A DNA stretch of 64,000 bases. Origin: Achromobacter dolens (GTDB lineage: Bacteria; Pseudomonadota; Gammaproteobacteria; Burkholderiales; Burkholderiaceae_B). The notes under the pieces are model-generated. The model searched no databases and was not told the origin of the DNA. It worked only from the letters and a program-made list of their open reading frames with translations. Shown piece by piece: positions 1-64,000 of the stretch (position 1 is the first letter of the stretch; each line of letters begins with the position of its first letter). The stretch is taken from assembly GCF_902859745.1 (NCBI RefSeq), contig NZ_CADIJW010000034.1, positions 1 through 64,000 on the forward strand, given 5' to 3'. Made by a program: the position numbers and the translations under genes.

Positions 1-100
1 CAAGGTGGTACCACTCCTTCCCATCCCGAACAGGACAGTGAAACGCCTTTGCGCCGATGATAGTGGACGGACGTCTGTGAAAGTAGGTCATCGTCAGGCT
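1..100 (+). rRNA. rrf: 5S ribosomal RNA, copy 1 (5' end outside window)
   Basis: This is the 3' part of a betaproteobacterial 5S rRNA. The segment from the window edge to about 90 matches the second copy (291-380) with a single difference, t at 50 versus c at 340. The RNA ends with tcgtcaggct at 91-100, the 3' strand of terminal helix I. The missing 5' strand should read roughly gcctgacga. It is probably the regular 5S of a 16S-23S-5S operon lying to the left. Confidence 0.95.
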
Positions 101-110
101 TTTATTGCTC

Positions 111-145
111 AAAACCCCGCAGGCTACGCCTGTGGGGTTTTGTCT
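111..145 (+). terminator. Rho-independent terminator after 5S copy 1
   Basis: A 14-bp stem pairs 111-124 with 128-141 (one G-U pair), with the 3-nt loop tac and a T-rich 3' side. It nearly matches the terminator at 404-438, so the 5S-plus-terminator unit looks duplicated. Confidence 0.9.
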
Positions 146-274
146 TTGTATGAAAGGCCCGCTTTTGCGCGTGGCACGATCATTGAGCCTGGCTCTGATC
201 GTGGCCAGCCATGCGGTCCCTGCAGTGCACAGGATTGGAGCGTTCGCCCTCGTAGCGGAATGCTCGGCAGGTCA

Positions 275-390
275 AGCCTGATACCCATAGCAAGGTGGTA
301 CCACTCCTTCCCATCCCGAACAGGACAGTGAAACGCCTTCGCGCCGATGATAGTGGACGGACGTCTGTGAAAGTAGGTCAGTATCAGGCA
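275..390 (+). rRNA. rrf: 5S ribosomal RNA, copy 2 (complete)
   Basis: A complete 5S rRNA of about 115 nt. Terminal helix I pairs gcctgatac (276-284) with gtatcaggc (381-389). The internal region is almost identical to copy 1. Helix I differs from copy 1 on its 3' side and is matched on its own 5' side, so the terminal stem has changed in a base-paired way. It sits about 175 nt after copy 1, behind that copy's terminator, so it may need its own promoter or rely on read-through. Confidence 0.95.
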
Positions 391-403
391 GTTATTCGAA
401 AAG

Positions 404-438
404 AAAACCCCGCAGGCTAGCGCCTGCGGGGTTTTTTG
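404..438 (+). terminator. Rho-independent terminator after 5S copy 2
   Basis: A perfect 14-bp stem (404-417 with 422-435), loop tagc, and a run of six T (432-437). This is a strong intrinsic terminator ending the rRNA operon. The stretch from here to the end of the aldolase gene (548) shows nothing else. Confidence 0.95.
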
Positions 439-547
439 TTTTATCCGGGGTTACAGCGCCTTGGTGCAACGCGTGGATGCAGATCTTGGCAGCGACGTCA
501 TCGCGGGTGGAGCATCTGCGTCAGGCCGCTGGCGGCGCATGCAGACA

Positions 548-1312
548 TCAACTGGCCTGGCGTTGTGCGGTATCGGGCAGTTGGCGCCGCAGTGCGGCGA
601 AGAACAATTCCGACTGCAGGCGTTCGCTCTGGATCTGCTCAGCGACCTTGGCGGCGATTTTCGGATCCACCGGTGCCATTGGTCGGCCAGTGGATTGCGC
701 CAGCACCTGGGCGGTACAGGCGCGCTCGAGGAAGAACAGGTCATCGTAGGCGTAGTCGAGGCGCTCGCCGCAGACCACCACGCCGTGATTGCCGAGAAAT
801 GCGATGTCGGCGCCTTGCATGGCGTGAGCGATGCGTTCGCCTTCGCTGGCATCCAGGGCCAGCCCGTTGTATTCCGCATCGACGGCGATGCGGCCGTGAA
901 AGCGCATGGCATTCTGTGACAGCGTGGTATCCAGCGTCCGATCGACCGTCAGCGTCAGGGCCGTGGCGTATGGCATGTGGGTGTGCAGCACACAGGCCTT
1001 GCCGGCGACGCGGTGGATCGCGGCGTGAATGAACATGGCCGTCGGCTCGACTTCATGGCGTCCGGCGAGCTTCTGGCCCTGGGCGTCGACCAGCACGATG
1101 TCGTCTGCCTGGACCTCGTTCCACATCAGGCCGCGGGGATTCAGCAGGAAATGATCGCTGTCGCCGGGCAGCGCCACGCTGAAGTGGTTGCAGACGCCTT
1201 CGCCGAGGCCGTGCGCGGCGGCCGCGCGCAGGGCCAGGGCCAGGTCGGCGCGCAGGGCGGCAACACGATCGGCGTGGAAGAGCGCATCCGCGAAGTGGGG
1301 ATCTTTGTTCAT
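548..1312 (-). CDS. Class II aldolase/adducin family protein
   Basis: A cytoplasmic, metal-dependent aldolase, epimerase or decarboxylase of the fuculose-phosphate aldolase/adducin family, 254 aa. The metal-binding HTHMPY motif lies at residues 110-115 and a third His in GNHGVV near 176; an acidic residue in HEVEP (about 87-90) is a likely metal or catalytic partner. The ATG at 1312 is preferred over an in-frame TTG six bases upstream. It lies 27 bp behind a HAD hydrolase gene and is probably co-transcribed with it, with the divergent LysR gene as likely regulator. The family is broad, so the substrate is unknown; the HAD partner suggests sugar-acid or phosphate chemistry. Confidence 0.85.
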   Translation of the reverse strand: MNKDPHFADALFHADRVAALRADLALALRAAAAHGLGEGVCNHFSVALPGDSDHFLLNPRGLMWNEVQADDIVLVDAQGQKLAGRHEVEPTAMFIHAAIHRVAGKACVLHTHMPYATALTLTVDRTLDTTLSQNAMRFHGRIAVDAEYNGLALDASEGERIAHAMQGADIAFLGNHGVVVCGERLDYAYDDLFFLERACTAQVLAQSTGRPMAPVDPKIAAKVAEQIQSERLQSELFFAALRRQLPDTAQRQAS

Positions 1313-1339
1313 GGGCAACCCGAGGTCAGAGGTCAGCGT

Positions 1340-2053
1340 TCAGATCCAGCCAGCCTGTTGGAACAGGCCGGGGACTTTGTCCAAACTCGATACAGTAGCG
1401 TCGGGGCGATAGTCCGGCAAGGGCTGGCGCCCGGTGCCGCGGTCGATCCAGACGCAACGGAAACCGATGTCGCGGGCGGCGGCGTGGTCCAGATGCGGAC
1501 TGGCGCAGATGTGCACGACCTCGTCGGGCGTGACGCCCAAGCTGTCGTGGGCGTGGGCGAAGATGCGCCGTGACGGCTTGTAGGCGCCGGCCTGCTCGGC
1601 CGTGATGACGCGGTCGATGTGGCCACCCAACTGCGCCACGTTGCCCGCGATGATGGCGTCGTCGGTGTTGGAGATGATGCAAAGGCGGAATCCGGCGCGC
1701 TTGAGGGCGGCCAGGGTATCGACCACTTCCGGAAATGGCGGCATCGCCGAAATACTGCCGGTCAGCAGCTCGGCGTCCTGCGGCCGGTAGTCCAAGTCGA
1801 GGTCGCGCATGGTAAGCCGCAACGACTCGCGGGTGACGTCGACAAAGCGCATATGGGGCGGCGTGCGTTCCAGCCGGTGTTCATGCTCGTCGTAGACGCG
1901 CAGGAATTGTGCGGGTGTCGGCTTATGCTGACGCGCTTCGTCCCCTGCCAGGATACGGGCGACCGCGGCTTGCAGGCCTTCGTCCCATTGGATCAGCGTG
2001 CCGTAGCAGTCGAAAGTGAGCCATTGCGGGCGTGGGAGGTGGTCCAGGGGCAT
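1340..2053 (-). CDS. HAD-superfamily hydrolase, haloacid dehalogenase type II
   Basis: A 237-aa cytoplasmic HAD hydrolase. Motif I is DCYGTL at 15-20, where D15 is the nucleophile; dehalogenase-type proteins carry D-x-YGT here instead of DxDGT. Motif II is SNT at 128-130, motif III lysine is in AYKPSRRIF near 159, and the last motif is SPHLDHAAA around 185-193. Members hydrolyse 2-haloacids or phosphate esters; sequence alone does not decide which. It is the first gene of a two-gene operon with the aldolase and diverges from a LysR gene across a 143-bp AT-rich spacer. Confidence 0.82.
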   Translation of the reverse strand: MPLDHLPRPQWLTFDCYGTLIQWDEGLQAAVARILAGDEARQHKPTPAQFLRVYDEHEHRLERTPPHMRFVDVTRESLRLTMRDLDLDYRPQDAELLTGSISAMPPFPEVVDTLAALKRAGFRLCIISNTDDAIIAGNVAQLGGHIDRVITAEQAGAYKPSRRIFAHAHDSLGVTPDEVVHICASPHLDHAAARDIGFRCVWIDRGTGRQPLPDYRPDATVSSLDKVPGLFQQAGWI

Positions 2054-2119
2054 GGGATTCCTTGTCGGAAGTCGTGGGAGATGAAGCCAGCTTAGGACTG
2101 AGCCACCTGAGTCGTAAAA

Positions 2120-2144
2120 TTAATAATTAAACTCCACTCAGTGG
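2120..2144. promoter_or_regulatory. AT-rich divergent control region with two short palindromes
   Basis: The 143-bp spacer between the HAD gene (minus) and the LysR gene (plus) holds two perfect odd palindromes, ttaataattaa (2120-2130) and ccactcagtgg (2134-2144). The surroundings are much more AT-rich than the neighbouring genes. This is the usual place for a LysR autoregulatory/activation site. Which palindrome is bound is inference. Confidence 0.5.
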
Positions 2145-2196
2145 AATAATAAATATCCACGTTCATACCACGCAGTCACACAACCCAGGACACGCC

Positions 2197-3084
2197 ATGC
2201 TTGATCTCGAACTGTTGAAGACTCTCGTCTGCGTGGTTGACGAGGGCAGCTTCACGCGCGCTGCCGGACGGGTGCATCGGACCCAGTCAACGGTGAGCCA
2301 ACAGGTGCGCAAGCTGGAGCAGACGGTCGGCAAGACGCTCTTGCTGCGCGACCGGGCCGGCAACCAGGTGCAGGCCACCGAAGAGGGGGAGCTGATGCTG
2401 GCCTATGCGCGCAAGCTGCTGGCAATGGCGGACGAAGCCGAGTTGGTATTGTCGGCGCCGCGTCGGGTGCAGGTGATCCGGCTGGGCATTCCGGAGGATT
2501 TTGACGTGGCGCGCCTGACGACGCTGTTGGCCGGCTTCGCCGCCAGCCATCCGGATATCCGCCTGGAGACCGGCAGCGGCATGAGCACGGATCTCAAAGC
2601 GGGGCTGGCCGCGGGCGAATTGGACTTGGCGCTGATCAAGCGCGAACCGGGCGACGGGCCGTGCCTGGCGTCATGGCCCGAACGCCTGGCGTGGGTGGGA
2701 GACCGGGCGCTACTGAAGGGCTCGGAGCCGGTTCCGCTGGTGCTGTTTCCGCAAGGCTGCATCTATCGCAAGCGGATGATCTACGCGCTGGAAAGCGCCG
2801 GGCGGCCCTGGCGCGCGGCGTATCACAGCCAGAGTCTGGCAGGCGTGCAGGCGGCCGTGTCGGCGGGGCTGGGCATCTCGCTGCTGCCGGCGTTTGCCTG
2901 TCTGCCGGGGCATGGCCTGCTGGGACAGGCGCAAGGCCTGGCGCCGGCGCCGACCACGGAGCTGGCGATCGTGGGGGATGCGCGAGGCGCGGCCCGCGAG
3001 GCCGTGGCAAGCCTGGTCGCGGTGCTCAAGCGGGCCGTTGGCGAGGACGGCGATACGCCGCGCCGCCGGCTGGCGTCAGCTTAG
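2197..3084 (+). CDS. LysR family transcriptional regulator
   Basis: A 295-aa LysR-type regulator. The N-terminal winged helix-turn-helix spans about residues 3-60 and contains GSFTRAAGRVHRTQSTVSQQ, followed by a linker helix and a periplasmic-binding-protein-like effector domain (about 90-280). It is transcribed away from the HAD/aldolase pair and probably controls it. Its 3' end overlaps the convergent YchJ-like gene by 9 nt. The effector is unknown. Confidence 0.92.
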   Translation: MLDLELLKTLVCVVDEGSFTRAAGRVHRTQSTVSQQVRKLEQTVGKTLLLRDRAGNQVQATEEGELMLAYARKLLAMADEAELVLSAPRRVQVIRLGIPEDFDVARLTTLLAGFAASHPDIRLETGSGMSTDLKAGLAAGELDLALIKREPGDGPCLASWPERLAWVGDRALLKGSEPVPLVLFPQGCIYRKRMIYALESAGRPWRAAYHSQSLAGVQAAVSAGLGISLLPAFACLPGHGLLGQAQGLAPAPTTELAIVGDARGAAREAVASLVAVLKRAVGEDGDTPRRRLASA

Positions 3085-3471
3085 GTCGCCGTCCAGGTAG
3101 TACCAGCGTCCGCCTTCGCGCACGAAACGGCTGACCTCGTGCATGCGGCTGGCGCGTCCGGCCAGGCGGCTGCGCGCGACGAATTCGACCGTGGCGTGAT
3201 CGGCATCCTGTAAGCGCGCCTGCTTGACCGTCAGCCCCAGCCATTTCAGCCCGGGCGGATTGGGGTCGAGCGAAGCCGGCCGGGTGCTGGGATGCCAGGT
3301 GTCGAGCAGGTAGGCGAGCCTGTCCAGCACGAAGGCGCTGTAGCGCGAGCGCATCAGGTCTTGCGCGGTAGGGGCCTGCAAGGCCTGCGAGCCCTGGTGC
3401 CAGCGGCCGCAACAGGTGGCGTAGGGCTTGGCCGTGCCGCAGGGACAGGCAATCGGGTCTGGCGTGGTCAC
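3076..3471 (-). CDS. YchJ-like SEC-C domain protein (UPF0225)
   Basis: A 131-aa protein starting at the GTG at 3471, just downstream of the GNAT stop. The N-terminal SEC-C zinc motif is visible (CPCG at 9-12 and CCG at 20-22). The following NTF2-like part contains the family segment RSRYSAFV. E. coli YchJ (about 150 aa) has a second C-terminal SEC-C motif, which is absent here. The molecular role is unknown; SEC-C zinc knuckles bind Zn and, in SecA, SecB or ribosomes. A much longer open frame upstream has atypical composition and is not part of the gene. Confidence 0.8.
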   Translation of the reverse strand: MTTPDPIACPCGTAKPYATCCGRWHQGSQALQAPTAQDLMRSRYSAFVLDRLAYLLDTWHPSTRPASLDPNPPGLKWLGLTVKQARLQDADHATVEFVARSRLAGRASRMHEVSRFVREGGRWYYLDGDLS

Positions 3472-3479
3472 GATGGCAA

Positions 3480-3752
3480 TCAGGCGAGCAGGTCGTTGTA
3501 TTCGGGATGGCGGCGCATGTAGACATCGGCGTAGGAGCACTGCGGGCGCACCTTCCAGCCCTGCGCGCGGGCCGTCTCCAGCGCGACGCGGGTCAGTTCG
3601 GCGGCGATGCCGCGGCCGCCGACCTGACCCGGCACGCCGGTGTGCGTAATGGTCATCACGCCGTCGCGCAGATGGTAGTCGAGCACGCACAGCACGCCGT
3701 CGACGGTGGCGGTGTAGCGCGAGTGCTCGGTATCGTGGATGACGGAAACCAT
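3480..3752 (-). CDS. Small GNAT-fold N-acetyltransferase (YjdJ-like)
   Basis: A 90-aa minimal GNAT protein of the COG2388 type, which lacks the N-terminal half of a classical acetyltransferase. The acetyl-CoA-binding stretch is VGGRGIAAELTR (about 44-55) and the C-terminal signature resembles PQCSYADVYMRRHPEY. It lies 8 nt upstream of the YchJ-like GTG start, so the two are probably co-transcribed. Substrate unknown. Confidence 0.85.
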   Translation of the reverse strand: MVSVIHDTEHSRYTATVDGVLCVLDYHLRDGVMTITHTGVPGQVGGRGIAAELTRVALETARAQGWKVRPQCSYADVYMRRHPEYNDLLA

Positions 3753-3836
3753 GGGGGCATTCCTGCGTGAATGAGTGGGGAGAGCCTGCGCGGCAGGCTA
3801 TCGACATAGGATACCAGTGGCGGCAGGCGCTTCTGG

Positions 3837-4781
3837 TCAGCGCTGCAGGATCTTCAGCAGCGCCGTCAGTTGCGCGTCGCGTGTCTCGACCAGGTCGGCG
3901 ATGCCGCGCGCGCCCGCCTCGGCGTTGACGCCGTCGATCAGGCGGCGTTGCAGTTCGGGCGTGACCTCGGGCGAGCCGAGGTCGTCCCACCAGGTCTGCA
4001 CCGGGCCCAGCAGGTGGTCCATGAAATGGGCCAGGCCGCCGGCGCCACCGCCCAGGTTGAAGGTCATGTGGGGCCCGAACAGGGCCCAGCGCAGGCCGGG
4101 GCCTTGCGATACGGCGGCGTCGATGTCGGCCACGCTGGCGACGTTGTCGGCGGCCAGGTGGATCGCTTCGCGCCAGAGAGCGGCCTGCAGGCGGTTGGCG
4201 ATGTGGCCGGGGACCTCTTTGTTCAGGCGGATCGGGTATTTGCCCAACTGGCGGTAGAAGGCGATGCAGCGTTCGATGGTGGCCGCCGAGGTCTGCTTGC
4301 CGCCGACCACTTCCACCAGCGGGATCAGGTGCGGCGGATTGAACGGGTGGCCGATGACGAAGCGCGATGCATGCTGGCAACGCGATTGCAGCCGGGTCAT
4401 GATGAGTCCGGACGAGCTGGAGGCGACGATGGCGTGGGGCGCGAGCAGCGCATCCATGCGCGCGAACAGGTCGGTCTTGAAGTCCTCGCGTTCGGGCGCG
4501 TTTTCCTGGACGAAATCCACGCCTTGCAGCGCGGCGGCCAGATCGGGCTCGAAGCGCAGGGCATCGGGCGTGGAGCCGGCGGCGACGCGTCCGAGTTCCG
4601 CGAGCACCGGCCAGGCAGCGGCGACGCGCGCGCGCGTCAGCGATTCGGCGTCGGCGGCGGGATCGCAGACCACGACGTCGAGCCCATGCGCGAGGAACAA
4701 CGCGGCCCAGCTAGCGCCGATGGTGCCAGCGCCGACAATCGCAACGCGGCGGATGGCTGGATGGGGGGACGAGTCGGTCAT
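3837..4781 (-). CDS. 3-hydroxyacyl-CoA dehydrogenase family protein (carnitine/gulonate dehydrogenase-like)
   Basis: A 314-aa soluble NAD-dependent dehydrogenase. The N-terminal Rossmann fold has GAGTIGASWA, and the catalytic segment includes SSSSGL and GHPFNPPHLIPLVEVV, where the His is the expected catalytic base. A helical C-terminal dimerisation domain follows. The length matches lambda-crystallin, L-carnitine dehydrogenase or L-gulonate 3-dehydrogenase relatives better than fatty-acid-oxidation HADs. The ATG at 4781 has GGAG 7 nt upstream; earlier in-frame ATGs lack a ribosome-binding site. It stands alone, so the substrate stays open. Confidence 0.85.
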   Translation of the reverse strand: MTDSSPHPAIRRVAIVGAGTIGASWAALFLAHGLDVVVCDPAADAESLTRARVAAAWPVLAELGRVAAGSTPDALRFEPDLAAALQGVDFVQENAPEREDFKTDLFARMDALLAPHAIVASSSSGLIMTRLQSRCQHASRFVIGHPFNPPHLIPLVEVVGGKQTSAATIERCIAFYRQLGKYPIRLNKEVPGHIANRLQAALWREAIHLAADNVASVADIDAAVSQGPGLRWALFGPHMTFNLGGGAGGLAHFMDHLLGPVQTWWDDLGSPEVTPELQRRLIDGVNAEAGARGIADLVETRDAQLTALLKILQR

Positions 4782-4969
4782 GCGGCGCTCCGGAGGATGT
4801 CGATGGGAGGGCCCATTGTGAAGCAAAGCGGGCGGGGTTGCCACGCGCGGGGTCGGCGGGCAAGATAGCGAGGCCTTGCGTCATCGAGGCCGCTGCGCGG
4901 CCTGTTTTTCCGCATCGCAGCTCGGCGCGGACTGGCCGCGCGTATCCTCACTGCTGATTGGAGAGCTTC

Positions 4970-5602
4970 ATGGAGTCGTCCCGATCCGGCGAACGGCGAG
5001 CGGTGCCGTACTTCTGCCAATGGGAATCGGCGCATCGGGCGGGCGAGATCATCCGCAAGGAACTGCGCCTCGAGGATGACCCGGCGTGGCGCGCATCGGG
5101 CGCGCGTGACGTTGAGGAATATGCGCGCTGGGCCAGCCATGTCTGTGGCATGGCCTGCCTGAAGATGGTGCTGGCCGCCGAGACTGGGCAGGTCCATCCG
5201 ACGCTGGAACTGGCGCGCCGCAGCCTGCCTTATGGCGCCTATACAGAGAATTCCGAGGGGCACATCAAGGGAATGATCTATGCGCCGTTCGTGCGCTTCG
5301 TGGGCGAGCAATTCGGGCTGCGGGCGCAAGTGCGGGTGGACCTGCGCGCGGACGAATTGCCGACGCTGCTGGGCGACGCGGCTTATTTCATGGCGTCGGT
5401 GCATCCGTGGATCCGCTGGCCGGACCGGGAGCCGCCGGCCAAGGGCGGGCACCTGGTGCTGGTGACGCGGGCCACGCCGGAGCATGTGACCTTCCACAAT
5501 CCTTCCGGCGAGCCTGGCGCGCAGGCCGATGCTTGTGTGCCGATGGCGGCGTTCGATCGCGCGTTCGCCGGGCGTGGCGTTGCGATCCTGCGAGCGGCCT
5601 GA
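4970..5602 (+). CDS. C39-like papain-fold cysteine protease domain protein
   Basis: A 210-aa protein with the Peptidase_C39-like layout: candidate nucleophile C59 in VCGMACLKM (C63 is also present), catalytic His in KGGHLVLVT (H161) and the third residue in FHNPSG (N177). No signal peptide or transmembrane segment is evident, and there is no ABC exporter or bacteriocin-like gene beside it, so it is a stand-alone family member. The ATG at 4970 has GGAGAG just upstream, better than the TTG at 4958. It converges on the MFS gene. Substrate unknown. Confidence 0.75.
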   Translation: MESSRSGERRAVPYFCQWESAHRAGEIIRKELRLEDDPAWRASGARDVEEYARWASHVCGMACLKMVLAAETGQVHPTLELARRSLPYGAYTENSEGHIKGMIYAPFVRFVGEQFGLRAQVRVDLRADELPTLLGDAAYFMASVHPWIRWPDREPPAKGGHLVLVTRATPEHVTFHNPSGEPGAQADACVPMAAFDRAFAGRGVAILRAA

Positions 5603-5616
5603 GGGGCCCCCGGGGC

Positions 5617-7029
5617 TCAGGCGTTGCGCGCGCGGCGCAGATAGCGCCACACCAGCGCCGCGGCGCCGAGGTAGCCCGCCGCGATGATGGCGTAGGCGGC
5701 GGGCAGGCTGGCGTGCCAGTCGGGCAGCAGGTGCAGGACGGTGCCCATCAACGCCACGCCGACCAGCGCGCCCGATTGGCGGTTGGCGTTCAGCGCGGCG
5801 GCGGCGCTGTTGGCGTGGTGCTTGCCCGAGACCTGCATCACCACGCTGGTCATGGCGGGCACCGCGATGCCGACGCCGAGGTTGGCCAGCGCCACGATCA
5901 CCGCGAATGGCCAATAGCGCATGTCGGGCGCGAAGCTGAACAGGCCGACCGCGCTCATTGCGGTGGCCAGGCAGATGCCGCCCAGCAACGCGGCCGAGAC
6001 GTTCCAGCGCGCCGACAAGCGGCTCGACAGCAGATTGCCGATCGAAAACACGGCCAGCATCGGCACCAACTGGATGCCGGTCTGCAGCGCGTCTGCGCCG
6101 CGCGCATGCTGCAGGAACAGGCTGAGCAGGAATAGCTGGCCGTAGGCCGCGAGGTTGATCAGGAAGCCCACGCCGTTGGCGGCCGCGAATTGCGGGGTCT
6201 GGAACAGCGGACGCGGCAGGATCGGCTCGGCATGGCGCCGCTCGCGCCGCACCAGCGCCAGCGTGGCCGCCGCACACAAGGCGATCGCGCCCAGGATGGG
6301 CGCCGACGACCAGCCGTAGGCGTTGCCCTGTATCAGCGCGAAACACAGCGCGGACAGCGCCACCACGCCGAGCGCGTGGCTCAACGGGTTGAGCGCGCGC
6401 GGCCGGCGCGGCGCGGCCTGGATACGGCGCCGCGCCAGCCACAGGCCGGCCAGGCCCAGCGGCAGGTTGATCAGGAAGATGCCGCGCCAGCCGAATTGAT
6501 GGATCAGCACGCCCCCCAGCAGGGGGCCCGCGGCGCCGGCCACCGCCACGATGGCCGACCATGCGGCGAGCATGCGGTTGCGCACCTGCTCGTCTTCGTA
6601 GGCGTGGGCCAGCAGGCTGAGCGAGCTTGGCATGAACAGCGCCGCGCCCAATCCCTGCAGCATGCGGGCGGCGATCAGCAGGTCGCCGCCGGGCGCGATG
6701 CCGCAAAGCAGCGAGGCCAGCGTGAAGACGCCCAGCCCGGCCAGGTAGATGGTCTTGGCGCCATAGCGGTCGGCCAAGGCTCCAGCCACCAGCAGCAGCG
6801 CGGCGAAAGTCAGCGTGTAGCCGTCGACGATCCAGACCAGATCGGTGAGCGGCACGGTGAATTGCTGCGCGATGCTGGGCAGGGCGACGTTGACGACGGT
6901 GACGTCCAGCATCGCCATGACGAAGCCAATGGCCAGCGTGACGAGGGGCAGCAGGCCGGTGACGGCGGGACGCGGGACGGGATCCGCCGGGGCGGGCGGG
7001 AGGGGAGCGGTGGGGCAGGCGGTGCGCAT
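5617..7029 (-). CDS. MFS drug efflux transporter, DHA2 (EmrB/QacA) family
   Basis: A 470-aa inner-membrane protein with about 14 hydrophobic segments. Family motifs are visible: LDVTVVNVALPSIA in TM1, motif A (GALADRYGAK) after TM2 and motif C (GPLLGGVL) in TM5. Such proteins are proton antiporters for lipophilic drugs or metabolites. It is divergent from a LysR gene across a short spacer carrying repeated gatgcaaa elements, so LysR control is likely. No membrane-fusion protein or outer-membrane channel is adjacent. Confidence 0.92.
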   Translation of the reverse strand: MRTACPTAPLPPAPADPVPRPAVTGLLPLVTLAIGFVMAMLDVTVVNVALPSIAQQFTVPLTDLVWIVDGYTLTFAALLLVAGALADRYGAKTIYLAGLGVFTLASLLCGIAPGGDLLIAARMLQGLGAALFMPSSLSLLAHAYEDEQVRNRMLAAWSAIVAVAGAAGPLLGGVLIHQFGWRGIFLINLPLGLAGLWLARRRIQAAPRRPRALNPLSHALGVVALSALCFALIQGNAYGWSSAPILGAIALCAAATLALVRRERRHAEPILPRPLFQTPQFAAANGVGFLINLAAYGQLFLLSLFLQHARGADALQTGIQLVPMLAVFSIGNLLSSRLSARWNVSAALLGGICLATAMSAVGLFSFAPDMRYWPFAVIVALANLGVGIAVPAMTSVVMQVSGKHHANSAAAALNANRQSGALVGVALMGTVLHLLPDWHASLPAAYAIIAAGYLGAAALVWRYLRRARNA

Positions 7030-7080
7030 GGCGGGGACTTCCGGGGACTATCCGAGGCGCACAGCTTAGGAGGTTTCCGT

Positions 7081-7128
7081 GATGCAAAAAATAGGAGAAA
7101 CTGCTCTATAGTGATGCAAAATTGCATC
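7081..7128. promoter_or_regulatory. Probable LysR operator: three gatgcaaa half-sites
   Basis: Within the MFS/LysR spacer, gatgcaaa occurs at 7081-7088 and 7113-7120, and its inverse ttgcatc at 7122-7128. The last two form a palindrome with 7-bp arms and a 2-bp centre. The two direct copies are 32 bp apart, about three helical turns. This matches LysR autoregulatory sites with a strong recognition palindrome plus an activation half-site. Confidence 0.65.
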
Positions 7129-7175
7129 GCATCGACGAGCTACGCTCTGATGGTTTCCTGAGGGCATTCGCGGCC

Positions 7176-8042
7176 ATGGATTGGGACAACGCGCGCATTT
7201 TCCTGGCGATCTACCGCAACGGCACCCTGCGCGGCGCCGCCGCGCTGTTGCAGATTGACCAGGCCACGGCCGGCCGCCGGCTGGCGGCGTTGGAAACCTC
7301 GCTGGATGCCCGGCTGTTCCTGCGCACCCCGTCGGGTTACGTGCCGACCGCCGCCGGCGAGCAGGCCTTCGCCGCCGCCGAGCGCATGGAGCAGGCCGCC
7401 GACCAACTGCAGCGGCAGATGCAGGGGCTGGATCACCGGTTGTCGGGCGTGGTGCGGGTGGCGACGTCGGAGACGGTCGCCAGCTATTTCATCATGGAAG
7501 CGGTGCGCCGCCTGCATCGGCAGCATCCCGATATCCGCATCGCGCTGTCGACTTCAATTCAAATCAGCAACCTGACGCGGCGCGAGGCCGACCTGGCGAT
7601 CCGCAACGTCAAGCCGGACAACCCCGATCTGATCCTCCGTCACCTGGCCCGCAGGGATGTCGGCTTGTTTGCATCGAAGTCGTATATCGCCGCGCGCGGC
7701 GAGCCACGGCAGGGCACGGCGTTTGCCGGCCACACGCTGGTCACCTATCAGCAATCGGTGCTGCCGGGATGGTCGGATACCTTTTGCGGCGAGCCGACGG
7801 GCAATGGCCATATCGCGATGGAAGTGAATTCGGGGCTGATGATCATCGAGGCGGTGGCGGCGGGCCTGGGCATCGGCGAATTGCCGGTCCACATGGCGTC
7901 GAAATATCCCGACCTGGTGCGCATATGGCCGCATCGCAGCGAACCCTATGACCTGTGGCTGGTGATGCACGGCGACCTGAACCGCACGGCGCGGGTGCGG
8001 GCGGTGGCGGACGCCATCGTCGAGGTGTTTGAAGAGGACTGA
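7176..8042 (+). CDS. LysR family transcriptional regulator
   Basis: A 288-aa LysR regulator starting at the ATG at 7176 (MDWDNARIFLAI), the usual LysR start position. An upstream in-frame TTG at 7122 lies inside the operator palindrome and is unlikely. The wHTH covers about residues 1-60 (GTLRGAAALLQIDQATAGRR) and the effector domain follows. It probably regulates the divergent DHA2 pump and itself. Its 3' end is 116 bp before the amidase gene. Confidence 0.9.
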   Translation: MDWDNARIFLAIYRNGTLRGAAALLQIDQATAGRRLAALETSLDARLFLRTPSGYVPTAAGEQAFAAAERMEQAADQLQRQMQGLDHRLSGVVRVATSETVASYFIMEAVRRLHRQHPDIRIALSTSIQISNLTRREADLAIRNVKPDNPDLILRHLARRDVGLFASKSYIAARGEPRQGTAFAGHTLVTYQQSVLPGWSDTFCGEPTGNGHIAMEVNSGLMIIEAVAAGLGIGELPVHMASKYPDLVRIWPHRSEPYDLWLVMHGDLNRTARVRAVADAIVEVFEED

Positions 8043-8158
8043 GACGCGGGCCCTGGCGCAAACCGCAGCTTGTAGCGGCGGGCCGGCGGCGCTAAGGTTG
8101 ACCGTCCGGCGGCGCTGGCGCGCCGGCTCTGTTCCATGACCTGAACGAGGAGTTCCGC

Positions 8159-9562
8159 GTGTCCGATCTTTGGCGTTTGTCCGCAGTTGAACTTGCCGCG
8201 CGTGTCCGCCGGCGCGAGGTATCCGCGGTCGAGGCCGCGCAAAGCGCGCTGGCGCGCCTGGATGCGGTGAATCCCCGCATCAACGCCGTGGTCGACCATC
8301 GCGCCGAAGACGCGCTGGCGCAGGCCGCCCGCGTCGACGCGGCGCTGGCGCGCGGCGAGGATCCCGGCGCGCTGGCGGGCGTGCCGGTGACGGTCAAGGT
8401 CAATGTGGACCAGGCGGGCTTTGCCACCACCAACGGCGTGACGCTGCAGAAGGACGTGATAGCCGCCGTCGACAATCCGGTGGTGGCCAATCTGCGCAAG
8501 GCCGGCGCGGTGATCGTCGGGCGCACCAACACGCCTGCGTTTTCGTTGCGTTGGTTCACCGGCAATCTGCTGCACGGCGATACGTTGAACCCGCGCAATC
8601 CGGCGTTGACGCCCGGTGGATCCTCCGGCGGCGCGGCGTCGGCCGTGGCGGCCGGCATTGGCCATCTGGCGCACGGCACCGACATCGCCGGTTCCATCCG
8701 CTATCCCGCCTATGCTTGCGGCGTGCACGGTCTGCGGCCGTCGCTGGGCCGTGTGCCGGCCTACAACGCGTCCCTGCCCGAGCGCACCATCGGCGGGCAG
8801 ATCACGGCGGTGTCGGGGCCGCTGGGCCGCAGCATCGCCGACTTGCGGCTGGGCCTGGCGGCGATGGCCGCGCCCGATCCGCGTGATCCTTGGTGGGTGC
8901 CGGCGCCATTGGAAGGTCCGGCCGCGCCGCGCCGCGCGGCGCTGTGCCTGAACCCGGATGGCATGCAGACCGAGCCCGCGGTGGTCAAGGCCCTGCAGGA
9001 TGCCGCCCGACGCCTGAGCGAGGCCGGCTGGTCGGTGGATACGGTCGACACCCTGCCACCATTGCGCGAAGCCGCCGACCTGCAGATCCGCATGTGGATG
9101 GCCGACGGCTACGAGGGCATGGTCGAGGCCGCGCGTAAAGAGGGCGACCGCGGCGCGCTGGCGGCGCTGGAAGGCCAGCGCGAGCACGTCGCCGGCATGG
9201 ACCTGGCGAAATTCTCGGCGGTGCTGACGCGCCGCGCCACGCTGACGCGCCTGTGGGAGCTGTTCCTGGCCGACTATCCGGTGCTGCTGCTGCCGGTGTC
9301 GGCGGAACTGCCGTTCGAGGACAACCTGGACTTGCAGGGCGAGGCCGCCTACCGCCGCGTGTGGCGCGCGCAGATGACCCAGATCGGGCTGCCCTTCATG
9401 GGCCTGCCGGGGCTGACGGTGGCAATGGGCAGCGCGGGCGGCAGCCCCGTCGGCGTGCAGGTCGTGGCCGGACGTTATCGTGAAGACCTCTGCCTGGCGG
9501 CCGGCGAGGTGATCGAAGCGGCAGGGCCCGCGGTCGAGATCGCGGAGCCGGTCGCGCGCTAG
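8159..9562 (+). CDS. Amidase signature family enzyme
   Basis: A 467-aa amidohydrolase with the Ser-cisSer-Lys triad: Lys in PVTVKVNVD, cis-Ser in GGSSGGAASA and nucleophile Ser in GTDIAGSIRYPA. It hydrolyses a carboxamide to acid and ammonia; relatives include aryl amidases and GatA. A lone gene without gatB/gatC makes the tRNA role unlikely. The start is GTG at 8159 with GAGGAG 6 nt upstream. No signal peptide. Confidence 0.9.
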   Translation: MSDLWRLSAVELAARVRRREVSAVEAAQSALARLDAVNPRINAVVDHRAEDALAQAARVDAALARGEDPGALAGVPVTVKVNVDQAGFATTNGVTLQKDVIAAVDNPVVANLRKAGAVIVGRTNTPAFSLRWFTGNLLHGDTLNPRNPALTPGGSSGGAASAVAAGIGHLAHGTDIAGSIRYPAYACGVHGLRPSLGRVPAYNASLPERTIGGQITAVSGPLGRSIADLRLGLAAMAAPDPRDPWWVPAPLEGPAAPRRAALCLNPDGMQTEPAVVKALQDAARRLSEAGWSVDTVDTLPPLREAADLQIRMWMADGYEGMVEAARKEGDRGALAALEGQREHVAGMDLAKFSAVLTRRATLTRLWELFLADYPVLLLPVSAELPFEDNLDLQGEAAYRRVWRAQMTQIGLPFMGLPGLTVAMGSAGGSPVGVQVVAGRYREDLCLAAGEVIEAAGPAVEIAEPVAR

Positions 9563-9641
9563 GCGCGGCGCGGTCCGATGCCCGGCTGGCTGAAGGGCCG
9601 GATCGTGAACGGAATCACGGTCCGGGCCGGGCAGCGGCGAG

Positions 9642-10163
9642 TCACCCCGCGTTCGGCCGCCATTCGGCCCGCAGCAGTCCCATCATGCCGGTATCCCAGC
9701 GCGCCTCGCCGGCACGGGTGGACGACCGGCGCACGCCTTCGAGCGTGAAGCCCAGCGCCTCGTAGGTGCGGATCGCGGGCGTATTGAACATGTAGACGTT
9801 CAGCTCCAGGCGCTCGATGCCGGGCGTGCGGAAGGCCTCGTCGATCATCAGCGCCACCATCGGCCGCGCCAGGCCCTGACCGCGCGCGTCGGGTGCGATG
9901 GCGACACGGCCCAGGCGGGCGTTGCCGTCGCGCCATTCGTAGGCCAGTTGGGCGTGGCCCACTGGCGCGCCGTCGCGGCAGGCCATCCAGCAGCGCCGCG
10001 AGGGCGGTTGCGACAGGCCCTCGCGCAGCATGGCGTCCATGTCGGCCGCGGTCAGCGGATACGACACATGCGAACCGCCCCATTGCACGACCTCGGGCAG
10101 GCTGTTGAACCAGCTGGCGAGCAGCGGATAGTCCGGGGTCGAGAAGGGGCGCAGGGTGAGCAT
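9642..10163 (-). CDS. GNAT family N-acetyltransferase
   Basis: A 173-aa full-length GNAT protein beginning MLTLRPFSTPDY. The acetyl-CoA-binding motif A is LGRVAIAPDARGQGLARPMV and the C-terminal NTPAIRTYEALGF is typical of RimJ/RimL-like families. The ATG at 10163 is chosen because homology-like sequence starts there, although no clear ribosome-binding site is seen. It follows a hydratase gene on the same strand. Substrate unknown. Confidence 0.87.
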   Translation of the reverse strand: MLTLRPFSTPDYPLLASWFNSLPEVVQWGGSHVSYPLTAADMDAMLREGLSQPPSRRCWMACRDGAPVGHAQLAYEWRDGNARLGRVAIAPDARGQGLARPMVALMIDEAFRTPGIERLELNVYMFNTPAIRTYEALGFTLEGVRRSSTRAGEARWDTGMMGLLRAEWRPNAG

Positions 10164-10218
10164 GGAAAGGGCCGCGGCAGTGAACGGCCCCCAGCTTAAC
10201 CGGCGCGGCTGCGACGTT

Positions 10219-11013
10219 TCAAGGCGCCTTTGCGCTGTGGCTGAAGCGCACTTTGAGGACGCCGAGATCGCCATAGGCGAGTTCGAGGTCGCGATCGGCC
10301 GGTACGTCCAGGAATCCGGCGTACGAGCCGGTGATGACATGCTGGCCCGCGGTCAGGCCCATGCCCTGCTCGCGCAGGAAATTGGCGAGCCAGTAAAGAC
10401 CGGCCTTGGCGTGGCCGTTGGGATGGATGCCGGCATGTTGTTCGACCTCGGCGGCGTCGACCGACAGCGTGATAGCCATGCTGGCGGGGGCGGCGTCCGG
10501 CGAAGCGATGCGCGGTCCGAGCACCAGGCCGGCATTGAACATGTGGTCGGCCAGCAGCTCGGGCAGGCTGGCGTGCTCGGGCGCGGCGTAGCGGCAACCC
10601 AGCACTTCCAGCGCCAGCCGCGCGCCGCCGATGGCGGCGTCGATCTCGGCGTGGGTGTAGGGCTCGTCGCGCGCGGGCAGGTCATGCGCCAGCTCGAAGG
10701 CGATCTCGGGTTCGATGCGGACCACGGGCGCGGCCGTCGGCAGCGTGCCGGCCGGCGCCACGGTCGAGGCATAGATGGGCGCGACCACGGTCTTTTCGGG
10801 CGACGGCAGCGCGCTCTTCCAGGCGCCGATACCGTCGCGGCGCGTCTCGCGCAGCAGTCGAGCGGTGCATTGCTGGACGGCGAACGCCTGTCCCAGCGTC
10901 TGCGGGCGGCTGGCCGCGGGCAGCCGCGGTCCGGCCACGCCGGAATCACGGGCCGCGATCAGCGCGCGGGCCGCGTCGACGCAGCCGGGATAGTCTTCGA
11001 TCCGAATCTGCAT
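10219..11013 (-). CDS. 2-oxopent-4-enoate/oxohepta-dienedioate hydratase-like protein (FAH superfamily)
   Basis: A 264-aa protein of the MhpD/HpaH/TesE hydratase group, which adds water to a 2-hydroxydienoate in aromatic meta-cleavage pathways. Typical segments are IGAWKSALP, the metal-binding RIEPEIAFEL and the C-terminal VITGSYAGFLDV. No ring-cleavage dioxygenase or aldolase partner lies nearby, so it may serve another 2-keto acid. The ATG at 11013 is only 5 nt after the stop of a small membrane protein gene, indicating co-transcription. Confidence 0.82.
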   Translation of the reverse strand: MQIRIEDYPGCVDAARALIAARDSGVAGPRLPAASRPQTLGQAFAVQQCTARLLRETRRDGIGAWKSALPSPEKTVVAPIYASTVAPAGTLPTAAPVVRIEPEIAFELAHDLPARDEPYTHAEIDAAIGGARLALEVLGCRYAAPEHASLPELLADHMFNAGLVLGPRIASPDAAPASMAITLSVDAAEVEQHAGIHPNGHAKAGLYWLANFLREQGMGLTAGQHVITGSYAGFLDVPADRDLELAYGDLGVLKVRFSHSAKAP

Positions 11014-11018
11014 GCGCG

Positions 11019-11399
11019 TCAGGCTCCCAGGAACAGCAGGGTCCACAGCACGATCATGGCGATAAGGCCGAGCCAGCACGAGCCCCAGAAACCGACGATC
11101 GGCCATTTGAGGGCCAGCGGCGTCTTCTTGGGATCGACGTGGCCCAGCAGGTCATTGGCGTTGCCGATGAGCCAGAAACGGGTGCCGGGGAACATCAGGC
11201 GGAAGAAATAATCCAGCATGATGGCGGCCTTGATCGCCAGCGGATAGCGCTCGAAGGGGCGATGCTGCAGATAGGGGTGCTTGAGCGCGGCGTTGATCTG
11301 CCTGCTCTTGAAGAAGAACAGCACCAGGCCGCTCAGCGAACAGGTGATGAAGCACAGCACGAAAAGGCTGAAGGCCATGGCCATGGCGGGTGAATGCAT
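11019..11399 (-). CDS. Conserved hypothetical membrane protein, two transmembrane segments
   Basis: A 126-aa protein with an N-terminal hydrophobic segment (about 7-28, FSLFVLCFITCSLSGLVLFF), a loop of about 70 residues with basic and aromatic positions, and a C-terminal hydrophobic segment (about 100-124). I do not recognise the family. It lies between proA and the hydratase gene on the same strand and was probably captured by the leuS-proA transcript. The start at 11399 places Met-His-Ser directly before the first membrane segment. Confidence 0.7.
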   Translation of the reverse strand: MHSPAMAMAFSLFVLCFITCSLSGLVLFFFKSRQINAALKHPYLQHRPFERYPLAIKAAIMLDYFFRLMFPGTRFWLIGNANDLLGHVDPKKTPLALKWPIVGFWGSCWLGLIAMIVLWTLLFLGA

Positions 11400-11455
11400 G
11401 GAAATCCCGGTAAGGCGCGGTGTGGTCGCGAATAGAAGGTTGTAGGAAAAGGCGG

Positions 11456-12736
11456 TCAGCCGCGGGTCTGGCCTTCGCCGGTCAGCACCCATTTGAGCGT
11501 GGTCAGGCCTTCCAGGCCGACCGGGCCGCGGGCGTGCAGGCGGTTGGTGGAGATGCCGATTTCAGCGCCCAGGCCGTATTCGAAGCCGTCCGCGAAGCAG
11601 GTCGGCAGGTTGACGTAGACCGAGCTGGAGTCGACTTCGCGCTGGAAGCGCTGGGCCGATGACAGGTCTTCGGTGACGATCGCGTCGGTGTGGCCGGAGC
11701 CCCAGCGGGCAATATGCTCGATGGCGTCGTCGAGCGAGTCGACGATCCGGATCGCCAGGATCGGCCCGAGGTATTCGGTGCCCCAGTCTTCCTCGGTGGC
11801 CGGCTTGGCGTGCGGCAGCAGCGCCAGCGTGCGCGGGCAGCCGCGCAGTTCGACGCCGTGTTCGGTCAGCGCGGCCGCCAGGCGCGGCAGGATCGAGACG
11901 GCCGCGACGGCGTCGACCAGCAGCGTTTCCATGGCGCCGCAGATGCCGTAGCGGTAGGTCTTGGCGTTGAAGGCGATGGCGTGGGCCTTCTCGGGATCGG
12001 CGGCGGCGTCGATGTAGATGTGGCAGTTGCCGTCCAGATGCTTGATGAGCGGCACGCGGGCTTCCTGCGCCAGGCGCGCGATCAGTCCCTTGCCGCCGCG
12101 CGGCACGATGACGTCGATGTGCTCGGTCATGGTGATGAGCTTGCCGACCGCGGCGCGATCGGCCGTGGCGACGACCCGCACGGCGTCTTGCGGCAGGCCG
12201 GCGGCCGCCAGTCCCTGCTGGACGATGCGGCCCAGCGCCACGTTGGAATGCAGGGCCTCGCTGCCGCCGCGCAGGATGGCGGCGTTGCCGGACTTCAGGC
12301 AAAGCGCCGCGGCGTCGATGGTGACGTTGGGGCGCGATTCGTAAATGATGCCGATGACGCCGAGCGGCACGCGCATCTGCGCCACGCGCATGCCGTTGGG
12401 GCGCACGCTGGTGGCGGTGACGCTGCCGATCGGGTCGGGCAGGGCGGCGATCTGGCGCAGGCCCTCGGCCATGTGCGCCAGCGTCTTTTCCGAGAGGGTC
12501 AGGCGGTCGAGCAGGGCCGGCTCCAGGCCGTTGGCGCGCGCGGCGGCAACATCCTTGGCATTGGCGGCGAGCAGTTCGGCCTGGTTGGCGGCGAGCGCAT
12601 CGGCCATGGCCAGCAGGGCCTGGTTCTTGGCGGCGCTGTTGGCGCGCATCATGGCGCGCGAAGCCCGGCGCGCATTGTCGCCAAGGGTCAGCATGGCTTG
12701 TTCGATGGAGGACGAGGACATGGCGGCGTCGATCAT
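11456..12736 (-). CDS. proA: Gamma-glutamyl phosphate reductase
   Basis: The second step of proline synthesis: NADPH-dependent reduction of L-glutamyl 5-phosphate to glutamate-5-semialdehyde in the cytoplasm. The protein is 426 aa, normal for ProA. The catalytic Cys lies in [13 protein letters not shown] (about residue 263); the cofactor region [14 protein letters not shown] and the C-terminal [19 protein letters not shown] are characteristic. The start at 12736 is possible, with a second ATG 15 nt downstream; neither has a strong ribosome-binding site. It lies 87 nt after holA, an order seen in related betaproteobacteria. proB is not in the window. Confidence 0.97.
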
Positions 12737-12823
12737 GGTGAGGGGGCGGCCAGGGCGCCGCGTGCGATTGGGATAGTTTATCCGGCCAGGGCCGGGAGGA
12801 TCAGGAGGCGGCCGGGGCCGCCT

Positions 12824-13882
12824 TCACGGTCGGTTGCCGGCAGCGGCGACGCGCAGGGCCAGGCGGGTCATTTCTTCCCAGGGGTCGGACAGCCGACCCG
12901 GGACGGACAGCCCCTTGATGAGGCGGTCCACCTCGTGCGCGTGTTGCACCGCGGCGGGCCAGACGTCGGGGCGGACCCGGCCCAGCGCCTGCAGCGCGAG
13001 GCGTTCGTGCGCGCCGAAAATGCGCAGGCGGCGCATCAGGCCGTTGGCGTCCTGGCCCAGGCTGCGGGCTTCGGCCACGCGCGCCAGCAGGCGGATTTCC
13101 TCGCCCACCGCCCATAGCACCAGCGGCAGGGCTTCGCCCTCGGCGCGCAGGCCGTCGATCATGCGGATGGTGCGGGCGATGTCGCCGGCCAGCATCGCGT
13201 CGCGCAGGCCGAATACATCGTAGCGGGCGACGTTGAGCACGGCGCGCTCGACGTCTTCCGGCGCCAACTGGCCCTCGGGATAGAGCAGGCCCAGTTTCTG
13301 GATTTCCTGGTGCGCGGCCAGCAGGTTGCCTTCGACCTTGTCGGCCATCCATTGCAGGGTGGCGTTGTCGGTGCGCTGGTTCTGGCGCGCCAGGCGCTGG
13401 CCGACCCAGGCGGGGAGACGGCCGCGTTCGATGCTGGGGATGTCGACCGTCGTGCCGGCACGGCCCAGGGCCTGCATCCAGCGGCTTTCGCGGGTGGCCT
13501 TGTCCAGGCGCGGCAGCGCCACCAGGATGAGGGTATCCGGGTTGTCTGCCTGCTTTTCGGCTTGTTCGGCCAGGCGCGCCAAGGTATCGGCGCCGGACTT
13601 GCCGGGCTTGCCGGTGGGAATCTTGAGTTCGAGGATGCGGCGGTCGCCGAACAGCGACACGCTCTGGGTCGCGGCGATGACCGCGCTCCAGTCGCTGCGC
13701 GCGTCCATCACCATCGACAGGCGTTCGGTATAACCGGCGCCGCGCCCGGCGGCGCGCAGCGCATCCACGGCCTCGGTCACCAGGAGGGGCTCGTCACCGG
13801 ACACCGTATACAGCGGGGCCAGGCGGCTGCCGGCCCGCTGCAGGTGATCGGCCAGGCGATCCGCGTCCAGGACTTGTGCCAT
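12824..13882 (-). CDS. holA: DNA polymerase III subunit delta
   Basis: The delta subunit of the clamp-loader complex opens the sliding clamp during replication. It is 352 aa (E. coli HolA is 343). The N-terminal AAA-like domain contains YTVSGDEPLLVTEAVDALR, delta lacks a functional P-loop, and the C-terminal collar domain ends with DPWEEMTRLALR. It starts 3 nt after the lptE stop, so translation is probably coupled. Confidence 0.95.
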   Translation of the reverse strand: MAQVLDADRLADHLQRAGSRLAPLYTVSGDEPLLVTEAVDALRAAGRGAGYTERLSMVMDARSDWSAVIAATQSVSLFGDRRILELKIPTGKPGKSGADTLARLAEQAEKQADNPDTLILVALPRLDKATRESRWMQALGRAGTTVDIPSIERGRLPAWVGQRLARQNQRTDNATLQWMADKVEGNLLAAHQEIQKLGLLYPEGQLAPEDVERAVLNVARYDVFGLRDAMLAGDIARTIRMIDGLRAEGEALPLVLWAVGEEIRLLARVAEARSLGQDANGLMRRLRIFGAHERLALQALGRVRPDVWPAAVQHAHEVDRLIKGLSVPGRLSDPWEEMTRLALRVAAAGNRP

Positions 13883-13885
13883 CGG

Positions 13886-14560
13886 TCAGCGCGTGTAGGC
13901 AGGGTCGGTGGTGGACGGCGTCTGCCACGGGGTCGGCGTGCGGCGAGGCTGCGGCGCGGTGGGATCGTATAGCGGCGTCTCGCCGTCTTCCGCCCGCTGT
14001 TCGCGGTTTTCGAAGGCCTTGCGCACTTCCGGAGCCGTCATGCGGCGGAGCAAGCGCGAAACCAGATCACGCTGCATGGCGAGGTACAGCGTTTCGATCT
14101 GCCCTTGCTTGGCCTGGACGATCTGGTCGTCGTACGGCATTTCGCGGTAGATCGAGAGGGTCGTGTCCGGGATCAGGGCGCGGCCCTTCGCATCGATCAG
14201 GCGGAAGGTGTAGTTGATGCCCAGTTCGTATTCCTCGACACGGCCCTGGGCGTTCAGCGACACCTCGCGCAAGGCGCGCGTGTTGGAGACCTCCTGCAGG
14301 ATCGCCTGCGCGTCCTTGGGCGAGGTGACCAGCTTGGTGTCGGGCGAGGCCGCGCGCAGCGCGCGGCGCACGTCGGCGCCGAATTGGGTGTTGTCGGCAA
14401 TGCCGACATACAACGTTTCGAACGGCAGCGGGGTGACCCCGCGCAGCGTGAAGCCGCAAGCCGAGATCAGCATGAACAGCGCCAGGCAGGCGCCGCGCAG
14501 CAGCCAGGATTGGCGGGGGGATTGCGTGTGTTGCCCGGCGAAGTACATGCTTGACCTCAT
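13886..14560 (-). CDS. lptE: LPS-assembly lipoprotein LptE
   Basis: An outer-membrane lipoprotein forming the plug-and-barrel LPS translocon with LptD. It is 224 aa with a signal peptide and lipobox LISAC (lipidated C35), then CGFTLRGVTPLPF, typical of LptE/RlpB. The C-terminus is longer and Pro-rich (final 35 residues or so), as seen in related genera. Its ATG overlaps the leuS stop (TGATG), and a second ATG 12 nt later is possible. LptD is not in the window. Confidence 0.94.
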   Translation of the reverse strand: MRSSMYFAGQHTQSPRQSWLLRGACLALFMLISACGFTLRGVTPLPFETLYVGIADNTQFGADVRRALRAASPDTKLVTSPKDAQAILQEVSNTRALREVSLNAQGRVEEYELGINYTFRLIDAKGRALIPDTTLSIYREMPYDDQIVQAKQGQIETLYLAMQRDLVSRLLRRMTAPEVRKAFENREQRAEDGETPLYDPTAPQPRRTPTPWQTPSTTDPAYTR

Positions 14561-17217
14561 CAGCCTACGACGTTGACCAGTTTGCCCGGAACCACGATGA
14601 CCCGCTTGGGCGGGCGGCCTTCCAGGTAGCGGGCGACTTCATCCTGGGCGGCGGCGAGTTTCTCGATGTCTTCCTTGGCGGCCTTGGCGGCGACGCGGAT
14701 CGAGCCGCGCAGCTTGCCGTTGACCTGCAGCATCAGTTCGATTTCGTCCGCCACCAGCGCGGCTTCGTCGACGTGCGGCCACGGCGCGTCGAGCAGGTCG
14801 CCCAGCTCGTGCGCGTAGCCGAGGTCGCGCCACAGGTGCCAGGTGATGTGCGGCACCACCGGGTACAGCACGCGCAGCAGCACGCCCAGCGTTTCGGCGT
14901 AGGCGGCGTCGGCGTGCTTGCCTTCGGGCAGCTTGGCGTCGTCGATGGCATTGAGCATCTTCATGCACGCCGACACGACGGTGTTGTACTGGATGCGCTG
15001 GTAGTCGTAGTCGGCCTGCTTGAGCAGGTTGTAGACCTCGCGGCGCAGATCCTTGACGGCGGCGGGCGCGTCGGTCCAGTCGGCGCCGGCGGCCAGGCCG
15101 CGGGCGACGGTGTCGCGCTGCGCGTAGCTGATCGACCACAGGCGGCGCAGGAAGCGGTTCGAGCCTTCGACGCCGGAATCGGACCATTCGAGGGTCTGCT
15201 CGGGCGGGCTGGCGAACATCACGAACAGGCGCGCGGTGTCGGCGCCCAACGTGTCGATCAGCGATTGCGGATCGACGCCGTTGTTCTTGGACTTGGACAT
15301 CGTGCCCACGCCGCCGTAGGTCACGTCCGAGCCGTCGGACTTGAGCTTGGCGCCGATGATGGCGCCGCGCGCGTCGTAGACGTTCTCGACTTCCTCGGGC
15401 CAGAAATACTCGATGCCGCCCTGGGCGTTCTTGCGCGAGTAGATGTGGTTCAGCACCATGCCCTGGCACAGCAGCTTGGTGAAGGGCTCGTCGAAGTTGA
15501 GCAGGCCCATGTCGCGCATGACCTTGGTCCAGAAGCGCGCGTACAGCAGGTGCAGGACCGCGTGCTCGATGCCCCCGATGTACTGGTCCATCGGCATCCA
15601 GTAGTCATTGCGCGCGTCGACCATGGCAGTGTTGTTGCCCGGCGAGGTGTAGCGCATGAAGTACCAGGACGAATCCACGAAGGTGTCCATCGTGTCCGTC
15701 TCGCGGCGCGCCGGCTTGCCGCAACTGGGGCAGGCGCACGACAGGAAGGCTTCGTTCTTGGCCAGCGGGTTGCCGCTGCCGTCCGGGATCAGGTCGTCCG
15801 GCAGCACCACCGGCAGGTCCTTTTCGGGGACCGGCACCGGGCCGCAGTCCGCGCAGTGGATGATGGGGATCGGGGTGCCCCAATAGCGCTGGCGCGAGAT
15901 GCCCCAGTCGCGCAGGCGCCAGGTCGTCTGCTTTTCGCCCAGGCCTTGCGCGCCCAGGTCGGCGGCGATGGCGTCCACGGCTTCCTTGTGCGACAGGCCG
16001 TCGTACTTGCCGGAGTTGATGGTGCGGCCGCTCTGCTTGTCGCCGTACCATTCCTGCCAGGCGTCGGTGGAGTAGGCCTTGCCGGCCACATCCACGACCT
16101 GGCGGATCGGCAGGTTGTATTTCCTGGCGAAGGCGAAGTCGCGTTCGTCGTGCGCGGGCACGCCCATCACGGCGCCGTCGCCGTAGGTCATGAGCACGTA
16201 GTTGCCGACCCAGACTTCGACCTGGTCGCCGGTGATCGGGTGCGTCACGAACAGGCCGGTGGGCAGGCCTTCCTTTTCGCGCGTGGCCAGTTCGGCCTCG
16301 GTGGTGCCGCCCAGCTTGCACTGTTCGATGAAGGCGGCCAGGGCCGGGTTCGACTGCGCGGCGTGGGTGGCCAGGGGATGTTCCGGCGCCACGGCGCAGA
16401 AGGTCACGCCCATGATGGTGTCGGCGCGGGTGGTGAAGACGTACAGCTTGCCGTCCTGGATCAACTGGCCGTCCTGGCCGGCGATCTGGTGCGGGAAGGC
16501 GAAGCGCAGGCCCTCGGACTTGCCGATCCAGTTTTCCTGCATCAGGCGCACGCGCTCGGGCCAGCCGGGCAGGTCGTTCTGCACCGCGCCCAGCAGTTCG
16601 TCGGCGTAATCGGTGATGCGCAGGTAGTAGCCGGGGATCTCGCGCTTTTCGACCGGGGCGCCCGAGCGCCAGCCGCGGCCGTCGATGACCTGTTCGTTGG
16701 CCAGCACGGTCTGGTCGACCGGGTCCCAGTTCACGACCTGGGTCTTGCGGTAGGCGACGCCCTTTTCGAGCATCTTCAGGAACAGCCACTGGTTCCACTT
16801 GTAGTACTCGGGATCGCAGGCGCACATTTCGCGCGACCAGTCGATCGCCAGGCCCATCGCCTTCATCTGCTTCTTCATGTAGGCGATGTTGTCGTAGGTC
16901 CACTTGGCGGGCGGCACCTTGGACTTGATGGCGGCGTTCTCGGCCGGCATGCCGAAGGCATCCCAGCCCATCGGCATCAGCACGTTGTAGCCCCGCATGC
17001 GCAACTGGCGCGCCATCATGTCGTTGATGGTGTAGTTGCGCACGTGGCCCATGTGCAGCTTGCCGCTGGGATAGGGCAGCATCGAGCAGGCGTAGAACTT
17101 CGGCTTCTCGGAGCCGTCCGGGTTCTTCGCGTGTTCATGGACCAGATAGGCGTCGCGTGCCTGCCAGTCTTGGTGGGCGGCCGCTTCGACGGTAGTGGGG
17201 AGGTAACGTTCCTGCAT
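14560..17217 (-). CDS. leuS: Leucyl-tRNA synthetase
   Basis: A class I aminoacyl-tRNA synthetase charging tRNA-Leu. It is 885 aa, slightly longer than the 860 aa of E. coli. The HIGH motif appears as HMGH at 55-58 and the KMSKS motif as TMSKS near 638-642. The CP1 editing domain has [13 protein letters not shown], and a zinc-binding-type insert (CADC and CPSC pairs) is visible. The ATG at 17217 (MQERYLPTT) is chosen; the open frame extends much further upstream but only through non-coding sequence and the next gene's shadow. First gene of leuS-lptE-holA-proA. Confidence 0.98.
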
Positions 17218-17236
17218 GGGCTCGTGCGCGATGGCG

Positions 17237-17278
17237 AAAAATGGGTGAACCGCCCCCGCGCGCCAGGCGCGGGGGCGG
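17237..17278 (-). terminator. GC-rich hairpin between MFS gene and leuS
   Basis: A perfect 12-bp stem pairs 17250-17261 with 17267-17278 (loop gccag). On the minus strand it is followed by ttcacccattttt. It probably terminates the MarR/MFS transcript before leuS. The T-run is displaced, so efficiency is uncertain. Confidence 0.6.
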
Positions 17279-17303
17279 TCAAAACCCCTGATTATAGGAG
17301 GTG

Positions 17304-18518
17304 CTAGGCGCGGATAGGGGGCGGGGCGGTTTCCGGGATGCGGGCGCTGGCCCCGAGCATGCCGTAGGCCAGGGTTATGGCCGCCAGAACCGCGCCCGCG
17401 GTGACCACGCCGGGCCAGCCGTAATGGGAGTACAGCCAGGACGATACCAGTGATCCGGTCGCCCCGCCGATGAAGTAGCTGGTCATGTAACCGGCCGTCA
17501 GGCGGCTGCGGGCCTCGGGACGGGTGCGGTACAGCGAGCTGGTATTGGTGACATGGACGCCCTGGATCGCCAGGTCCTGGATCAGGATGCCGGCCAGCAG
17601 CGCGATGACCGAGGCCTGGCCGAAGGCCATCAGGCCCCACGACGCCAGCAGCAGCAGCAGGCCGATGCGGGTGGCCTGGTTGCCCAGGCCGCGGTCGGCC
17701 AGCCTGCCGAACCGGTTGGCGGCGTAGGCGCCGGCCGCGCCGGCCAGCCCGAACAGGCCGATGGTGGTGTTGTTGAAACCGTAGTCCGGGCCCGACAGCA
17801 GGAAGGTCAGCGGCGTCCACAGCATGCTGAAGGCGGCGAACAGCAGGCCGCCCAGCAGCGAGCGGCCGCGCAGCAACGGTTCCTCGGCGAACAGGCGGAA
17901 GATCGAGCCGAGCAGACGCGGATAGCTCATCGCGGCCTGGCTCTTGTGGCGCGGCAGCACCCGCCAGAGCGCGCACGACATGCAGAGCATCAGGATCGCG
18001 GCGACCCAGTAGACGGTGCGCCAGCTGCCCAGGTCGGCCAGCACGCCGGCCGCGGTGCGGGCCAGCAGGATGCCCAGCAGCAGGCCGCTCATGACGGTGC
18101 CGACCGCCTTGCCGCGCTCGTGCGGCGCCGCCAGGGTGGCCGCGAACGGCACCAGCACCTGTGCCACCACCGACAGCATGCCGGTCACCGCGGTGCCCAG
18201 CATCAGCATCTGGATGTTGCGGGCGAAGGCCGACACCAGCAGGCCGCCGGACGACAACAGGGTCATCAGCACGATCAGGCCGCGGCGTTCGAACAGATCG
18301 CCCAGCGGCACCAGCAGGATCAGGCCGAGCGCGTAGCTCAACTGCGCGATCATGACGATGCTGCCGGCGGTGGCATTGGACAGCGTGAATTGCTGGCTGA
18401 TGGTGTGCAGCAGCGGCTGCGCGTAATAGTTGCTGGCGACCGCCAGGCCGGTGGCGACGGACATCAGCAGGATGACGGGCGCGGTCAGCGGAGCGGGTTG
18501 GGCAGGGGCGGCGTTCAT
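17304..18518 (-). CDS. MFS transporter, DHA1-like
   Basis: A 404-aa inner-membrane protein with 12 predicted membrane segments. It starts with the YnfM/YdhP-like pattern [20 protein letters not shown], and motif A-like [11 protein letters not shown] follows TM2. Probably a proton-driven exporter of small molecules. It lies 36 nt after a MarR gene on the same strand and should share its promoter and repression. Confidence 0.88.
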
Positions 18519-18554
18519 GTGAGGCGGGGCGTGGAAGTGTGGCGAAAGGAAGAC

Positions 18555-19067
18555 TCAGGCGGCGATGCCGCCGGGCGTTTCCCGGTCGTGCGGAATCAGC
18601 AGTTTCTTCAGCAGGCCGGCCATCTGGCGGCGTTCGGTGGCGTTCAAGGGGGCGAGCAGCGATTCCAGTTCGCGCAGGTAATCCTTGAGCACCTGCTTGA
18701 TGACGCGCAGGCCTTCGGCGGTCAGCGCCACGATGACGCCGCGACGGTCGTCGGGGTTGGGCGTGCGCGCCAGCAGGCCGGCCTGTTCCAGGCGGTCCAG
18801 CCGGTTGGTCATGGCGCCCGAGGTCAGCAGCAGCGCCGCGACCAGCTTCTGCGGATTCATGGCGTATGGTGCGCCGGTGCGGTACAGCGTCGCGAGCACG
18901 TCGAATTCGCCCTGGTGCAGGTGGTGGCGCTTGAACGCCTGGCCCACGTCACGCGCGGCGAAGGCGTGGAAGCGGAACACGCGGCTGAGGACGCTCATCG
19001 GCGAGATATCCAGGTTGGGACATTCCTGCTCCCACTGCGACAGCACCAGGTCGACCAGATCATTCAT
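18555..19067 (-). CDS. MarR family transcriptional regulator
   Basis: A 170-aa winged-helix regulator. The HTH and wing span about residues 60-115 ([26 protein letters not shown], then the wing [11 protein letters not shown]). It is first in an operon with the MFS exporter, the classic ligand-relieved repressor arrangement. A perfect 18-bp palindrome 17 bp upstream of the start is the likely operator. The ATG at 19067 is used; a second ATG at 19063 is in another frame. Confidence 0.92.
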
Positions 19068-19084
19068 GATGTTTTTATATGAAG

Positions 19085-19102
19085 TATCTTTATATAAAGA
19101 TA
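19085..19102. promoter_or_regulatory. Perfect 18-bp palindrome, probable MarR operator
   Basis: The sequence tatctttatataaagata is its own reverse complement over all 18 bp and is strikingly AT-rich. It lies 18-35 bp upstream of the MarR start codon, where it would cover the -10 region on the minus strand. Size and symmetry fit a MarR-dimer site. Confidence 0.75.
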
Positions 19103-19180
19103 AATTCTAGCAGGCCGTCCCGGGATCATGCAAGGCGCGCCCGCCGGCGGGCGCGGACCGCGCCGGGAAGCGCGGGCGCG

Positions 19181-19220
19181 CAAAAAAGAAAGGGCCCGCC
19201 CCTTGCGGGGCAGGCCCTTT
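19181..19220 (-). terminator. Rho-independent terminator of the HU-like gene
   Basis: The stem pairs 19189-19202 with 19207-19220 (one C-A mismatch, loop ttgc). On the minus strand the hairpin is followed by tttctttttt. It lies 27 bp past the HU stop codon. Confidence 0.9.
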
Positions 19221-19247
19221 CCGGCTTGACCGGATAACCGTGCGGAA

Positions 19248-19706
19248 TTACTGCGCGGCGTCCTTCAGCTTCTTGAGCGGGCGAACCTTCACCTTGACCG
19301 AAGCCGGCTTGGCGGGGAACCAGCGCTCTTCGCCGGTGAACGGATCCTTGCCGAAGCGCTTGGCCTTGGCGGGGACCTTCTGCACGGCAACCTTGAACAG
19401 GCCGGGCAGCGTGAATTCGCCAGCGCCCTTCTTGTCCACGGAGCTCAGCACCGAGGTTTCCAGGCTGGCCAGGACGGCCTTGACCGCCTTGGCTTCAACG
19501 CCGGACTGCTCGACGATGTAGGCGATCAGCTGGGTCTTGTTCAGAGCAGCCTTGATAGCCTTGGGGGCGGCAGCGACCTTCTTGGCGGCGACGGCCTTCT
19601 TGGCTGCCGGCTTCACAGCGGGTTTGGCGGCGGTAGCCTTCTTTGCGGGCGCCTTGGCGGCGGGCTTGGTGACTTTCTTGGCAGGAGCTTTAGCTTTCGT
19701 GGCCAT
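19248..19706 (-). CDS. HU-family DNA-binding protein with Lys/Ala-rich N-terminal tail
   Basis: A 152-aa nucleoid protein. Residues 1-55 are a low-complexity histone H1-like tail of Lys, Ala and Pro (AKKVTKPAAKAPAKK and similar). Residues about 55-152 are a HU/IHF fold (LNKTQLIAYIVEQSG, then GEFTLPGLFKVAVQKVPAK and the arm GKDPFTGEERWFPAKPA). Bordetella has a comparable H1-like protein called BpH2; I think this is its counterpart, but the name is not assigned from sequence alone. The ATG at 19706 begins the tail; the frame continues upstream without coding character. Monocistronic, with its own terminator. Confidence 0.92.
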   Translation of the reverse strand: MATKAKAPAKKVTKPAAKAPAKKATAAKPAVKPAAKKAVAAKKVAAAPKAIKAALNKTQLIAYIVEQSGVEAKAVKAVLASLETSVLSSVDKKGAGEFTLPGLFKVAVQKVPAKAKRFGKDPFTGEERWFPAKPASVKVKVRPLKKLKDAAQ

Positions 19707-20116
19707 GGTCAAAATCCGTATGTTGAGGACATGGGGCAGCGCGCGCGCCGGGTATCGGCGTTTAACGCTACGCGCCCGATGATAGCGGAAGAGTGGCGGT
19801 TGTAGCCGGTTTCGCAAGGCCTTTCGCGCAATCTTTGTTGTTTTCCAGGCAGAAAAACCCCTTCTACAAGGGGTTCTGCAAAATGCAGTGACAATCGCTG
19901 CGATTTTTTCAGTGGCACGCGCGGCATCGGAACGCGCGCGCCAGGCCATTGCGCGGCAGCAGACGTTGCGCGCGCCGGGCCGTTTTGAACCATCCGGGCC
20001 AAGCGTGTTCCAATGCTTCGCGCCGCGCGTCGGCGGGCGCGGGCGGGTGGCGGTGTGGCCGCCTGCCGGCGCTGGCCCGCGTGCCATCCTTACCCCGCAT
20101 GGAAGTGAAGCACCCT
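19707..20116. other. 410-bp divergent intergenic region (HU / dacC)
   Basis: Separates the HU gene (minus) from the D,D-carboxypeptidase gene (plus) and must hold both promoters; I cannot place either with certainty. It contains the hairpin listed at 19851-19875 and a small ctgca-aaa-tgcag hairpin at 19876-19888. The dacC-proximal half is GC-rich and open in several frames but has no coding signature. Confidence 0.5.
19851..19875 (-). terminator. Orphan intrinsic terminator-like hairpin on minus strand
   Basis: Perfect 8-bp stem aacccctt/aaggggtt (19856-19863 with 19868-19875). On the minus strand it continues into a T-run (ttttt) then ctg. No annotated gene on the minus strand ends here; the next one upstream in that direction is far to the right. 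It could end an unannotated small RNA or be a leader structure of the HU transcript. Confidence 0.5.
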
Positions 20117-21274
20117 ATGTTGATGAAGAAGTTGGCGGCGAGCCTGCTCGTTGCGACCGCGTGTATGTCAGGCGCCCTGGCGCAATCGATGCCCCAGCCA
20201 GACCTGTCGGCCAAGGCCTGGTTGCTGCTGGACGAGACCAGCGGCCAGGTGATCGCGTCGCACGCGGCCACCGCCCGGATCGAGCCGGCCTCGCTCACCA
20301 AGATCATGACGGCGTACGTGGTGTTCGGCGCTATCCACAACAAGGAGCTGTCGCCGGACCAGAAGGTGACCATCTCGACGCGCGCCTGGAAAGTGCCGCC
20401 CGGCAGTTCCAAGATGTTCCTGGAGCCGGGCTCCAAGGTGTCGGTGGACCAGTTGCTGCGCGGCCTGATGATCCAGTCCGGCAATGACGCGGCGATCGCG
20501 CTCGCCGAAGCGCTGTCGGGCAGCGTCGAGGCGTTCGTGGCGCGCATGAATGACACCGCCGTGCAACTCGGCCTGCATGGCACGCACTTCGCCAGTCCCC
20601 ACGGGCTGCCGGATCCGGGCACGTATTCCACGGTCAGCGACCTGTCGATCCTTGCCACGCGCTTCATCCGCGATTACCCCGAGCTGTACAAGGCCTACGA
20701 TTCGGCCAAGACCTTCACCTATAACAACATCACGCAACCCAACCGCAACCGGCTGCTGTGGCTCGATCCCAGCGTCGACGGCCTGAAGACGGGCCATACC
20801 GACGCGGCCGGTTACTGCATCGTGGCGACCGCGCACCGGCCCAACGGCCGCGACCAGCGCCGCCTGATCACGGTGGTGGTCGGCACGGCCTCGGACAAAC
20901 TGCGCACCCAGGAGAGCCGCGAGTTGCTGGAATGGGGCTTCCAGGGGTTCAATACCATCAAGTTATATGCGAAGGGCCAGGCGGTGGCCACGCCCGAGGT
21001 CTGGAAGGGCCAGACCGACACGCTCAAGGCCGGTTTCGCGCGCGACGCCTACGTCACGGTGCCGGCCGGCGCCAAGGTCGAGCCGGTCTGGACCCCGCAG
21101 GATCCGCTGGTGGCGCCGATCGCGGCCCAGGCCACGGTCGGCTCGCTGCGCGTGATGGTCGACGGCAAGCCCGCCATGCAGTTTCCGGTGGTGGCGCTGG
21201 AGCCGGTGGCCGAGGCCGGATTCGCCGGCCGCGCCTGGGATTCCATCCGCTTGTGGTGGCGCGGGCATTCCTGA
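20117..21274 (+). CDS. dacC: D-alanyl-D-alanine carboxypeptidase (PBP5/6 type)
   Basis: A periplasmic, membrane-anchored serine peptidase removing the terminal D-Ala from peptidoglycan pentapeptides. 385 aa with a signal peptide (cleavage likely near ALA-Q). Active-site motifs are SLTK (S59-K62), SGN (121-123) and KTG (224-226), followed by the C-terminal PBP5 beta-domain (about 285-365) and an amphipathic tail (AWDSIRLWWRGHS) for membrane attachment. The ATG at 20117 has gaag 6 nt upstream; ATGs at 20099 and 20123 are also possible. dacA and dacC are hard to separate, so the symbol is tentative. Confidence 0.93.
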   Translation: MLMKKLAASLLVATACMSGALAQSMPQPDLSAKAWLLLDETSGQVIASHAATARIEPASLTKIMTAYVVFGAIHNKELSPDQKVTISTRAWKVPPGSSKMFLEPGSKVSVDQLLRGLMIQSGNDAAIALAEALSGSVEAFVARMNDTAVQLGLHGTHFASPHGLPDPGTYSTVSDLSILATRFIRDYPELYKAYDSAKTFTYNNITQPNRNRLLWLDPSVDGLKTGHTDAAGYCIVATAHRPNGRDQRRLITVVVGTASDKLRTQESRELLEWGFQGFNTIKLYAKGQAVATPEVWKGQTDTLKAGFARDAYVTVPAGAKVEPVWTPQDPLVAPIAAQATVGSLRVMVDGKPAMQFPVVALEPVAEAGFAGRAWDSIRLWWRGHS

Positions 21275-21290
21275 TCCGACGGGAGGGGAC

Positions 21291-21839
21291 ATGGCGGTGA
21301 GTTTTCCGGGTGGGCCGGCCGCGGCGCCGACCACCGATGATCCTCTTGGGCTGCTGTCCGCCTGTCATGGACGCATTGCGCGGCAATGCGCAACCTTGCG
21401 GCGCCTGGCCGCGCATCTGCCTGCGCATGGCAGCGATGACGCGGCCCGGGTCGCGGCGGCGGGCGTCGCGCGTTATTTCCAGACGGCCGCGATCCACCAC
21501 CACGAAGACGAGGAAGAGGACCTGTTCCCGGCTCTGATCGAGTCCATGGCGGGTTCCGACGCCGTCTGCCTGCGCGCGCTGGTCGATGGATTGATTGCCG
21601 ATCATGCCCGGCTGGCAGCGCTGTGGGCGCCGTTGCGGCAAATCCTGGGCGAGATCGCGGCGGGCCGCCCGGCGGCGCTGCCGCCGGCGCAGGTTGAGGC
21701 GTTCGCGGCGGCCTATGCGGCGCATATCCAGCGCGAAGAGGATGAACTGCTGCCGCTGGCCGCGCGCCTGATCGGCGATGACGCCCTGGCCGCGATCAGC
21801 CGGGCGATGAAGGCGCGGCGCGGCGGCGAGGCTGGCTGA
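21291..21839 (+). CDS. Hemerythrin HHE domain protein
   Basis: A 182-aa four-helix bundle with di-iron ligand motifs: His in SACHGRI, HHHEDEEEDLFP in helix 2, DHARL in helix 3 and AHIQREEDELLP in helix 4. Such proteins bind O2 or NO or sense them. It starts 16 nt after dacC with a GGGAGGGG ribosome-binding site, so it is probably co-transcribed. No signalling domain is attached. Confidence 0.88.
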   Translation: MAVSFPGGPAAAPTTDDPLGLLSACHGRIARQCATLRRLAAHLPAHGSDDAARVAAAGVARYFQTAAIHHHEDEEEDLFPALIESMAGSDAVCLRALVDGLIADHARLAALWAPLRQILGEIAAGRPAALPPAQVEAFAAAYAAHIQREEDELLPLAARLIGDDALAAISRAMKARRGGEAG

Positions 21840-21934
21840 ACCTCGTCGCGCGCCTGGAGGCCGCCCGGCGCTTTCTTTTAGTGTTAAATGGTCGCAGCCG
21901 GGGCAATCCGCGCCGGATCTCGGATCGCCACGCC

Positions 21935-22807
21935 ATGCACCGCAACGCACGCTTTCGCCGGAAACTGCAGGATCCCGCCCTGATGCACGCCATGTCGGCG
22001 CACAATCCGCTGGCCGCCCGGCTGGCGATGGAGGCCGGGTTCGACGCGATCTGGGGCAGTGGCTTTGAATTGTCGGCCAGCTACGCCGTGCCGGACGCGA
22101 ATATCCTGTCGGCCGGGGTGCACCTGGACATGATGCGCGCCATGGCCGCCACGGTCGACGTGCCGGTCATCGCCGATATCGACACCGGGTTCGGCAACGC
22201 CATCAACGTTTCCTACGTCGTGCCGCAATACGAGGCCGCGGGCGTGTCGGCGGTCGTGATGGAAGACAAGACCTTTCCCAAGGACACCAGCCTGCGGACC
22301 GATGGCCGCCAGGAACTGGTGCGCGTGGAGGAATTCCAGGGCAAGATCGAAGCGGCCTGTGCCGCCCGTCGCGATCCCGATTTCTGCGTCATCGCGCGGA
22401 CCGAAGCGCTGATCGCGGGACTTGGACAGGCCGAGGCCCTGGCGCGCGCCGCGGCCTATGAGGCGGCCGGCGCCGACGCCATCCTGATCCATTCCAGGCA
22501 GGCCACCCCCGACGAGGTGCTGGCCTTCGTCGCGGCCTGGTCCGGCGGCGTGCCGCTGGTGCTGGTGCCCACCGCGTACCCGCAACTGCGCGAGCGCGAC
22601 ATCCAGGCGCTGGGCAAGGTGGGGCTGGTGATCTACGGCAACCACGCGATCCGAGCAGCCGTGGGCGCGATGCGCAAGGTCTTCGCCCGCATCCGCGAGG
22701 ACGGCGGCATCCATGCCGTCGATGCCGGCCTGCCGACCGTGCGCGATATCATCGGTCTCCAGGGCGACGCGGACATGCGCGAGCTGGAACGCAGGTTCCT
22801 GCGCTGA
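21935..22807 (+). CDS. pphA: Phosphonopyruvate hydrolase / PEP mutase family
   Basis: A 290-aa TIM-barrel enzyme of the PEP mutase/isocitrate lyase superfamily. The metal and phosphonate-binding region includes ADIDTGFGN (80-88) and EDKTFPKDTS (110-119). PEP mutases carry Asn in the corresponding PK-x-NS loop, whereas T118 here agrees with what I recall for Variovorax phosphonopyruvate hydrolase, as do the C-terminal VDAGLPTVRDIIGLQGD segment and the length. The likely reaction is phosphonopyruvate to pyruvate plus phosphate. The ATG at 21935 is preferred over 21881. No phn genes are nearby; a SulP transporter follows 41 nt downstream. Confidence 0.78.
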   Translation: MHRNARFRRKLQDPALMHAMSAHNPLAARLAMEAGFDAIWGSGFELSASYAVPDANILSAGVHLDMMRAMAATVDVPVIADIDTGFGNAINVSYVVPQYEAAGVSAVVMEDKTFPKDTSLRTDGRQELVRVEEFQGKIEAACAARRDPDFCVIARTEALIAGLGQAEALARAAAYEAAGADAILIHSRQATPDEVLAFVAAWSGGVPLVLVPTAYPQLRERDIQALGKVGLVIYGNHAIRAAVGAMRKVFARIREDGGIHAVDAGLPTVRDIIGLQGDADMRELERRFLR

Positions 22808-22848
22808 GCGCGCGGGAATGCAGAAGAGAGAGACGGGGCAGGGGAGCG

Positions 22849-24633
22849 ATGGCGGCGGGATGGAAAGCGCGGTTGGCGCGGGTGTTGGGCGATTGGGTGC
22901 CGGAAGTCGGGCCCGCGACCCTGCGCGCGGACCTGACGGCCGGGCTGCTCGGCGCGCTGCTGGTGCTGCCGCAGGGCGTGGCCTTCGCCACGCTGGCCGG
23001 GCTGCCGGCGCAATATGGCCTGTATTCGGCCATCGTGCCCTGTATCGTGGCGGCGCTGTTCGGTTCCAGCCGCCATGTCATGTCCGGCCCCACCAATGCC
23101 AATTCGCTGGCGCTGTTCGCGGTGCTGACGCCGCTGGCGGTGGCGGGCAGTCCGGGCTACATCGAACTGGCCCTGGCGGTGACGGTGCTGGTCGGCCTGA
23201 TGCAATGGCTGGTGGGCGCCCTGAGGCTGGGTTCGCTGGCGCACTTCATTTCACCATCGGCGCTGTTCGGCTTCACTAGCGGCGCGGCCCTGCTGATCGC
23301 GGTGCATGCGCTCAAGGATGCGCTGGGCCTGCCTGCGCCGGATTCGCATGGCGCCGGCGCGTTGCTGGCCAGCCTGGCCGGCCATTGGGACCAGTCGCTG
23401 GCGGGCGCGCTGCTGGTGACTGCCGTGACGATCGCCGCGGCCCTGTTGCTCAGGCGGCTGGACAGGCGCAGGCCCTACATGCTGGCCGGATTGGTGGCGG
23501 GGGCGCTGGCCGCGGCGGTGTTCAATGCGCTGGCGGCGCGCCTTGGCGCCGCGCCGGTGCCGCTCCTGGGAGATCTGGCGCAGCCGTGGCCGCCCTTCCA
23601 CGTGCCCAGCATCGACTGGCGCGCCTTGCCCGATCTGCTCAGCCTGGCGTTCGCATTGACCATCGTGGCGCTGGCGCAATCGATTTCCATCGCCAAGGCG
23701 GTGGCGACGCGTTCGGGACAGCGCATCGACGCCAATCGTGAATTCGTCGGGCAGGGGCTCTCCAACGTCGTGGGCGGTTTCTTTTCCTGTTATCTGTCCT
23801 GCGGCTCGCTCAACCGTTCCATCCCCAACTACGAGGCGGGCGCAAAGACGCCGCTGGCGGCGGTGTTCTCGGCGCTGCTGCTGATGGCGCTGGTGGCGCT
23901 GAGCGGCCCCCTGCTGGCGCGGATTCCGCAAGCGGCCATCGCGGGCCTGTTGCTGCTGGTGGCCTGGACCCTGCTGGACGTGCCCCGCTGGCGCCAGTTG
24001 ATCCGCACCCAGCCGGGCGAAAGCGCGATCGCCGCGGCCACGCTGGCGGCCACCGTCACCATCCGCATGGAGGTGGCGATCCTGCTGGGCACCGTGCTGT
24101 CGCTGATGGCGTACCTGCATCGCACCTCGCGGCCGGCGATGCGCACCATGGGGTTCGATTCGCGCGGCCTGGACCGCCGCTTCGTGGTGCTGGCGCAGCA
24201 GCCCGAGGCTTTGCCGGAATGCCCCCAGCTCAAGCTGCTGCGCATGGAAGGGTCGGTGTATTTCGGCGCAGCCGCGCACGTGGCGCAGCGCCTGCAGGAA
24301 CTGCGCGCGGGTGCGGATGCGCCGCGCCATTTGCTGGTGATGGCCAAGAGCATGAACTTCATCGACCTGGCCGGCGCCCAGGTCTGGGAGGACGAACTGG
24401 TAGCGCGCCGCGCCATGGGAGGCGACCTTTATTTCCACCGGCCGCGTCCCGAGGTGCTGGCGATGTGGCGCCGCACCGGCTTCCTGGAGCGGCTGGGCGC
24501 GGACCACGTGTTTCCTGACAAGGCGACCGCGCTGCACGCCATCTACGCCAGGCTGGACCGGGGCATCTGCGCGGGCTGCCAGGCCAGGGTGTTCTGGGAA
24601 TGCCAGCCGGATAGCCCGCAGGCCGGCCACTGA
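22849..24633 (+). CDS. SulP family anion transporter with STAS domain
   Basis: A 594-aa inner-membrane permease. The SulP core spans about residues 20-410 (LTAGLLGALLVLPQGVAFA and GPTNANSLAL are the TM1 and TM3 signatures). The cytoplasmic STAS domain spans about 430-560 (LLRMEGSVYFGAAAHV, with MAKSMNFIDLAGAQ). A short Cys-containing tail (CAGCQ then WEC) follows. Family substrates are sulfate, bicarbonate or dicarboxylates. It is 41 nt after the phosphonopyruvate hydrolase gene and converges with the ABC operon 7 nt away. Confidence 0.9.
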   Translation: MAAGWKARLARVLGDWVPEVGPATLRADLTAGLLGALLVLPQGVAFATLAGLPAQYGLYSAIVPCIVAALFGSSRHVMSGPTNANSLALFAVLTPLAVAGSPGYIELALAVTVLVGLMQWLVGALRLGSLAHFISPSALFGFTSGAALLIAVHALKDALGLPAPDSHGAGALLASLAGHWDQSLAGALLVTAVTIAAALLLRRLDRRRPYMLAGLVAGALAAAVFNALAARLGAAPVPLLGDLAQPWPPFHVPSIDWRALPDLLSLAFALTIVALAQSISIAKAVATRSGQRIDANREFVGQGLSNVVGGFFSCYLSCGSLNRSIPNYEAGAKTPLAAVFSALLLMALVALSGPLLARIPQAAIAGLLLLVAWTLLDVPRWRQLIRTQPGESAIAAATLAATVTIRMEVAILLGTVLSLMAYLHRTSRPAMRTMGFDSRGLDRRFVVLAQQPEALPECPQLKLLRMEGSVYFGAAAHVAQRLQELRAGADAPRHLLVMAKSMNFIDLAGAQVWEDELVARRAMGGDLYFHRPRPEVLAMWRRTGFLERLGADHVFPDKATALHAIYARLDRGICAGCQARVFWECQPDSPQAGH

Positions 24634-24640
24634 TCCGGTC

Positions 24641-25402
24641 TCAGGGGGGCGGCGCGTCGGTGCCGAGATAGGCGGCCTGGACGCGTGCGTCGGCCGCGAT
24701 CCGGTCTGGCGGGCCCTCGGCCAGCAGGCGGCCGCGCACCAGCACGGCGATGCGGTCGGCATGTTTGAAGACCACGTCCAGGCTGTGCTCGGTGAACAGT
24801 ACGGCCATGCGCTGCGTGTCGGCCAGTTCACGCGTCAGGCGCATGAGCGCGTGGCGTTCGTTGGTGGCCATGCCGGCGGTGGGTTCGTCCATCAGCAGCA
24901 GCTTCGGCCGGTGCGCCAACGCCATGGCCAGCTCGACCCGCTTGACGTCGCCGTAGGCCAGGGCGCCGCAGTGCGCGCCGGCCTGGGCGGCCATCCGCAC
25001 CTGGTCCAGCAGCGCCATGGCCTCGTCGGCGCGGTGCAATGCGGCGCGGCGCCAGGGACGGAACAACAGGCGGTCGCGCGACAGCAGGGCCGTCTGCACG
25101 TTTTCAAGCACCGTCATCGAGCGGAAGGTGGCGGCGGTCTGGAAGGTGCGCCCAACGCCCAGGCGGCAGATCTTGCCCGCCGTCAGGCCCACCAGCTCGC
25201 GGCCGTCCAGCCGCACCGATCCGGTATCGGGTCGCAACTGGCCGCCCAGCACGTTGAAGCAGGTGGACTTGCCGGCGCCGTTCGGGCCGATCAACGCCAG
25301 CATCTGGCCGGCCTCGAGCTGGAACGAGACATCCGCCAGCGCGTCGATGCCGCCGAATGATTTGCGCAGTCCCTCGACCGTCAGCAAGGCGTTGGCGGTC
25401 AT
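24641..25402 (-). CDS. Branched-chain amino-acid type ABC transporter ATPase (LivG-like)
   Basis: A 253-aa cytoplasmic ATPase. Walker A is GPNGAGKST (39-47), the signature is LAYGDVKRVE (the form usual in LivG), Walker B is LLLMDEPTAG, and the C-terminal SLDVVFKHADRI is LivG-like. Its ATG overlaps the permease stop by 4 nt. It is the last gene of a three-gene operon; a LivF-type second ATPase is absent. Confidence 0.92.
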   Translation of the reverse strand: MTANALLTVEGLRKSFGGIDALADVSFQLEAGQMLALIGPNGAGKSTCFNVLGGQLRPDTGSVRLDGRELVGLTAGKICRLGVGRTFQTAATFRSMTVLENVQTALLSRDRLLFRPWRRAALHRADEAMALLDQVRMAAQAGAHCGALAYGDVKRVELAMALAHRPKLLLMDEPTAGMATNERHALMRLTRELADTQRMAVLFTEHSLDVVFKHADRIAVLVRGRLLAEGPPDRIAADARVQAAYLGTDAPPP

Positions 25403-27276
25403 GCGCGCCTCCGCGTCCAGCGCGCGGCGGCGCCCGCCAGGCCCGACGGGAACGCCATCACCAGCGCCAGGATGGCGAGCCCCAGCACCGCGTGCCAGTA
25501 GTCCGTGCTGCGTGCCGCGACATCCTGCAGCCAGGTGTAGGCGGCCGCGCCGACCAGCGGGCCGGCCAGCGTCTGCAGACCGCCCAGCAGCACCATCACC
25601 AGCCCATCCACCGACCGGCTCACGCCGAGCACGTCGGGAGCGATGCTGCCCTTGGAGAACGCGTACAGCGCCCCGGCCATGCCCGCGGCCAGCGACGCCG
25701 CCACGAAGCCGGCCCACTGGATGCGGCGGATGTCCATGCCCTGCGCTTCGGCCCGCAAGGCCGAATCGCGCGCGCCGCGCAGTGCGTAGCCCAGCGGCGA
25801 GAACGCCAGGCGCCGCAGCCAGGCGATGCCGAGCGCGCAAAGCGCCAGCGTCAGGTAGTAGAACCAGGGACCCTGCGTCAGCCAGCGCGACGGCCACAGG
25901 CCGGTCAGGCCGTTGCTGCCGCCGGTCATCGCATCCCATTGATAGGCCAGCGCCCACAGGATCTGCGCCACGGCCAGGGTCAGCATCGCCAGGTACACGC
26001 CGGACAGGCGCACGCAGAACCAGCCGAACAGCGCCGCGCCAAGCCCGGCGGCCAGCGGGCCCAGCAGCAACGCGGCTTCCATCGGCAGGGCCGCCAGTTT
26101 CAGCAGCAGCGCCGCGCCGTAGGCGCCCAGGCCGAACCAGGCGGCGTGGCCGAATGTGGTCATGCCGGCCAGGCCGGTCAGGAAATGCAGGCTCGCGGCG
26201 AACAGGGCGGCGATCAGCACTTCGGTCAGCAGGATGCCCAGATACGGCCACTGCGCCGTCGCCAGGGGCGCCAGGACCAGCAATGCCAGCAACGCGCCGT
26301 AGGCCAGCCGCAGACGGCGGCCGGCGGGGGCGATGGGCGCCTCGGCCGCCAGCGCATGCGAGGAGGGCGCCGGCGGCTGGCCCAGCAGGCCCCAGGGACG
26401 CGCCACCAGCACGACGGCCATCACGGCGAATTCGGCCAGCAGGGTGAGCTTGGACAGGTTGAACAGCCAGGGGCCGATCTGCACTTGCCCCAGGAAGACG
26501 AAGACGGCCTTGACGCAGCAGATCAGCACCGCCGCCAGGAAGGCGCCGGGAATCGAGCCCAGGCCGCCGACGACAACGACTACGAAGGCGCTGGCGATGA
26601 TCTCCAGATCGAGCCCGAGCGTGGCGGGCACGCGCGGCGCGGCCAGCGCGCCGCCGAGCCCGGCCAGGAACGCGCCCAGCGTGAAGGCCGAGGTGAACAG
26701 CCAGGCCTGGTTGACGCCGAGCGCGGCCAGCATGTCGCGGTTCTCGGCGGCGGCGCGCAGCAGCCGGCCCCAGCGGGTGCGCATCAGCAGCAGCCACAGC
26801 AGGCCCAGCACCACCGGGCCGGCCACGATCAGCAGCAGGTCATATTGGGGAAAGCGCCTGCCCAGGATTTCGACCGCGCCGGAGAGGCCGGGCGCGCGGG
26901 CCGCGAACAGGTCTTCCGGGCCCCAGATCGCCAGAGCGGCGTCGCCGATGATCAGCACCAGCGCGAAGGTCGCCAGCAACTGGAACAGTTCCGGCGCGCG
27001 GTATAGCCGCTTGAGCACCAGCAGTTCAGCCGCGGCGCCGATCAGGCCGGTGGCCAGCGCCGCCAGCAGCAGCCCGGCCCAGTAGCCCGGGCCGTCACCG
27101 AAATACCGGGTGAAGCTCCAGGCGAGGTATATCCCCAGCATGTAGAAGGAGCCGTGCGCGAAATTGACGACCCGCGTGACGCCGAAGATCAGCGACAGGC
27201 CGGCGGCCACCAGGAACAGCGCGCTGGCATCCGCCAGGCCATTGAGCAACTGCGACAGCAGCCCGGACAGGCTCAT
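25399..27276 (-). CDS. Fused LivH-LivM permease of an ABC importer
   Basis: A 625-aa inner-membrane protein containing both permease halves in one chain. LivH-like domain about 1-295 (AAGLSLIFGVTRVVNFAHGS and GGLGSIPGAFLAAV), short hydrophilic linker about 296-320 (PPAPSSHALAAEAPIAPAGR), LivM-like domain about 325-615 (FLTGLAGMTTFGHAAWFGLGAY and GGSNGLTGLWPS). In most genomes these are separate proteins. Its start overlaps the stop of the binding-protein gene (TGATG). Confidence 0.93.
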   Translation of the reverse strand: MSLSGLLSQLLNGLADASALFLVAAGLSLIFGVTRVVNFAHGSFYMLGIYLAWSFTRYFGDGPGYWAGLLLAALATGLIGAAAELLVLKRLYRAPELFQLLATFALVLIIGDAALAIWGPEDLFAARAPGLSGAVEILGRRFPQYDLLLIVAGPVVLGLLWLLLMRTRWGRLLRAAAENRDMLAALGVNQAWLFTSAFTLGAFLAGLGGALAAPRVPATLGLDLEIIASAFVVVVVGGLGSIPGAFLAAVLICCVKAVFVFLGQVQIGPWLFNLSKLTLLAEFAVMAVVLVARPWGLLGQPPAPSSHALAAEAPIAPAGRRLRLAYGALLALLVLAPLATAQWPYLGILLTEVLIAALFAASLHFLTGLAGMTTFGHAAWFGLGAYGAALLLKLAALPMEAALLLGPLAAGLGAALFGWFCVRLSGVYLAMLTLAVAQILWALAYQWDAMTGGSNGLTGLWPSRWLTQGPWFYYLTLALCALGIAWLRRLAFSPLGYALRGARDSALRAEAQGMDIRRIQWAGFVAASLAAGMAGALYAFSKGSIAPDVLGVSRSVDGLVMVLLGGLQTLAGPLVGAAAYTWLQDVAARSTDYWHAVLGLAILALVMAFPSGLAGAAARWTRRRA

Positions 27277-28505
27277 CAGTGCGGGCGCATCTTGCGAACT
27301 TGTTCGTCCGGCGGTTGCAGGCGCGCGCCGTCGATGTAGGCGAAGTCCTTCATGATGCCCTTGCCGTCCTCGACCGCGGTGACGCCGATGTAGACGCCCA
27401 TGGTCGACTGGTGGTCGATCTTGCGGTACTGGATCGGGCCGTAGGGCGTGTCCACTTTCAGCCCGGCGAAGGCGTCGACGAGTTTTTCGGTGTCGACCTC
27501 GCCGGCCGCCTTCAGGCCCTGGGCGATCGACATGAGCGACGCGTAGCCGACCACCGAGCCGACCTTGGGCGTCTCGTTGTAGCGCTTGCGGTAGGCCTCG
27601 ACGAAGGTTTTGTTGGCCGGGGTGTCGATGGCGTACCAGGGGTAGCCGGTGACGATCCAGCCAGACGGCGTGTCGGCGCCCAGCGGCTCCAGGTACTCCG
27701 GTTCGCCGGACAGCACCGAGACCACGGCGCGGTTCTCGAACAGGCCGCGGGTGTTGCCCTCGCGCACGAAGCGCGTCAGGTCGGCGGCGAACAGCACGTT
27801 GAAGATGGCGTCCGGCTTGGCGTCGGCCAGGGCCTGGACCACCGCGCCGGCGTCGACCTTGCCCAGCGGCACGGCCTGCTCGGCGACGAATTCGACGTCG
27901 GACTGGAACGACTTCATCATGGCCTTGAAGGTGGCCACGGCCGATTGGCCGTACTCGTAATTGGGGTAGACGATGGCCCAGCGCTTCTTGCGCAGCGCCA
28001 GCGCCTTGGGCGCCAGCGCGGCCACGTGCATCCAGGTCGAAGGCCGCAGGCGCCAGGTATAGCGGTTGCCTTCCTGCCAGGTGATCTTGTCTGTCAGCGG
28101 CTCGGCGGCCAGGAAGAACACCTGCTGCTGCTTGGCGAAATCGGTCAGCGCCAGGCCGGTGTTGGACAGGAAGCCGCCGAACAGCAGGTCCACCTTTTCG
28201 CGGGCCAGCAGTTCCTGGGCGGCGCGGACTGAATCGCCTGGGTTGCCGTTGTCGTCGCGCGAAATCACCTCGAGCTTGCGGCCCAGCACGCCGCCGGACG
28301 CGTTGACTTCTTCCAGCGCCAGTTGCCAGCCCTTCTTGTACGGGCCCAGGAAGGCGGGAATCGCCTTGTAGCTGTTGATCTCGCCGATGCGGATCGGCGG
28401 TTCCTTGTCTTTGGTGTCTTTGGCGGACGCGACGGGGGTCAGCGCCAGGGCCAGGAGCGCGGGGGCGAGCGCGCGGCGCAGCAGGGTCAGGCAGGGACGG
28501 AGCAT
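27276..28505 (-). CDS. Branched-chain amino-acid type ABC transporter substrate-binding protein
   Basis: A 409-aa periplasmic binding protein of the Leu/Ile/Val/amide type. The signal peptide ends around VASA-K (residues 1-28), then IRIGEINSYKAIPAFLGPYK and the fold segment VNASGGVLGRKLEVISRDDNGNP. First gene of binding protein-permease-ATPase. The ligand (amino acid, amide or urea-like) cannot be told from sequence. The ATG at 28505 starts a normal signal peptide; the frame extends further upstream but not with coding sequence. Confidence 0.9.
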   Translation of the reverse strand: MLRPCLTLLRRALAPALLALALTPVASAKDTKDKEPPIRIGEINSYKAIPAFLGPYKKGWQLALEEVNASGGVLGRKLEVISRDDNGNPGDSVRAAQELLAREKVDLLFGGFLSNTGLALTDFAKQQQVFFLAAEPLTDKITWQEGNRYTWRLRPSTWMHVAALAPKALALRKKRWAIVYPNYEYGQSAVATFKAMMKSFQSDVEFVAEQAVPLGKVDAGAVVQALADAKPDAIFNVLFAADLTRFVREGNTRGLFENRAVVSVLSGEPEYLEPLGADTPSGWIVTGYPWYAIDTPANKTFVEAYRKRYNETPKVGSVVGYASLMSIAQGLKAAGEVDTEKLVDAFAGLKVDTPYGPIQYRKIDHQSTMGVYIGVTAVEDGKGIMKDFAYIDGARLQPPDEQVRKMRPH

Positions 28506-28680
28506 GGCGGATATCGCAGGCGGGAAAGGGCCCGGGCAGGCCGGGCCGTGTCGGACACGGGTTCGGTTCGGCCCAATTGAAGCATGCTCGCCTGCCTGGC
28601 GCCAGGAAAAATGGCCCGCCGCGGGCCTGCAGGCGGACCCCAATGGTTTGCGTCCGGTGCGTCTGGCCGGCGCGCCAATG

Positions 28681-28706
28681 AAAAAGGCCCCGTCATGCAG
28701 GGCCCA
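28681..28706 (-). terminator. Second of two tandem terminators after rpmG
   Basis: On the minus strand a gggccc...ggggcc hairpin is followed by tttttcatt. It shares its outline, including the flanking caatgaaaaag, with the neighbouring hairpin at 28713-28740. It separates rpmBG from the downstream ABC operon on the same strand. Confidence 0.75.
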
Positions 28707-28712
28707 TCAATG

Positions 28713-28740
28713 AAAAAGCCCCGCGAGAGCAGGGCCTTTT
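28713..28740 (-). terminator. First of two tandem terminators after rpmG
   Basis: On the minus strand aaaaggccctgc...gcggggcttttt forms an imperfect stem (one bulge and one mismatch) with a T-tract. It lies 23 bp past the rpmG stop codon. Confidence 0.8.
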
Positions 28741-28763
28741 CGACTTTCCGGAGACCGGCTGAA

Positions 28764-28931
28764 TTACTTCAGCTTGGTTTCCTTGTAGTCAACGTGCTTG
28801 CGAGCGACCGGATCAAACTTCTTGATCAGCATCTTCTCGGGCATGTTGCGCTTGTTCTTGGTGGTCGTGTAGAAATGACCCGTGCCGGCAGTCGACTCGA
28901 GCTTGATCTTTTCGCGGATACCTTTGGCCAT
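28764..28931 (-). CDS. rpmG: 50S ribosomal protein L33
   Basis: A 55-aa ribosomal protein of the large subunit. It begins [18 protein letters not shown] and ends [16 protein letters not shown], a complete L33 of the cysteine-free type. It lies 37 nt after rpmB in the usual rpmB-rpmG operon. Confidence 0.97.
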
Positions 28932-28968
28932 GTCGTGCTCCTAGTATGTCAGATTGGCGGGGGGCCGA

Positions 28969-29205
28969 TTAGGCCAGTTCGCCGCGGGCACGCAGGTCGG
29001 CCAGCACGGCGTCGATGCCGTTCTTGTCGATCGTGCGGATGGCCTTGGCCGAGACGCGCAGACGCACCCAGCGGTTTTCGCTTTCAACCCAGAACCGGCG
29101 CGATTGCAGGTTGGGCAGGAAGCGACGCTTGGTCTTGTTGTTCGCGTGCGAAACGTTGTTGCCCACCATCGGGCCTTTGCCGGTCACTTGGCATACGCGT
29201 GCCAT
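28969..29205 (-). CDS. rpmB: 50S ribosomal protein L28
   Basis: A 78-aa ribosomal protein, normal length. It starts [20 protein letters not shown], and the C-terminal segment [19 protein letters not shown] is typical of L28. It is promoter-proximal in rpmB-rpmG, with GAGGTG upstream of the ATG. Confidence 0.98.
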
Positions 29206-29481
29206 GGATGCACCTCATTTATTCTTGCGCATCGCCGGGGGGAGACAGGGTTTCAGCCGCCGGGCTAAGAAATATCAGAGGCTGGGATCGTCGTGGTCTT
29301 GCCACGAGGTCTTGCCATCTTGCCGGCCACCCAGTCTTAGTGGATGAGGGGGGAATCTTTGGAATCCCGCCCAGTGCTTATACCCGCTGCCTGCCATCCG
29401 CAAAAAAATGCGCTTGGGGGTCAGAGTGTTGAACTACAAAGCATAGTAGTCCAGCACGGGAAACTTCATGTGAAGACGTAG

Positions 29482-29511
29482 ATTCTAATACGAAAAATCC
29501 AGGAAAATCAA
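29482..29511 (-). promoter_or_regulatory. Candidate sigma-70 promoter for rpmB-rpmG
   Basis: On the minus strand TTGATT (29511-29506) and TAGAAT (29487-29482) are separated by 18 bp in a distinctly AT-rich stretch. It would give a leader of about 270 nt before the rpmB ATG. Confidence 0.5.
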
Positions 29512-29554
29512 GTGTCGAGGCGGCGACACATGGAAAAGCGTGGCGCGCTAGCCG

Positions 29555-29582
29555 CGACGGGCGCCGCGGGCGGCGCCCGTCG
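29555..29582. terminator. Strong GC hairpin after the Bcr-like gene
   Basis: A perfect 12-bp stem pairs 29555-29566 with 29571-29582 (loop cggg). It sits 82 bp past the minus-strand MFS stop but lacks a T-run on either side, so it may be a transcript-stabilising end or a Rho-dependent site. Confidence 0.4.
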
Positions 29583-29663
29583 GGCTCGATTTCGGCAGGC
29601 ATATTCCGCTGCGCGGCGCGGGCCGGCTTCCGTCCCCGTGCCGGCGGCGTTATGTCCCTGCGC

Positions 29664-30863
29664 TCAGGCCGGGTGCGATTGCGCCACGCGTCCCGACAGC
29701 CAGGACAGGCAGGCGCAGGTCGCCAGCGTGGTCGTCAGGGGCAGGGCGCTGTCGGTCTGCCAGGCGCTGACGGCGAAACCGGCCAGCGCGCCGCACGACA
29801 GTTGAAGCGTCCCCAATAGCGCCGACGCCGCGCCCAGGCGCTTGCCCTGATCCGACAGCGCCAGCGCCGCCGAGTTGGGATTGACGAAGCCCTGGCTGCC
29901 CATGTAGCAGATCAGGCAGGCCATCAACAGCGGCAGCGTCATCCAGCCCCCCAGCGTCAGCGCCACCGCCGCCAGGCTGGCGCAGGCCAGCGCGGTCAGG
30001 GCGCGGCGCTGCAGTTGGCGCGGGGTATAGGTGCGCAGCAGGCGGGCGCTGATCTGCGAGCAGACGATGAGCGACAGCGCGTTGGTGCCGAACAGCAGGC
30101 CGTAATACTTGGGGTCAACGCCGTATAGTTCGATGAACACCCGCGGCGAGCCGATGATGTAGGCGAACATGCCGGCCTGGCCGAAGCCGCCGGCCAGGCT
30201 GTGCGCCATGAACCCGCGGTGCGCGAACAGCGCGCGATAGTTCTGCAAGATGGTGTGCCAGCGCAGCGGCACCACCCGTTCGGGCGCCAGCGATTCCTTC
30301 ATGATGAGCACGACGGCCGTCATCAGCATGGCGCCGCCGGTCAGCATCACCCAGAACAGGCTGCGCCAGCTGGCGATGCCCAGCAATTGCCCGCCGGCCA
30401 GCGGGGCGAGGATCGGCGCGAGACCCATGATCAGCATCAGCAGCGACATGGCGCGCGCCGCTTCGTGGGTTTCGTAATGGTCGCGGATGACGGCGCGCGG
30501 GATCACGATGCCGGCCGCGCCGCCCATCGCCTGCACCACGCGCCAGCCGGTCAGCGCCTCGACGGAGCCGGCCAGGGCGCAACCCAGCGACGCGATCATG
30601 AATAGCGCCAGGCCCACCAGCAGCGGCGGCTTGCGGCCGAAGCGGTCGGCCATCGGACCATAGAACACCTGCGCCAGCGCCAGGCCGATCAGGTAGGCGG
30701 CCAGCGTGCGCTCGACATCGCCGCGCGGCACGCCGAGGTTGGCGGCGATCGTCGGGAACGCCGGCAGGTACATGTCGATGGCGAAAGGACCGATCGCCGT
30801 CAGCGCGCCCATGAGGATGAGCCAGCCCGGCAGCGCGCCGCGGGAAGAATGGGTAGGGGGCAT
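29664..30863 (-). CDS. Bcr/CflA family MFS drug transporter
   Basis: A 399-aa inner-membrane exporter with 12 membrane segments. The Bcr hallmark IGPFAIDMYLPAFPTIAANL is in TM1, motif A (GPMADRFGRKPPLL) follows TM2 and the Bcr-type VIRDHYETHEAARAMS follows. Expected to export bicyclomycin-like compounds, chloramphenicol-type drugs or metabolites by proton antiport. An alternative ATG at 30911 exists; neither has a clear ribosome-binding site. It diverges from cfa. Confidence 0.88.
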   Translation of the reverse strand: MPPTHSSRGALPGWLILMGALTAIGPFAIDMYLPAFPTIAANLGVPRGDVERTLAAYLIGLALAQVFYGPMADRFGRKPPLLVGLALFMIASLGCALAGSVEALTGWRVVQAMGGAAGIVIPRAVIRDHYETHEAARAMSLLMLIMGLAPILAPLAGGQLLGIASWRSLFWVMLTGGAMLMTAVVLIMKESLAPERVVPLRWHTILQNYRALFAHRGFMAHSLAGGFGQAGMFAYIIGSPRVFIELYGVDPKYYGLLFGTNALSLIVCSQISARLLRTYTPRQLQRRALTALACASLAAVALTLGGWMTLPLLMACLICYMGSQGFVNPNSAALALSDQGKRLGAASALLGTLQLSCGALAGFAVSAWQTDSALPLTTTLATCACLSWLSGRVAQSHPA

Positions 30864-31022
30864 GTGGATCGCGACGGGATCGCGCAATTGACAGGGTGCG
30901 TCGCGCGGCATTGCGCGTTTTGCACCAAGCCAATGACTGTATCACGCGTCGCCTTACACGCAAATTGCAAGTGATTTCCGATACAGTCTGTCCGTGTCCG
31001 TACGTATTCCAGAGGAGATGCT

Positions 31023-32294
31023 GTGAGTCCTTTGCTGTCTGTTGTGGAACGCAAGCTCCAGGCTTTGCCCGTCACTGTCCAGTTGGTGCTGCCCGATGGC
31101 ACCGTGGTCGGGCCGCCGGATCCCCGCGTGCGGTTCGTGACGCATGACAAGACCGCGCTGGCTCACCTGGCCGAGGGCGCCGTGGGCGTGCTGGGGCAGG
31201 ACTACGTCGAGGGCCGCATCGATATCGAAGGTTCGATGCGCGACGTGATGGCCGCGGCCGCGGCGCTGTTGCCGGGTTCGCCGGTGGACGCGGCGCGCGG
31301 CGGCTGGCTGACCGAGCTGGTGCGCAAGGTGATGTCGGTGTGGCGCCACTCGATGGAGCGCGATGCCCGCCAGATCGAATTCCATTACGACCTGTCCGAC
31401 GATTTCTACGCCTTGTGGCTCGATCCGCGCCGGGTCTATTCCTGCGCCTACTACCGCGAGCCGGGCATGAACCTGGCCCAGGCCCAGGAAGCCAAGCTCG
31501 ACCACATCTGCCGCAAGCTGCGGCTGCGGCCGGGCGAGCGATTCCTCGATGTGGGCGCGGGCTGGGGTGGGCTGCTGCTGTGGGCCGCCGAGCACTACGG
31601 CGTGGACGCCACCGGCATCACGTTGTCGCGCAACCAGCACGCGCACGTCACCCGGCTGATCCAGGAAAAGGGCCTGGGCGACCGCGTGCGGGTGGAGCTG
31701 CTGGACTATCGCAAGCTCGACGAGGCCACGCCCTATGACAAGATCGCCTCGGTCGGCATGTTCGAGCACGTCGGCCGGGCCCAGTTGGAAGGCTACTTCG
31801 CCAAGCTGCGCCGGCTGCTCAAGCCGGGCGGGCTGATCATGAACCATGGCATCACCGCGGCCGGCGTCTACAACGCCGAACTGGGCAGCGGCATGGGCGA
31901 ATTCATCGAGAAGTACATCTTCCCTGGCGGCGAGCTGACCCACATCAGCGTTGTCATGGAGGCCATGACCAACGGCGGCCTGGAAGAAGTGGACGTGGAG
32001 AATCTGCGGCCGCACTATGCCCGAACCCTGTGGGCGTGGAGCGACGCGCTCGAGGCCAACCTGGCCGAGGCCGCCCGGATCCTGGGCGGCGAGCAGGGCG
32101 AGCGTTCGCTGCGCGCCTATCGTCTCTACCTGGCGGGTTGCGCCATGGGCTTCGAGCACGGCTGGATCGCGTTGCACCAGATCGTGGGCCAATACCCGGC
32201 CACGGGGCGTCCGGACGAGCTCGACAATCCGCCCGACCTGGCCTACCCGTGGCGGCGCGACTACATGTACCGGGACGCCGATCCAAGACCCTGA
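31023..32294 (+). CDS. cfa: Cyclopropane-fatty-acyl-phospholipid synthase
   Basis: A SAM-dependent enzyme that converts cis double bonds of membrane phospholipid acyl chains to cyclopropanes. 423 aa. The N-terminal lipid-binding region is about 1-115, the SAM-binding motif I is FLDVGAGWGG (about 172-181), and the catalytic region includes YDKIASVGMFEHVG and GGELTHIS. The start is GTG at 31023 with GAGGAG 6-8 nt upstream. An AT-rich divergent promoter region precedes it. Confidence 0.93.
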   Translation: MSPLLSVVERKLQALPVTVQLVLPDGTVVGPPDPRVRFVTHDKTALAHLAEGAVGVLGQDYVEGRIDIEGSMRDVMAAAAALLPGSPVDAARGGWLTELVRKVMSVWRHSMERDARQIEFHYDLSDDFYALWLDPRRVYSCAYYREPGMNLAQAQEAKLDHICRKLRLRPGERFLDVGAGWGGLLLWAAEHYGVDATGITLSRNQHAHVTRLIQEKGLGDRVRVELLDYRKLDEATPYDKIASVGMFEHVGRAQLEGYFAKLRRLLKPGGLIMNHGITAAGVYNAELGSGMGEFIEKYIFPGGELTHISVVMEAMTNGGLEEVDVENLRPHYARTLWAWSDALEANLAEAARILGGEQGERSLRAYRLYLAGCAMGFEHGWIALHQIVGQYPATGRPDELDNPPDLAYPWRRDYMYRDADPRP

Positions 32295-32362
32295 AACCGG
32301 GTTTTGGAAGCGTCAAATGTATTTATAAGAACAAAATATTAACTAAATGTATCTATGTTTTC

Positions 32363-32400
32363 GAGGGGCGATTCCCCAGGGAAAAACGGGGAATCGCCTC
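32363..32400 (+). terminator. Stem-loop after cfa
   Basis: A 13-bp stem with a 2-nt bulge pairs 32363-32377 with 32388-32400 around an A-rich loop. It is followed by a weak ttgggaataagggttttt tail. A likely cfa terminator of moderate strength. Confidence 0.55.
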
Positions 32401-32465
32401 TTGGGAATAAGGGTTTTTCCGAACGCTTTTCGGCGTGAATGTATCTGATTCGTTCAGGTGCGGGC

Positions 32466-32494
32466 TTGGGCTATGCATTAATTTCGGTTAAGAT
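32466..32494 (+). promoter_or_regulatory. Candidate sigma-70 promoter for proXWV
   Basis: TTGGGC (32466-32471) and TAAGAT (32489-32494) with a 17-bp AT-rich spacer. The proX ATG lies 218 nt downstream, so the leader would be long, as is common for osmoregulated betaine importers. Confidence 0.5.
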
Positions 32495-32711
32495 GCTGGC
32501 TTCTTCTTTCAGTTTGTTCACTATCTGTGGGTTCTCGAAAACTCCGTTTTTCGAGGCTCCTGTCTTGCAAGACCCCGCACCCTGCGGATCCTCTTGTTGC
32601 TAGTGTCGGTTTGTATTGGCGGTTCTGCCCGTCTTCCGCACAACCCCCTTAGCTCCATGGCACGGCCGGACCAGCGCCGCCGTGTCCCTGAACCTATGGA
32701 GGCAAAAGCCA

Positions 32712-33713
32712 ATGCGTTTCACCCCCGTCAAGACCCTGGCCGCCGCGGCCATCTTGTTCGCCTTCGCCGGTTCGGCCCAAGCCGCCGATGCGCCGCAATG
32801 CGAACTCAAGCGTCCGATCAACTTCGGCGCCATGAACTGGGAATCCAATCTGGTCCTGGTCGATGTCGAACGTTTCATCATGGAAAAGGGCTACGGTTGC
32901 AAGACCGAAACCCTGCCTACCGAGACCCTGCCGGCCCTGGCCGCGCTCGAGCGCGGTGACCTGGACATCAACACCGAGATCTGGCTGAACAGCGTCGCCG
33001 ACCCCTGGGAACGCGCCGAAAAGACCGGCCGCGTCAAACGGATCGGCGATCTCTACATGGGCGGCGAGGCCTGGTACATCCCGCGCTACACCGCCGAGCG
33101 CCTGCCCGAGCTGAAGTCCGCGGCCGACCTGCCGAAGTTCAAGGACAAGTTCAAGGACCCCGAGGAACCCGGCAAGGGCCGTTTCTACGGCTGCCCGGCG
33201 GGCTGGGGTTGCGAAGTCACCAGCACCAACCTGTTCCACGCCCTCAAGCTGGACGACACCTACACGCTGTACTCGCCGGGCACCGGCGCGGCGCAGAAGG
33301 CGGCCCTGATGTCGGCCTACAAGCGCAAGCAGAACGTGGTCTTCTACTACTGGTCGCCCACGCCGCTGGTGGGCGCCATGGACCTGGTCAAGCTGGAAAT
33401 GCCGCCCTACGACGCCGACAAGCACAAGTGCCTGACGTCGCCCAAGTGCGCCAAGCCCGAGGCCAGCGCCTATCCCGACAATCCCGTCTTCACCGCGGTG
33501 AACACCAAGTTCTCGCAGGAAGCGCCGGTGCTGACCGAGTTCCTGTCGAAGGTCTCGGTGCCGCTGCCCGTGATGAACGAGACCCTGGCCCACATGGAGG
33601 AAACCGGCGACGAGTCCGGCGCCGTGGCCAAGTGGTTCCTGAAGAACAAGCCCGACGTCTGGACCAAGTGGGTCCCCGCCGACGTCGCCGGGCGCGTGCA
33701 AAGCGCGCTGTAA
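32712..33713 (+). CDS. proX: Glycine betaine/proline ABC transporter substrate-binding protein
   Basis: A periplasmic binding protein of the OpuAC/ProX family that captures quaternary ammonium osmolytes. 333 aa. The signal peptide ends at AQA-AD (about residue 24). Typical segments are KRPINFGAMNWESN and the Trp/Tyr-rich binding region (GEAWYIPRY, FYYWSPTPLVGAMDLV) that forms the aromatic cage for betaine. Four Cys (in PQCELK, GYGCKT, GCPAGWGC) may form disulfides. Ribosome-binding site GGAGG lies about 10 nt before the ATG. First gene of proXWV, unlike the E. coli VWX order. Confidence 0.92.
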   Translation: MRFTPVKTLAAAAILFAFAGSAQAADAPQCELKRPINFGAMNWESNLVLVDVERFIMEKGYGCKTETLPTETLPALAALERGDLDINTEIWLNSVADPWERAEKTGRVKRIGDLYMGGEAWYIPRYTAERLPELKSAADLPKFKDKFKDPEEPGKGRFYGCPAGWGCEVTSTNLFHALKLDDTYTLYSPGTGAAQKAALMSAYKRKQNVVFYYWSPTPLVGAMDLVKLEMPPYDADKHKCLTSPKCAKPEASAYPDNPVFTAVNTKFSQEAPVLTEFLSKVSVPLPVMNETLAHMEETGDESGAVAKWFLKNKPDVWTKWVPADVAGRVQSAL

Positions 33714-33774
33714 CCCGCGCCGCCTTTCCGGCGGCGGGCCGCTCCGGCTTGCCGGGACGGCCCGCCGGGTTGGA

Positions 33775-33809
33775 CTTTTTCCCCTTGGGATGACCCCAAG
33801 GGGAAAAAG
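33775..33809. other. Perfect 15-bp hairpin between proX and proW
   Basis: Arms 33775-33789 and 33795-33809 are exact inverse complements (ctttttccccttggg), loop atgac. The outer A/T pairs make it look like an intrinsic terminator or an mRNA-stabilising element. Transcription must pass it to reach proWV. The remaining 288-bp spacer has further GC-rich inverted repeats but no gene. Confidence 0.7.
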
Positions 33810-34001
33810 CCCTCCGGCAGGCGGACTGCCCGCCATGCGGGCAATGCGCGGGAGGTATTGCTCCCGCGCCGGACTGTAAGCGTGTTTCGCCCTTGCCGAC
33901 GGCCGCTCCCCGCGAGGGGCGCCGCCGCCGGCCTCCGTGCCGGATGCCGTGCTGGCGCACGGCGCGGCGCGTGGCGAACGCGCTGAAATGGAGTCAAAAA
34001 C

Positions 34002-34859
34002 ATGTTTCCTGAAATTATTCCCGCGCGTCAGGTGCGCGGGGCCATCGACGGATTCGTCGATCATCTGGTCACCAATTACGCCGATACCCTGGAGACGCTG
34101 TCCCAGCCCGTGCTGCACGCCCTGGTGTGGCTGGAGCAGGTGCTGCGCAGCTCGCCCTGGTGGGCCGTGGTCGGCGTCACCATCGTCATCGCCTGGCTGG
34201 TCAGCCGTCGCATCGGCCTGAGCCTGGCCATGGGCGCGCTGCTGTGCGTGATCGGCGTGCTCGGCCTGTGGGACGCCGGCATGCAGACGCTGGCGCTGAT
34301 GATCATGGCGGCGGGGCTGTCGGTGATCATCGGCATTCCGCTGGGCGTGCTGATGGCGCGCGTCAACTGGCTGCGCTCGATCATGCTGCCGGTGCTGGAC
34401 GTGATGCAGACCATGCCCAGCTTCGTGTACCTGATTCCGGTCGTGATGCTGTTCGGCCTGGGCAAGATCCCGGCCATCATCGCCACCGTGATCTACGCCG
34501 TGCCGCCGCTGATCCGCCTGACCGACCTGGGCATCCGCCTGGTCGACCGCGAGGTGCTGGAAGCGTCGCGCGCCTTCGGCGCCAATCCGCGCCAGCAGTT
34601 GTTCGGCGTTCAGTTGCCGCTGGCCTTGCCCAACATCATGGCCGGCATCAACCAGACCACGATGATGGCGCTGTCGATGGTGGTGATCGCCTCCATGATC
34701 GGCGCGCGCGGCCTGGGGTATGAAGTGCTGCTCGGGATCAACCGCCTGGAAGTGGGCCGCGGCCTGCTGGCGGGCCTGGGCATCGTGGTGCTGGCCGTGC
34801 TGTTCGACCGGATCACGCAATCGTATGGACAGCGCATGCGCATGGGAGGCCAGCGATGA
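34002..34859 (+). CDS. proW: Glycine betaine/proline ABC transporter permease
   Basis: A 285-aa inner-membrane permease. The BPD_transp_1 domain is about 90-280, with ABC-coupling EAA loop EASRAFGANPRQQLFGVQLP. An extra N-terminal stretch of about 60 residues precedes the first membrane segment (WWAVVGVTIVIAWLV), as in E. coli ProW. Its 3' end overlaps proV by 4 nt (ATGA). Confidence 0.94.
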   Translation: MFPEIIPARQVRGAIDGFVDHLVTNYADTLETLSQPVLHALVWLEQVLRSSPWWAVVGVTIVIAWLVSRRIGLSLAMGALLCVIGVLGLWDAGMQTLALMIMAAGLSVIIGIPLGVLMARVNWLRSIMLPVLDVMQTMPSFVYLIPVVMLFGLGKIPAIIATVIYAVPPLIRLTDLGIRLVDREVLEASRAFGANPRQQLFGVQLPLALPNIMAGINQTTMMALSMVVIASMIGARGLGYEVLLGINRLEVGRGLLAGLGIVVLAVLFDRITQSYGQRMRMGGQR

Positions 34860-36142
34860 GCAAGATCGAAGTCAAGAACATCTACAAGATTTTCGGGCCG
34901 CATCCGAAGAAATGGCTGGAAGCCGCCCAGGGCGGCATGAGCAAGGAAGCGCTGCTGGCCGAAAGCGGCCACACGCTGGGCCTGCGCGACATCAGCCTGT
35001 CGATCGAAGAGGGCAGCATCTACGTCATCATGGGCCTGTCGGGTTCCGGCAAGTCGACGCTGATCCGCCACTTCAACCGCCTGATCGAGCCCAGCGCGGG
35101 CCACATCCTGGTCGACGGCGTCGACGTGGTCAGCCTGAACAAGCGCGACCTGGAGACCTTCCGCCAGAAGAAGATGAGCATGGTGTTCCAGCGCTTCGGC
35201 CTGTTCCCGCACCGCACCGTGCTGGACAACGCCGCCTACGGTCTGGCCGTGCAGGGCGTGGGCCGCGCCGAGCGCGAGCAGCGCGCCCGCGAATGGCTGG
35301 AGCAGGTCGGCCTGTCGGGCTTCGAACAGCAGTATCCGCACCAGTTGTCGGGCGGCATGCAGCAGCGCGTCGGCCTGGCGCGCGCGCTCGCCACCGACGC
35401 GGAGATCCTGCTGATGGACGAGGCCTTCTCGGCGCTCGATCCGCTGATCCGTCGCGAAATGCAGGACCAGTTGCTGCAACTGCAATCCAAGCTCAACAAG
35501 ACCATTGTCTTCATCACCCATGACCTGGACGAGGCGTTGCGTCTGGGCAACCGCATCGCCATCCTGAAGGACGGCGAGCTGGTGCAGGAAGGCACGCCGG
35601 AAGACATCCTGTTGAACCCGGCCAACGATTACGTGCAGTCGTTCCTGCAGGACGTGAACCGCACCAAGGTGCTGAACGCGACCCATGCGGTGAACCCGGC
35701 GCGCCTGACGCTGACCATGCGGTCGCGTCCGGCCCACGCGGTGGACCGCATGCGCGCGCTCAACTACGAATACGCGCCGGTGCTGGACGGCAAGCGGCTG
35801 GCCGGCGTGCTGACGCTGGTCGCGGCCGAGCAGGCCGTGCGCGAGGGCGGGCGCGACGTGTCGCGCTTCGTCGAGGATCTGGCCTCGGTGCCGGCCACGG
35901 CGGGCCTGGGCGAGGTGCTGGCGCAACTGGTGCACAGCGACCAGCCGGTGGCGGTGACGGGTGAGAACGACGAGTTCATCGGCATGCTGTCGCGCAAGAA
36001 GGTGGTCGAACTGGTTACGCCGGTGCTGGCCGAGACGGCGCCGACGGACCCCTCCGCCGAGACGCCTGCGGAGGACGGCCAGGCGGCGCAGGCCGAATTG
36101 CAGGGCCAGCCGCAACCGGCGCCGCGAGGCGAGGCGGCCTGA
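34856..36142 (+). CDS. proV: Glycine betaine/proline ABC transporter ATP-binding protein
   Basis: A 428-aa cytoplasmic ATPase energising betaine uptake. Walker A GLSGSGKST (60-68), signature LSGGMQQRVGLARAL and Walker B ILLMDEAFSALD are intact. A C-terminal tandem CBS region (about 285-395) is the family's ionic-strength sensor. The last 30 residues are an acidic, Ala/Gln-rich tail with no known role. Confidence 0.95.
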   Translation: MSKIEVKNIYKIFGPHPKKWLEAAQGGMSKEALLAESGHTLGLRDISLSIEEGSIYVIMGLSGSGKSTLIRHFNRLIEPSAGHILVDGVDVVSLNKRDLETFRQKKMSMVFQRFGLFPHRTVLDNAAYGLAVQGVGRAEREQRAREWLEQVGLSGFEQQYPHQLSGGMQQRVGLARALATDAEILLMDEAFSALDPLIRREMQDQLLQLQSKLNKTIVFITHDLDEALRLGNRIAILKDGELVQEGTPEDILLNPANDYVQSFLQDVNRTKVLNATHAVNPARLTLTMRSRPAHAVDRMRALNYEYAPVLDGKRLAGVLTLVAAEQAVREGGRDVSRFVEDLASVPATAGLGEVLAQLVHSDQPVAVTGENDEFIGMLSRKKVVELVTPVLAETAPTDPSAETPAEDGQAAQAELQGQPQPAPRGEAA

Positions 36143-36298
36143 GGCCCGATCGCCGTCAGGCAAGGCGGGCGGCGGGTGCCGCCCGTCATGACGCGCCGAT
36201 TCCGGCGCGGCCAGGCTTGCGCCTCGGGCCAGTCCGGATATGATGGCTGGCCGGCGCCGACTGCCGGCGTGCCACTATTCGGAATATCGGAATCCGTC

Positions 36299-36673
36299 AT
36301 GCCAATCTTGAATGTCCAGATCATGCAGGGCCATTCGGCCGCCCAGAAGACCACGTTGCTGAAGGCGGCCTCGCAGGCGGTCGTGGAAAGCATTGCCGCG
36401 CCGCTGTCCAGCGTGCGCATCGTGCTGCAGGAAATCCCGGCCGAACACGTCATCGTGGCGGGCGAAATCGGCAAGGCCATGGCGCGCGTCGACGCGGCGC
36501 TGATCGAGGGCCGTGACGAAGCCAAGAAGTCGGCGCTGATCGCGGCGCTGAACCAGGCCGTCTGCGACAGCATCGGCATTTCGGGCGAAGACGTGCGGGT
36601 GCTGATCCGCGACGTGCCCAAGACCGACATGGGCGTGGCCAACGGCCTGAGCGCCAAGGCCGCGGGCCGCTGA
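36299..36673 (+). CDS. Fused 4-oxalocrotonate tautomerase-like protein
   Basis: A 124-aa protein made of two 4-OT beta-alpha-beta repeats in tandem. Repeat 1 starts MPILNVQIMQGHS, so Met removal exposes catalytic Pro1. Repeat 2 (about residues 62-124, RVDAALIEGRDEAKKS onward) clearly parallels it (QAVVESI versus QAVCDSI; SSVRIVLQEIP versus EDVRVLIRDVP), but has no N-terminal Pro. Canonical 4-OT is about 62 aa per chain. Substrate unknown. The ATG at 36299 is fixed by Pro1. It lies 13 nt before a LacI gene. Confidence 0.85.
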   Translation: MPILNVQIMQGHSAAQKTTLLKAASQAVVESIAAPLSSVRIVLQEIPAEHVIVAGEIGKAMARVDAALIEGRDEAKKSALIAALNQAVCDSIGISGEDVRVLIRDVPKTDMGVANGLSAKAAGR

Positions 36674-36686
36674 GCGGGGCCCCGGC

Positions 36687-37706
36687 ATGGCGACCGGCAA
36701 GGACAGGGGATCCGTCACCGTCGATGACGTGGCGGCCCAAGCGGGCGTGTCGATCAAGACCGTCTCGCGGGTGCTGAACAACGAGCCGAACACCAGCGAG
36801 AAGACGCGCGCCAAGGTCATGGCCGCGATCGAGTTGCTGAAGTACCAGCCCAATCCCTCGGCCCGCCGGCTGGCCAGCAAGCGCTCGGATCTGATCATGC
36901 TGGTCTACGACAACCCCAGCGACAACTACCTGATCAACATCCAGCACGGCGCGCTCGACGCCTGCAAGCGCTATTTCTACAGCCTGCTGCTGCATCCCTG
37001 CGACTATCGCGCGCCCGACCTGGCGGCGCAGATCGTGCAGGCGGCGCGGCAGCACGCCTGCGCCGGGCTGGTGCTGACGCCGCCGTTGTCCGACGTGCGC
37101 GCGCTGATCGAGGCGTTGGACCATGGCGACGTGCCCTACGTGCGGCTGGCGCCGGGTTCGCCCAGCGCCCGGGGGCTGGAAGTCAGCACCGACGATCGCG
37201 CCGCGGCGCGCGACATGACCCGTTACCTGCTCGGCCTGGGCCATCGCCGGATCGGCTTCGTGGCCGGGCATCCCGACCACGGCGCGGTGGGCGAGCGCCT
37301 GCATGGCTACCGCGATGCGCTGGCGGAGCTGGGTGTGGCCTACGATCCGGCGCTGGTGGAGCAGGGCCTGCATTCGTTCGATTCGGGGATACAGTGCGGC
37401 CAGCGTCTGCTGGACCGCGCGCAGCGCCCGACCGCGATCTTCGCGGCCAATGACGACATGGCGGCCGGTGTGCTTTACACGGCGCACGCGCGCGGCCTCA
37501 AGGTGCCGCAAGAGTTGTCGGTCGCGGGCTACGACGATACGCCGCTGTCACGCCAGACCTGGCCCAAGCTGACCACGCTGCGCCAGCCCATCCGCGAGAT
37601 GGCCTACGCGGCGGTCGAGCAGTTGGCCTCGCGCGAACCGCAGGCGCGGGTGCGCACGCTCGGCTATGAGCTGGTGGTGCGCGATTCGACCCGCTCGCCC
37701 GGCTGA
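36687..37706 (+). CDS. LacI family transcriptional regulator
   Basis: A 339-aa regulator. The LacI HTH is VDDVAAQAGVSIKTVSRVLNN (about 11-31) with hinge helix PNPSARRLASKRS, then a sugar-binding-protein-like effector domain (LGHRRIGFVAGHP, then TAIFAANDDMAAG and YDDTPLSRQTWPKLTT). It is convergent with the end of the oprB-xylFGH operon. A LacI-type palindrome in the oprB promoter (44994) is its likely target. Confidence 0.93.
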   Translation: MATGKDRGSVTVDDVAAQAGVSIKTVSRVLNNEPNTSEKTRAKVMAAIELLKYQPNPSARRLASKRSDLIMLVYDNPSDNYLINIQHGALDACKRYFYSLLLHPCDYRAPDLAAQIVQAARQHACAGLVLTPPLSDVRALIEALDHGDVPYVRLAPGSPSARGLEVSTDDRAAARDMTRYLLGLGHRRIGFVAGHPDHGAVGERLHGYRDALAELGVAYDPALVEQGLHSFDSGIQCGQRLLDRAQRPTAIFAANDDMAAGVLYTAHARGLKVPQELSVAGYDDTPLSRQTWPKLTTLRQPIREMAYAAVEQLASREPQARVRTLGYELVVRDSTRSPG

Positions 37707-37723
37707 GCCCGGCGCGTGGGCGC

Positions 37724-38635
37724 TCAGCGCAGGCGCTTCTGCACGTCATCCTGCGGCGCGTAACCAATGCTGTCGCGGGCCTCGGCCACGTCCCAGGCGC
37801 TGCCCTGGTTGGCCGACACGCCGTTGACGGTGACGCTGCCGTCCGGCCAGTTCGACGCATCCGCGGTCAGCGCGGCAAGCAACAGCCGTTCGAAATCCCC
37901 ATTGGACAACCACATATCGTGGAACCACGCCAGCGCGCGGCGGGCCGGCTCGTCCCGCGCGGGGGGCGCCGGCGCGCGCCGATGCGCCACGCCGGAATAG
38001 GTCATGTCGCGCGGATCGTTGTCGTCCGGCAGAATCCAGCCGATGCGCGCGATCACGGTGGACAGCTTGCCGTGCGTGACGGCGGAAAAGGCGCGGCACA
38101 GCCGCTCGCCCATCACCTTCGAGGTGCCGTAGGCCAGCGAATGCACCTCGCGCTCGCCGTCGAACCAGCGGGTGCCGGGCGCGGGCTCCGTGCGCGCGGT
38201 GAGCTTGCCCGGCCCGATCGTGGCGGCCAGCGGCAGGTCCTTGTAGCCGCCCATGGCGTGATTCGATGACGAGAATAGCAGCCGGCGCACGCCCTGCGTG
38301 GCGGCGGCCGTCAGGACGTTCAGCGTCATGTCGTAAGAGCCCAGCGCCTCTTCCCAACTGGCGTCGGGCGTCGAGTGGCGTGCCGCCAGGTGCAATACCG
38401 CGTCGGCGCCGGCGAAGTGGCGGGTCCAGCCGGGATCGGGCCGTTGCAGGTCGGCGGCCACCAGGGTCAGGCGGTCGCGCAGCTCCGGGCTGAAGACGCT
38501 GGCGTCCGCCTGCAGGTCGATGCCGGTCAGGTGCTCGCACCAGGGCTGGCGCGCCAGGATGGCCAGGGCCTTGCGGCCGAGCTGGCCGGTGGCGCCGGTG
38601 ACGATGATGCGGGCGGGGGGCAGGGTAGAGGCCAC
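37724..38635 (-). CDS. NAD-dependent epimerase/dehydratase, uronate dehydrogenase-like
   Basis: A 303-aa extended short-chain dehydrogenase. The N-terminal Rossmann motif is TGATGQLGRKA (about residues 12-22), and the catalytic Tyr-x3-Lys is in AYGTSK. SSSNHAMGGY closely resembles the SSNH-x-x-G-x-Y motif of uronate dehydrogenase, which oxidises galacturonate or glucuronate to an aldarolactone. The start is GTG at 38635, 16 nt after the lactonase stop. Last gene of the transporter operon, where lactone formation plus the adjacent lactonase makes sense. A related sugar dehydrogenase cannot be excluded. Confidence 0.75.
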   Translation of the reverse strand: MASTLPPARIIVTGATGQLGRKALAILARQPWCEHLTGIDLQADASVFSPELRDRLTLVAADLQRPDPGWTRHFAGADAVLHLAARHSTPDASWEEALGSYDMTLNVLTAAATQGVRRLLFSSSNHAMGGYKDLPLAATIGPGKLTARTEPAPGTRWFDGEREVHSLAYGTSKVMGERLCRAFSAVTHGKLSTVIARIGWILPDDNDPRDMTYSGVAHRRAPAPPARDEPARRALAWFHDMWLSNGDFERLLLAALTADASNWPDGSVTVNGVSANQGSAWDVAEARDSIGYAPQDDVQKRLR

Positions 38636-38651
38636 GGTGGATGTTTCCGGT

Positions 38652-39734
38652 TCAAGGCAGAGGGCACAGGCAGGCGGGAGAGCGCAGCGGGTAGGGGGCG
38701 CCGTGCGACTGCGCCAGGCCGGTGGCCGGATCGATGCGCACGGCGCGAAGGAGGTGATCGTCCTGGGCGGCCAGCAGCAGGAATTCGCCATCGGGCGTGA
38801 AGGCGATGTCGCGCGGCGTGCGGCCACCGACGGCGATGAAACCGAGCGGTTCGAGCCACGGCGCCGCGCGGCGCAGCCGGAAGACCGCGATGCTGTCGTG
38901 GCCCCGGTTGGCGGCATACAGCAGGTCGCCGCGCGGATGCAGGCGCAGCGCCGACGTGGTGTTGGCGCCGTGCCAATCGGGCGGCAGCGTGCTGGCGCGG
39001 GCCAGCGCGTTGCCGGCGCCGTCCAGCGCGTACAGCGCCAGGGTGTTGGACAGTTCTTCCACCACCACCGCCAGCGTGTCGCCGGCCGCCAGCACGAGAT
39101 GGCGCGGTCCGGCGCCGGGCGGCGTGCGCCATTGGCGTATCGGCATGGCCTCCAGGCCGTCGGGCAGGACGCGGTGGCAGGCAATCGTGTCGGTGCCCAG
39201 ATCGCAGAGGTAGACCCGCGTGCCGTCGGCCCCGGGGGCCGCGTAATGCACGTGCGGACCTTCCTGGCGGTCGGCGCGCGGCCCGGAGCCGCTTCGCGTG
39301 ATGACCTGGGGCGCGGCGCTTGGCAGGCCGTCGGCGTCGAGGGCGTAGCACAGCAGTTCGCCGGAGCCGTAGTTCGACACGTACAGTTGCCGCGCCGCCC
39401 GGTTGATGCTGACGTGGCAGGGCGCGGCGCCGGGTATGGCGACGCGCCCGATGGGGCGCAGGGCCGCGGCGCCGTCCTCGATCGCGAAAACCTCCAGCGC
39501 CGCGTCCCGCTCCTGTTCGCTGACGCTGTAGAGGCGGCCGGCCGTCGCGCATAAATAGGAGGGGTTGACCGGGCCGGACAGCACCTGGCGTTGCCGGAAC
39601 GATGCCGTCGCGCCATCGAACGCGAGCAGGTGGATGCCCTGGCCGCGGCCCTGCACGTGGGGCAGGATTTCGGTATAGGTGCCGACGGCGAGCACGCAGG
39701 CGCCGGGTACGCGGGAAAGGATGTCGTTATGCAC
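38652..39734 (-). CDS. Beta-propeller lactonase family protein (6-phosphogluconolactonase-like)
   Basis: A 360-aa seven-bladed propeller of the YbhE/Pgl lactonase family, with repeats of the type GPRHLVLAAGDTLAVVVEE, SALRLHPRGDLLYAANRG and PRDIAFTPDGEFLLLAAQD. It probably hydrolyses a sugar lactone; together with the downstream dehydrogenase it would complete an oxidative first step. The start is GTG at 39734, overlapping the permease stop by 8 nt. No signal peptide is evident, so the enzyme is cytoplasmic. Confidence 0.85.
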   Translation of the reverse strand: MHNDILSRVPGACVLAVGTYTEILPHVQGRGQGIHLLAFDGATASFRQRQVLSGPVNPSYLCATAGRLYSVSEQERDAALEVFAIEDGAAALRPIGRVAIPGAAPCHVSINRAARQLYVSNYGSGELLCYALDADGLPSAAPQVITRSGSGPRADRQEGPHVHYAAPGADGTRVYLCDLGTDTIACHRVLPDGLEAMPIRQWRTPPGAGPRHLVLAAGDTLAVVVEELSNTLALYALDGAGNALARASTLPPDWHGANTTSALRLHPRGDLLYAANRGHDSIAVFRLRRAAPWLEPLGFIAVGGRTPRDIAFTPDGEFLLLAAQDDHLLRAVRIDPATGLAQSHGAPYPLRSPACLCPLP

Positions 39735-40914
39735 GTTCGGACCTCGTCGCCACGTCGATCCACACCGCCAGCACCAGCACGGCGCCCTTGACGATCATCT
39801 GCCAGGAGGTGTCGACGTTCATCTGCTGCATGCCGTTGTCCAGGCTGGCCATGACCAGCGCGCCGATCAGCGCGCCGTACACCGTGCCGGAGCCGCCGCG
39901 CATCGAGGTGCCGCCGATGAAGCAGGCGGCGATCGCGTCGAGTTCGCCGCCCACGCCGGCCGACGGCGAGCCGGCCGCCGAACGCGCGGTGGTGACAATG
40001 CCGGCGAACGCGCACATCAACCCCATCAGCATGAACACCATCAGCTTGACGCGCTGGACGTTGACGCCGGACAGGCGGCTGGCCTCGACGTTGCCGCCAA
40101 CCGCGTAGACGTGGCGGCCGAACACGGTCTGCGTGGCGATCCACGAGAACGCGCCCAGCAGGGCCAGCAGGATCAGCACCGGCAGCGGCACGCCGTGGGC
40201 CTGGTTCAGCACCAGGACGAAGCCGACGGCGGTGGCGGTGATGGCGCCGATGCGCAGTGCGTCGATCCAGCGCGGCGCCACGGCCAGGCCCAGGCGGCGA
40301 TGGCGCCGCCGGCGCGCCAGCGTCAGGCCGCAGGTCAGCGCGACGATCAACGCGGCGAACAGCCAGGACAGGGCGGGCGGCACGAACGCCTGGGCGATGG
40401 CGCCCAGGTCGTCGGGCACGGGCGCGATGGTGACGCTGTCGGTGCTCAACTGCAGCAGGCCGCGGTAGGCCAGCATGCCGCCCAGGCCGACGATGAACGA
40501 CGGCACCCGCAGCCGGGTCGTGAGATAGCCATTGACCAGGCCGAGCGCGGCGCCGGCCGCCAGTACCACGGCGACCGACAACCAGGTGTTCCAGCCCAGG
40601 TTGACCGTCAGGATGGCGACCAGGCCGCCGAGCAGCCCGAGCAGCGAGCCGACCGACAGGTCGATCTCTCCGGCGATGATGACCAGCACCATGCCGCAGG
40701 CCAGCATGCCGGTCACCGACATCTGCAGCAGCAGGTTGGAGATGCTGTTGGGCCGCAGGAAGCTGCCATGGGTCTGATGCCAGAAGAACAGCCAGATCAG
40801 GGCGAGCGCCAGCAGCATGGCCAGCAGCTTGTGGCGCGCGAACAGTTGCCGCAGCGGCGGATGTCCGCCGCGCCGGCGCGGTTCTGAAGAGGAGGAGGCG
40901 AGTATCTGGGTCAT
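39727..40914 (-). CDS. xylH: Xylose-type sugar ABC transporter permease
   Basis: A 395-aa inner-membrane permease of the ribose/xylose/galactose class. The hallmark VIIAGEIDLSVGSLLGL is near residues 80-96, and the coupling segment FGRHVYAVGGNVEASRLSGVNV is near 265-286. An internal basic insert (LARRRRHRRLG) lies around 215. The ATG at 40914 is 5 nt from the xylG stop. Transported sugar inferred from XylF/XylG similarity. Confidence 0.88.
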   Translation of the reverse strand: MTQILASSSSEPRRRGGHPPLRQLFARHKLLAMLLALALIWLFFWHQTHGSFLRPNSISNLLLQMSVTGMLACGMVLVIIAGEIDLSVGSLLGLLGGLVAILTVNLGWNTWLSVAVVLAAGAALGLVNGYLTTRLRVPSFIVGLGGMLAYRGLLQLSTDSVTIAPVPDDLGAIAQAFVPPALSWLFAALIVALTCGLTLARRRRHRRLGLAVAPRWIDALRIGAITATAVGFVLVLNQAHGVPLPVLILLALLGAFSWIATQTVFGRHVYAVGGNVEASRLSGVNVQRVKLMVFMLMGLMCAFAGIVTTARSAAGSPSAGVGGELDAIAACFIGGTSMRGGSGTVYGALIGALVMASLDNGMQQMNVDTSWQMIVKGAVLVLAVWIDVATRSERA

Positions 40915-40919
40915 GGCGT

Positions 40920-42467
40920 TCAGGCGGCGTGCCGCAGCGGGTCGGTGTTGAGGGCGGCGGCGAGCACGCGTTCCGGCGTCAGGCCCTGGATGGGAAAGTC
41001 TGCCGCGATGCGGCCGGCATTCATGACCAGCACGCGATCGCTCATGCCGAGGATCTCCGGCAGTTCCGACGACACCATGATGATGGCCACGCCGCGGTCG
41101 GCGAGATCGAAGATCATCTTGTAGATGTCGTACTTGGCGCCGATGTCGACGCCGCGCGTCGGTTCGTCCAGGATCAGGACTTTGGGTTGCCTGAGCGCCA
41201 TCTTCGCCAGCACCACTTTCTGCTGGTTGCCGCCTGACAGGCTGGCGACCGGCAGGCCGGGGCTGGCCGTCTTGATGCGCAGGCGCGCGATTTCGCGCTC
41301 GACCGTGGCCAGTTCCGAATCGCCATCCACCCGCGTGGCGCGGGCATGGTCGGCCAGGCTGGCCAGCGTGATGTTCTCGGCCACGCTCATCAGCGGCACG
41401 ATGCCGTGGCGCTTGCGGTCCTCGGGCACCAGGCACAGGCCGTGCGCGATGGCGTCGGCCGGGGATGTGATGCGCACCGGCTGGCCGGCCACCTGCACCC
41501 GCGCCTGGTAGCGGCCGGCGTAGGCGCCGTAGATGGCCAAGACCAGTTCGGTGCGGCCCGCGCCCACCAGGCCGGCGATGCCGAGGATCTCGCCGGCGCG
41601 CACCTGCAGCGCGACGTCGTCGACCCGCTTGCGCCGCGGATTGGTGACGTCCCAGCAGGTCACGCCGCGCGCTTGCAGCACCACCGCGCCCGGTTGGCGT
41701 TCGGTGCGCGGAAAGCGCGATTCGAGCGCGCGTCCCACCATCAGGCCGATGATGCTGTCTTCGTCGAGCGCGTCCGCCGGCTGGGTGGCGATGTGCTGGC
41801 CGTCGCGGATCACGGTGATGGTGTCACAGAGGCGCTTGACCTCGTCGAGCTTGTGCGAGATGTAGATGCAGGCCACGCCGGCGCGCTTGAGGTCTTCGAT
41901 GATGGCCAGCAGCACCTCGATCTCCCTGGCGCTGAGCGAGGAGGTCGGCTCGTCGAAGATCAGCAGGCGCGCTTCCTTGGCCAGCGCCTTGGCGATCTCG
42001 AACAACTGCTGGTGGCCGTTGCCGTAGTTCATGACGGGCGCGGCCACGTTGACATCGGTGAGCTTGAGCCGGGCCAGCAGCTCGGCGGCGCGGCGGTGCA
42101 TGGACGGGTAGTCCATGCGCCCGCCCGGCAGGCGCATTTCGTTGCCCAGGAAGATGTTCTCGGTGACGCTCAGTTGCTGCACCAGCATCAGTTCCTGGTG
42201 CAGGATGACAATGCCGGCTTCCTCGCTGTCCCGGATCGAGCGTGCGCGCAGCTCGCGCCCTTGCCACAGGATCTGGCCCTGGTAGCTGCCGTGGGGGTAG
42301 ACCCCCGACAGCACCTTCATCAGGGTCGATTTGCCGGCGCCGTTTTCGCCGCACAGTCCGAGGCATTCGCTGGGCCGCACGCTCAGGCTGACGCCCGAGA
42401 GCGCGCGCACGCCGGCGAATTCCTTGACGATGCCGCGCATTTCGAACAGCGGTTGCTGTTGGTCCAT
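40920..42467 (-). CDS. xylG: Xylose-type sugar ABC transporter ATP-binding protein (two ATPase domains)
   Basis: A 515-aa protein with tandem ATPase domains. Domain 1: Walker [10 protein letters not shown] (40-48), degenerate signature NYGNGHQQL, Walker [12 protein letters not shown]. Domain 2: degenerate Walker [10 protein letters not shown], normal signature [13 protein letters not shown] and Walker [13 protein letters not shown]. This asymmetry is normal for sugar importers of this class. It lies between xylF and xylH. Confidence 0.92.
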
Positions 42468-42481
42468 GGTGCGCCTCCCGG

Positions 42482-43495
42482 CTACTTGCCCGCGATCTGG
42501 TCTGCCGTATAGAACCCGTCCTTGACCAGGATATCCAGATTGTCGCGCGTGACCAGCGTGGGCTTGATGAGGAGGGCGTTGACCTCGCCCTTACCGTTGT
42601 CGAGCTTGGCGTTGAAAGCGGGCGTCTTGCCCTGCACCAGGTTGACCGCCATCTGCGCGGCCGCCTCGGCGATGGCCTTGATCGGCTTGTAGACCGTCAT
42701 GGTCTGCGTGCCCGCCGCCACCCGGCGCACGCCGGCCAGGTCGGCGTCCTGGCCGGATACCGCGACCTTGCCCGCCAGCTTCTGGCTCGTCAGCGCCTGG
42801 ATCGCACCGCCGGCGGTGCCGTCGTTGGAGGCGACGATGGCCTGGATGTCGTTGTCGTTGGCGTTCAGGGCGTTCTCGATGATGGTCTGGGCCTTGGACG
42901 GATCCCATTCGGGCGTCCATTGCTCGCCGACGATGGTGATGTCGCCCTTGGCGACCAGCGGCTTGAGCACGTTCATCTGGCCCTCGCGGAACATGCGCGA
43001 GTTGTTGTCGGTCGAGGCGCCGCCCAGCAGGTAGTAGCGGCCCTTGGGCACGGCCTCGACCATGCCCTGGGCCTGCATTTCGCCCACCTTGATGTTGTCG
43101 AACGACACGTAGCCGTCCAGCGGCGCGCCAAGGATCAGGCGGTCGTAGGCGATCACCTTGATGCCGTTGCGGTGCGCCTTGGCGATGGCGCTGCCCAGCA
43201 CCTTGGAATTGAACGGCACGATGACCAGCGCGTCCACGCCCTCGGCGATCAGGTTCTCGACCTGGGCGATCTGGCGCGATTCGCTGGCGTTGGCCGATTG
43301 CACGTTGACCTTGGCGCCCAGCGCGGTGGCGGCCTCGACGAAATAGTTGCGGTCGCGGGTCCAGCGTTCGACCCGCAAGTCGTCGATGGAAAAGCCGATC
43401 ACCGGCGCGTCCTTGCTGGCGTGGACGGCGGGGCTGGCGAGCAGCGCCGCGGGCAGGGCCAGCGCGCAGGCCAGGCGGCGAAAGAATGGGGTCAT
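42482..43495 (-). CDS. xylF: D-xylose-type ABC transporter substrate-binding protein
   Basis: A 337-aa periplasmic binding protein. The signal peptide ends at VHA-SKD (about residue 26), followed by the XylF-like start [18 protein letters not shown], then [19 protein letters not shown] and [14 protein letters not shown]. Closest in features to XylF, but in this operon the true ligand may be another sugar or a sugar acid. Follows oprB by 26 nt. Confidence 0.9.
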
Positions 43496-43521
43496 GTCGG
43501 TCTCCTAGTGGCGCGTCGCGC

Positions 43522-44901
43522 TCAGAATGTGATGCCGGTCTTCAAGCCTGCGATGAAGGCGTCGTGGTTGGCGCTGGTGCCGCCAGGATGCCTGATGTAC
43601 TGCAGATTGGGGCGCAGGTAAACGGACGGGATCGGCGACCAACTGTAGTAGGCCTCGGCCACGTACTCGTAGCCGTCGCCCACCTTGGTGCTGGTGCCCA
43701 GGCGCTGGTCCTGCTGGCGCGCGTAGTCGGCATAGCGGCCGTTGTTGTGGGTCGCGCCGATCGCCACGCCGATGACGTCGCGCGCCAGGCCGAACGGTCC
43801 TTTGTACTGCAGCCCGAGCGCGATCTGGTGATCCTGCGCGGCGGTGGCGCGGTCGGCCTGCGACACGTTCAGGAACACCGAGGCGCCGCGGCCGCCGGCG
43901 GCGCCGCTGACCTGCTGCTCGAAGTTGATGTAGAAGCCGTACTGGCCGTTGCGTTCGCGCGGCGCCAGCCCGGTCTGGCCGCGCGGCGCGTGGTTGATGT
44001 CCTGGTACAGATCCTTGCCGTCGGAGGTGTTGTACCAGGCGCCGAACTTGTACGAACCGGGCAGGCCGTTCCAGGCCGGCAGCCAGCCGACTTCGAGCGG
44101 GATCAGGGCGCCGGTGGTGCCGTCGGGATTGTCCAGCGACAGGCCGTGGCGGCGCGCATAGCCGTCGTCCACGTAGTTCGGATTGACCTGGTAGACGCCT
44201 GCCTGCACGTAGGTCTGCTCGGACGTGTTGACCTTCAGGCGCGTGGCCCACTGGCTGGTCGGCCAGTTGACCCAGTAGCTGCCCACCAGGTTGCCGGGCT
44301 GCGAGCCGCAGAAGGTCAGGTTCTGGAAGTCGCAGGAAAAGCTGGCGAAGTCCTCGCCCACGGTGAGGCGGCCGATCTTCCACTGCACCCGGTTGTCCAG
44401 GAAGGCCTGGTTCAACCAGAACTGCGTCATGTGCCAGGTCTGGCCCCGGCCGTAGACCTCCTGGATCAGCATGTTATTGCCCATGCCCGCGTCGGCGCCC
44501 AGGTTGCGGCCGTTGCGGTCGGTGATGGTCATCTGGAACGTGCCGCCATGCCAGCCGAGCAGCTTGTCCAGATCCATCGTGGCGCCGATGACCCACTGGT
44601 CGGTGTAGCGCGTCAGTTTGTCCTGGCCGCCGCTGAAGTTGTGCGCGGCCTCGCCGGTGTAGCCCAGATTCAGCGTCACGCCGCTTTCGGCCAGGCGGGT
44701 GCGCGGGCCGCCCCAGTCGCCCAGCAGGTAGGGGCTGGTCTGCAGGTCGTAGGCCCGGGCCGCGCCGGCGGCCGACAGCAGGCCGGCCATCAGCAGCCAG
44801 GGCAGCCAGCGGTTGGATCGCGCGGGGTGGGACGGGAAACGCAGGGGCCGCAGGTGCACGCCGGTCCCTGCCGCTGCCGCGAGGCAGGGAGGTATTGCCA
44901 T
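43522..44901 (-). CDS. oprB: Carbohydrate-selective porin, OprB family
   Basis: An outer-membrane beta-barrel that admits sugars into the periplasm. 459 aa. About 30 residues precede a hydrophobic signal core (WLPWLLMAGLLSAAGAARA), then the OprB start YLLGDWGGPRTRLAESGVTL. The protein ends with a terminal Phe (GLKTGITF), the BAM recognition signal. AGGAG lies 8 nt before the ATG at 44901. The first ATG gives an unusually long pre-signal segment. First gene of the importer operon. Confidence 0.92.
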   Translation of the reverse strand: MAIPPCLAAAAGTGVHLRPLRFPSHPARSNRWLPWLLMAGLLSAAGAARAYDLQTSPYLLGDWGGPRTRLAESGVTLNLGYTGEAAHNFSGGQDKLTRYTDQWVIGATMDLDKLLGWHGGTFQMTITDRNGRNLGADAGMGNNMLIQEVYGRGQTWHMTQFWLNQAFLDNRVQWKIGRLTVGEDFASFSCDFQNLTFCGSQPGNLVGSYWVNWPTSQWATRLKVNTSEQTYVQAGVYQVNPNYVDDGYARRHGLSLDNPDGTTGALIPLEVGWLPAWNGLPGSYKFGAWYNTSDGKDLYQDINHAPRGQTGLAPRERNGQYGFYINFEQQVSGAAGGRGASVFLNVSQADRATAAQDHQIALGLQYKGPFGLARDVIGVAIGATHNNGRYADYARQQDQRLGTSTKVGDGYEYVAEAYYSWSPIPSVYLRPNLQYIRHPGGTSANHDAFIAGLKTGITF

Positions 44902-44993
44902 GACTTTGTCTCCTGATGCCGCCCGTGCCGAGGGCCGTCGCGGCTTGTTTTTCGTTGACCGGCAGATACCGGCGAAGCTAGTGTCTGCAAAAA

Positions 44994-45008
44994 TGACAGC
45001 GCTGTCAA
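44994..45008 (-). promoter_or_regulatory. LacI-type operator overlapping the -35 box of oprB
   Basis: A perfect 14-bp palindrome, tgacagcgctgtca (44994-45007), with the central CG typical of LacI operators. On the minus strand a consensus -35 TTGACA (45008-45003) overlaps it; a weak -10 (GACACT) follows after 17 bp. Binding would block RNA polymerase. The LacI protein encoded at 36687 is the obvious candidate. Confidence 0.8.
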
Positions 45009-45158
45009 TTGTGGTCGCGATTAGGGATTGCCCGGGGAGCGCGGGGTTTTTTACGGCGCCGGCAAGGCGACTTTCGCCTGGCGAGAAGGGCGCGCCGAGG
45101 GGCGGCGGGAGGCGCCGGGCGCGCGAGTATGATGGACAGATAACCAGGAGGAAACATC

Positions 45159-46340
45159 ATGAATGAAGTCATCGTCGCGTCCGCCGTCCGTACCGCCATC
45201 GGCGACTTTGGCGGCGCGCTGAAAGACGTGCCGCCCTGCGATCTGGGCGCCACGGTCATCAAGGCGGCGTTGGAGCGCGCGGGCGTCAAGGGCGACGAGG
45301 TCGGCCACGTCGCCGTGGGCCACGTCATCAATACGGAACCGCGCGACATGTACCTGTCGCGCGTGGCCGCGATGAACGCGGGCATTGCCAAGGAGACGCC
45401 GGCCTTCAACGTCAACCGCCTGTGCGGCTCGGGACTGCAGGCCATCGTCTCGGCGGCGCAGACCATCCTGCTGGGCGACGCCGAGATCGCCATCGGCGCG
45501 GGCGCCGAGAGCATGAGCCGCGCGCCCTACATCGCGCCGGCGCAGCGCTGGGGCGCGCGCATGGGCGACAGCGTGATGCAGGACATGATGACCGGCGCGT
45601 TGTCGGATCCGTTCGGCCGCATGCACATGGGCGTGACCGCCGAGAACGTCGCGGCCCGGTTCGGCGTCAGCCGCCAGGACCAGGACGCGCTGGCCGCCGA
45701 ATCGCACCGTCGCGCCGCCAACGCCATCGAGGCCGGCTATTTCCGCGACCAGATCGTGCCGATCGTGCAGAAGACCCGCAAGGGCGAAGTGGTGTTCGAC
45801 ACCGACGAGCACGTGCGCCGCGATGTCACGGCCGACAGCCTGGCCGCGCTCAAGCCGGTATTCCAGAAGGAAAACGGCACCGTCACCGCCGGCAATGCCT
45901 CGGGGCTGAACGACGGCGCCGGCGCGCTGGTGCTGATGAACGCCTCGGTGGCGGCCAAGCGCGGCGTCAAGCCGCTGGCGCGCCTGGTGGCATACGCCCA
46001 TGCGGGCGTTGATCCGACCATCATGGGCATCGGTCCCGTGCCGGCCACGCAGGCCGCGCTCAAGCGCGCCGGCCTGACGGTGGATCAACTCGACGTGATC
46101 GAGGCCAACGAGGCCTTCGCCGCGCAGGCGTGCGCCGTGACCCGCGAACTGAAGCTGGACCCGGCCAAGGTCAACCCCAACGGCAGCGGCATCGGCCTGG
46201 GCCACCCGATCGGCGCCACCGGCGCCATCATCACGGTCAAGGCGCTGCATGAACTGCAGCGCGTGCAGGGCCGCTACGCGCTGGTGACCATGTGCATCGG
46301 CGGCGGCCAGGGCATCGCGGCGATCTTCGAGCGCATCTGA
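45159..46340 (+). CDS. Acetyl-CoA acetyltransferase (thiolase)
   Basis: A 393-aa thiolase II. Acyl-accepting Cys C89 in [18 protein letters not shown] with the catalytic His (about 349) and the second Cys in CIGGGQG (about 379). It condenses two acetyl-CoA or cleaves acetoacetyl- or beta-ketoadipyl-CoA; phaA/atoB/pcaF-like roles cannot be separated here. A strong AGGAGG ribosome-binding site precedes the ATG. Monocistronic. Confidence 0.93.
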
Positions 46341-46444
46341 GCGACGCGTCATCGAGGCGCCGTCATCGACGCGCCGTCGACGGCGCATCGATGCCCCGCG
46401 GGCGGGCCGCAAGGGTCCGCCCGCGGCGGCCCTACAATCGCGCC

Positions 46445-47215
46445 ATGTACAAATCCAAATTCCCCTCCGAACTCGACCAGCCGACCCTGTCGGAAGTGGA
46501 CGGCGTGCGCTATCTGCACTTCAACACCGAATGGGTCCAGGGCGCCATGCGCATCAAGAACCCGGCGGAACTGGTACTGGAATACACCAGCCAGATGATG
46601 GCCTGGCTGCTGTTCCTGGAGCCGCCCAAGGACGAGGCCATCGGCATGTTCGGCCTGGGCGCCGGTTCGCTGGCGCGGTTCTGCGCCAAGCAGACGCGCG
46701 CGCCGCTGCTGGCGGTGGAATGGAACCCGCGCGTCACCGCCGCCTGCCACATGTTCTTCCGCCTGCCGGGCGAGAACCGGCTGCTCGTCGAGCACGCCGA
46801 CGCCGCCGAATGGGCCGCCGATCCGCTCAACGCGGGGCGCTGCCCGGTGCTGATGGTCGACCTGTACGACGCCTCGGCGCAGGGGCCGGTGCGCGACAGC
46901 GTCAAGTTCTACCGCGACTGCCGCCGCGTGCTGGGCGAGGTCGGGGTGGTGGCGGTGAACCTGTTCGGCCGCCATGAGAGCTTCGGCAAGAATATCGACA
47001 ATCTGTCCAAGGCCTTTGACGACCGCATCGTGCTGCTGCCCGAGATCGACGCCGGCAACCAGATCGTGCTGGCGTTTTCCGGTCCGCGCCTTGCCGTCAC
47101 GCCGGCCGACCTGCTGGCGCGGGCCGAGGCGGTCGAATCCCGGTATGGACTGCCGGCGCGCCGCTGGGCCCGTTCGCTGACCCGCCACGCGGTCGACGGC
47201 ATCCTGCATTTTTAG
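46445..47215 (+). CDS. Spermidine synthase-like protein (Rossmann methyltransferase fold)
   Basis: A 256-aa protein with a spermidine-synthase-like core: glycine-rich loop GMFGLGAGSLARF (about 67-79), acidic residue ending beta-2 (AVEWNPRV) and VDLYDASAQGP (138-148) at the catalytic Asp position. The N-terminal substrate segment of true aminopropyltransferases (DE-x-x-YHE) is missing, so genuine polyamine synthesis is doubtful. The ATG at 46445 fits the N-terminus. Stands alone. Confidence 0.75.
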   Translation: MYKSKFPSELDQPTLSEVDGVRYLHFNTEWVQGAMRIKNPAELVLEYTSQMMAWLLFLEPPKDEAIGMFGLGAGSLARFCAKQTRAPLLAVEWNPRVTAACHMFFRLPGENRLLVEHADAAEWAADPLNAGRCPVLMVDLYDASAQGPVRDSVKFYRDCRRVLGEVGVVAVNLFGRHESFGKNIDNLSKAFDDRIVLLPEIDAGNQIVLAFSGPRLAVTPADLLARAEAVESRYGLPARRWARSLTRHAVDGILHF

Positions 47216-47229
47216 GCGTCCCTGTTTTC

Positions 47230-47249
47230 CCGCGGCCACGTGGCCGCGG
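47230..47249. repeat. Perfect 20-bp GC palindrome
   Basis: ccgcggccacgtggccgcgg is fully self-complementary with no spacer. It lies 15 bp after the spermidine synthase-like stop codon. It may act as a transcript end or a protein site; no T-run follows on plus. Confidence 0.5.
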
Positions 47250-47329
47250 CGGCATGCCCGTTCGCACGCTGCCGAGGCGCGAAGGGGACCCTGGGGCAAG
47301 TCCCTACGACATCCGACTAGTCTGATTCA

Positions 47330-47369
47330 TTGGGACAGCGCTATGATGGGCTTATTCATAATTATGAAT
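47330..47369 (+). promoter_or_regulatory. Promoter and GntR operator of the malonate operon
   Basis: TTGGGA (47330-47335) and TATTCA (47353-47358) are 17 bp apart. A perfect 16-bp palindrome, attcataattatgaat (47354-47369), overlaps the -10. The regulator start codon is 26 bp downstream, so autorepression is likely. Confidence 0.72.
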
Positions 47370-47394
47370 TACGGCGCTGTCAGGCCGTCTGCCC

Positions 47395-48144
47395 ATGACC
47401 TCACCCATCGTCCGGCAAGCCCTGTACCTGGAAGTCGCGGACCGTCTTCGCGCCATGATCCATGCGCGCGCGCTGCGCAACGGCGAATGGATCGACGAGC
47501 TGCGCCTGGCGGGCGAGCTGGGCATCTCGCGCACGCCCTTGCGCGAGGCGCTGAAAGTGCTGGCCACCGAGGGCCTGGTGCGGCTGGAGCCGCGCCGCGG
47601 CTGCTTCGTCAATGAACTGTCGGCGCAGGACCTGGAAGACATCTTTCCGTTGATGGCCATGCTGGAAGGCCGCTGCGCCCACGAGGCCGCCCGCAAGGCG
47701 TCGGATGCGCAACTCGAGGCGCTGGCGCCCTTGCACGAGGCGCTGGCCGGCCATGCCGCCGCCGGCCGCATCGATGCGTATTACCAGACCAATTACCTGA
47801 TCCACGAAGCGGTGCAGGCGCTCGCCGGTAACCAGTGGCTGGTCGACATGGTGGGCAACCTGCGCAAGGTGCTGAGCCTGTCGCGCCACCGCAGCCTGGC
47901 CTGGCCCGGCCGCATCGAGGAATCCTGCGCCGAGCACCTGGCCATCTTCGAAGCGCTGAAGGCGCGCGATCCCGAACGCGCCGAGGCGCTGGCGCGCCAT
48001 CACCTGATGCGCCAGCTCGAAGTGCTGCGCGCCCTGGCGGCCGATGACCAGGCGCCATCGCTTTCCGATCTTCCCGTTGCAGAGGAGCCCGTCCATGAAC
48101 GCACCCGTCCATCTCGAGTCCGCGCGCGGCGCACGCACGCCTGA
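47395..48144 (+). CDS. matR: GntR/FadR-type (FCD) regulator of malonate genes
   Basis: A 249-aa regulator. The GntR winged helix is about 10-75 (LAGELGISRTPLREALKVLATEGLV) and the FCD effector domain about 85-215, with metal-ligand His positions in YLIHEAVQ and SCAEHLA. First gene of a malonyl-CoA cluster, like matR in rhizobia. The basic C-terminal tail (about 17 residues) is encoded within the start of matA in another frame. Confidence 0.87.
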   Translation: MTSPIVRQALYLEVADRLRAMIHARALRNGEWIDELRLAGELGISRTPLREALKVLATEGLVRLEPRRGCFVNELSAQDLEDIFPLMAMLEGRCAHEAARKASDAQLEALAPLHEALAGHAAAGRIDAYYQTNYLIHEAVQALAGNQWLVDMVGNLRKVLSLSRHRSLAWPGRIEESCAEHLAIFEALKARDPERAEALARHHLMRQLEVLRALAADDQAPSLSDLPVAEEPVHERTRPSRVRARRTHA

Positions 48145-49411
48145 CACCGACGTCGAGTCGGGCGATGCCGCCGCACAGGTCGGCGACAGCCTGATCACGC
48201 GCCTGGGCCGCCTGTGGGAACGCGGCCGGCTGCCGAGCGAATCCGAAGTGCGGCGGCTGTTCGAGGCCCGCCTGACCGACGTGGCCGCCAACAAGCTGGC
48301 GCGGCGCTGGCGCGAGCTCTATGCGGCGGCCGACGGCAAGGACCGTCGGCTGATGCTGGCCGCGCTGACGCAGGTGCGCGGCACCTTCGCCGGCGATGGC
48401 GGCGAGGGCGTGCGCTTCTTCAAGCGCCTGAACGCGCAGCCCGCGGGCCTGCGCTTCCTGGTGGAACTGCGCGCCGACATGCTGCGCTGGCGCAAGCAGG
48501 TGGCCGGCGTCCAGGCGCTCGACAAAGACCTGGAGGGCCTGCTGTCAGCCTGGTTCGACGTCGGCCTGCTGGAGCTGCGGCCGCTGACCTGGGACTCGCC
48601 GGCCTCGCTGCTGGAGAAGCTGATCATCTACGAGGCGGTGCACGAGATCCAGTCGTGGGACGACCTGCGCCACCGGGTGGCGCCGGATCGCCGCTGCTAC
48701 GCCTATTTCCATCCGCAGATGCCGGACGTGCCGCTGATCTTCGTCGAGGTGGCGTTCGCCGGCAGCATGGCCGACAACGTGCAGGCGGTGCTGGACAGCG
48801 CCGCGCCGCGGCAGGATTTGGGCAAGGCGCGCTGGGCGATCTTCTATTCGATCTCGAACACGCAGGCGGGGCTCAAGGGCATCAGCTTCGGCAATTTCCT
48901 GCTCAAGCGCGTGGTTGAGCAATTGCTGGAAGAACTGCCGCAGCTCAAGTCGTTCGCGACCCTGTCGCCGATTCCGGGGTTCGCCGATTGGCTTGGCAAG
49001 CTCGACGCCGACGCGGTCGAGGCCATCGTGCGCGAGGACAAGTCGCGCGCCAAGACGCGTCAGCGCGCCGGCGTGCCGGACGGCCAGCGCTGGGCAGCGC
49101 GGCTGGCGCGCGCCGCGCAGGGCAAGGCGACGCCCGACGTGGTCAAGCGCGCCGCCTTCCGCCTGGCCGCGCACTATCTGCAGGCCATGAAGAACGGTCT
49201 GCCGCTGGACGCGGTGGCGCGCTTCCACCTGGGCAACGGCGCGCGTATCGAGCGCCTGAACTGGGCGGCGGACACCTCGGCCAAGGGACTCAAGCAGTCC
49301 TGCGGCCTGATGGTCAATTATCTGTACGACCTGGATGAACTGGACGGCAACCTGGCGCGCCTGCATGAAGGCAAGCCGCAAGTGAGCCGCAGCGTGTTAC
49401 GCGCGGCCTGA
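48095..49411 (+). CDS. matA: Malonyl-CoA decarboxylase
   Basis: Converts malonyl-CoA to acetyl-CoA and CO2 in the cytoplasm. 438 aa. Characteristic segments are the helical N-terminal half, IYEAVHEIQSWDDLRHRV, YFHPQMPDVPLIFVEVAF and RFHLGNGARIERLNW (His about 377, catalytic in the family), then SCGLMVNYLYDL. The ATG at 48095 has GAGGAG upstream inside matR, giving a 50-nt overlap. With matB it degrades malonate via malonyl-CoA. Confidence 0.93.
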   Translation: MNAPVHLESARGARTPDTDVESGDAAAQVGDSLITRLGRLWERGRLPSESEVRRLFEARLTDVAANKLARRWRELYAAADGKDRRLMLAALTQVRGTFAGDGGEGVRFFKRLNAQPAGLRFLVELRADMLRWRKQVAGVQALDKDLEGLLSAWFDVGLLELRPLTWDSPASLLEKLIIYEAVHEIQSWDDLRHRVAPDRRCYAYFHPQMPDVPLIFVEVAFAGSMADNVQAVLDSAAPRQDLGKARWAIFYSISNTQAGLKGISFGNFLLKRVVEQLLEELPQLKSFATLSPIPGFADWLGKLDADAVEAIVREDKSRAKTRQRAGVPDGQRWAARLARAAQGKATPDVVKRAAFRLAAHYLQAMKNGLPLDAVARFHLGNGARIERLNWAADTSAKGLKQSCGLMVNYLYDLDELDGNLARLHEGKPQVSRSVLRAA

Positions 49412-49456
49412 GCGGCGGCGCGTCGCCACATAAAAACCGATAACCAGCGAGGGGAC

Positions 49457-50248
49457 ATGACGGACAACACGGCAGGCCGTGTGCTGCTGCAACGCGACGG
49501 GCAACTGGCCTGGGTGACACTGTCGCACCCGGGGCGCCTGAACGCCATCACCGTGTGCATGTGGCGCGAACTGCGCGACGTGTTCACGCGCATCGCCGCC
49601 GACGACGCGCTGCGCTGCGTGATCGTGCGCGGCGAGGGCGGAAATTTCGCCGCGGGCGCGGACATCCGCGAGTTTCCGGCCGAGCGCGCCGACGCCGCGG
49701 GCGTGCAGCGCTACCACCGCGAGATACTGGCGCCCGCATTGATGGCCATGGCGCAATGCCCGCAGCCGGTGGTGGCGCAGATCGAAGGCGTGTGTGTCGG
49801 CGGCGGGCTGGAGATCGCCTGCCAGTGCGACCTGCGCATCGCTGGCGAATCGGCGCGCTTTGGCGTGCCGATCAACCGGCTGGGCTTTCCCATGGCGCCC
49901 GACGAGATGCGCGGCCTGCTGGCATTGGCCGGCCGCGCCGCGACGCTGGCCATCCTGCTCGAAGGCCGCGTGTTCGGCGCCGCCGAGGCGCGCGACCTGG
50001 GATTGCTGACGCGCATCGTGGCCGATGCCGAGGTGGCCGCGCAGGCCCGGCGCAGCGCCGAACGCATCTGCCAGGGCGCGCCGCTGGCCGCCCGCATCAA
50101 CAAGCGCCTGTCGGCGCGCCTGGCGCAGGGCGGCGCCTTGACCGAAGCCGAATACCAGGATTATTTCTCCTACGCCGACAGCCGGGACCACAAGGAGGGC
50201 GTGCGCGCTTTCCTGGCCGGCGTAGACCCCCACTTCTCCGGAGACTGA
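49457..50248 (+). CDS. Enoyl-CoA hydratase/isomerase (crotonase) family protein
   Basis: A 263-aa crotonase. The oxyanion-hole segments FAAGADIREF and VGGGLEIACQCD are present. The first catalytic Glu of hydratases may be kept (GGGLE), but the second, in the usual FGQPE segment, is replaced (FGVPINRLGF), and the GAGGTQRL block is absent, so ordinary hydratase activity is doubtful. The position between matA and matB suggests a CoA-thioester role in malonate or methylmalonate use. Confidence 0.87.
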   Translation: MTDNTAGRVLLQRDGQLAWVTLSHPGRLNAITVCMWRELRDVFTRIAADDALRCVIVRGEGGNFAAGADIREFPAERADAAGVQRYHREILAPALMAMAQCPQPVVAQIEGVCVGGGLEIACQCDLRIAGESARFGVPINRLGFPMAPDEMRGLLALAGRAATLAILLEGRVFGAAEARDLGLLTRIVADAEVAAQARRSAERICQGAPLAARINKRLSARLAQGGALTEAEYQDYFSYADSRDHKEGVRAFLAGVDPHFSGD

Positions 50249-50253
50249 AAACG

Positions 50254-51795
50254 GTGAGCAACGCCAATCTATACGCTGTGCTGGAGGGCGGATTCCCCGC
50301 CGATCGCAAACAGGTCGCGCTCGAAACCCCCGAGCTGGCCTACACCTGGGACGACATCGACCGCGCCACGGCCTGCCTGGCCAACCTGCTGGCCTCGCTC
50401 AAGCTGCCCGAGGGCGCGCGGGTCGCGGTGCAGGTCGAGAAATCGCCCGAAGCCCTGTTGCTGTACCTGGCCACGCTGCGCGCCGGCCTGGTGTACCTGC
50501 CGCTGAACACCGCGTATCGCGAAGCCGAAATCGAGTATTTCCTGGGCAACGCCGAGCCGGCCGTGGTGGTCTGCGCCGGCAAGAACCGCGACTGGGTCCA
50601 GCGCGCCGCCGACAAGGCCGGCTGCGCGCATGTCTACACGCTCGACGAAGACCGCACCGGCACGCTGCTTGAGGCCGCTGGCGGCCTGTCGCAGACCTTC
50701 AGGACCGTCAAGCGCAAGCCGGACGACCTGGCCGCGATTCTCTACACGTCCGGCACCACCGGCCGCAGCAAGGGCGCGATGCTGTCGCATGGCAACCTGG
50801 CGTCCAACGCGCAGGTGCTGCACAAGTACTGGGGCTGGCGCTCGGACGACGTGCTGCTGCACATGCTGCCGATCTTCCACGTGCACGGTTTGTTCGTCGC
50901 CTCGCACGGCGCGCTGCTGGCCGGCGCGAAGATGATCTGGCTGCCCAAGCTGGACGCCGACCAGGCGCTGCGCTACCTGCCGCAAAGCACCGTGATGATG
51001 GGCGTGCCGACCTATTACGTGCGGCTGCTGGCCGACAAGCGCTTCAACCGCGAGGTCTGCGCCAACATGCGCCTGTTCATCTCGGGCTCGGCGCCGCTGC
51101 TGTCCGAGACCTTCAACGATTTCCGCGAGCGCAGCGGCCACGCCATCCTGGAACGCTACGGCATGAGCGAGACCGTCATGCTGACCTCCAATCCGTATGA
51201 CGCGGCCGATGGCGAACGCCTGGCCGGCACTGTGGGCCGGGCGTTGCCGGGCGTGCAGGTGCGGGTGGTGGACGATGCCGGCATCGCGCTGGCGCCGGGC
51301 GAGATCGGCAACGTGCAGGTGCGCGGGCCCAACGTGTTCTCGGGCTACTGGCGCATGCCGGAAAAGACGCGCGAGGAATTCACGCAGGATGGCTGGTTCA
51401 AGACCGGCGACGTGGGCCGCTGGGGCGGCGAATCCGCTGGCCGCGACGTGCCTGCCGACTATCTGTCGATCGTCGGCCGCAGCAAGGACCTGATCATCTC
51501 CGGTGGCTTCAATGTCTATCCGAAAGAGATCGAGACGCTGATCGACGACATGCCGGGCGTGGCCGAATCGGCCGTCATCGGCGTGCCGCATGCCGATTTC
51601 GGCGAAGCGGTGGTGGCGGTGGTGGTGCCCAAGGACGGCGCCACGCTGGACGCCGCCGCGATGCAGGCCGAGCTGAAGGCGCGCATCGCCAACTTCAAGG
51701 TGCCCAAGCGCGTGCACATCGTTGACCAACTGCCGCGCAACACCATGGGCAAGGTGCAGAAGAACGTGCTGCGCGAAACCTATCAGGCGCTGTAG
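50254..51795 (+). CDS. matB: Malonyl-CoA synthetase (malonate-CoA ligase)
   Basis: A 513-aa acyl-CoA synthetase of the ANL superfamily. The adenylation P-loop is YTSGTTGRSKGAML (about 163-176), followed by FISGSAPL, the YGMSET motif, and hinge/C-terminal motif GRSKDLIISGGFNVYPKEIE. The catalytic Lys is in PRNTMGKVQK. Forms malonyl-CoA from malonate, CoA and ATP. The start is GTG at 50254, 5 nt after the crotonase stop. A terminator follows. Confidence 0.92.
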   Translation: MSNANLYAVLEGGFPADRKQVALETPELAYTWDDIDRATACLANLLASLKLPEGARVAVQVEKSPEALLLYLATLRAGLVYLPLNTAYREAEIEYFLGNAEPAVVVCAGKNRDWVQRAADKAGCAHVYTLDEDRTGTLLEAAGGLSQTFRTVKRKPDDLAAILYTSGTTGRSKGAMLSHGNLASNAQVLHKYWGWRSDDVLLHMLPIFHVHGLFVASHGALLAGAKMIWLPKLDADQALRYLPQSTVMMGVPTYYVRLLADKRFNREVCANMRLFISGSAPLLSETFNDFRERSGHAILERYGMSETVMLTSNPYDAADGERLAGTVGRALPGVQVRVVDDAGIALAPGEIGNVQVRGPNVFSGYWRMPEKTREEFTQDGWFKTGDVGRWGGESAGRDVPADYLSIVGRSKDLIISGGFNVYPKEIETLIDDMPGVAESAVIGVPHADFGEAVVAVVVPKDGATLDAAAMQAELKARIANFKVPKRVHIVDQLPRNTMGKVQKNVLRETYQAL

Positions 51796-51808
51796 CGTCG
51801 TCATGCCA

Positions 51809-51838
51809 GGCCGGTCCACGCAGACCGGCCATTTTTTT
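51809..51838 (+). terminator. Intrinsic terminator after matB
   Basis: Perfect 8-bp stem ggccggtc/gaccggcc (51809-51816 with 51823-51830) followed by a seven-T run. It separates the Bug protein gene from matRAB. Confidence 0.9.
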
Positions 51839-51957
51839 CCAAGGAGCCCGCCCCCTTTCCAGAACGATTCCCGAACCAGGCAGCATCCCAACCCAAGAAC
51901 ACAAGAGACGAGACGCGGGAAACGCGCCGTCCCCACGCTGCAGCAAGAGGAGACAAT

Positions 51958-52932
51958 ATGAAATACCGCATGTTCGCCGCGACCCTGCTGGCCACGCTGG
52001 CCGCCGGTTTCGCCGGCACCGCCGGCGCCGCGTCCTGGCCGGAACGGCCCATCACGCTCATCGTGCCCTTTCCCGCCGGGGGCGGCACCGATACCTTCGC
52101 CCGGCCGCTGGCCCAGCAGTTGACGATGCAACTGGGCCAGTCGGTGGTGATCGACAACAAGGGCGGCGCCGGCGGCACCGTCGGCGCGGGCGTGGCCGCC
52201 AAGGCGCGGCCGGACGGCTACACCTTCTTCATGGGGGGCGCGCACCATGCGCTGGCGCCGTCGCTGTACAAGAGCCTGAACTACAACATCCAGAAGGACT
52301 TCGTGCCGGTGGCGCTGGTGGCGCAGCCGCCGCAGGTGGTGGTCATCAATGCCACCAAGCTGCCCGTCAAGACGCTGCAGGAATTCATCGCCTACGCCAA
52401 GCAGCATCCCGGCGACATCAACTTCGGCACGGCCGGCAAGGGCAGCACCCACCACCTGGCCGGCGAACTGTTCGCCATGCAGACCGGCATCAAGCTGGTC
52501 GACGTGCCGTACCAGGGCGCCGGGCCGATGCTGACCGCGTTGATCGGCGGGCAGGTGGACCTGGCGTTCGACGGCCTGGGCTCGTCATCGGGCCATATCC
52601 GCTCGGGCGCGATCAAGCCGCTGGCGGTGGCCGCCGACAAGCGCTCGCCGTCGCTGCCGGATGTGCCGACCGCGGCCGAGGCCGGGGTGCCGAACTACGT
52701 GGTGTCGACCTGGTACGCGATCTGGGCGCCCGCGGGCACGCCGCAGGAGGCGGTGGACCGTATGACGGCGGAAATCACCAAGGCCCTGAACACGCCGAAG
52801 ATCAAGGAGACCTGGGAGAGCAACGGCACCGCCATTCCGACCCTGACCGGGCCGGCCTTCGGCAAGTTCGTCGACAGCGAGGTGTCGCGCTGGGCCAAGG
52901 TGGTGTCGGACTCGGGCGTCAAGCTGGATTGA
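51958..52932 (+). CDS. Tripartite tricarboxylate transporter substrate-binding protein (Bug/TctC)
   Basis: A 324-aa periplasmic binding protein. Signal peptide ends at AGA-AS (about residue 23), followed by the Bug hallmarks WPERPITLIVPFPAGGGTD and NKGGAGGTVGAGVAAKA, and YGIWAP-like WYAIWAPAGTPQ. No TctA/TctB membrane genes are adjacent, as is usual for the expanded Bug family of Bordetella and Achromobacter. Next to malonate genes it may deliver or sense malonate; this is inference. Confidence 0.92.
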   Translation: MKYRMFAATLLATLAAGFAGTAGAASWPERPITLIVPFPAGGGTDTFARPLAQQLTMQLGQSVVIDNKGGAGGTVGAGVAAKARPDGYTFFMGGAHHALAPSLYKSLNYNIQKDFVPVALVAQPPQVVVINATKLPVKTLQEFIAYAKQHPGDINFGTAGKGSTHHLAGELFAMQTGIKLVDVPYQGAGPMLTALIGGQVDLAFDGLGSSSGHIRSGAIKPLAVAADKRSPSLPDVPTAAEAGVPNYVVSTWYAIWAPAGTPQEAVDRMTAEITKALNTPKIKETWESNGTAIPTLTGPAFGKFVDSEVSRWAKVVSDSGVKLD

Positions 52933-52959
52933 CGCCCGTGGCGTTGGCGCGGGCGCGTG

Positions 52960-53916
52960 TCAACGCCAGTCGCTGGCCAGGCTGAGCCTGGCCAGTTGGT
53001 CGCGCGTCAGCGTCAGGCTGGCGGCCTTGACCAGTTCGTCCAACTGCGCCAGCGACGTGGCGCTGACGATCGGCGAGGTGATGCCGGGCTGCGCGATCTG
53101 CCAGGCCAGCGCGGCCTGGGCGGGCGTACAGTTGGCGTCCTCGGCGACTTCATCCAGCGCCTTGAGGATGCGGTAGCCGCGGTCGTTCAGGTACGTGTCG
53201 ACGATCTTCTTGCCGCGCGCGCTCTTGCCGACGTCGGCCGGGCCGCGGTACTTGCCGCTGAGAAAGCCGCTGGCCAGCGCGTAGTAGTTGATGGTGCCCA
53301 GATCCTGCGCCTTGACCAGCGCCTGCAGGTGCGCCTCGAACGGCTCCCGGCTGTACAGGTTGTATTCCGGCTGGATGCTCTCGTAGCGCGGCAGGTTGTG
53401 GCGTTCGCTGGCGATCAGCGCTTCGGACAGCCGCACCGCGGTGTAGTTGGAGGCGCCGATGGCGCGCACCTTGCCGGCCTCGATCAGCTTGGCGTATTCG
53501 CCCAGCGTGTCGGTCAGCGGCGTGTCGGGGTCGTCCTTGTGTGACTGGTACAGGTCGACGTGGTCGGTCTGCAGCCGCGCCAGCGACGCGTCCAGCGCGC
53601 GCCGGATGTAGGCCGGCGCCAGGCCCTTGGCGTCCGGACCCATCTCCATGCCGACCTTGGTGGCGATCAGCACGCGATCGCGCTTGCCCGAGCGCTTGAG
53701 CCACTTGCCGATCAGGGTTTCGGATTCACCGCCCTGGTTGCCGGGCACCCAGCGCGAATAGACGTCGGCGGTGTCGATGAAATTCAGGCCGGCGTCGACC
53801 AGCGCGTCCAGCAGCGAGAACGTGCCGGCCTCGTCGACGGTCCAGCCGAAGACGTTGCCGCCGAAGGTGAGGGGAGGGATCTGCAGGCCGGAGCGGCCCA
53901 ATGCGCGTTTGATCAT
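52960..53916 (-). CDS. Aldo/keto reductase
   Basis: A 318-aa NADPH-dependent oxidoreductase with a TIM barrel. The catalytic tetrad is complete: D48 and Y53 in FIDTADVYSRW, K87 in IATKVGME and H126 in YQSHKDD. It is convergent with the Bug gene, 27 bp away. Substrate unknown. Confidence 0.93.
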   Translation of the reverse strand: MIKRALGRSGLQIPPLTFGGNVFGWTVDEAGTFSLLDALVDAGLNFIDTADVYSRWVPGNQGGESETLIGKWLKRSGKRDRVLIATKVGMEMGPDAKGLAPAYIRRALDASLARLQTDHVDLYQSHKDDPDTPLTDTLGEYAKLIEAGKVRAIGASNYTAVRLSEALIASERHNLPRYESIQPEYNLYSREPFEAHLQALVKAQDLGTINYYALASGFLSGKYRGPADVGKSARGKKIVDTYLNDRGYRILKALDEVAEDANCTPAQAALAWQIAQPGITSPIVSATSLAQLDELVKAASLTLTRDQLARLSLASDWR

Positions 53917-54079
53917 GATGTGGCCCTTTGGATGTCGCGGATGTCGTGTCGCGCGGGCGCGGCGCTTTTAGTATATTGGCGCCGCCCGCCCCGGCATGGG
54001 GCAGCCGCGCCACGCATGCACCATTTCAGGGATTCCCCCCAAGTGAATTTGGGTTGCGACACGTTAGACTATACGGCTT

Positions 54080-54121
54080 TACGGCTGTCCGGACCGTGGG
54101 GAAGCCCGCGGAACAGCCGTA
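54080..54121 (+). promoter_or_regulatory. Structured leader upstream of trpX-type gene
   Basis: A 9-bp lower stem (54080-54088 with 54113-54121) encloses a 7-bp upper stem ccgtggg/cccgcgg (54094-54100 with 54105-54111, one G-U). It ends 37 nt before the trpX ATG. It could be an RNA hairpin or operator. I found no leader peptide rich in Trp codons. Confidence 0.5.
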
Positions 54122-54158
54122 ATAATGAACAAATACCAAGGGTTCAAGGAGCTTACCT

Positions 54159-55130
54159 ATGCTGATCGGAAAAAAACATTTTCTGACGGTTGGCGCAATG
54201 GCGCTGGCGATGGCGATCGCCGCGCCGGTGGCGGCGCAGCAGAAGTCGGTGGCGGTCACCGCCATCGTCGAGCACCCGGCGCTGGACGCCGTGCGTGACG
54301 GGGTGCAGGACGCCCTCAAGCAAGCCGGCTACGAGCCGGGCAAGAACCTGAAGTGGCAGTACCAGAGCGCCCAGGGCAACACCGGCACCGCCGCCCAGAT
54401 CGCGCGCAAGTTCGTCGGCGACAAGCCCGACGCCATCGTCGCCATCGCCACCCCGTCGGCCCAGGCCGTCGTGGCCGCCACCAAGGACGTGCCGGTGGTG
54501 TATTCCGCCGTGACCGACCCGGTCGCCGCCCAACTGGTCGCCAGCATGGACGCCTCGGGCACCAACGTCACCGGCGTGTCGGACCTGCTGGCGCTGGACA
54601 AGCAGGTCGAGCTGATCAAGAAGATCGTGCCCAACGCCAAGCGCGTCGGCATGGTCTACAACCCGGGCGAGGCCAACTCGGTCGTGGTGGTCAAGAAACT
54701 GCAGGAAATCCTGCCCAAGTCGGGCATGAGCCTGGTCGAAGCCGCCGCCCCGCGTTCGGTCGACGTGGCGTCCGCCGCGCGCAGCCTGATCGGCAAGGTC
54801 GACGTCATCTACACCAACACCGACAACAACGTGGTCTCGGCCTACGAGTCGCTGGTGAAGGTCGGCAACGACGCCAAGATCCCGCTGATCGCCTCGGACA
54901 CCGACAGCGTCAAGCGCGGCGGCATCGCCGCCCTGGGCATCAATTACCGTGACCTGGGCGTGCAGACCGGCAAGGTCGTGGTGCGCATCCTCAAGGGCGA
55001 GAAGCCCGGCGCGATTCCGTCCGAAACCATCTCCAAGCTGGAGCTCTACGTGAACCCGGGCGCCGCCGCCAAGCAAGGCGTGACGCTGTCCGACGCGATC
55101 ATCAAGTCGGCCGCGGTGGTGGTAAAGTAA
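54159..55130 (+). CDS. trpX: ABC transporter substrate-binding protein, TrpX-type
   Basis: A 323-aa periplasmic binding protein (ABC_sub_bind family). The signal peptide ends at VAA-QQK, followed by VAVTAIVEHPALDAVRDGV, typical of this group, and VVYSAVTDPVAA, IYTNTDNNVVSAYE. Family members bind aromatic amino acids or similar ligands. AAGGA lies 8 nt upstream of the ATG. First gene of an importer with the permease and ATPase downstream; the ligand (tryptophan or tyrosine) is a guess from family membership. Confidence 0.85.
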   Translation: MLIGKKHFLTVGAMALAMAIAAPVAAQQKSVAVTAIVEHPALDAVRDGVQDALKQAGYEPGKNLKWQYQSAQGNTGTAAQIARKFVGDKPDAIVAIATPSAQAVVAATKDVPVVYSAVTDPVAAQLVASMDASGTNVTGVSDLLALDKQVELIKKIVPNAKRVGMVYNPGEANSVVVVKKLQEILPKSGMSLVEAAAPRSVDVASAARSLIGKVDVIYTNTDNNVVSAYESLVKVGNDAKIPLIASDTDSVKRGGIAALGINYRDLGVQTGKVVVRILKGEKPGAIPSETISKLELYVNPGAAAKQGVTLSDAIIKSAAVVVK

Positions 55131-55146
55131 AGCGCAAGTCGTTCGG

Positions 55147-55190
55147 CCCCGCCCGTGCCTACCCGGCATGAGCGGGGTTTTGTTTTATCT
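55147..55190 (+). terminator. Terminator between trpX and trpY
   Basis: The outer stem ccccgc/gcgggg (55147-55152 with 55172-55177) and inner stem cgtgcc/ggcatg (55154-55159 with 55165-55170, one G-U) are followed by ttttgtttta. It would reduce read-through into the permease and ATPase genes, so the binding protein would be made in excess. Confidence 0.85.
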
Positions 55191-55520
55191 TGTTTTCTTG
55201 TGTTTGCCCCGCGCCGGTACGCGGGGTCCACAGGGCGGCAGCATCCACAAGGTGCGCGCGGCCCGGCGCGATGGCGTTGGCCTTGAACGGCAGGTTGGTC
55301 ACGGACCGCATGCCGCGTTTTGCTCCCCGGAGCGTCCCTCAAGCAGCCCGCTTGCGGCCCTGGCCGCCAAGCCCGGCAACGCCTTGGCAGGAATCGAGAG
55401 AAAATCGCACGGCAGGAAACGTTTATTGCGAAAGCTCGGGTAAAACTGACCCCGAAACGCAAGAAGTTGGACGTTCCTAATCTCTAATATGCTCGTTCCC
55501 TACCTGATTGGATTTGACCC
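55191..55520. other. Long spacer before trpY
   Basis: About 330 bp without a recognisable gene. The last 60 bp are AT-richer and contain ttggac (near 55467) and taatat (near 55485). Their 12-bp spacing is too short for a standard promoter, so a second promoter for trpYZ is only suspected. Confidence 0.4.
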
Positions 55521-56411
55521 ATGTCATTGTTCTCGTTGTTAGGCGCACTGGAGATCGGCCTGATCTTCAGCCTGGTGGCCTTGGGCGTATTTATCTCCTT
55601 TCGCCTGCTGCGCTTTCCGGACCTGACCGTTGACGGCAGTTTCCCGCTGGGCGGCGCCGTCTGTGCCACGCTGATCGCCTCGGGCACCGACCCGTTCGTG
55701 GCCACCATCGCCGCCACTTTCGCCGGCGCCGCCGCGGGGCTGGTCACCGGCTGGCTCAACGTCAAGCTCAAGATCATGGATCTGCTGGCCAGCATCCTGA
55801 TGATGATCGCGCTGTATTCCGTGAACCTGCGCATCATGGGCAAGCCCAACGTGCCGCTCATCACCGAACCCACCGTCTTCACCATTCTGCAGCCGGGCTG
55901 GCTGTCGGACTACGTGGCGCGGCCGCTGATCCTGGTGGTCATCGTGATCCTGGCCAAGCTGGCGCTGGACTGGTTCTTTGCCACCCAGACCGGCCTGGCG
56001 GTGCGCGCCACCGGCTCGAACGGCCGCATGGCCCGCGCGCAGGGCGTGAACACCGGCCGCATGATCCTGGGCGGCATGGCGCTGTCGAACGCGCTGGTCG
56101 CGATGGCCGGCGCGCTGTTCGCGCAGACCCAGGGCGGTTCCGACATCTCCATGGGCATCGGCACCATCGTCATCGGCCTGGCCGCCGTGATCGTCGGCGA
56201 AAGCATCCTGCCGTCGCGCAAGCTGGTGCTGGCCACGCTGGCCGTCATCATCGGCGCCATCGTCTACCGCTTCTTCATCGCGCTGGCGCTGAACAGCGAT
56301 TTCATCGGCCTGAAGGCGCAGGACCTGAACCTCGTCACCGCGGTGCTGGTCACGATCGCCCTGGTCATTCCCATGCTCAAGCGCCGGCTGGTCGGCAAGA
56401 AGGGGCGCTGA
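55521..56411 (+). CDS. trpY: ABC transporter permease, TrpY-type
   Basis: A 296-aa inner-membrane permease related to the branched-chain/ribose class. LGVFISFRLLRFPDLTVDGSF is the family start; about 8-9 membrane segments follow, with GLAVRATGSNGRMARAQGVN as the ATPase-coupling segment. trpZ begins 1 nt after its stop. Confidence 0.88.
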   Translation: MSLFSLLGALEIGLIFSLVALGVFISFRLLRFPDLTVDGSFPLGGAVCATLIASGTDPFVATIAATFAGAAAGLVTGWLNVKLKIMDLLASILMMIALYSVNLRIMGKPNVPLITEPTVFTILQPGWLSDYVARPLILVVIVILAKLALDWFFATQTGLAVRATGSNGRMARAQGVNTGRMILGGMALSNALVAMAGALFAQTQGGSDISMGIGTIVIGLAAVIVGESILPSRKLVLATLAVIIGAIVYRFFIALALNSDFIGLKAQDLNLVTAVLVTIALVIPMLKRRLVGKKGR

Positions 56412-56412
56412 T

Positions 56413-57207
56413 ATGTTGTCCGCAAAAGACCTCAAGATCACTTTCAACGCCGGCACGCCGATCGAGACGCGGGCGCTGCGCGGGCTGTCGCTGGACATCC
56501 CGTCGGGCCAGTTCGTCACCGTCATCGGTTCCAACGGCGCGGGCAAGTCGACCTTCCTGAATGCCGTGTCGGGCGACCTGCCGGTCGATTCCGGCCGCAT
56601 CGAGATCGACGGCGCCGACGTCACGCGCCAGCCGGTCTGGGCCCGCGCCTCGCGCGTGGCGCGCGTGTTCCAGGATCCGATGGCCGGCACCTGCGAAGAC
56701 CTGACCATCGAAGAGAACATGGCGCTGGCGCAGTTGCGCGGCGCGCGCCGCGGCTATGGCCGCGCGGTCAAGACTTCGATGAAGGAAGGTTTCCGCGAAC
56801 GCCTGGCCACGCTCGGGCTGGGCCTGGAAAACCGCCTGACCGACCGCATCGGCCTGCTCTCGGGCGGCCAGCGCCAGGCCGTGAGCCTGCTGATGGCGGC
56901 GCTGCAGCCGTCGCGCATCCTGCTGCTGGACGAGCACACCGCCGCGCTCGACCCGCGCACCGCCGACTTCGTGCTGCAACTGACGGCGCGCATCGTGGCC
57001 GAAAGCAAGCTGACCACCATGATGGTCACGCACAGCATGCGCCAGGCGTTGGACGTGGGCGACCGCACGGTGATGCTGCACCAGGGCCAGGTGGTGCTGG
57101 ACGTATCCGGCGACGAGCGCCGCGGCATGGACGTGCCCGACCTGCTGGCCATGTTCGAGCGCGTGCGCGGCGAGAAACTGTCGGACGACGCCTTGCTGCT
57201 GGGCTGA
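56413..57207 (+). CDS. trpZ: ABC transporter ATP-binding protein, TrpZ-type
   Basis: A 264-aa cytoplasmic ATPase. Walker A GSNGAGKST (about 38-46), signature LLSGGQRQAVSLLM, Walker B ILLLDEHTAALD (His in place of the usual Pro, typical of this subfamily). Completes TrpXYZ. A terminator follows at 57238. Confidence 0.9.
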   Translation: MLSAKDLKITFNAGTPIETRALRGLSLDIPSGQFVTVIGSNGAGKSTFLNAVSGDLPVDSGRIEIDGADVTRQPVWARASRVARVFQDPMAGTCEDLTIEENMALAQLRGARRGYGRAVKTSMKEGFRERLATLGLGLENRLTDRIGLLSGGQRQAVSLLMAALQPSRILLLDEHTAALDPRTADFVLQLTARIVAESKLTTMMVTHSMRQALDVGDRTVMLHQGQVVLDVSGDERRGMDVPDLLAMFERVRGEKLSDDALLLG

Positions 57208-57237
57208 ACGGACGCTCCGGGCGCCGCCAGGCGCAAG

Positions 57238-57276
57238 ACCCGGCGCGGCTCCCTCGGGATCGCGCCGGGTTTTTTC
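57238..57276 (+). terminator. Rho-independent terminator after trpZ
   Basis: A perfect 10-bp stem acccggcgcg/cgcgccgggt (57238-57247 with 57261-57270) followed by six T. Confidence 0.92.
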
Positions 57277-57309
57277 ATGCCGGCGCGCGGCGCCCGCGCG
57301 GATCGGCGG

Positions 57310-58014
57310 TCAGGCCGCCAGCGCGCGCCAGGTGCGCAGCAGCAGCGTCTCGATGTCGTGCACTGGCAGGCCGGTGGCGCGCGCCACGGCTTCGCGGTAG
57401 GGCGGCATGTTGGTGCATTCGAGCACGATGTCGGTCAGGTCCGGGGCGCGCCGCGCCAGCCGTTCGGCCGCCTCGACCACGTCGCGTTCGACCCGCGCCA
57501 GATCCATGTCCGGCGCGTTTTCCAGGATGCGCGCCTGCATCTCGCAACCGGGCGCCAGGCCTTCGACCACGGCGTTGGCGGGCACGCCGGCCGCGTCCAG
57601 CAAGGCGCGATCGAGCGAGGCCGCATCGAAGGTGACGATGCCCACCCGCGCCAGGCCATGGCATTGCAGCAGGCTGGACGACACGACTGGCACCGGCACT
57701 GCAGCCTGCAAGGCGTCCTGGTAGCGCGCCAGGAAACCGCAACTGGTGGAGATCAGCGCCGCGCCGTCGCGCGCCAGACCCACGGCGGCATCGATGAACG
57801 GCCGCAGGAAGGCCGGGTCGGCTTCCTGCACGATCTTGCGCGGCGAGGCGCCCGGCACCGTGACGAAGCGCGCCGGGATGCCGGCGCGGGCGTAGGTCTC
57901 GGGGTTGCCGACGTCGCCGGGCGGGCGCGGAAAGCGCGTGTCCAGCATCAGCAGGCCGAGAAAGGCGCCGGGGGCCGCGGGCGCGGCCGGGAGGGTTGCA
58001 TCGTTCGTGGCCAT
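57310..58014 (-). CDS. Aspartate/glutamate/hydantoin racemase family protein
   Basis: A 234-aa cofactor-independent racemase fold. The two catalytic Cys are seen, C92 in STSCGF and C200 in LECTNMPPY. Substrate may be aspartate, glutamate, hydantoin or a related malonate (maleate isomerase and arylmalonate decarboxylase share the fold). It is 27 nt downstream of a D-amino-acid dehydrogenase-like gene on the same strand, suggesting joint D/L amino-acid catabolism. Confidence 0.86.
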   Translation of the reverse strand: MATNDATLPAAPAAPGAFLGLLMLDTRFPRPPGDVGNPETYARAGIPARFVTVPGASPRKIVQEADPAFLRPFIDAAVGLARDGAALISTSCGFLARYQDALQAAVPVPVVSSSLLQCHGLARVGIVTFDAASLDRALLDAAGVPANAVVEGLAPGCEMQARILENAPDMDLARVERDVVEAAERLARRAPDLTDIVLECTNMPPYREAVARATGLPVHDIETLLLRTWRALAA

Positions 58015-58041
58015 GCGAGGCTCCCGTGAATGTCGATACGC

Positions 58042-59292
58042 CTAGAGGAATCGTCCCGGACGGAAGGCGTCGTGGCGGCCGGTGGCGTCGCCGTCGGTCA
58101 TCAATTCCCCTAGTATCTGCGCGGTGCCGGGCGCCGTGCTGAAACCGATGTGCTGGTGTCCCAGCGCCAGCCACAGGCCCGGATGGCGCGGCGCCTGGCC
58201 GATCATCGGGCGGCTGTCCGGCAGCGTCGGGCGGCGGCCGAGCCAGGCCCGCGGGTCCAGCCGCTCGCCCAGGTCGATGGCCTCGCGCGCCCGGGTTTCC
58301 GCCAGGTCCAACTGGATGGGACGGGCAGGCGCGTCGCAGTCGTCCAGCTCGACGCCGGTGGTCAGCCGCAGGCCGCGCGCCATCGGCGACAGCACGTAGC
58401 CGCCGCCGGTGTCGTAGATGGGGCGGCCCAGCGCCGGGCCGCCGGCGGCGCCGTAATGCATGTGATAGCCGCGCTCGAACGCCAGCGGCAGGTCGATGCC
58501 GGTGGTCTTGAGCAGGGCCTTGGACCACGGGCCCAGCGCCACCACCAGGTCGGGCGCCGTCAGCGTTTCCGTGCCGGCATCGCCTTGCACGATCCAGCCG
58601 CGTCCGCCATCGCGGCGGATGGCGGCGGCTTGCAGTGTGCGGAAGACGCCGCCCGAGCGCTGGAACAGGTCGGCGTAGGCCGTGGTCACGGCGCCGGGAT
58701 CGTCCACCGAATAGGACCCCTGGATCCACAGCGCGCGCGGGAAGATCGGCGCCAGGGCCGGCTCCAGTTGCGCCAGTTCGGCCGGGGCCAGCGCCTGGGT
58801 CGGCACCTGGTGGCGGGCGTAGGCCTGGCGCGCCAGGGCGCCGCCCTGCCACGCCTGTTCGCTGCGGAACAGGAAGATCCAGCCGCTGTCGCGCAGGCGG
58901 TGGCGCGCGCCGGCCGCGTCCAGCAGGCGCAGGTGTTCGGCGGCGGAGCGCCGGATCAGGCCGTCAAGCGCCGCCGTGGTTTCGCCGAACACCGACGGCC
59001 GGGCGCGCGCCAGGAAGCCCGCCGCCCAGCCCAGATTGCGGGCCAGGTACGCGGCGCGGTAGCGGAATTGGACGGTGTCGTTGCGCAGCAGCCGGGGCAA
59101 CTGGCGCCACAGGCCGTGATGGTTGAAGGGCATGAGGGAGCTGCGGGCCAGGACGCCGGCGTTGCCGGATGAGGTTTCCCGGCCGGGATCCTGGCGGTCG
59201 ACCAGGGTGACCTGCATGCCGCGCCGCTGCAGTTCCAGCGCGCAGCAGACGCCGACGATGCCGGCGCCGAGCACTATGACTTGCTTTCCCAT
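58042..59292 (-). CDS. FAD-dependent D-amino-acid dehydrogenase-like oxidoreductase (DadA family)
   Basis: A 416-aa DAO-family flavoprotein. The N-terminal FAD-binding motif is VLGAGIVGVCCALEL, followed by SSGNAGVLARSSLMPF, the DadA-type segment. The C-terminal region has GRRPTLPDSRPMIGQAPRH and GHQHIGFSTAPGTA. It oxidises a D-amino acid to a 2-keto acid, passing electrons to the respiratory chain. The ATG at 59292 starts MGKQVIVLG. Paired with the racemase gene. Confidence 0.9.
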   Translation of the reverse strand: MGKQVIVLGAGIVGVCCALELQRRGMQVTLVDRQDPGRETSSGNAGVLARSSLMPFNHHGLWRQLPRLLRNDTVQFRYRAAYLARNLGWAAGFLARARPSVFGETTAALDGLIRRSAAEHLRLLDAAGARHRLRDSGWIFLFRSEQAWQGGALARQAYARHQVPTQALAPAELAQLEPALAPIFPRALWIQGSYSVDDPGAVTTAYADLFQRSGGVFRTLQAAAIRRDGGRGWIVQGDAGTETLTAPDLVVALGPWSKALLKTTGIDLPLAFERGYHMHYGAAGGPALGRPIYDTGGGYVLSPMARGLRLTTGVELDDCDAPARPIQLDLAETRAREAIDLGERLDPRAWLGRRPTLPDSRPMIGQAPRHPGLWLALGHQHIGFSTAPGTAQILGELMTDGDATGRHDAFRPGRFL

Positions 59293-59436
59293 CGTCGCTG
59301 TCGCTGCTTGAGTCGGTATGGAACCAAGGGAGGTGAGCGGCCGATTGTAGGGCAGCAGGCGGGCGCCAGCGAGAGCGGGCAATCCATGATTGTGACGCCG
59401 CACCGGGCGGCCGCCAGGCGGGTGTGCCGGCGCCGG

Positions 59437-61074
59437 TCAGGCGGGCGGCCGTTGCCCCAGGATGCGGCCGGCCGCCGCCACGCCCCACCACGCGGCTTCT
59501 TCGAACACCGAATAGCCGGACAGGTCGGCATGGGCGAACAGCACCGGGCCGTCCACCTCGCGCAACGCCGCCAGGCCGGCGTTGGATAGATAGCCGCAAT
59601 AGGGCGAGGCCATGGCATGGCCGCGCACCGTGATCTCCAACTGCCGGGCGCGACGCCAGAACTCGTCGCCATAGGCGGCGACCAGATCGGCGGCGGCCTC
59701 GTCGCGCAGCGCCTCGGGGCGGGCGTCGGCGAGCCATTGCCGCGCGGCCTGCGGCGTCCGGTTGCTGAGGGCGTGATAGGCAGTGAACACCGTGCGCGGG
59801 GAACGCGCCACGCGCAGCAATTGGTGGGTCGAGACCACGTAGCCCAGGGCCTGGCCCTGGTAGACCACGTTGTCCCACGACAGCGGCTCGCCCGGCGCTT
59901 CGCGCGGATAGCCGTCCATGACGAAGTTCGACACCAGCCAGGGCGCGTGCGGCGACGCGTGCGTGACCGGATCGTAGCCGTAGGCGCGGATGTCGGGCAG
60001 CAGGCGCTGGGCCACGAACAGCGGCATGGCGCAGACCGCGCGTTGCGCTTGCAGCGTAAAGACGCGGGCGGCGGGCCCCGGCGCCAGGCAATCGATGCGC
60101 GGGCCGGCCGCGCTTTCCTGCAACCGCGCGGCGGTGCCGGGCAGCAGCCAGCCCTCATGGCCGAGACGGGCGCTGATGGCGTTGCGCAGCCGTTGCACCA
60201 GCGGCGCCAGGCCGCCGGGCCAGGTCAGCACGGCGCCCTCGGCGGCGTTGGCGGCATGGCCGTCGCGGCTGGCGAAGTAGTGCAGCCCGGCCCAGGCCGA
60301 GACCCGGTCGTAGGGCGCGCCGTAGTCGTCGCGGCAGCAGTAGTTCAGGTACCAGTGCAGGGCGGGGGAGGTGTAGCCTTCGCGGTCCAGCCACTGCTTG
60401 AATGTGAGCGCGTCCAGCGCCCGCCAGGCCGGGTCGCGCGAGGACAGCACGATGGGAATACAGAAGACCTTGCGGCCGTCGTTGCCGATCGCGCCGTGCA
60501 GCCGGTCCACCAGCGCCAGGAACTTGCGGTGCTGTTCGATATCGGCCTCGGGCAGCCCGTGCATCGTCAAGAGACCGTCTTCCCAGCGGCCGTCGCGCAG
60601 CAGCCGTTCCTGCGGCGAGTGCGCCAGGATGGCCTCGTCGTAATAGGGCCGCTCGCCGAAGGCGTCGCGCTCGGCGATGCCGAAATCGGCCAGCATCTCG
60701 CGCACGTGGGTGGACTGCATCGACGGCAGCGGCAGGTAGTGCGCGCCGAGCGGGTAGTCGAGCCCGTCGCGGGCGCCGGCGGCGGCATTGCCACCGTACT
60801 CGGGGCCCTGGACCACGACGAAATCGGTGAAGCCTTCGCGCGCCAGCTTCCAGGCGCACGACAGGCCGGCCACGCCGGACCCCAGGATCGCCACCTGGCA
60901 GCGCCGGGCGCCGGACGATGGCGGCAGCGCCGCGCCATCGCGCAGCGCATGGCCGGCCTGCATGCCCGGGTAGCGCACCTCGGGCGTGGTCTCGACCACG
61001 CGCGAACGGTAGTAGCCCGCCGTGCCGGCGGCGGCGGCGGTGGCGACGCCCAGCAGGAAGGTGCGGCGCCGCAT
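59437..61074 (-). CDS. Tat-exported FAD-dependent oxidoreductase (amine oxidase-like)
   Basis: A 545-aa flavoprotein. The N-terminus MRRRTFLLGVATAAAAGTAG is a twin-arginine-type signal, although it has the minimal RRRTFLL form. FAD-binding ILGSGVAGLSCAWKL follows at 63-77. A C-terminal FAD-closing segment is FAHADLSGYSVFEEAAWWG. The overall fold resembles amine oxidase/phytoene desaturase proteins; no exact enzyme is recognised. Its ATG overlaps the stop of the spermidine synthase gene (TGATG), so the two are translationally coupled. Polyamine or amine oxidation is inferred from that coupling only. Confidence 0.78.
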   Translation of the reverse strand: MRRRTFLLGVATAAAAGTAGYYRSRVVETTPEVRYPGMQAGHALRDGAALPPSSGARRCQVAILGSGVAGLSCAWKLAREGFTDFVVVQGPEYGGNAAAGARDGLDYPLGAHYLPLPSMQSTHVREMLADFGIAERDAFGERPYYDEAILAHSPQERLLRDGRWEDGLLTMHGLPEADIEQHRKFLALVDRLHGAIGNDGRKVFCIPIVLSSRDPAWRALDALTFKQWLDREGYTSPALHWYLNYCCRDDYGAPYDRVSAWAGLHYFASRDGHAANAAEGAVLTWPGGLAPLVQRLRNAISARLGHEGWLLPGTAARLQESAAGPRIDCLAPGPAARVFTLQAQRAVCAMPLFVAQRLLPDIRAYGYDPVTHASPHAPWLVSNFVMDGYPREAPGEPLSWDNVVYQGQALGYVVSTHQLLRVARSPRTVFTAYHALSNRTPQAARQWLADARPEALRDEAAADLVAAYGDEFWRRARQLEITVRGHAMASPYCGYLSNAGLAALREVDGPVLFAHADLSGYSVFEEAAWWGVAAAGRILGQRPPA

Positions 61075-62585
61075 CAGCGGATGACCTTGCGCCAGTCCTC
61101 GTCGAAGTACCGCACGAGCGATTGTTCGTTCAGGCGGTTCGGTGGCATGGCCAGCGCCGGCATGTCGGCGGGAAAGTGGAACAGCTCGCGCAGGGTGGCG
61201 GGGTCGAGGTAGCGGGTGGGCACGGTGACGGCGTCCGGCGGCGTATAGTCGCGGCGCTTGCCGGCCAGGATGAAGCCCCAGTCGCCGAACGACGGCACGT
61301 AGGCGTGGTACGGCCAGGTGTTCAGGCCGGCTTCCTTGAGCGTGGCGTCCACGCTCCAGAACGAGCGCGGCGCGAAGTAGGGCGAGGTCGACTGGATCAC
61401 CATGTAGCCGTTCTCGGCCAGGTGCCGCGCCATCAGGTGGTAGACCGGCACCGAGTACAGCCGGCCCAGGCCGAAGTTGGACGGATCCGGAAAGTCCACC
61501 ACGATGAAGTCGTAGACCTCGGCGTGGCTTTCGAGCCAGCGGCCGGCGTCGTCGTTGATGACGGTGACGCGCGGATCGGTCAGCGAGCCCTGGTTCAGCT
61601 TGGTCAGCGGCTCGGAGCGCGAGAACAGGCCGGTCATGGCCGGGTCCAGGTCCACCAGCGTGACGTGCTCAACGTGCTTGAATTTGAGGATTTCGCGCAC
61701 CGCCAGACCGTCGCCGCCGCCCAGCACCAGCACGTTGCGGGCCCAGGGCAGGGCCTGCAGGCCAGGGATCACCAACGACTCGTGGTAGCGGTGTTCGTCG
61801 CGTGACGAGAATTGCAGGTTGCCGTTGATGTACAGCCGCAGGTCGTCGTGCCAGCGCGTCACGATCAGGCGCTGGTAGGGCGTGGTCTCGGCGTGCACCA
61901 CGTCGTCGCCGTACAGGCCCTTCTCGGCCCAGGCCGTCATCTGGCCGGAAAACAGGAAGCCCAGCGCCAGCAGCCCCAGCACCACGCCGCCGCGTATGGC
62001 GCGTTCGGCAGGGCGCCGGATCTCGCCACGGAACAGCCAGGTGGTCCACAGCGCCACGCCGGCGTTGAGCATGCCGAACAGGAAACTGGTGCGCAGCAGG
62101 CCCAGCTTGGGCGCCAGCAGCAGCGGAAAGATCAGCGACACGGCCAGCGCGCCGAGATAATCGAAAGTCAGCACGCGGCTGACGATCTCGCGGAACTCGG
62201 CCTTGCGCTGGTTGAAGACGCGCATCACGAGCGGGATCTCCATGCCGACCATCAGTCCGATGATGAAGACGCCCGCGTACAGCGCCGCGCGAAACGGCGC
62301 CGACAGCCAGGCGAACACCAGGAACAGCACCGCGGCGGAAACCCCGCCCAACAAGGCGACGGCCAGTTCGACGTCGATGAATCGATTCAAAACGTCGTCG
62401 TCTCTTACATATTTTGACAACCACGATCCGATGCCCATCGCGAACAGATAGCAGCCGATGACGGACGAGAACTGGAGGATGGAATCGCCCAGCAAATAGC
62501 TGGCCAGCGCGCTGCTGATGAGCTCGTAGCCCAGGCCGCAGGAAGCGACGATCAATACCGACAGGATGAGGACGCGGTCGCGCAT
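61074..62585 (-). CDS. Membrane-bound spermidine synthase (polyamine aminopropyltransferase)
   Basis: A 503-aa protein: about seven hydrophobic segments in residues 1-215, then a soluble spermidine synthase domain (about 225-480). Catalytic-domain motifs are GNLQFSSRDEHRYHESL (substrate segment), VLVLGGGDGLAVRE (SAM-binding), and VVDFPDPSNFGLGRLYS (catalytic Asp). Unlike cytosolic SpeE (about 290 aa), it is fused to a membrane domain. The ATG at 62585 is used. It diverges from the DUF350 gene. Confidence 0.88.
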   Translation of the reverse strand: MRDRVLILSVLIVASCGLGYELISSALASYLLGDSILQFSSVIGCYLFAMGIGSWLSKYVRDDDVLNRFIDVELAVALLGGVSAAVLFLVFAWLSAPFRAALYAGVFIIGLMVGMEIPLVMRVFNQRKAEFREIVSRVLTFDYLGALAVSLIFPLLLAPKLGLLRTSFLFGMLNAGVALWTTWLFRGEIRRPAERAIRGGVVLGLLALGFLFSGQMTAWAEKGLYGDDVVHAETTPYQRLIVTRWHDDLRLYINGNLQFSSRDEHRYHESLVIPGLQALPWARNVLVLGGGDGLAVREILKFKHVEHVTLVDLDPAMTGLFSRSEPLTKLNQGSLTDPRVTVINDDAGRWLESHAEVYDFIVVDFPDPSNFGLGRLYSVPVYHLMARHLAENGYMVIQSTSPYFAPRSFWSVDATLKEAGLNTWPYHAYVPSFGDWGFILAGKRRDYTPPDAVTVPTRYLDPATLRELFHFPADMPALAMPPNRLNEQSLVRYFDEDWRKVIR

Positions 62586-62611
62586 GAGGGTTCCGACTCG
62601 AAAAATGCGTT

Positions 62612-62643
62612 CGCAGTATATCGAAGGCGGCGTATATACTGCG
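62612..62643. promoter_or_regulatory. Inverted repeat in the divergent promoter of the polyamine/DUF350 cassette
   Basis: Ten-bp arms, cgcagtatat (62612-62621) and atatactgcg (62634-62643), are separated by 12 bp. Each arm contains TATACT facing its own gene (plus 62635-62640; minus 62620-62615), so the element may be both the two -10 boxes and an operator. Confidence 0.65.
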
Positions 62644-62669
62644 CGCAATCAGGGCCTGGAGGGGCGATT

Positions 62670-63068
62670 ATGGGAGAAGCGATGCATCCGGCGGTGACCT
62701 ATCTGATCTACATTGTTTCGGCGCTGGTCATGCTGGGCATTTTCACCGCGGTCTACACCACGGTGACGCGCTACAAGGAATTCGAACTGATCCGCCAGGG
62801 CAACATTGCCGCGGTGCTCTCATACAGCGGCGCGCTGGTCGGTTTTTCGTTCACGCTCTGCTCCAGCATCGCCATCCATGCGAGCTTCGTCATGTTCCTG
62901 GTCTGGGGCGTGGCCGCCATGGTGGTGCAACTGGTCGTCTATGCCGTCGTGTCGCGCGCCATCCAGGGCCTGCACGAGGCCATCGAGGAAAACAACATCG
63001 CCATGGGCGGCCTGATCGGATCGATCTCGCTGGCCGCCGGCGTGGTCAACGCCGCCTGCCTGACCTGA
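62670..63068 (+). CDS. DUF350 family membrane protein (YjfL-like)
   Basis: A 132-aa inner-membrane protein with four hydrophobic segments, in the DUF350 pattern (LVGFSFTLCSSIAIHASFVMFLVWG and GLIGSISLAAGVVNAACL). Starts at 62670 (with GGAGGGG upstream) or at 62682 (MHPAV). Function unknown; related YjfL lies in an operon with a PspA-like protein and a glutathionylspermidine synthase-like ATP-grasp. It begins the rightward half of the cassette and precedes an SPFH gene by 44 nt. Confidence 0.85.
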   Translation: MGEAMHPAVTYLIYIVSALVMLGIFTAVYTTVTRYKEFELIRQGNIAAVLSYSGALVGFSFTLCSSIAIHASFVMFLVWGVAAMVVQLVVYAVVSRAIQGLHEAIEENNIAMGGLIGSISLAAGVVNAACLT

Positions 63069-63112
63069 GCGGCCGCGCGCGTCGACCCATCTCTGACACA
63101 GGAGAACTAGCC

Positions 63113-64000
63113 ATGAGTCTCGGTTCATTTATCCGCAAACAGTTCATCGACATCCTGCAATGGAACGAGGACGGCGACGGCGTGCTGGCCTGGCGTCATC
63201 CGATGCAGGATTTCGAAATCCAGTACGGCGCCAGCCTGACCGTGCGCGAGTCGCAGATGGCGGTGTTCGTCAACGAAGGCAAGGTGGCCGACGTGTTCGG
63301 CCCCGGCATGTACAAGCTGACCACCCAGACGCTGCCGGTGCTGACGTACCTGAAGAACTGGGACAAGCTGTTCGAGTCGCCCTTCAAGTCGGACGTGATC
63401 TTCTTCAGCACCCGTCTGCAACTGGGCCGGCGCTGGGGCACGGCGCAGCCGGTGACGCTGCGCGACAGCGAATTCGGCATGGTGCGGCTGCGCGCCTTCG
63501 GCGTGTATTCGTACCAGATCACCGATCCGGCCAAGTTCTACCGCGAGATCAGCGGCACGCGCGACGTCTACACCGTCGATGACCTGGAAGCGCAGTTGCG
63601 CAACATGGTGGTCGCGGCCATGACCACCGCGCTGGGCGGCTCCAAGGTGCCGTTCCTGGACATCGCCGGCAACCAGGGCCTGATGTCGCAGAGCATCGGC
63701 GAGCAGCTCGGCCCGGTGTTCGAGCGCTATGGCGTCAAGCTCGACAACTTCACGGTCGAGAACGTGTCGCTGCCGGAAGAACTGCAAAAGGCGCTGGACA
63801 CGCGGATCTCGATGGGCATGGCGGGCGACCTGGGCAAGTTCACCCAGTACCAGACCGCCACCTCGATCCCGCTGGCGGCGCAGAACGAAGGCGGCATCGC
63901 CGGCATCGGCGCGGGCCTGGCGGCCGGCGCGGCGCTGGGCCAGACCATGGCGGCCGGACTGGGCGCGGCCGCGGGGCAACCGGCGGCGGGCGCCCAGGCG
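63113..64000 (+). CDS. SPFH/Band 7 domain protein, partial (runs off window)
   Basis: 296 codons open to the window edge. The N-terminal part matches the YdjI/virion-core type of SPFH protein: QWNEDGDGVLAWRHPMQD, VRESQMAVFVNEGKVADVFGPG (SPFH start), RAFGVYSYQITDP and DLEAQLRNMVVAAM, followed by a helical stretch (LPEELQKALDTRISMG) and a Gly/Ala-rich linker. Members of this type usually end in a zinc ribbon, expected beyond 64000. SPFH proteins form membrane-associated scaffolds. GGAGAA lies 7 nt before the ATG at 63113. Confidence 0.85.
   Translation, partial: MSLGSFIRKQFIDILQWNEDGDGVLAWRHPMQDFEIQYGASLTVRESQMAVFVNEGKVADVFGPGMYKLTTQTLPVLTYLKNWDKLFESPFKSDVIFFSTRLQLGRRWGTAQPVTLRDSEFGMVRLRAFGVYSYQITDPAKFYREISGTRDVYTVDDLEAQLRNMVVAAMTTALGGSKVPFLDIAGNQGLMSQSIGEQLGPVFERYGVKLDNFTVENVSLPEELQKALDTRISMGMAGDLGKFTQYQTATSIPLAAQNEGGIAGIGAGLAAGAALGQTMAAGLGAAAGQPAAGAQA

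What the first reader, a model, noticed from the sequence alone, without database searches (positions are those of the whole stretch)
59437..64000. Divergent polyamine/FAD/DUF350/SPFH cassette: candidate uncharacterised membrane system
Seen: a Tat-signal FAD oxidoreductase, translationally coupled to a membrane-fused spermidine synthase, faces a DUF350 membrane protein and an SPFH scaffold, with one inverted-repeat promoter between them. Known: DUF350 (YjfL) occurs in E. coli yjfIJKLMC with a PspA-like protein and a glutathionylspermidine synthase-like ATP-grasp, linking the family to membrane stress and polyamines. Inference: this cassette may make or oxidise a polyamine at the inner membrane as part of an envelope-stress response, with SPFH in place of PspA. 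The cassette continues beyond the window.
Basis: partly seen in the sequence, partly recalled or inferred. Interest (0 to 1): 0.75.

Follow-up and report, generated by a model that had tools for sequence, protein, structure and literature searches.

The report
Membrane aminopropyl-transfer gene cassette, unknown product
A conserved set of about six bacterial genes, only partly inside this window, appears to use the polyamine-building donor molecule at the cell membrane to modify something still unknown, and it gives a concrete handle on a puzzle that earlier work had raised but not solved.

Summary
At 59437-64000 a twin-arginine FAD oxidoreductase (FADox) overlaps a membrane spermidine-synthase-like protein (SpdS) by one base, and both face DUF350 and an SPFH protein across a 32-bp inverted repeat. 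The contig ends at 64000. The unit is real: 76 of 76 loci holding both halves (among the best 80 of at least 574 FADox relatives) keep the divergent order, and in 150 genomes of the order all 24 with this SpdS have FADox. The kind of cluster (AdoMetDC, membrane SpdSyn, DUF350, sometimes band-7) is already in print; the Tat flavoenzyme as constant partner in this clade and the divergent SPFH layout were not in the passages I read. Catalytic residues are conserved in 64 sequences, and the positive-inside rule on a seven-helix model puts the transferase domain on the periplasmic side, beside FADox. I think it is a dedicated aminopropyl-transfer system at the envelope, not bulk spermidine supply. 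The envelope-stress role is unproven.

The parts
59437..61074 (-). FADox: twin-arginine flavoenzyme, 545 aa, flavin amine oxidase fold
61074..62585 (-). SpdS: seven-helix membrane domain fused to an aminopropyltransferase domain, 503 aa from the likelier start (ORF listed to 62648)
   Evidence: NF002956 697.9 bits over cut-off 472; Spermine_synth 110.1 bits; model pLDDT 86.7 with seven long helices; catalytic residues conserved in 64 sequences
62612..62643 (.). perfect 10-bp inverted repeat with 12-base spacer, putative operator or divergent promoter, seen only in Achromobacter
   Evidence: no sigma-70 match
62670..63068 (+). DUF350 (YjfL-type) membrane protein, 132 aa
   Evidence: PF03994 107.2 bits; alignment A5
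63113..64000 (+). SPFH/Band_7_1 protein, cut by the contig end; a matching tail lies at the start of contig C61 (L055:1-162)
   Evidence: PF13421 252.8 bits; SHOCT 30.0 bits over cut-off 27 in the complete relative L032

Best explanation
The cassette is a dedicated aminopropyl-transfer system of the inner membrane. Step 1 (well supported by family and genome counts, not by assay): SpeD, a class 1b AdoMet decarboxylase and the only one found in the genome, makes decarboxylated AdoMet. Step 2 (inferred from the intact active site): the seven-helix SpdS transfers the aminopropyl group to an amine acceptor at the membrane; the acceptor is unknown. Step 3 (inferred): the Tat-exported flavoenzyme FADox, made in step with SpdS, oxidises the product or a related amine on the periplasmic side. 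Step 4 (inferred): DUF350 forms a membrane part, and the SPFH-SHOCT and zinc-ribbon DUF4178 proteins hold the complex together at the membrane. Predicted topology puts the SpdS catalytic domain on the same periplasmic side as FADox; if right, the seven-helix domain must bring donor or acceptor across.
For: Unit conserved: of the 80 kept loci of the genome-contig scan, SpdS 79, DUF350 76, SPFH 76, DUF4178 72, SpeD 68; eight of the loci with misses are cut by a contig end; divergent order in 76 of 76 loci with both halves. FADox present in 24 of 24 SpdS genomes among 150 of the order, own genome included (21 within 60 nt), hypergeometric 6e-27. One AdoMetDC in own genome; 40 of 41 genus genomes have AdoMetDC, 39 of the 40 exactly one, 34 of the 40 on the same contig as SpdS within about 5 kb. 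SpeD is over TIGR03330's cut-off, 118.2 vs 75.65. SpdS: of 15 catalytic-domain positions checked, 13 are invariant in 64 sequences, the other two are D312 (D 56, E 8) and A347 (A 63, G 1). In the membrane domain E21, D34, E116, R122, D142 and Y143 are invariant in 64 of 64, more than an anchor needs; E73, R99 and R165 are not. K+R averages 10.7 on N-terminal-side loops vs 3.8 on the other side, N-in in 64 of 64.
Against: No product, substrate or phenotype is known. Active-site positions, including those recalled as the putrescine pocket, are kept, which fits plain spermidine synthesis too. Decarboxylated AdoMet is cytosolic as far as I know, so a periplasmic catalytic domain is odd; one mispredicted helix would turn it inside. 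FADox is not universal: of 19 near-full-length SpdS genomes in a 249-genome phylum sample 8 have it (only the top 5 first-look candidates per genome were scored for FADox). In two of those eight (G245, G263) no other cassette gene was found in the 19 kb fetched. FADox and SpdS lie apart in G301, G342 and G375. SpeD is not near in Stenotrophomonas (L069) and Lysobacter (L076). The inverted repeat is confined to Achromobacter. Relatedness of species inflates the counts; the 80 loci are the best 80 of at least 574.
Confidence: 0.5

Rival explanations
1. Ordinary polyamine synthesis: SpdS makes spermidine from putrescine for the cell, and FADox only degrades excess; the membrane genes are passengers.
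For: NCBIfam files SpdS as an equivalog 'polyamine aminopropyltransferase' over its cut-off; the checked catalytic positions are conserved; the only other Spermine_synth hit in the genome, on C100, has GGGSL in place of GGGDG and is below its family cut-off, 218.6 vs 304, so SpdS may be the sole enzyme of this type.
Against: Membrane fusion with invariant charged residues in the membrane domain; constant partnership with a Tat flavoenzyme in the order sample; conserved linkage to DUF350, SPFH and DUF4178. Recalled, not read: Li et al. 2019 reported that such fusions do not complement a spermidine-synthase mutant and that spermidine is absent in hosts.
Confidence: 0.25
2. One reading: an envelope-stress response of PSP type, with SPFH replacing PspA and polyamine chemistry as output.
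For: Published operons join PspA, DUF350, DUF4178 and membrane spermidine synthase, and one variant replaces the PspA dyad by band-7 with SHOCT plus AdoMetDC and polyamine oxidase (PMC11237479, passages). The complete relative L032 of our SPFH carries SHOCT.
Against: No PspA, sensor or regulator among the cassette proteins scanned; six of the eleven second-type loci of the order have no SPFH hit beside them; no expression data.
Confidence: 0.2
3. Two unrelated neighbouring operons that merely face each other.
For: The divergent spacer and its repeat are not conserved outside Achromobacter; FADox lies apart from SpdS in G301, G342 and G375; in G245 and G263 only FADox and SpdS were found.
Against: 76 of 76 loci keep both halves side by side; in a second layout the genes run in one direction in one row (SPFH when present, DUF4178, short DUF350, SpdS, FADox, in some SpeD); distances of the six proteins correlate 0.80-0.95 over 65 loci, species tree not removed.
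Confidence: 0.03

Closest known systems
AdoMetDC / membrane-fused spermidine-synthase / DUF350 gene clusters (Li et al. 2019, Biochem J 476:2579; not held; content recalled, title seen in reference lists)
   Same: Same three proteins as I recall: AdoMetDC, N-terminal membrane domain fused to a SpdSyn domain, DUF350.
   Different: Here a Tat flavoenzyme, SPFH-SHOCT and DUF4178 belong to the unit and the layout is divergent; I cannot say whether that paper lists them.
PspA operon group 2 of Ravi et al. 2024 (PMC11237479, passages): CesT/Tir-PspA, 7TM-spermidine synthase, DUF350, DUF4178, lipoprotein
   Same: 7TM-SpdSyn, DUF350, DUF4178.
   Different: No PspA pair among the proteins scanned; SPFH present; FADox and AdoMetDC in the unit.
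Band-7/SHOCT variant of group 3 in the same paper: band-7 with 2TM and SHOCT, AdoMetDC, polyamine oxidase
   Same: Band-7 with SHOCT, AdoMetDC, a flavoenzyme of amine-oxidase type.
   Different: That group is built on a glutathionylspermidine-synthetase-like ATP-grasp, not found in the cassette; in our SPFH Pfam shows nothing between the SPFH part and SHOCT.
E. coli yjfIJKLMC
   Same: DUF350.
   Different: No SpdSyn fusion, AdoMetDC or FADox there as far as I recall; no ATP-grasp found here.

Membership tests
Membrane polyamine aminopropyltransferase (NF002956) | score over curated cut-off | tested here: met
   697.9 vs 472 bits
Membrane polyamine aminopropyltransferase (NF002956) | intact aminopropyltransferase active site | tested here: met
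   Y267, H268, D292, D314, D346, D364, D367, Q398, Y426, W436 invariant in 64 of 64; roles of the residues recalled
Membrane polyamine aminopropyltransferase (NF002956) | uses putrescine | not testable with these tools
   needs an enzyme assay
AdoMetDC + membrane SpdSyn + DUF350 cluster (Li et al. 2019, recalled) | all three genes linked | tested here: met
   in the window's own assembly the link crosses a contig break
Phage-shock (PspA) operon | PspA/YjfJ-family gene in the operon | tested here: not met
   no PspA match in the cassette proteins scanned with Pfam; the rest of the genome was not searched for PspA
Glutathionylspermidine-synthetase-type DUF350 operon | ATP-grasp/GSP_synth gene in the operon | tested here: not met
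   no such match among the cassette proteins scanned; GSP_synth does sit beside the DUF350 of G035, where no SpdS or FADox was found
Flavin-containing amine oxidase (PF01593) | Pfam score over cut-off | tested here: met
   22.3 vs 19.8 bits, weak
Flavin-containing amine oxidase (PF01593) | nearest solved fold is an amine or polyamine oxidase | tested here: inconclusive
Flavin-containing amine oxidase (PF01593) | lysine next to flavin N5 (recalled feature) | tested here: inconclusive
   no lysine among the invariant or nearly invariant columns of 31 sequences; the position itself was matched by eye only
Hydroxysqualene dehydroxylase HpnE (TIGR03467) | score over cut-off | tested here: not met
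   43.2 vs 283.05 bits
Tat substrate | twin-arginine motif at the N-terminus | tested here: met
   79 of 80 loci; 19 with a lipobox-like Cys; export itself not tested

The most novel reading that the evidence does not exclude
SpdS is a transporter-transferase: its seven-helix domain carries decarboxylated AdoMet (or the acceptor) across the inner membrane, aminopropylation happens on the periplasmic face, and the Tat-exported flavoenzyme then oxidises the new amine, so that an envelope component is modified outside the cytoplasm by polyamine chemistry.
Probability: 0.28. Interest if true: 0.82.

Novelty: new variant of a known kind. Interest (0 to 1): 0.6.

Why it matters
What membrane-fused spermidine synthases and their private AdoMet decarboxylases are for is an open question. 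This clade gives a small, strongly conserved gene set, names a second enzyme (FADox) that should act on the product or a related amine, and predicts a side of the membrane, all of which can be tested directly. In the window's genus SpdS is in 41 of 41 genomes searched, so the chemistry is probably a regular part of the envelope there.

Tried and rejected
Chance neighbourhood of four genes: rejected by conservation and by two layouts. Conserved divergent promoter: only Achromobacter loci keep the repeat. A regulon of the repeat: one exact site in the genome, so no partner gene. PspA swap: of the six second-type loci without an SPFH hit (L151, L152, L154, L161, L162, L163) I read the neighbours of L152 and L154 only, by eye, and saw no PspA-like gene. 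Specific function of FADox from fold: too many tied families. The fold search of the SpdS model shows soluble aminopropyltransferases in all 50 rows printed, so it says nothing on the membrane domain. Cysteine poverty of the SpdS catalytic domain (mean 0.41; none in 42 of 64) fits a periplasmic place but had no control. The small Ser/Gly-rich frame after DUF4178 was matched in only 11 of 80 loci by a one-sequence profile, so I do not count it as a core gene. A SHOCT-like tail by a simple expression was seen in 48 of 72 SPFH proteins. DUF350 papers: 35 hold the term as a word start; the two Pseudomonas papers opened hold DUF3509. One search listed three papers with DUF350 and spermidine synthase: PMC11237479 (passages read), PMC12730115 (DUF3509) and PMC8416521, which I did not open. 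For Rv2601, which I recall as a relative of SpdS, I read passages of one paper (PMC11841054), which only names it.
Full report
WHAT IS THERE. The four genes exist as described. FADox (59437-61074, minus) and SpdS (minus, likely start 62585) overlap by one base. DUF350 (62670-63068, plus) and the SPFH protein (63113 onward, plus) face them. Families by Pfam: Amino_oxidase and NAD_binding_8 for FADox, Spermine_synth for SpdS, DUF350, Band_7_1. The contig, as held, stops at 64000. Searching the same genome for AdoMet decarboxylase gave one hit, 1.8 kb from the start of contig C61. That contig begins with an SPFH-type tail, followed by a 489-aa DUF4178 protein with zinc-ribbon cysteines, a 56-aa Ser/Gly-rich frame, SpeD, and then a ModA-like gene. 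SpeD scores 118.2 bits against TIGR03330, cut-off 75.65.

IS IT A UNIT. In the genus, 24 of 24 other genomes have the DUF350 gene. Of 20 longer stretches fetched around DUF350 (17 same genus, 3 others of the order), 19 hold FADox, SpdS, DUF350 and SPFH together; the exception, L047 from G035, has DUF350 beside a GSP_synth gene. Of these 80: SpdS 79, DUF350 76, SPFH 76, DUF4178 72, SpeD 68. The four loci without DUF350 and SPFH (L064, L105, L128, L131) begin at a contig end, as do the further four without DUF4178 (L058, L059, L063, L087). The other four without SpeD are L069 (Stenotrophomonas) and L076 (Lysobacter), with over 5 kb beyond DUF4178 examined, and L117 and L124, where DUF4178 lies 1.1 and 3.1 kb from the edge of the fetched flank. 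All 76 loci with both halves are divergent. Record titles include Achromobacter, Bordetella, Burkholderia, Cupriavidus, Ralstonia, Duganella, Massilia, Janthinobacterium, Zoogloea, Vogesella, Stenotrophomonas and Lysobacter. This sample is biased to close relatives of the query, and related species are not independent.

WIDER SURVEYS. Among 150 genomes drawn evenly from the order (own genome included), SpdS (E <= 1e-60) is in 24, FADox (E <= 1e-20) in 25, DUF350 of this profile in 25. The 24 SpdS genomes all have FADox; the 25th FADox hit (G299) is a 67-residue match. In 21 of 24 the two are within 60 nt; in G301 and G342 they are on different contigs (in G301 well inside both), in G375 18 kb apart. 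Thirteen of the 24 have full-length DUF350 on the SpdS contig within about 3 kb. The other 11 form a second type. In 10 of them DUF4178, SpdS and FADox run in one direction in one row; G375 has DUF350-SPFH-DUF4178, SpdS and FADox in three pieces. Among these 11 a short DUF350 match lies between DUF4178 and SpdS in 7, none was found in 3, and G375 has a full one 21 kb away; SPFH is beside the genes in 4, in the separate piece in G375, and gave no hit in 6. One of the short DUF350 proteins (L155, 70 aa) was confirmed by Pfam. Twelve DUF350 genomes are outside the main type (G375 plus 11 without SpdS at that threshold); in 4 of the 6 of these fetched (L166, L168, L169, L170) DUF350 sits with SpeD and a weaker SpdSyn match.

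In a phylum sample of 249 genomes, SpdS (E <= 1e-50) is in 28, of which 19 match over nearly the whole length; FADox is in 8, all among the 19 and within about 5 kb of SpdS (the tool scored only the best 5 first-look FADox candidates per genome). Of the 11 near-full-length SpdS genomes without FADox, 9 have a DUF350 match in the fetched stretch. Of the 7 FADox genomes other than our own, DUF4178 was found in 5, SPFH in 3 and a short DUF350 in 3; in G245 and G263 nothing but FADox and SpdS was found in 19 kb. So outside the close clade the pair FADox-SpdS is the firm link, and the membrane genes come and go; short DUF350 genes can be missed by this profile.

DEDICATED DONOR. AdoMetDC is in 40 of 41 genus genomes searched; the one without (G422) is 57% complete. 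Thirty-nine of the 40 have one copy, G017 two. In 34 of 40 it lies on the SpdS contig within about 5 kb; in 6 (G000, G008, G019, G414, G417, G425) it is on another contig, in five of them 1.8-2.0 kb from a contig start. The other aminopropyltransferase-like gene in the window's genome (C100) scores below its family's cut-off and has GGGSL for GGGDG.

HOW SpdS MAY WORK. The AlphaFold model (32 sequences, mean pLDDT 86.7, pTM 0.76) has seven long helices and then a spermidine-synthase domain; the 50 best Foldseek rows are soluble aminopropyltransferases. Over 64 sequences, including distant ones, 13 of 15 checked catalytic-domain positions are invariant (exceptions D312, D 56 and E 8; A347, A 63 and G 1), and E21, D34, E116, R122, D142 and Y143 in the membrane domain are invariant, while E73, R99 and R165 vary. 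Loops on the N-terminal side carry on average 10.7 Lys+Arg, loops on the other side 3.8; all 64 sequences agree. Helix 7 is as hydrophobic as the others (best 17-residue mean 2.02, minimum 1.45). With an odd number of helices the catalytic domain would be periplasmic. This is a prediction by rule of thumb, and it is surprising because the donor is cytosolic; I weigh it at a little over one in four.

FADox AND THE REST. The twin-arginine motif is in 79 of 80 homologues, 19 with a lipobox-like cysteine. The model (pLDDT 89.7) has the flavin amine oxidase fold; putrescine oxidase tops the list, but an L-amino acid oxidase, phytoene desaturase, monoamine oxidases, protoporphyrinogen oxidases and spermidine dehydrogenase SpdH are close behind. 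So oxidation of an amine is a fair guess and no more. Tat export and the predicted SpdS topology agree on one side of the membrane. DUF4178 proteins over 420 aa have four or more CxxC pairs in 71 of 71 and a C-terminal hydrophobic stretch in 69 of 71, which fits a membrane-bound zinc-ribbon protein.

REGULATION. A perfect inverted repeat (CGCAGTATAT, 12, ATATACTGCG) lies between the halves. It is kept in the 17 sequences aligned, one with altered arms, occurs once in the genome, is absent from 68 of 76 divergent loci, among them Achromobacter aloeverae, Achromobacter sp. HZ34 and a Bordetella, and shows no sigma-70 site.

WHAT IS KNOWN. Ravi et al. 2024 (PMC11237479; passages) describe PspA operons with 7TM-spermidine synthase, DUF350 and DUF4178, and a band-7/SHOCT variant with AdoMetDC and polyamine oxidase in the ATP-grasp group, and propose that polyamine level or aminopropylation of other substrates is linked to membrane dynamics. 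Li et al. 2019 (not held; recalled) described AdoMetDC with membrane-fused SpdSyn and DUF350 and argued for a role outside polyamine synthesis. What I did not find in the passages read is the Tat flavoenzyme as constant partner in this clade, the divergent SPFH layout, and the periplasmic prediction; absence from an open-access library is weak evidence.

VERDICT. A real, conserved, partly described system of unknown product: new variant of a known kind. Interest 0.6, because it turns an open question into specific tests.

Noticed in passing
window 57310-59403 (-): A D-amino-acid-dehydrogenase-like gene (58042-59403), 33 bases downstream of FADox, and an Asp/Glu-racemase-family gene (57310-58014). 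A homologue of the former was found beside FADox in 16 of the 17 same-genus stretches; none was found in L044, L045 or L046, so it is not part of the cassette.
   Followed up: partly
L055:2270-3766 (contig C61): Genes that look by eye like molybdate transport (ModA, ModB) follow SpeD; a ModA-like frame also follows in L032.
   Followed up: no
G000:C34 end and C61 start; also G008, G414, G417, G425: Several genus assemblies have SpeD 1.8-2.0 kb from a contig start, as if all break at about the same point, the Ala/Gly-rich SPFH tail; loci L058, L059 and L063 also end inside SPFH.
   Followed up: partly
L164:8230-11167 (G384): About 3 kb, including what looks by eye like a flagellin gene, lies between the two divergent halves, which still stay together.
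   Followed up: no
G375:C40:243422-286361: The cassette is split into three pieces over 43 kb: DUF350-SPFH-DUF4178, SpdS, FADox.
   Followed up: no
G320:C1:1298526-1300220: FADox matches in two separate pieces side by side, suggesting a broken gene or a sequencing error.
   Followed up: no
G017:C1:3760551-3760892: A second, more distant AdoMet decarboxylase (82.7 bits), the only extra copy among 41 genus genomes.
   Followed up: no
L155:11374-11589 and similar loci: A short DUF350 protein (about 70 aa) matches only the first half of the Pfam model; the full protein looks like two repeats of that unit by eye.
   Followed up: partly
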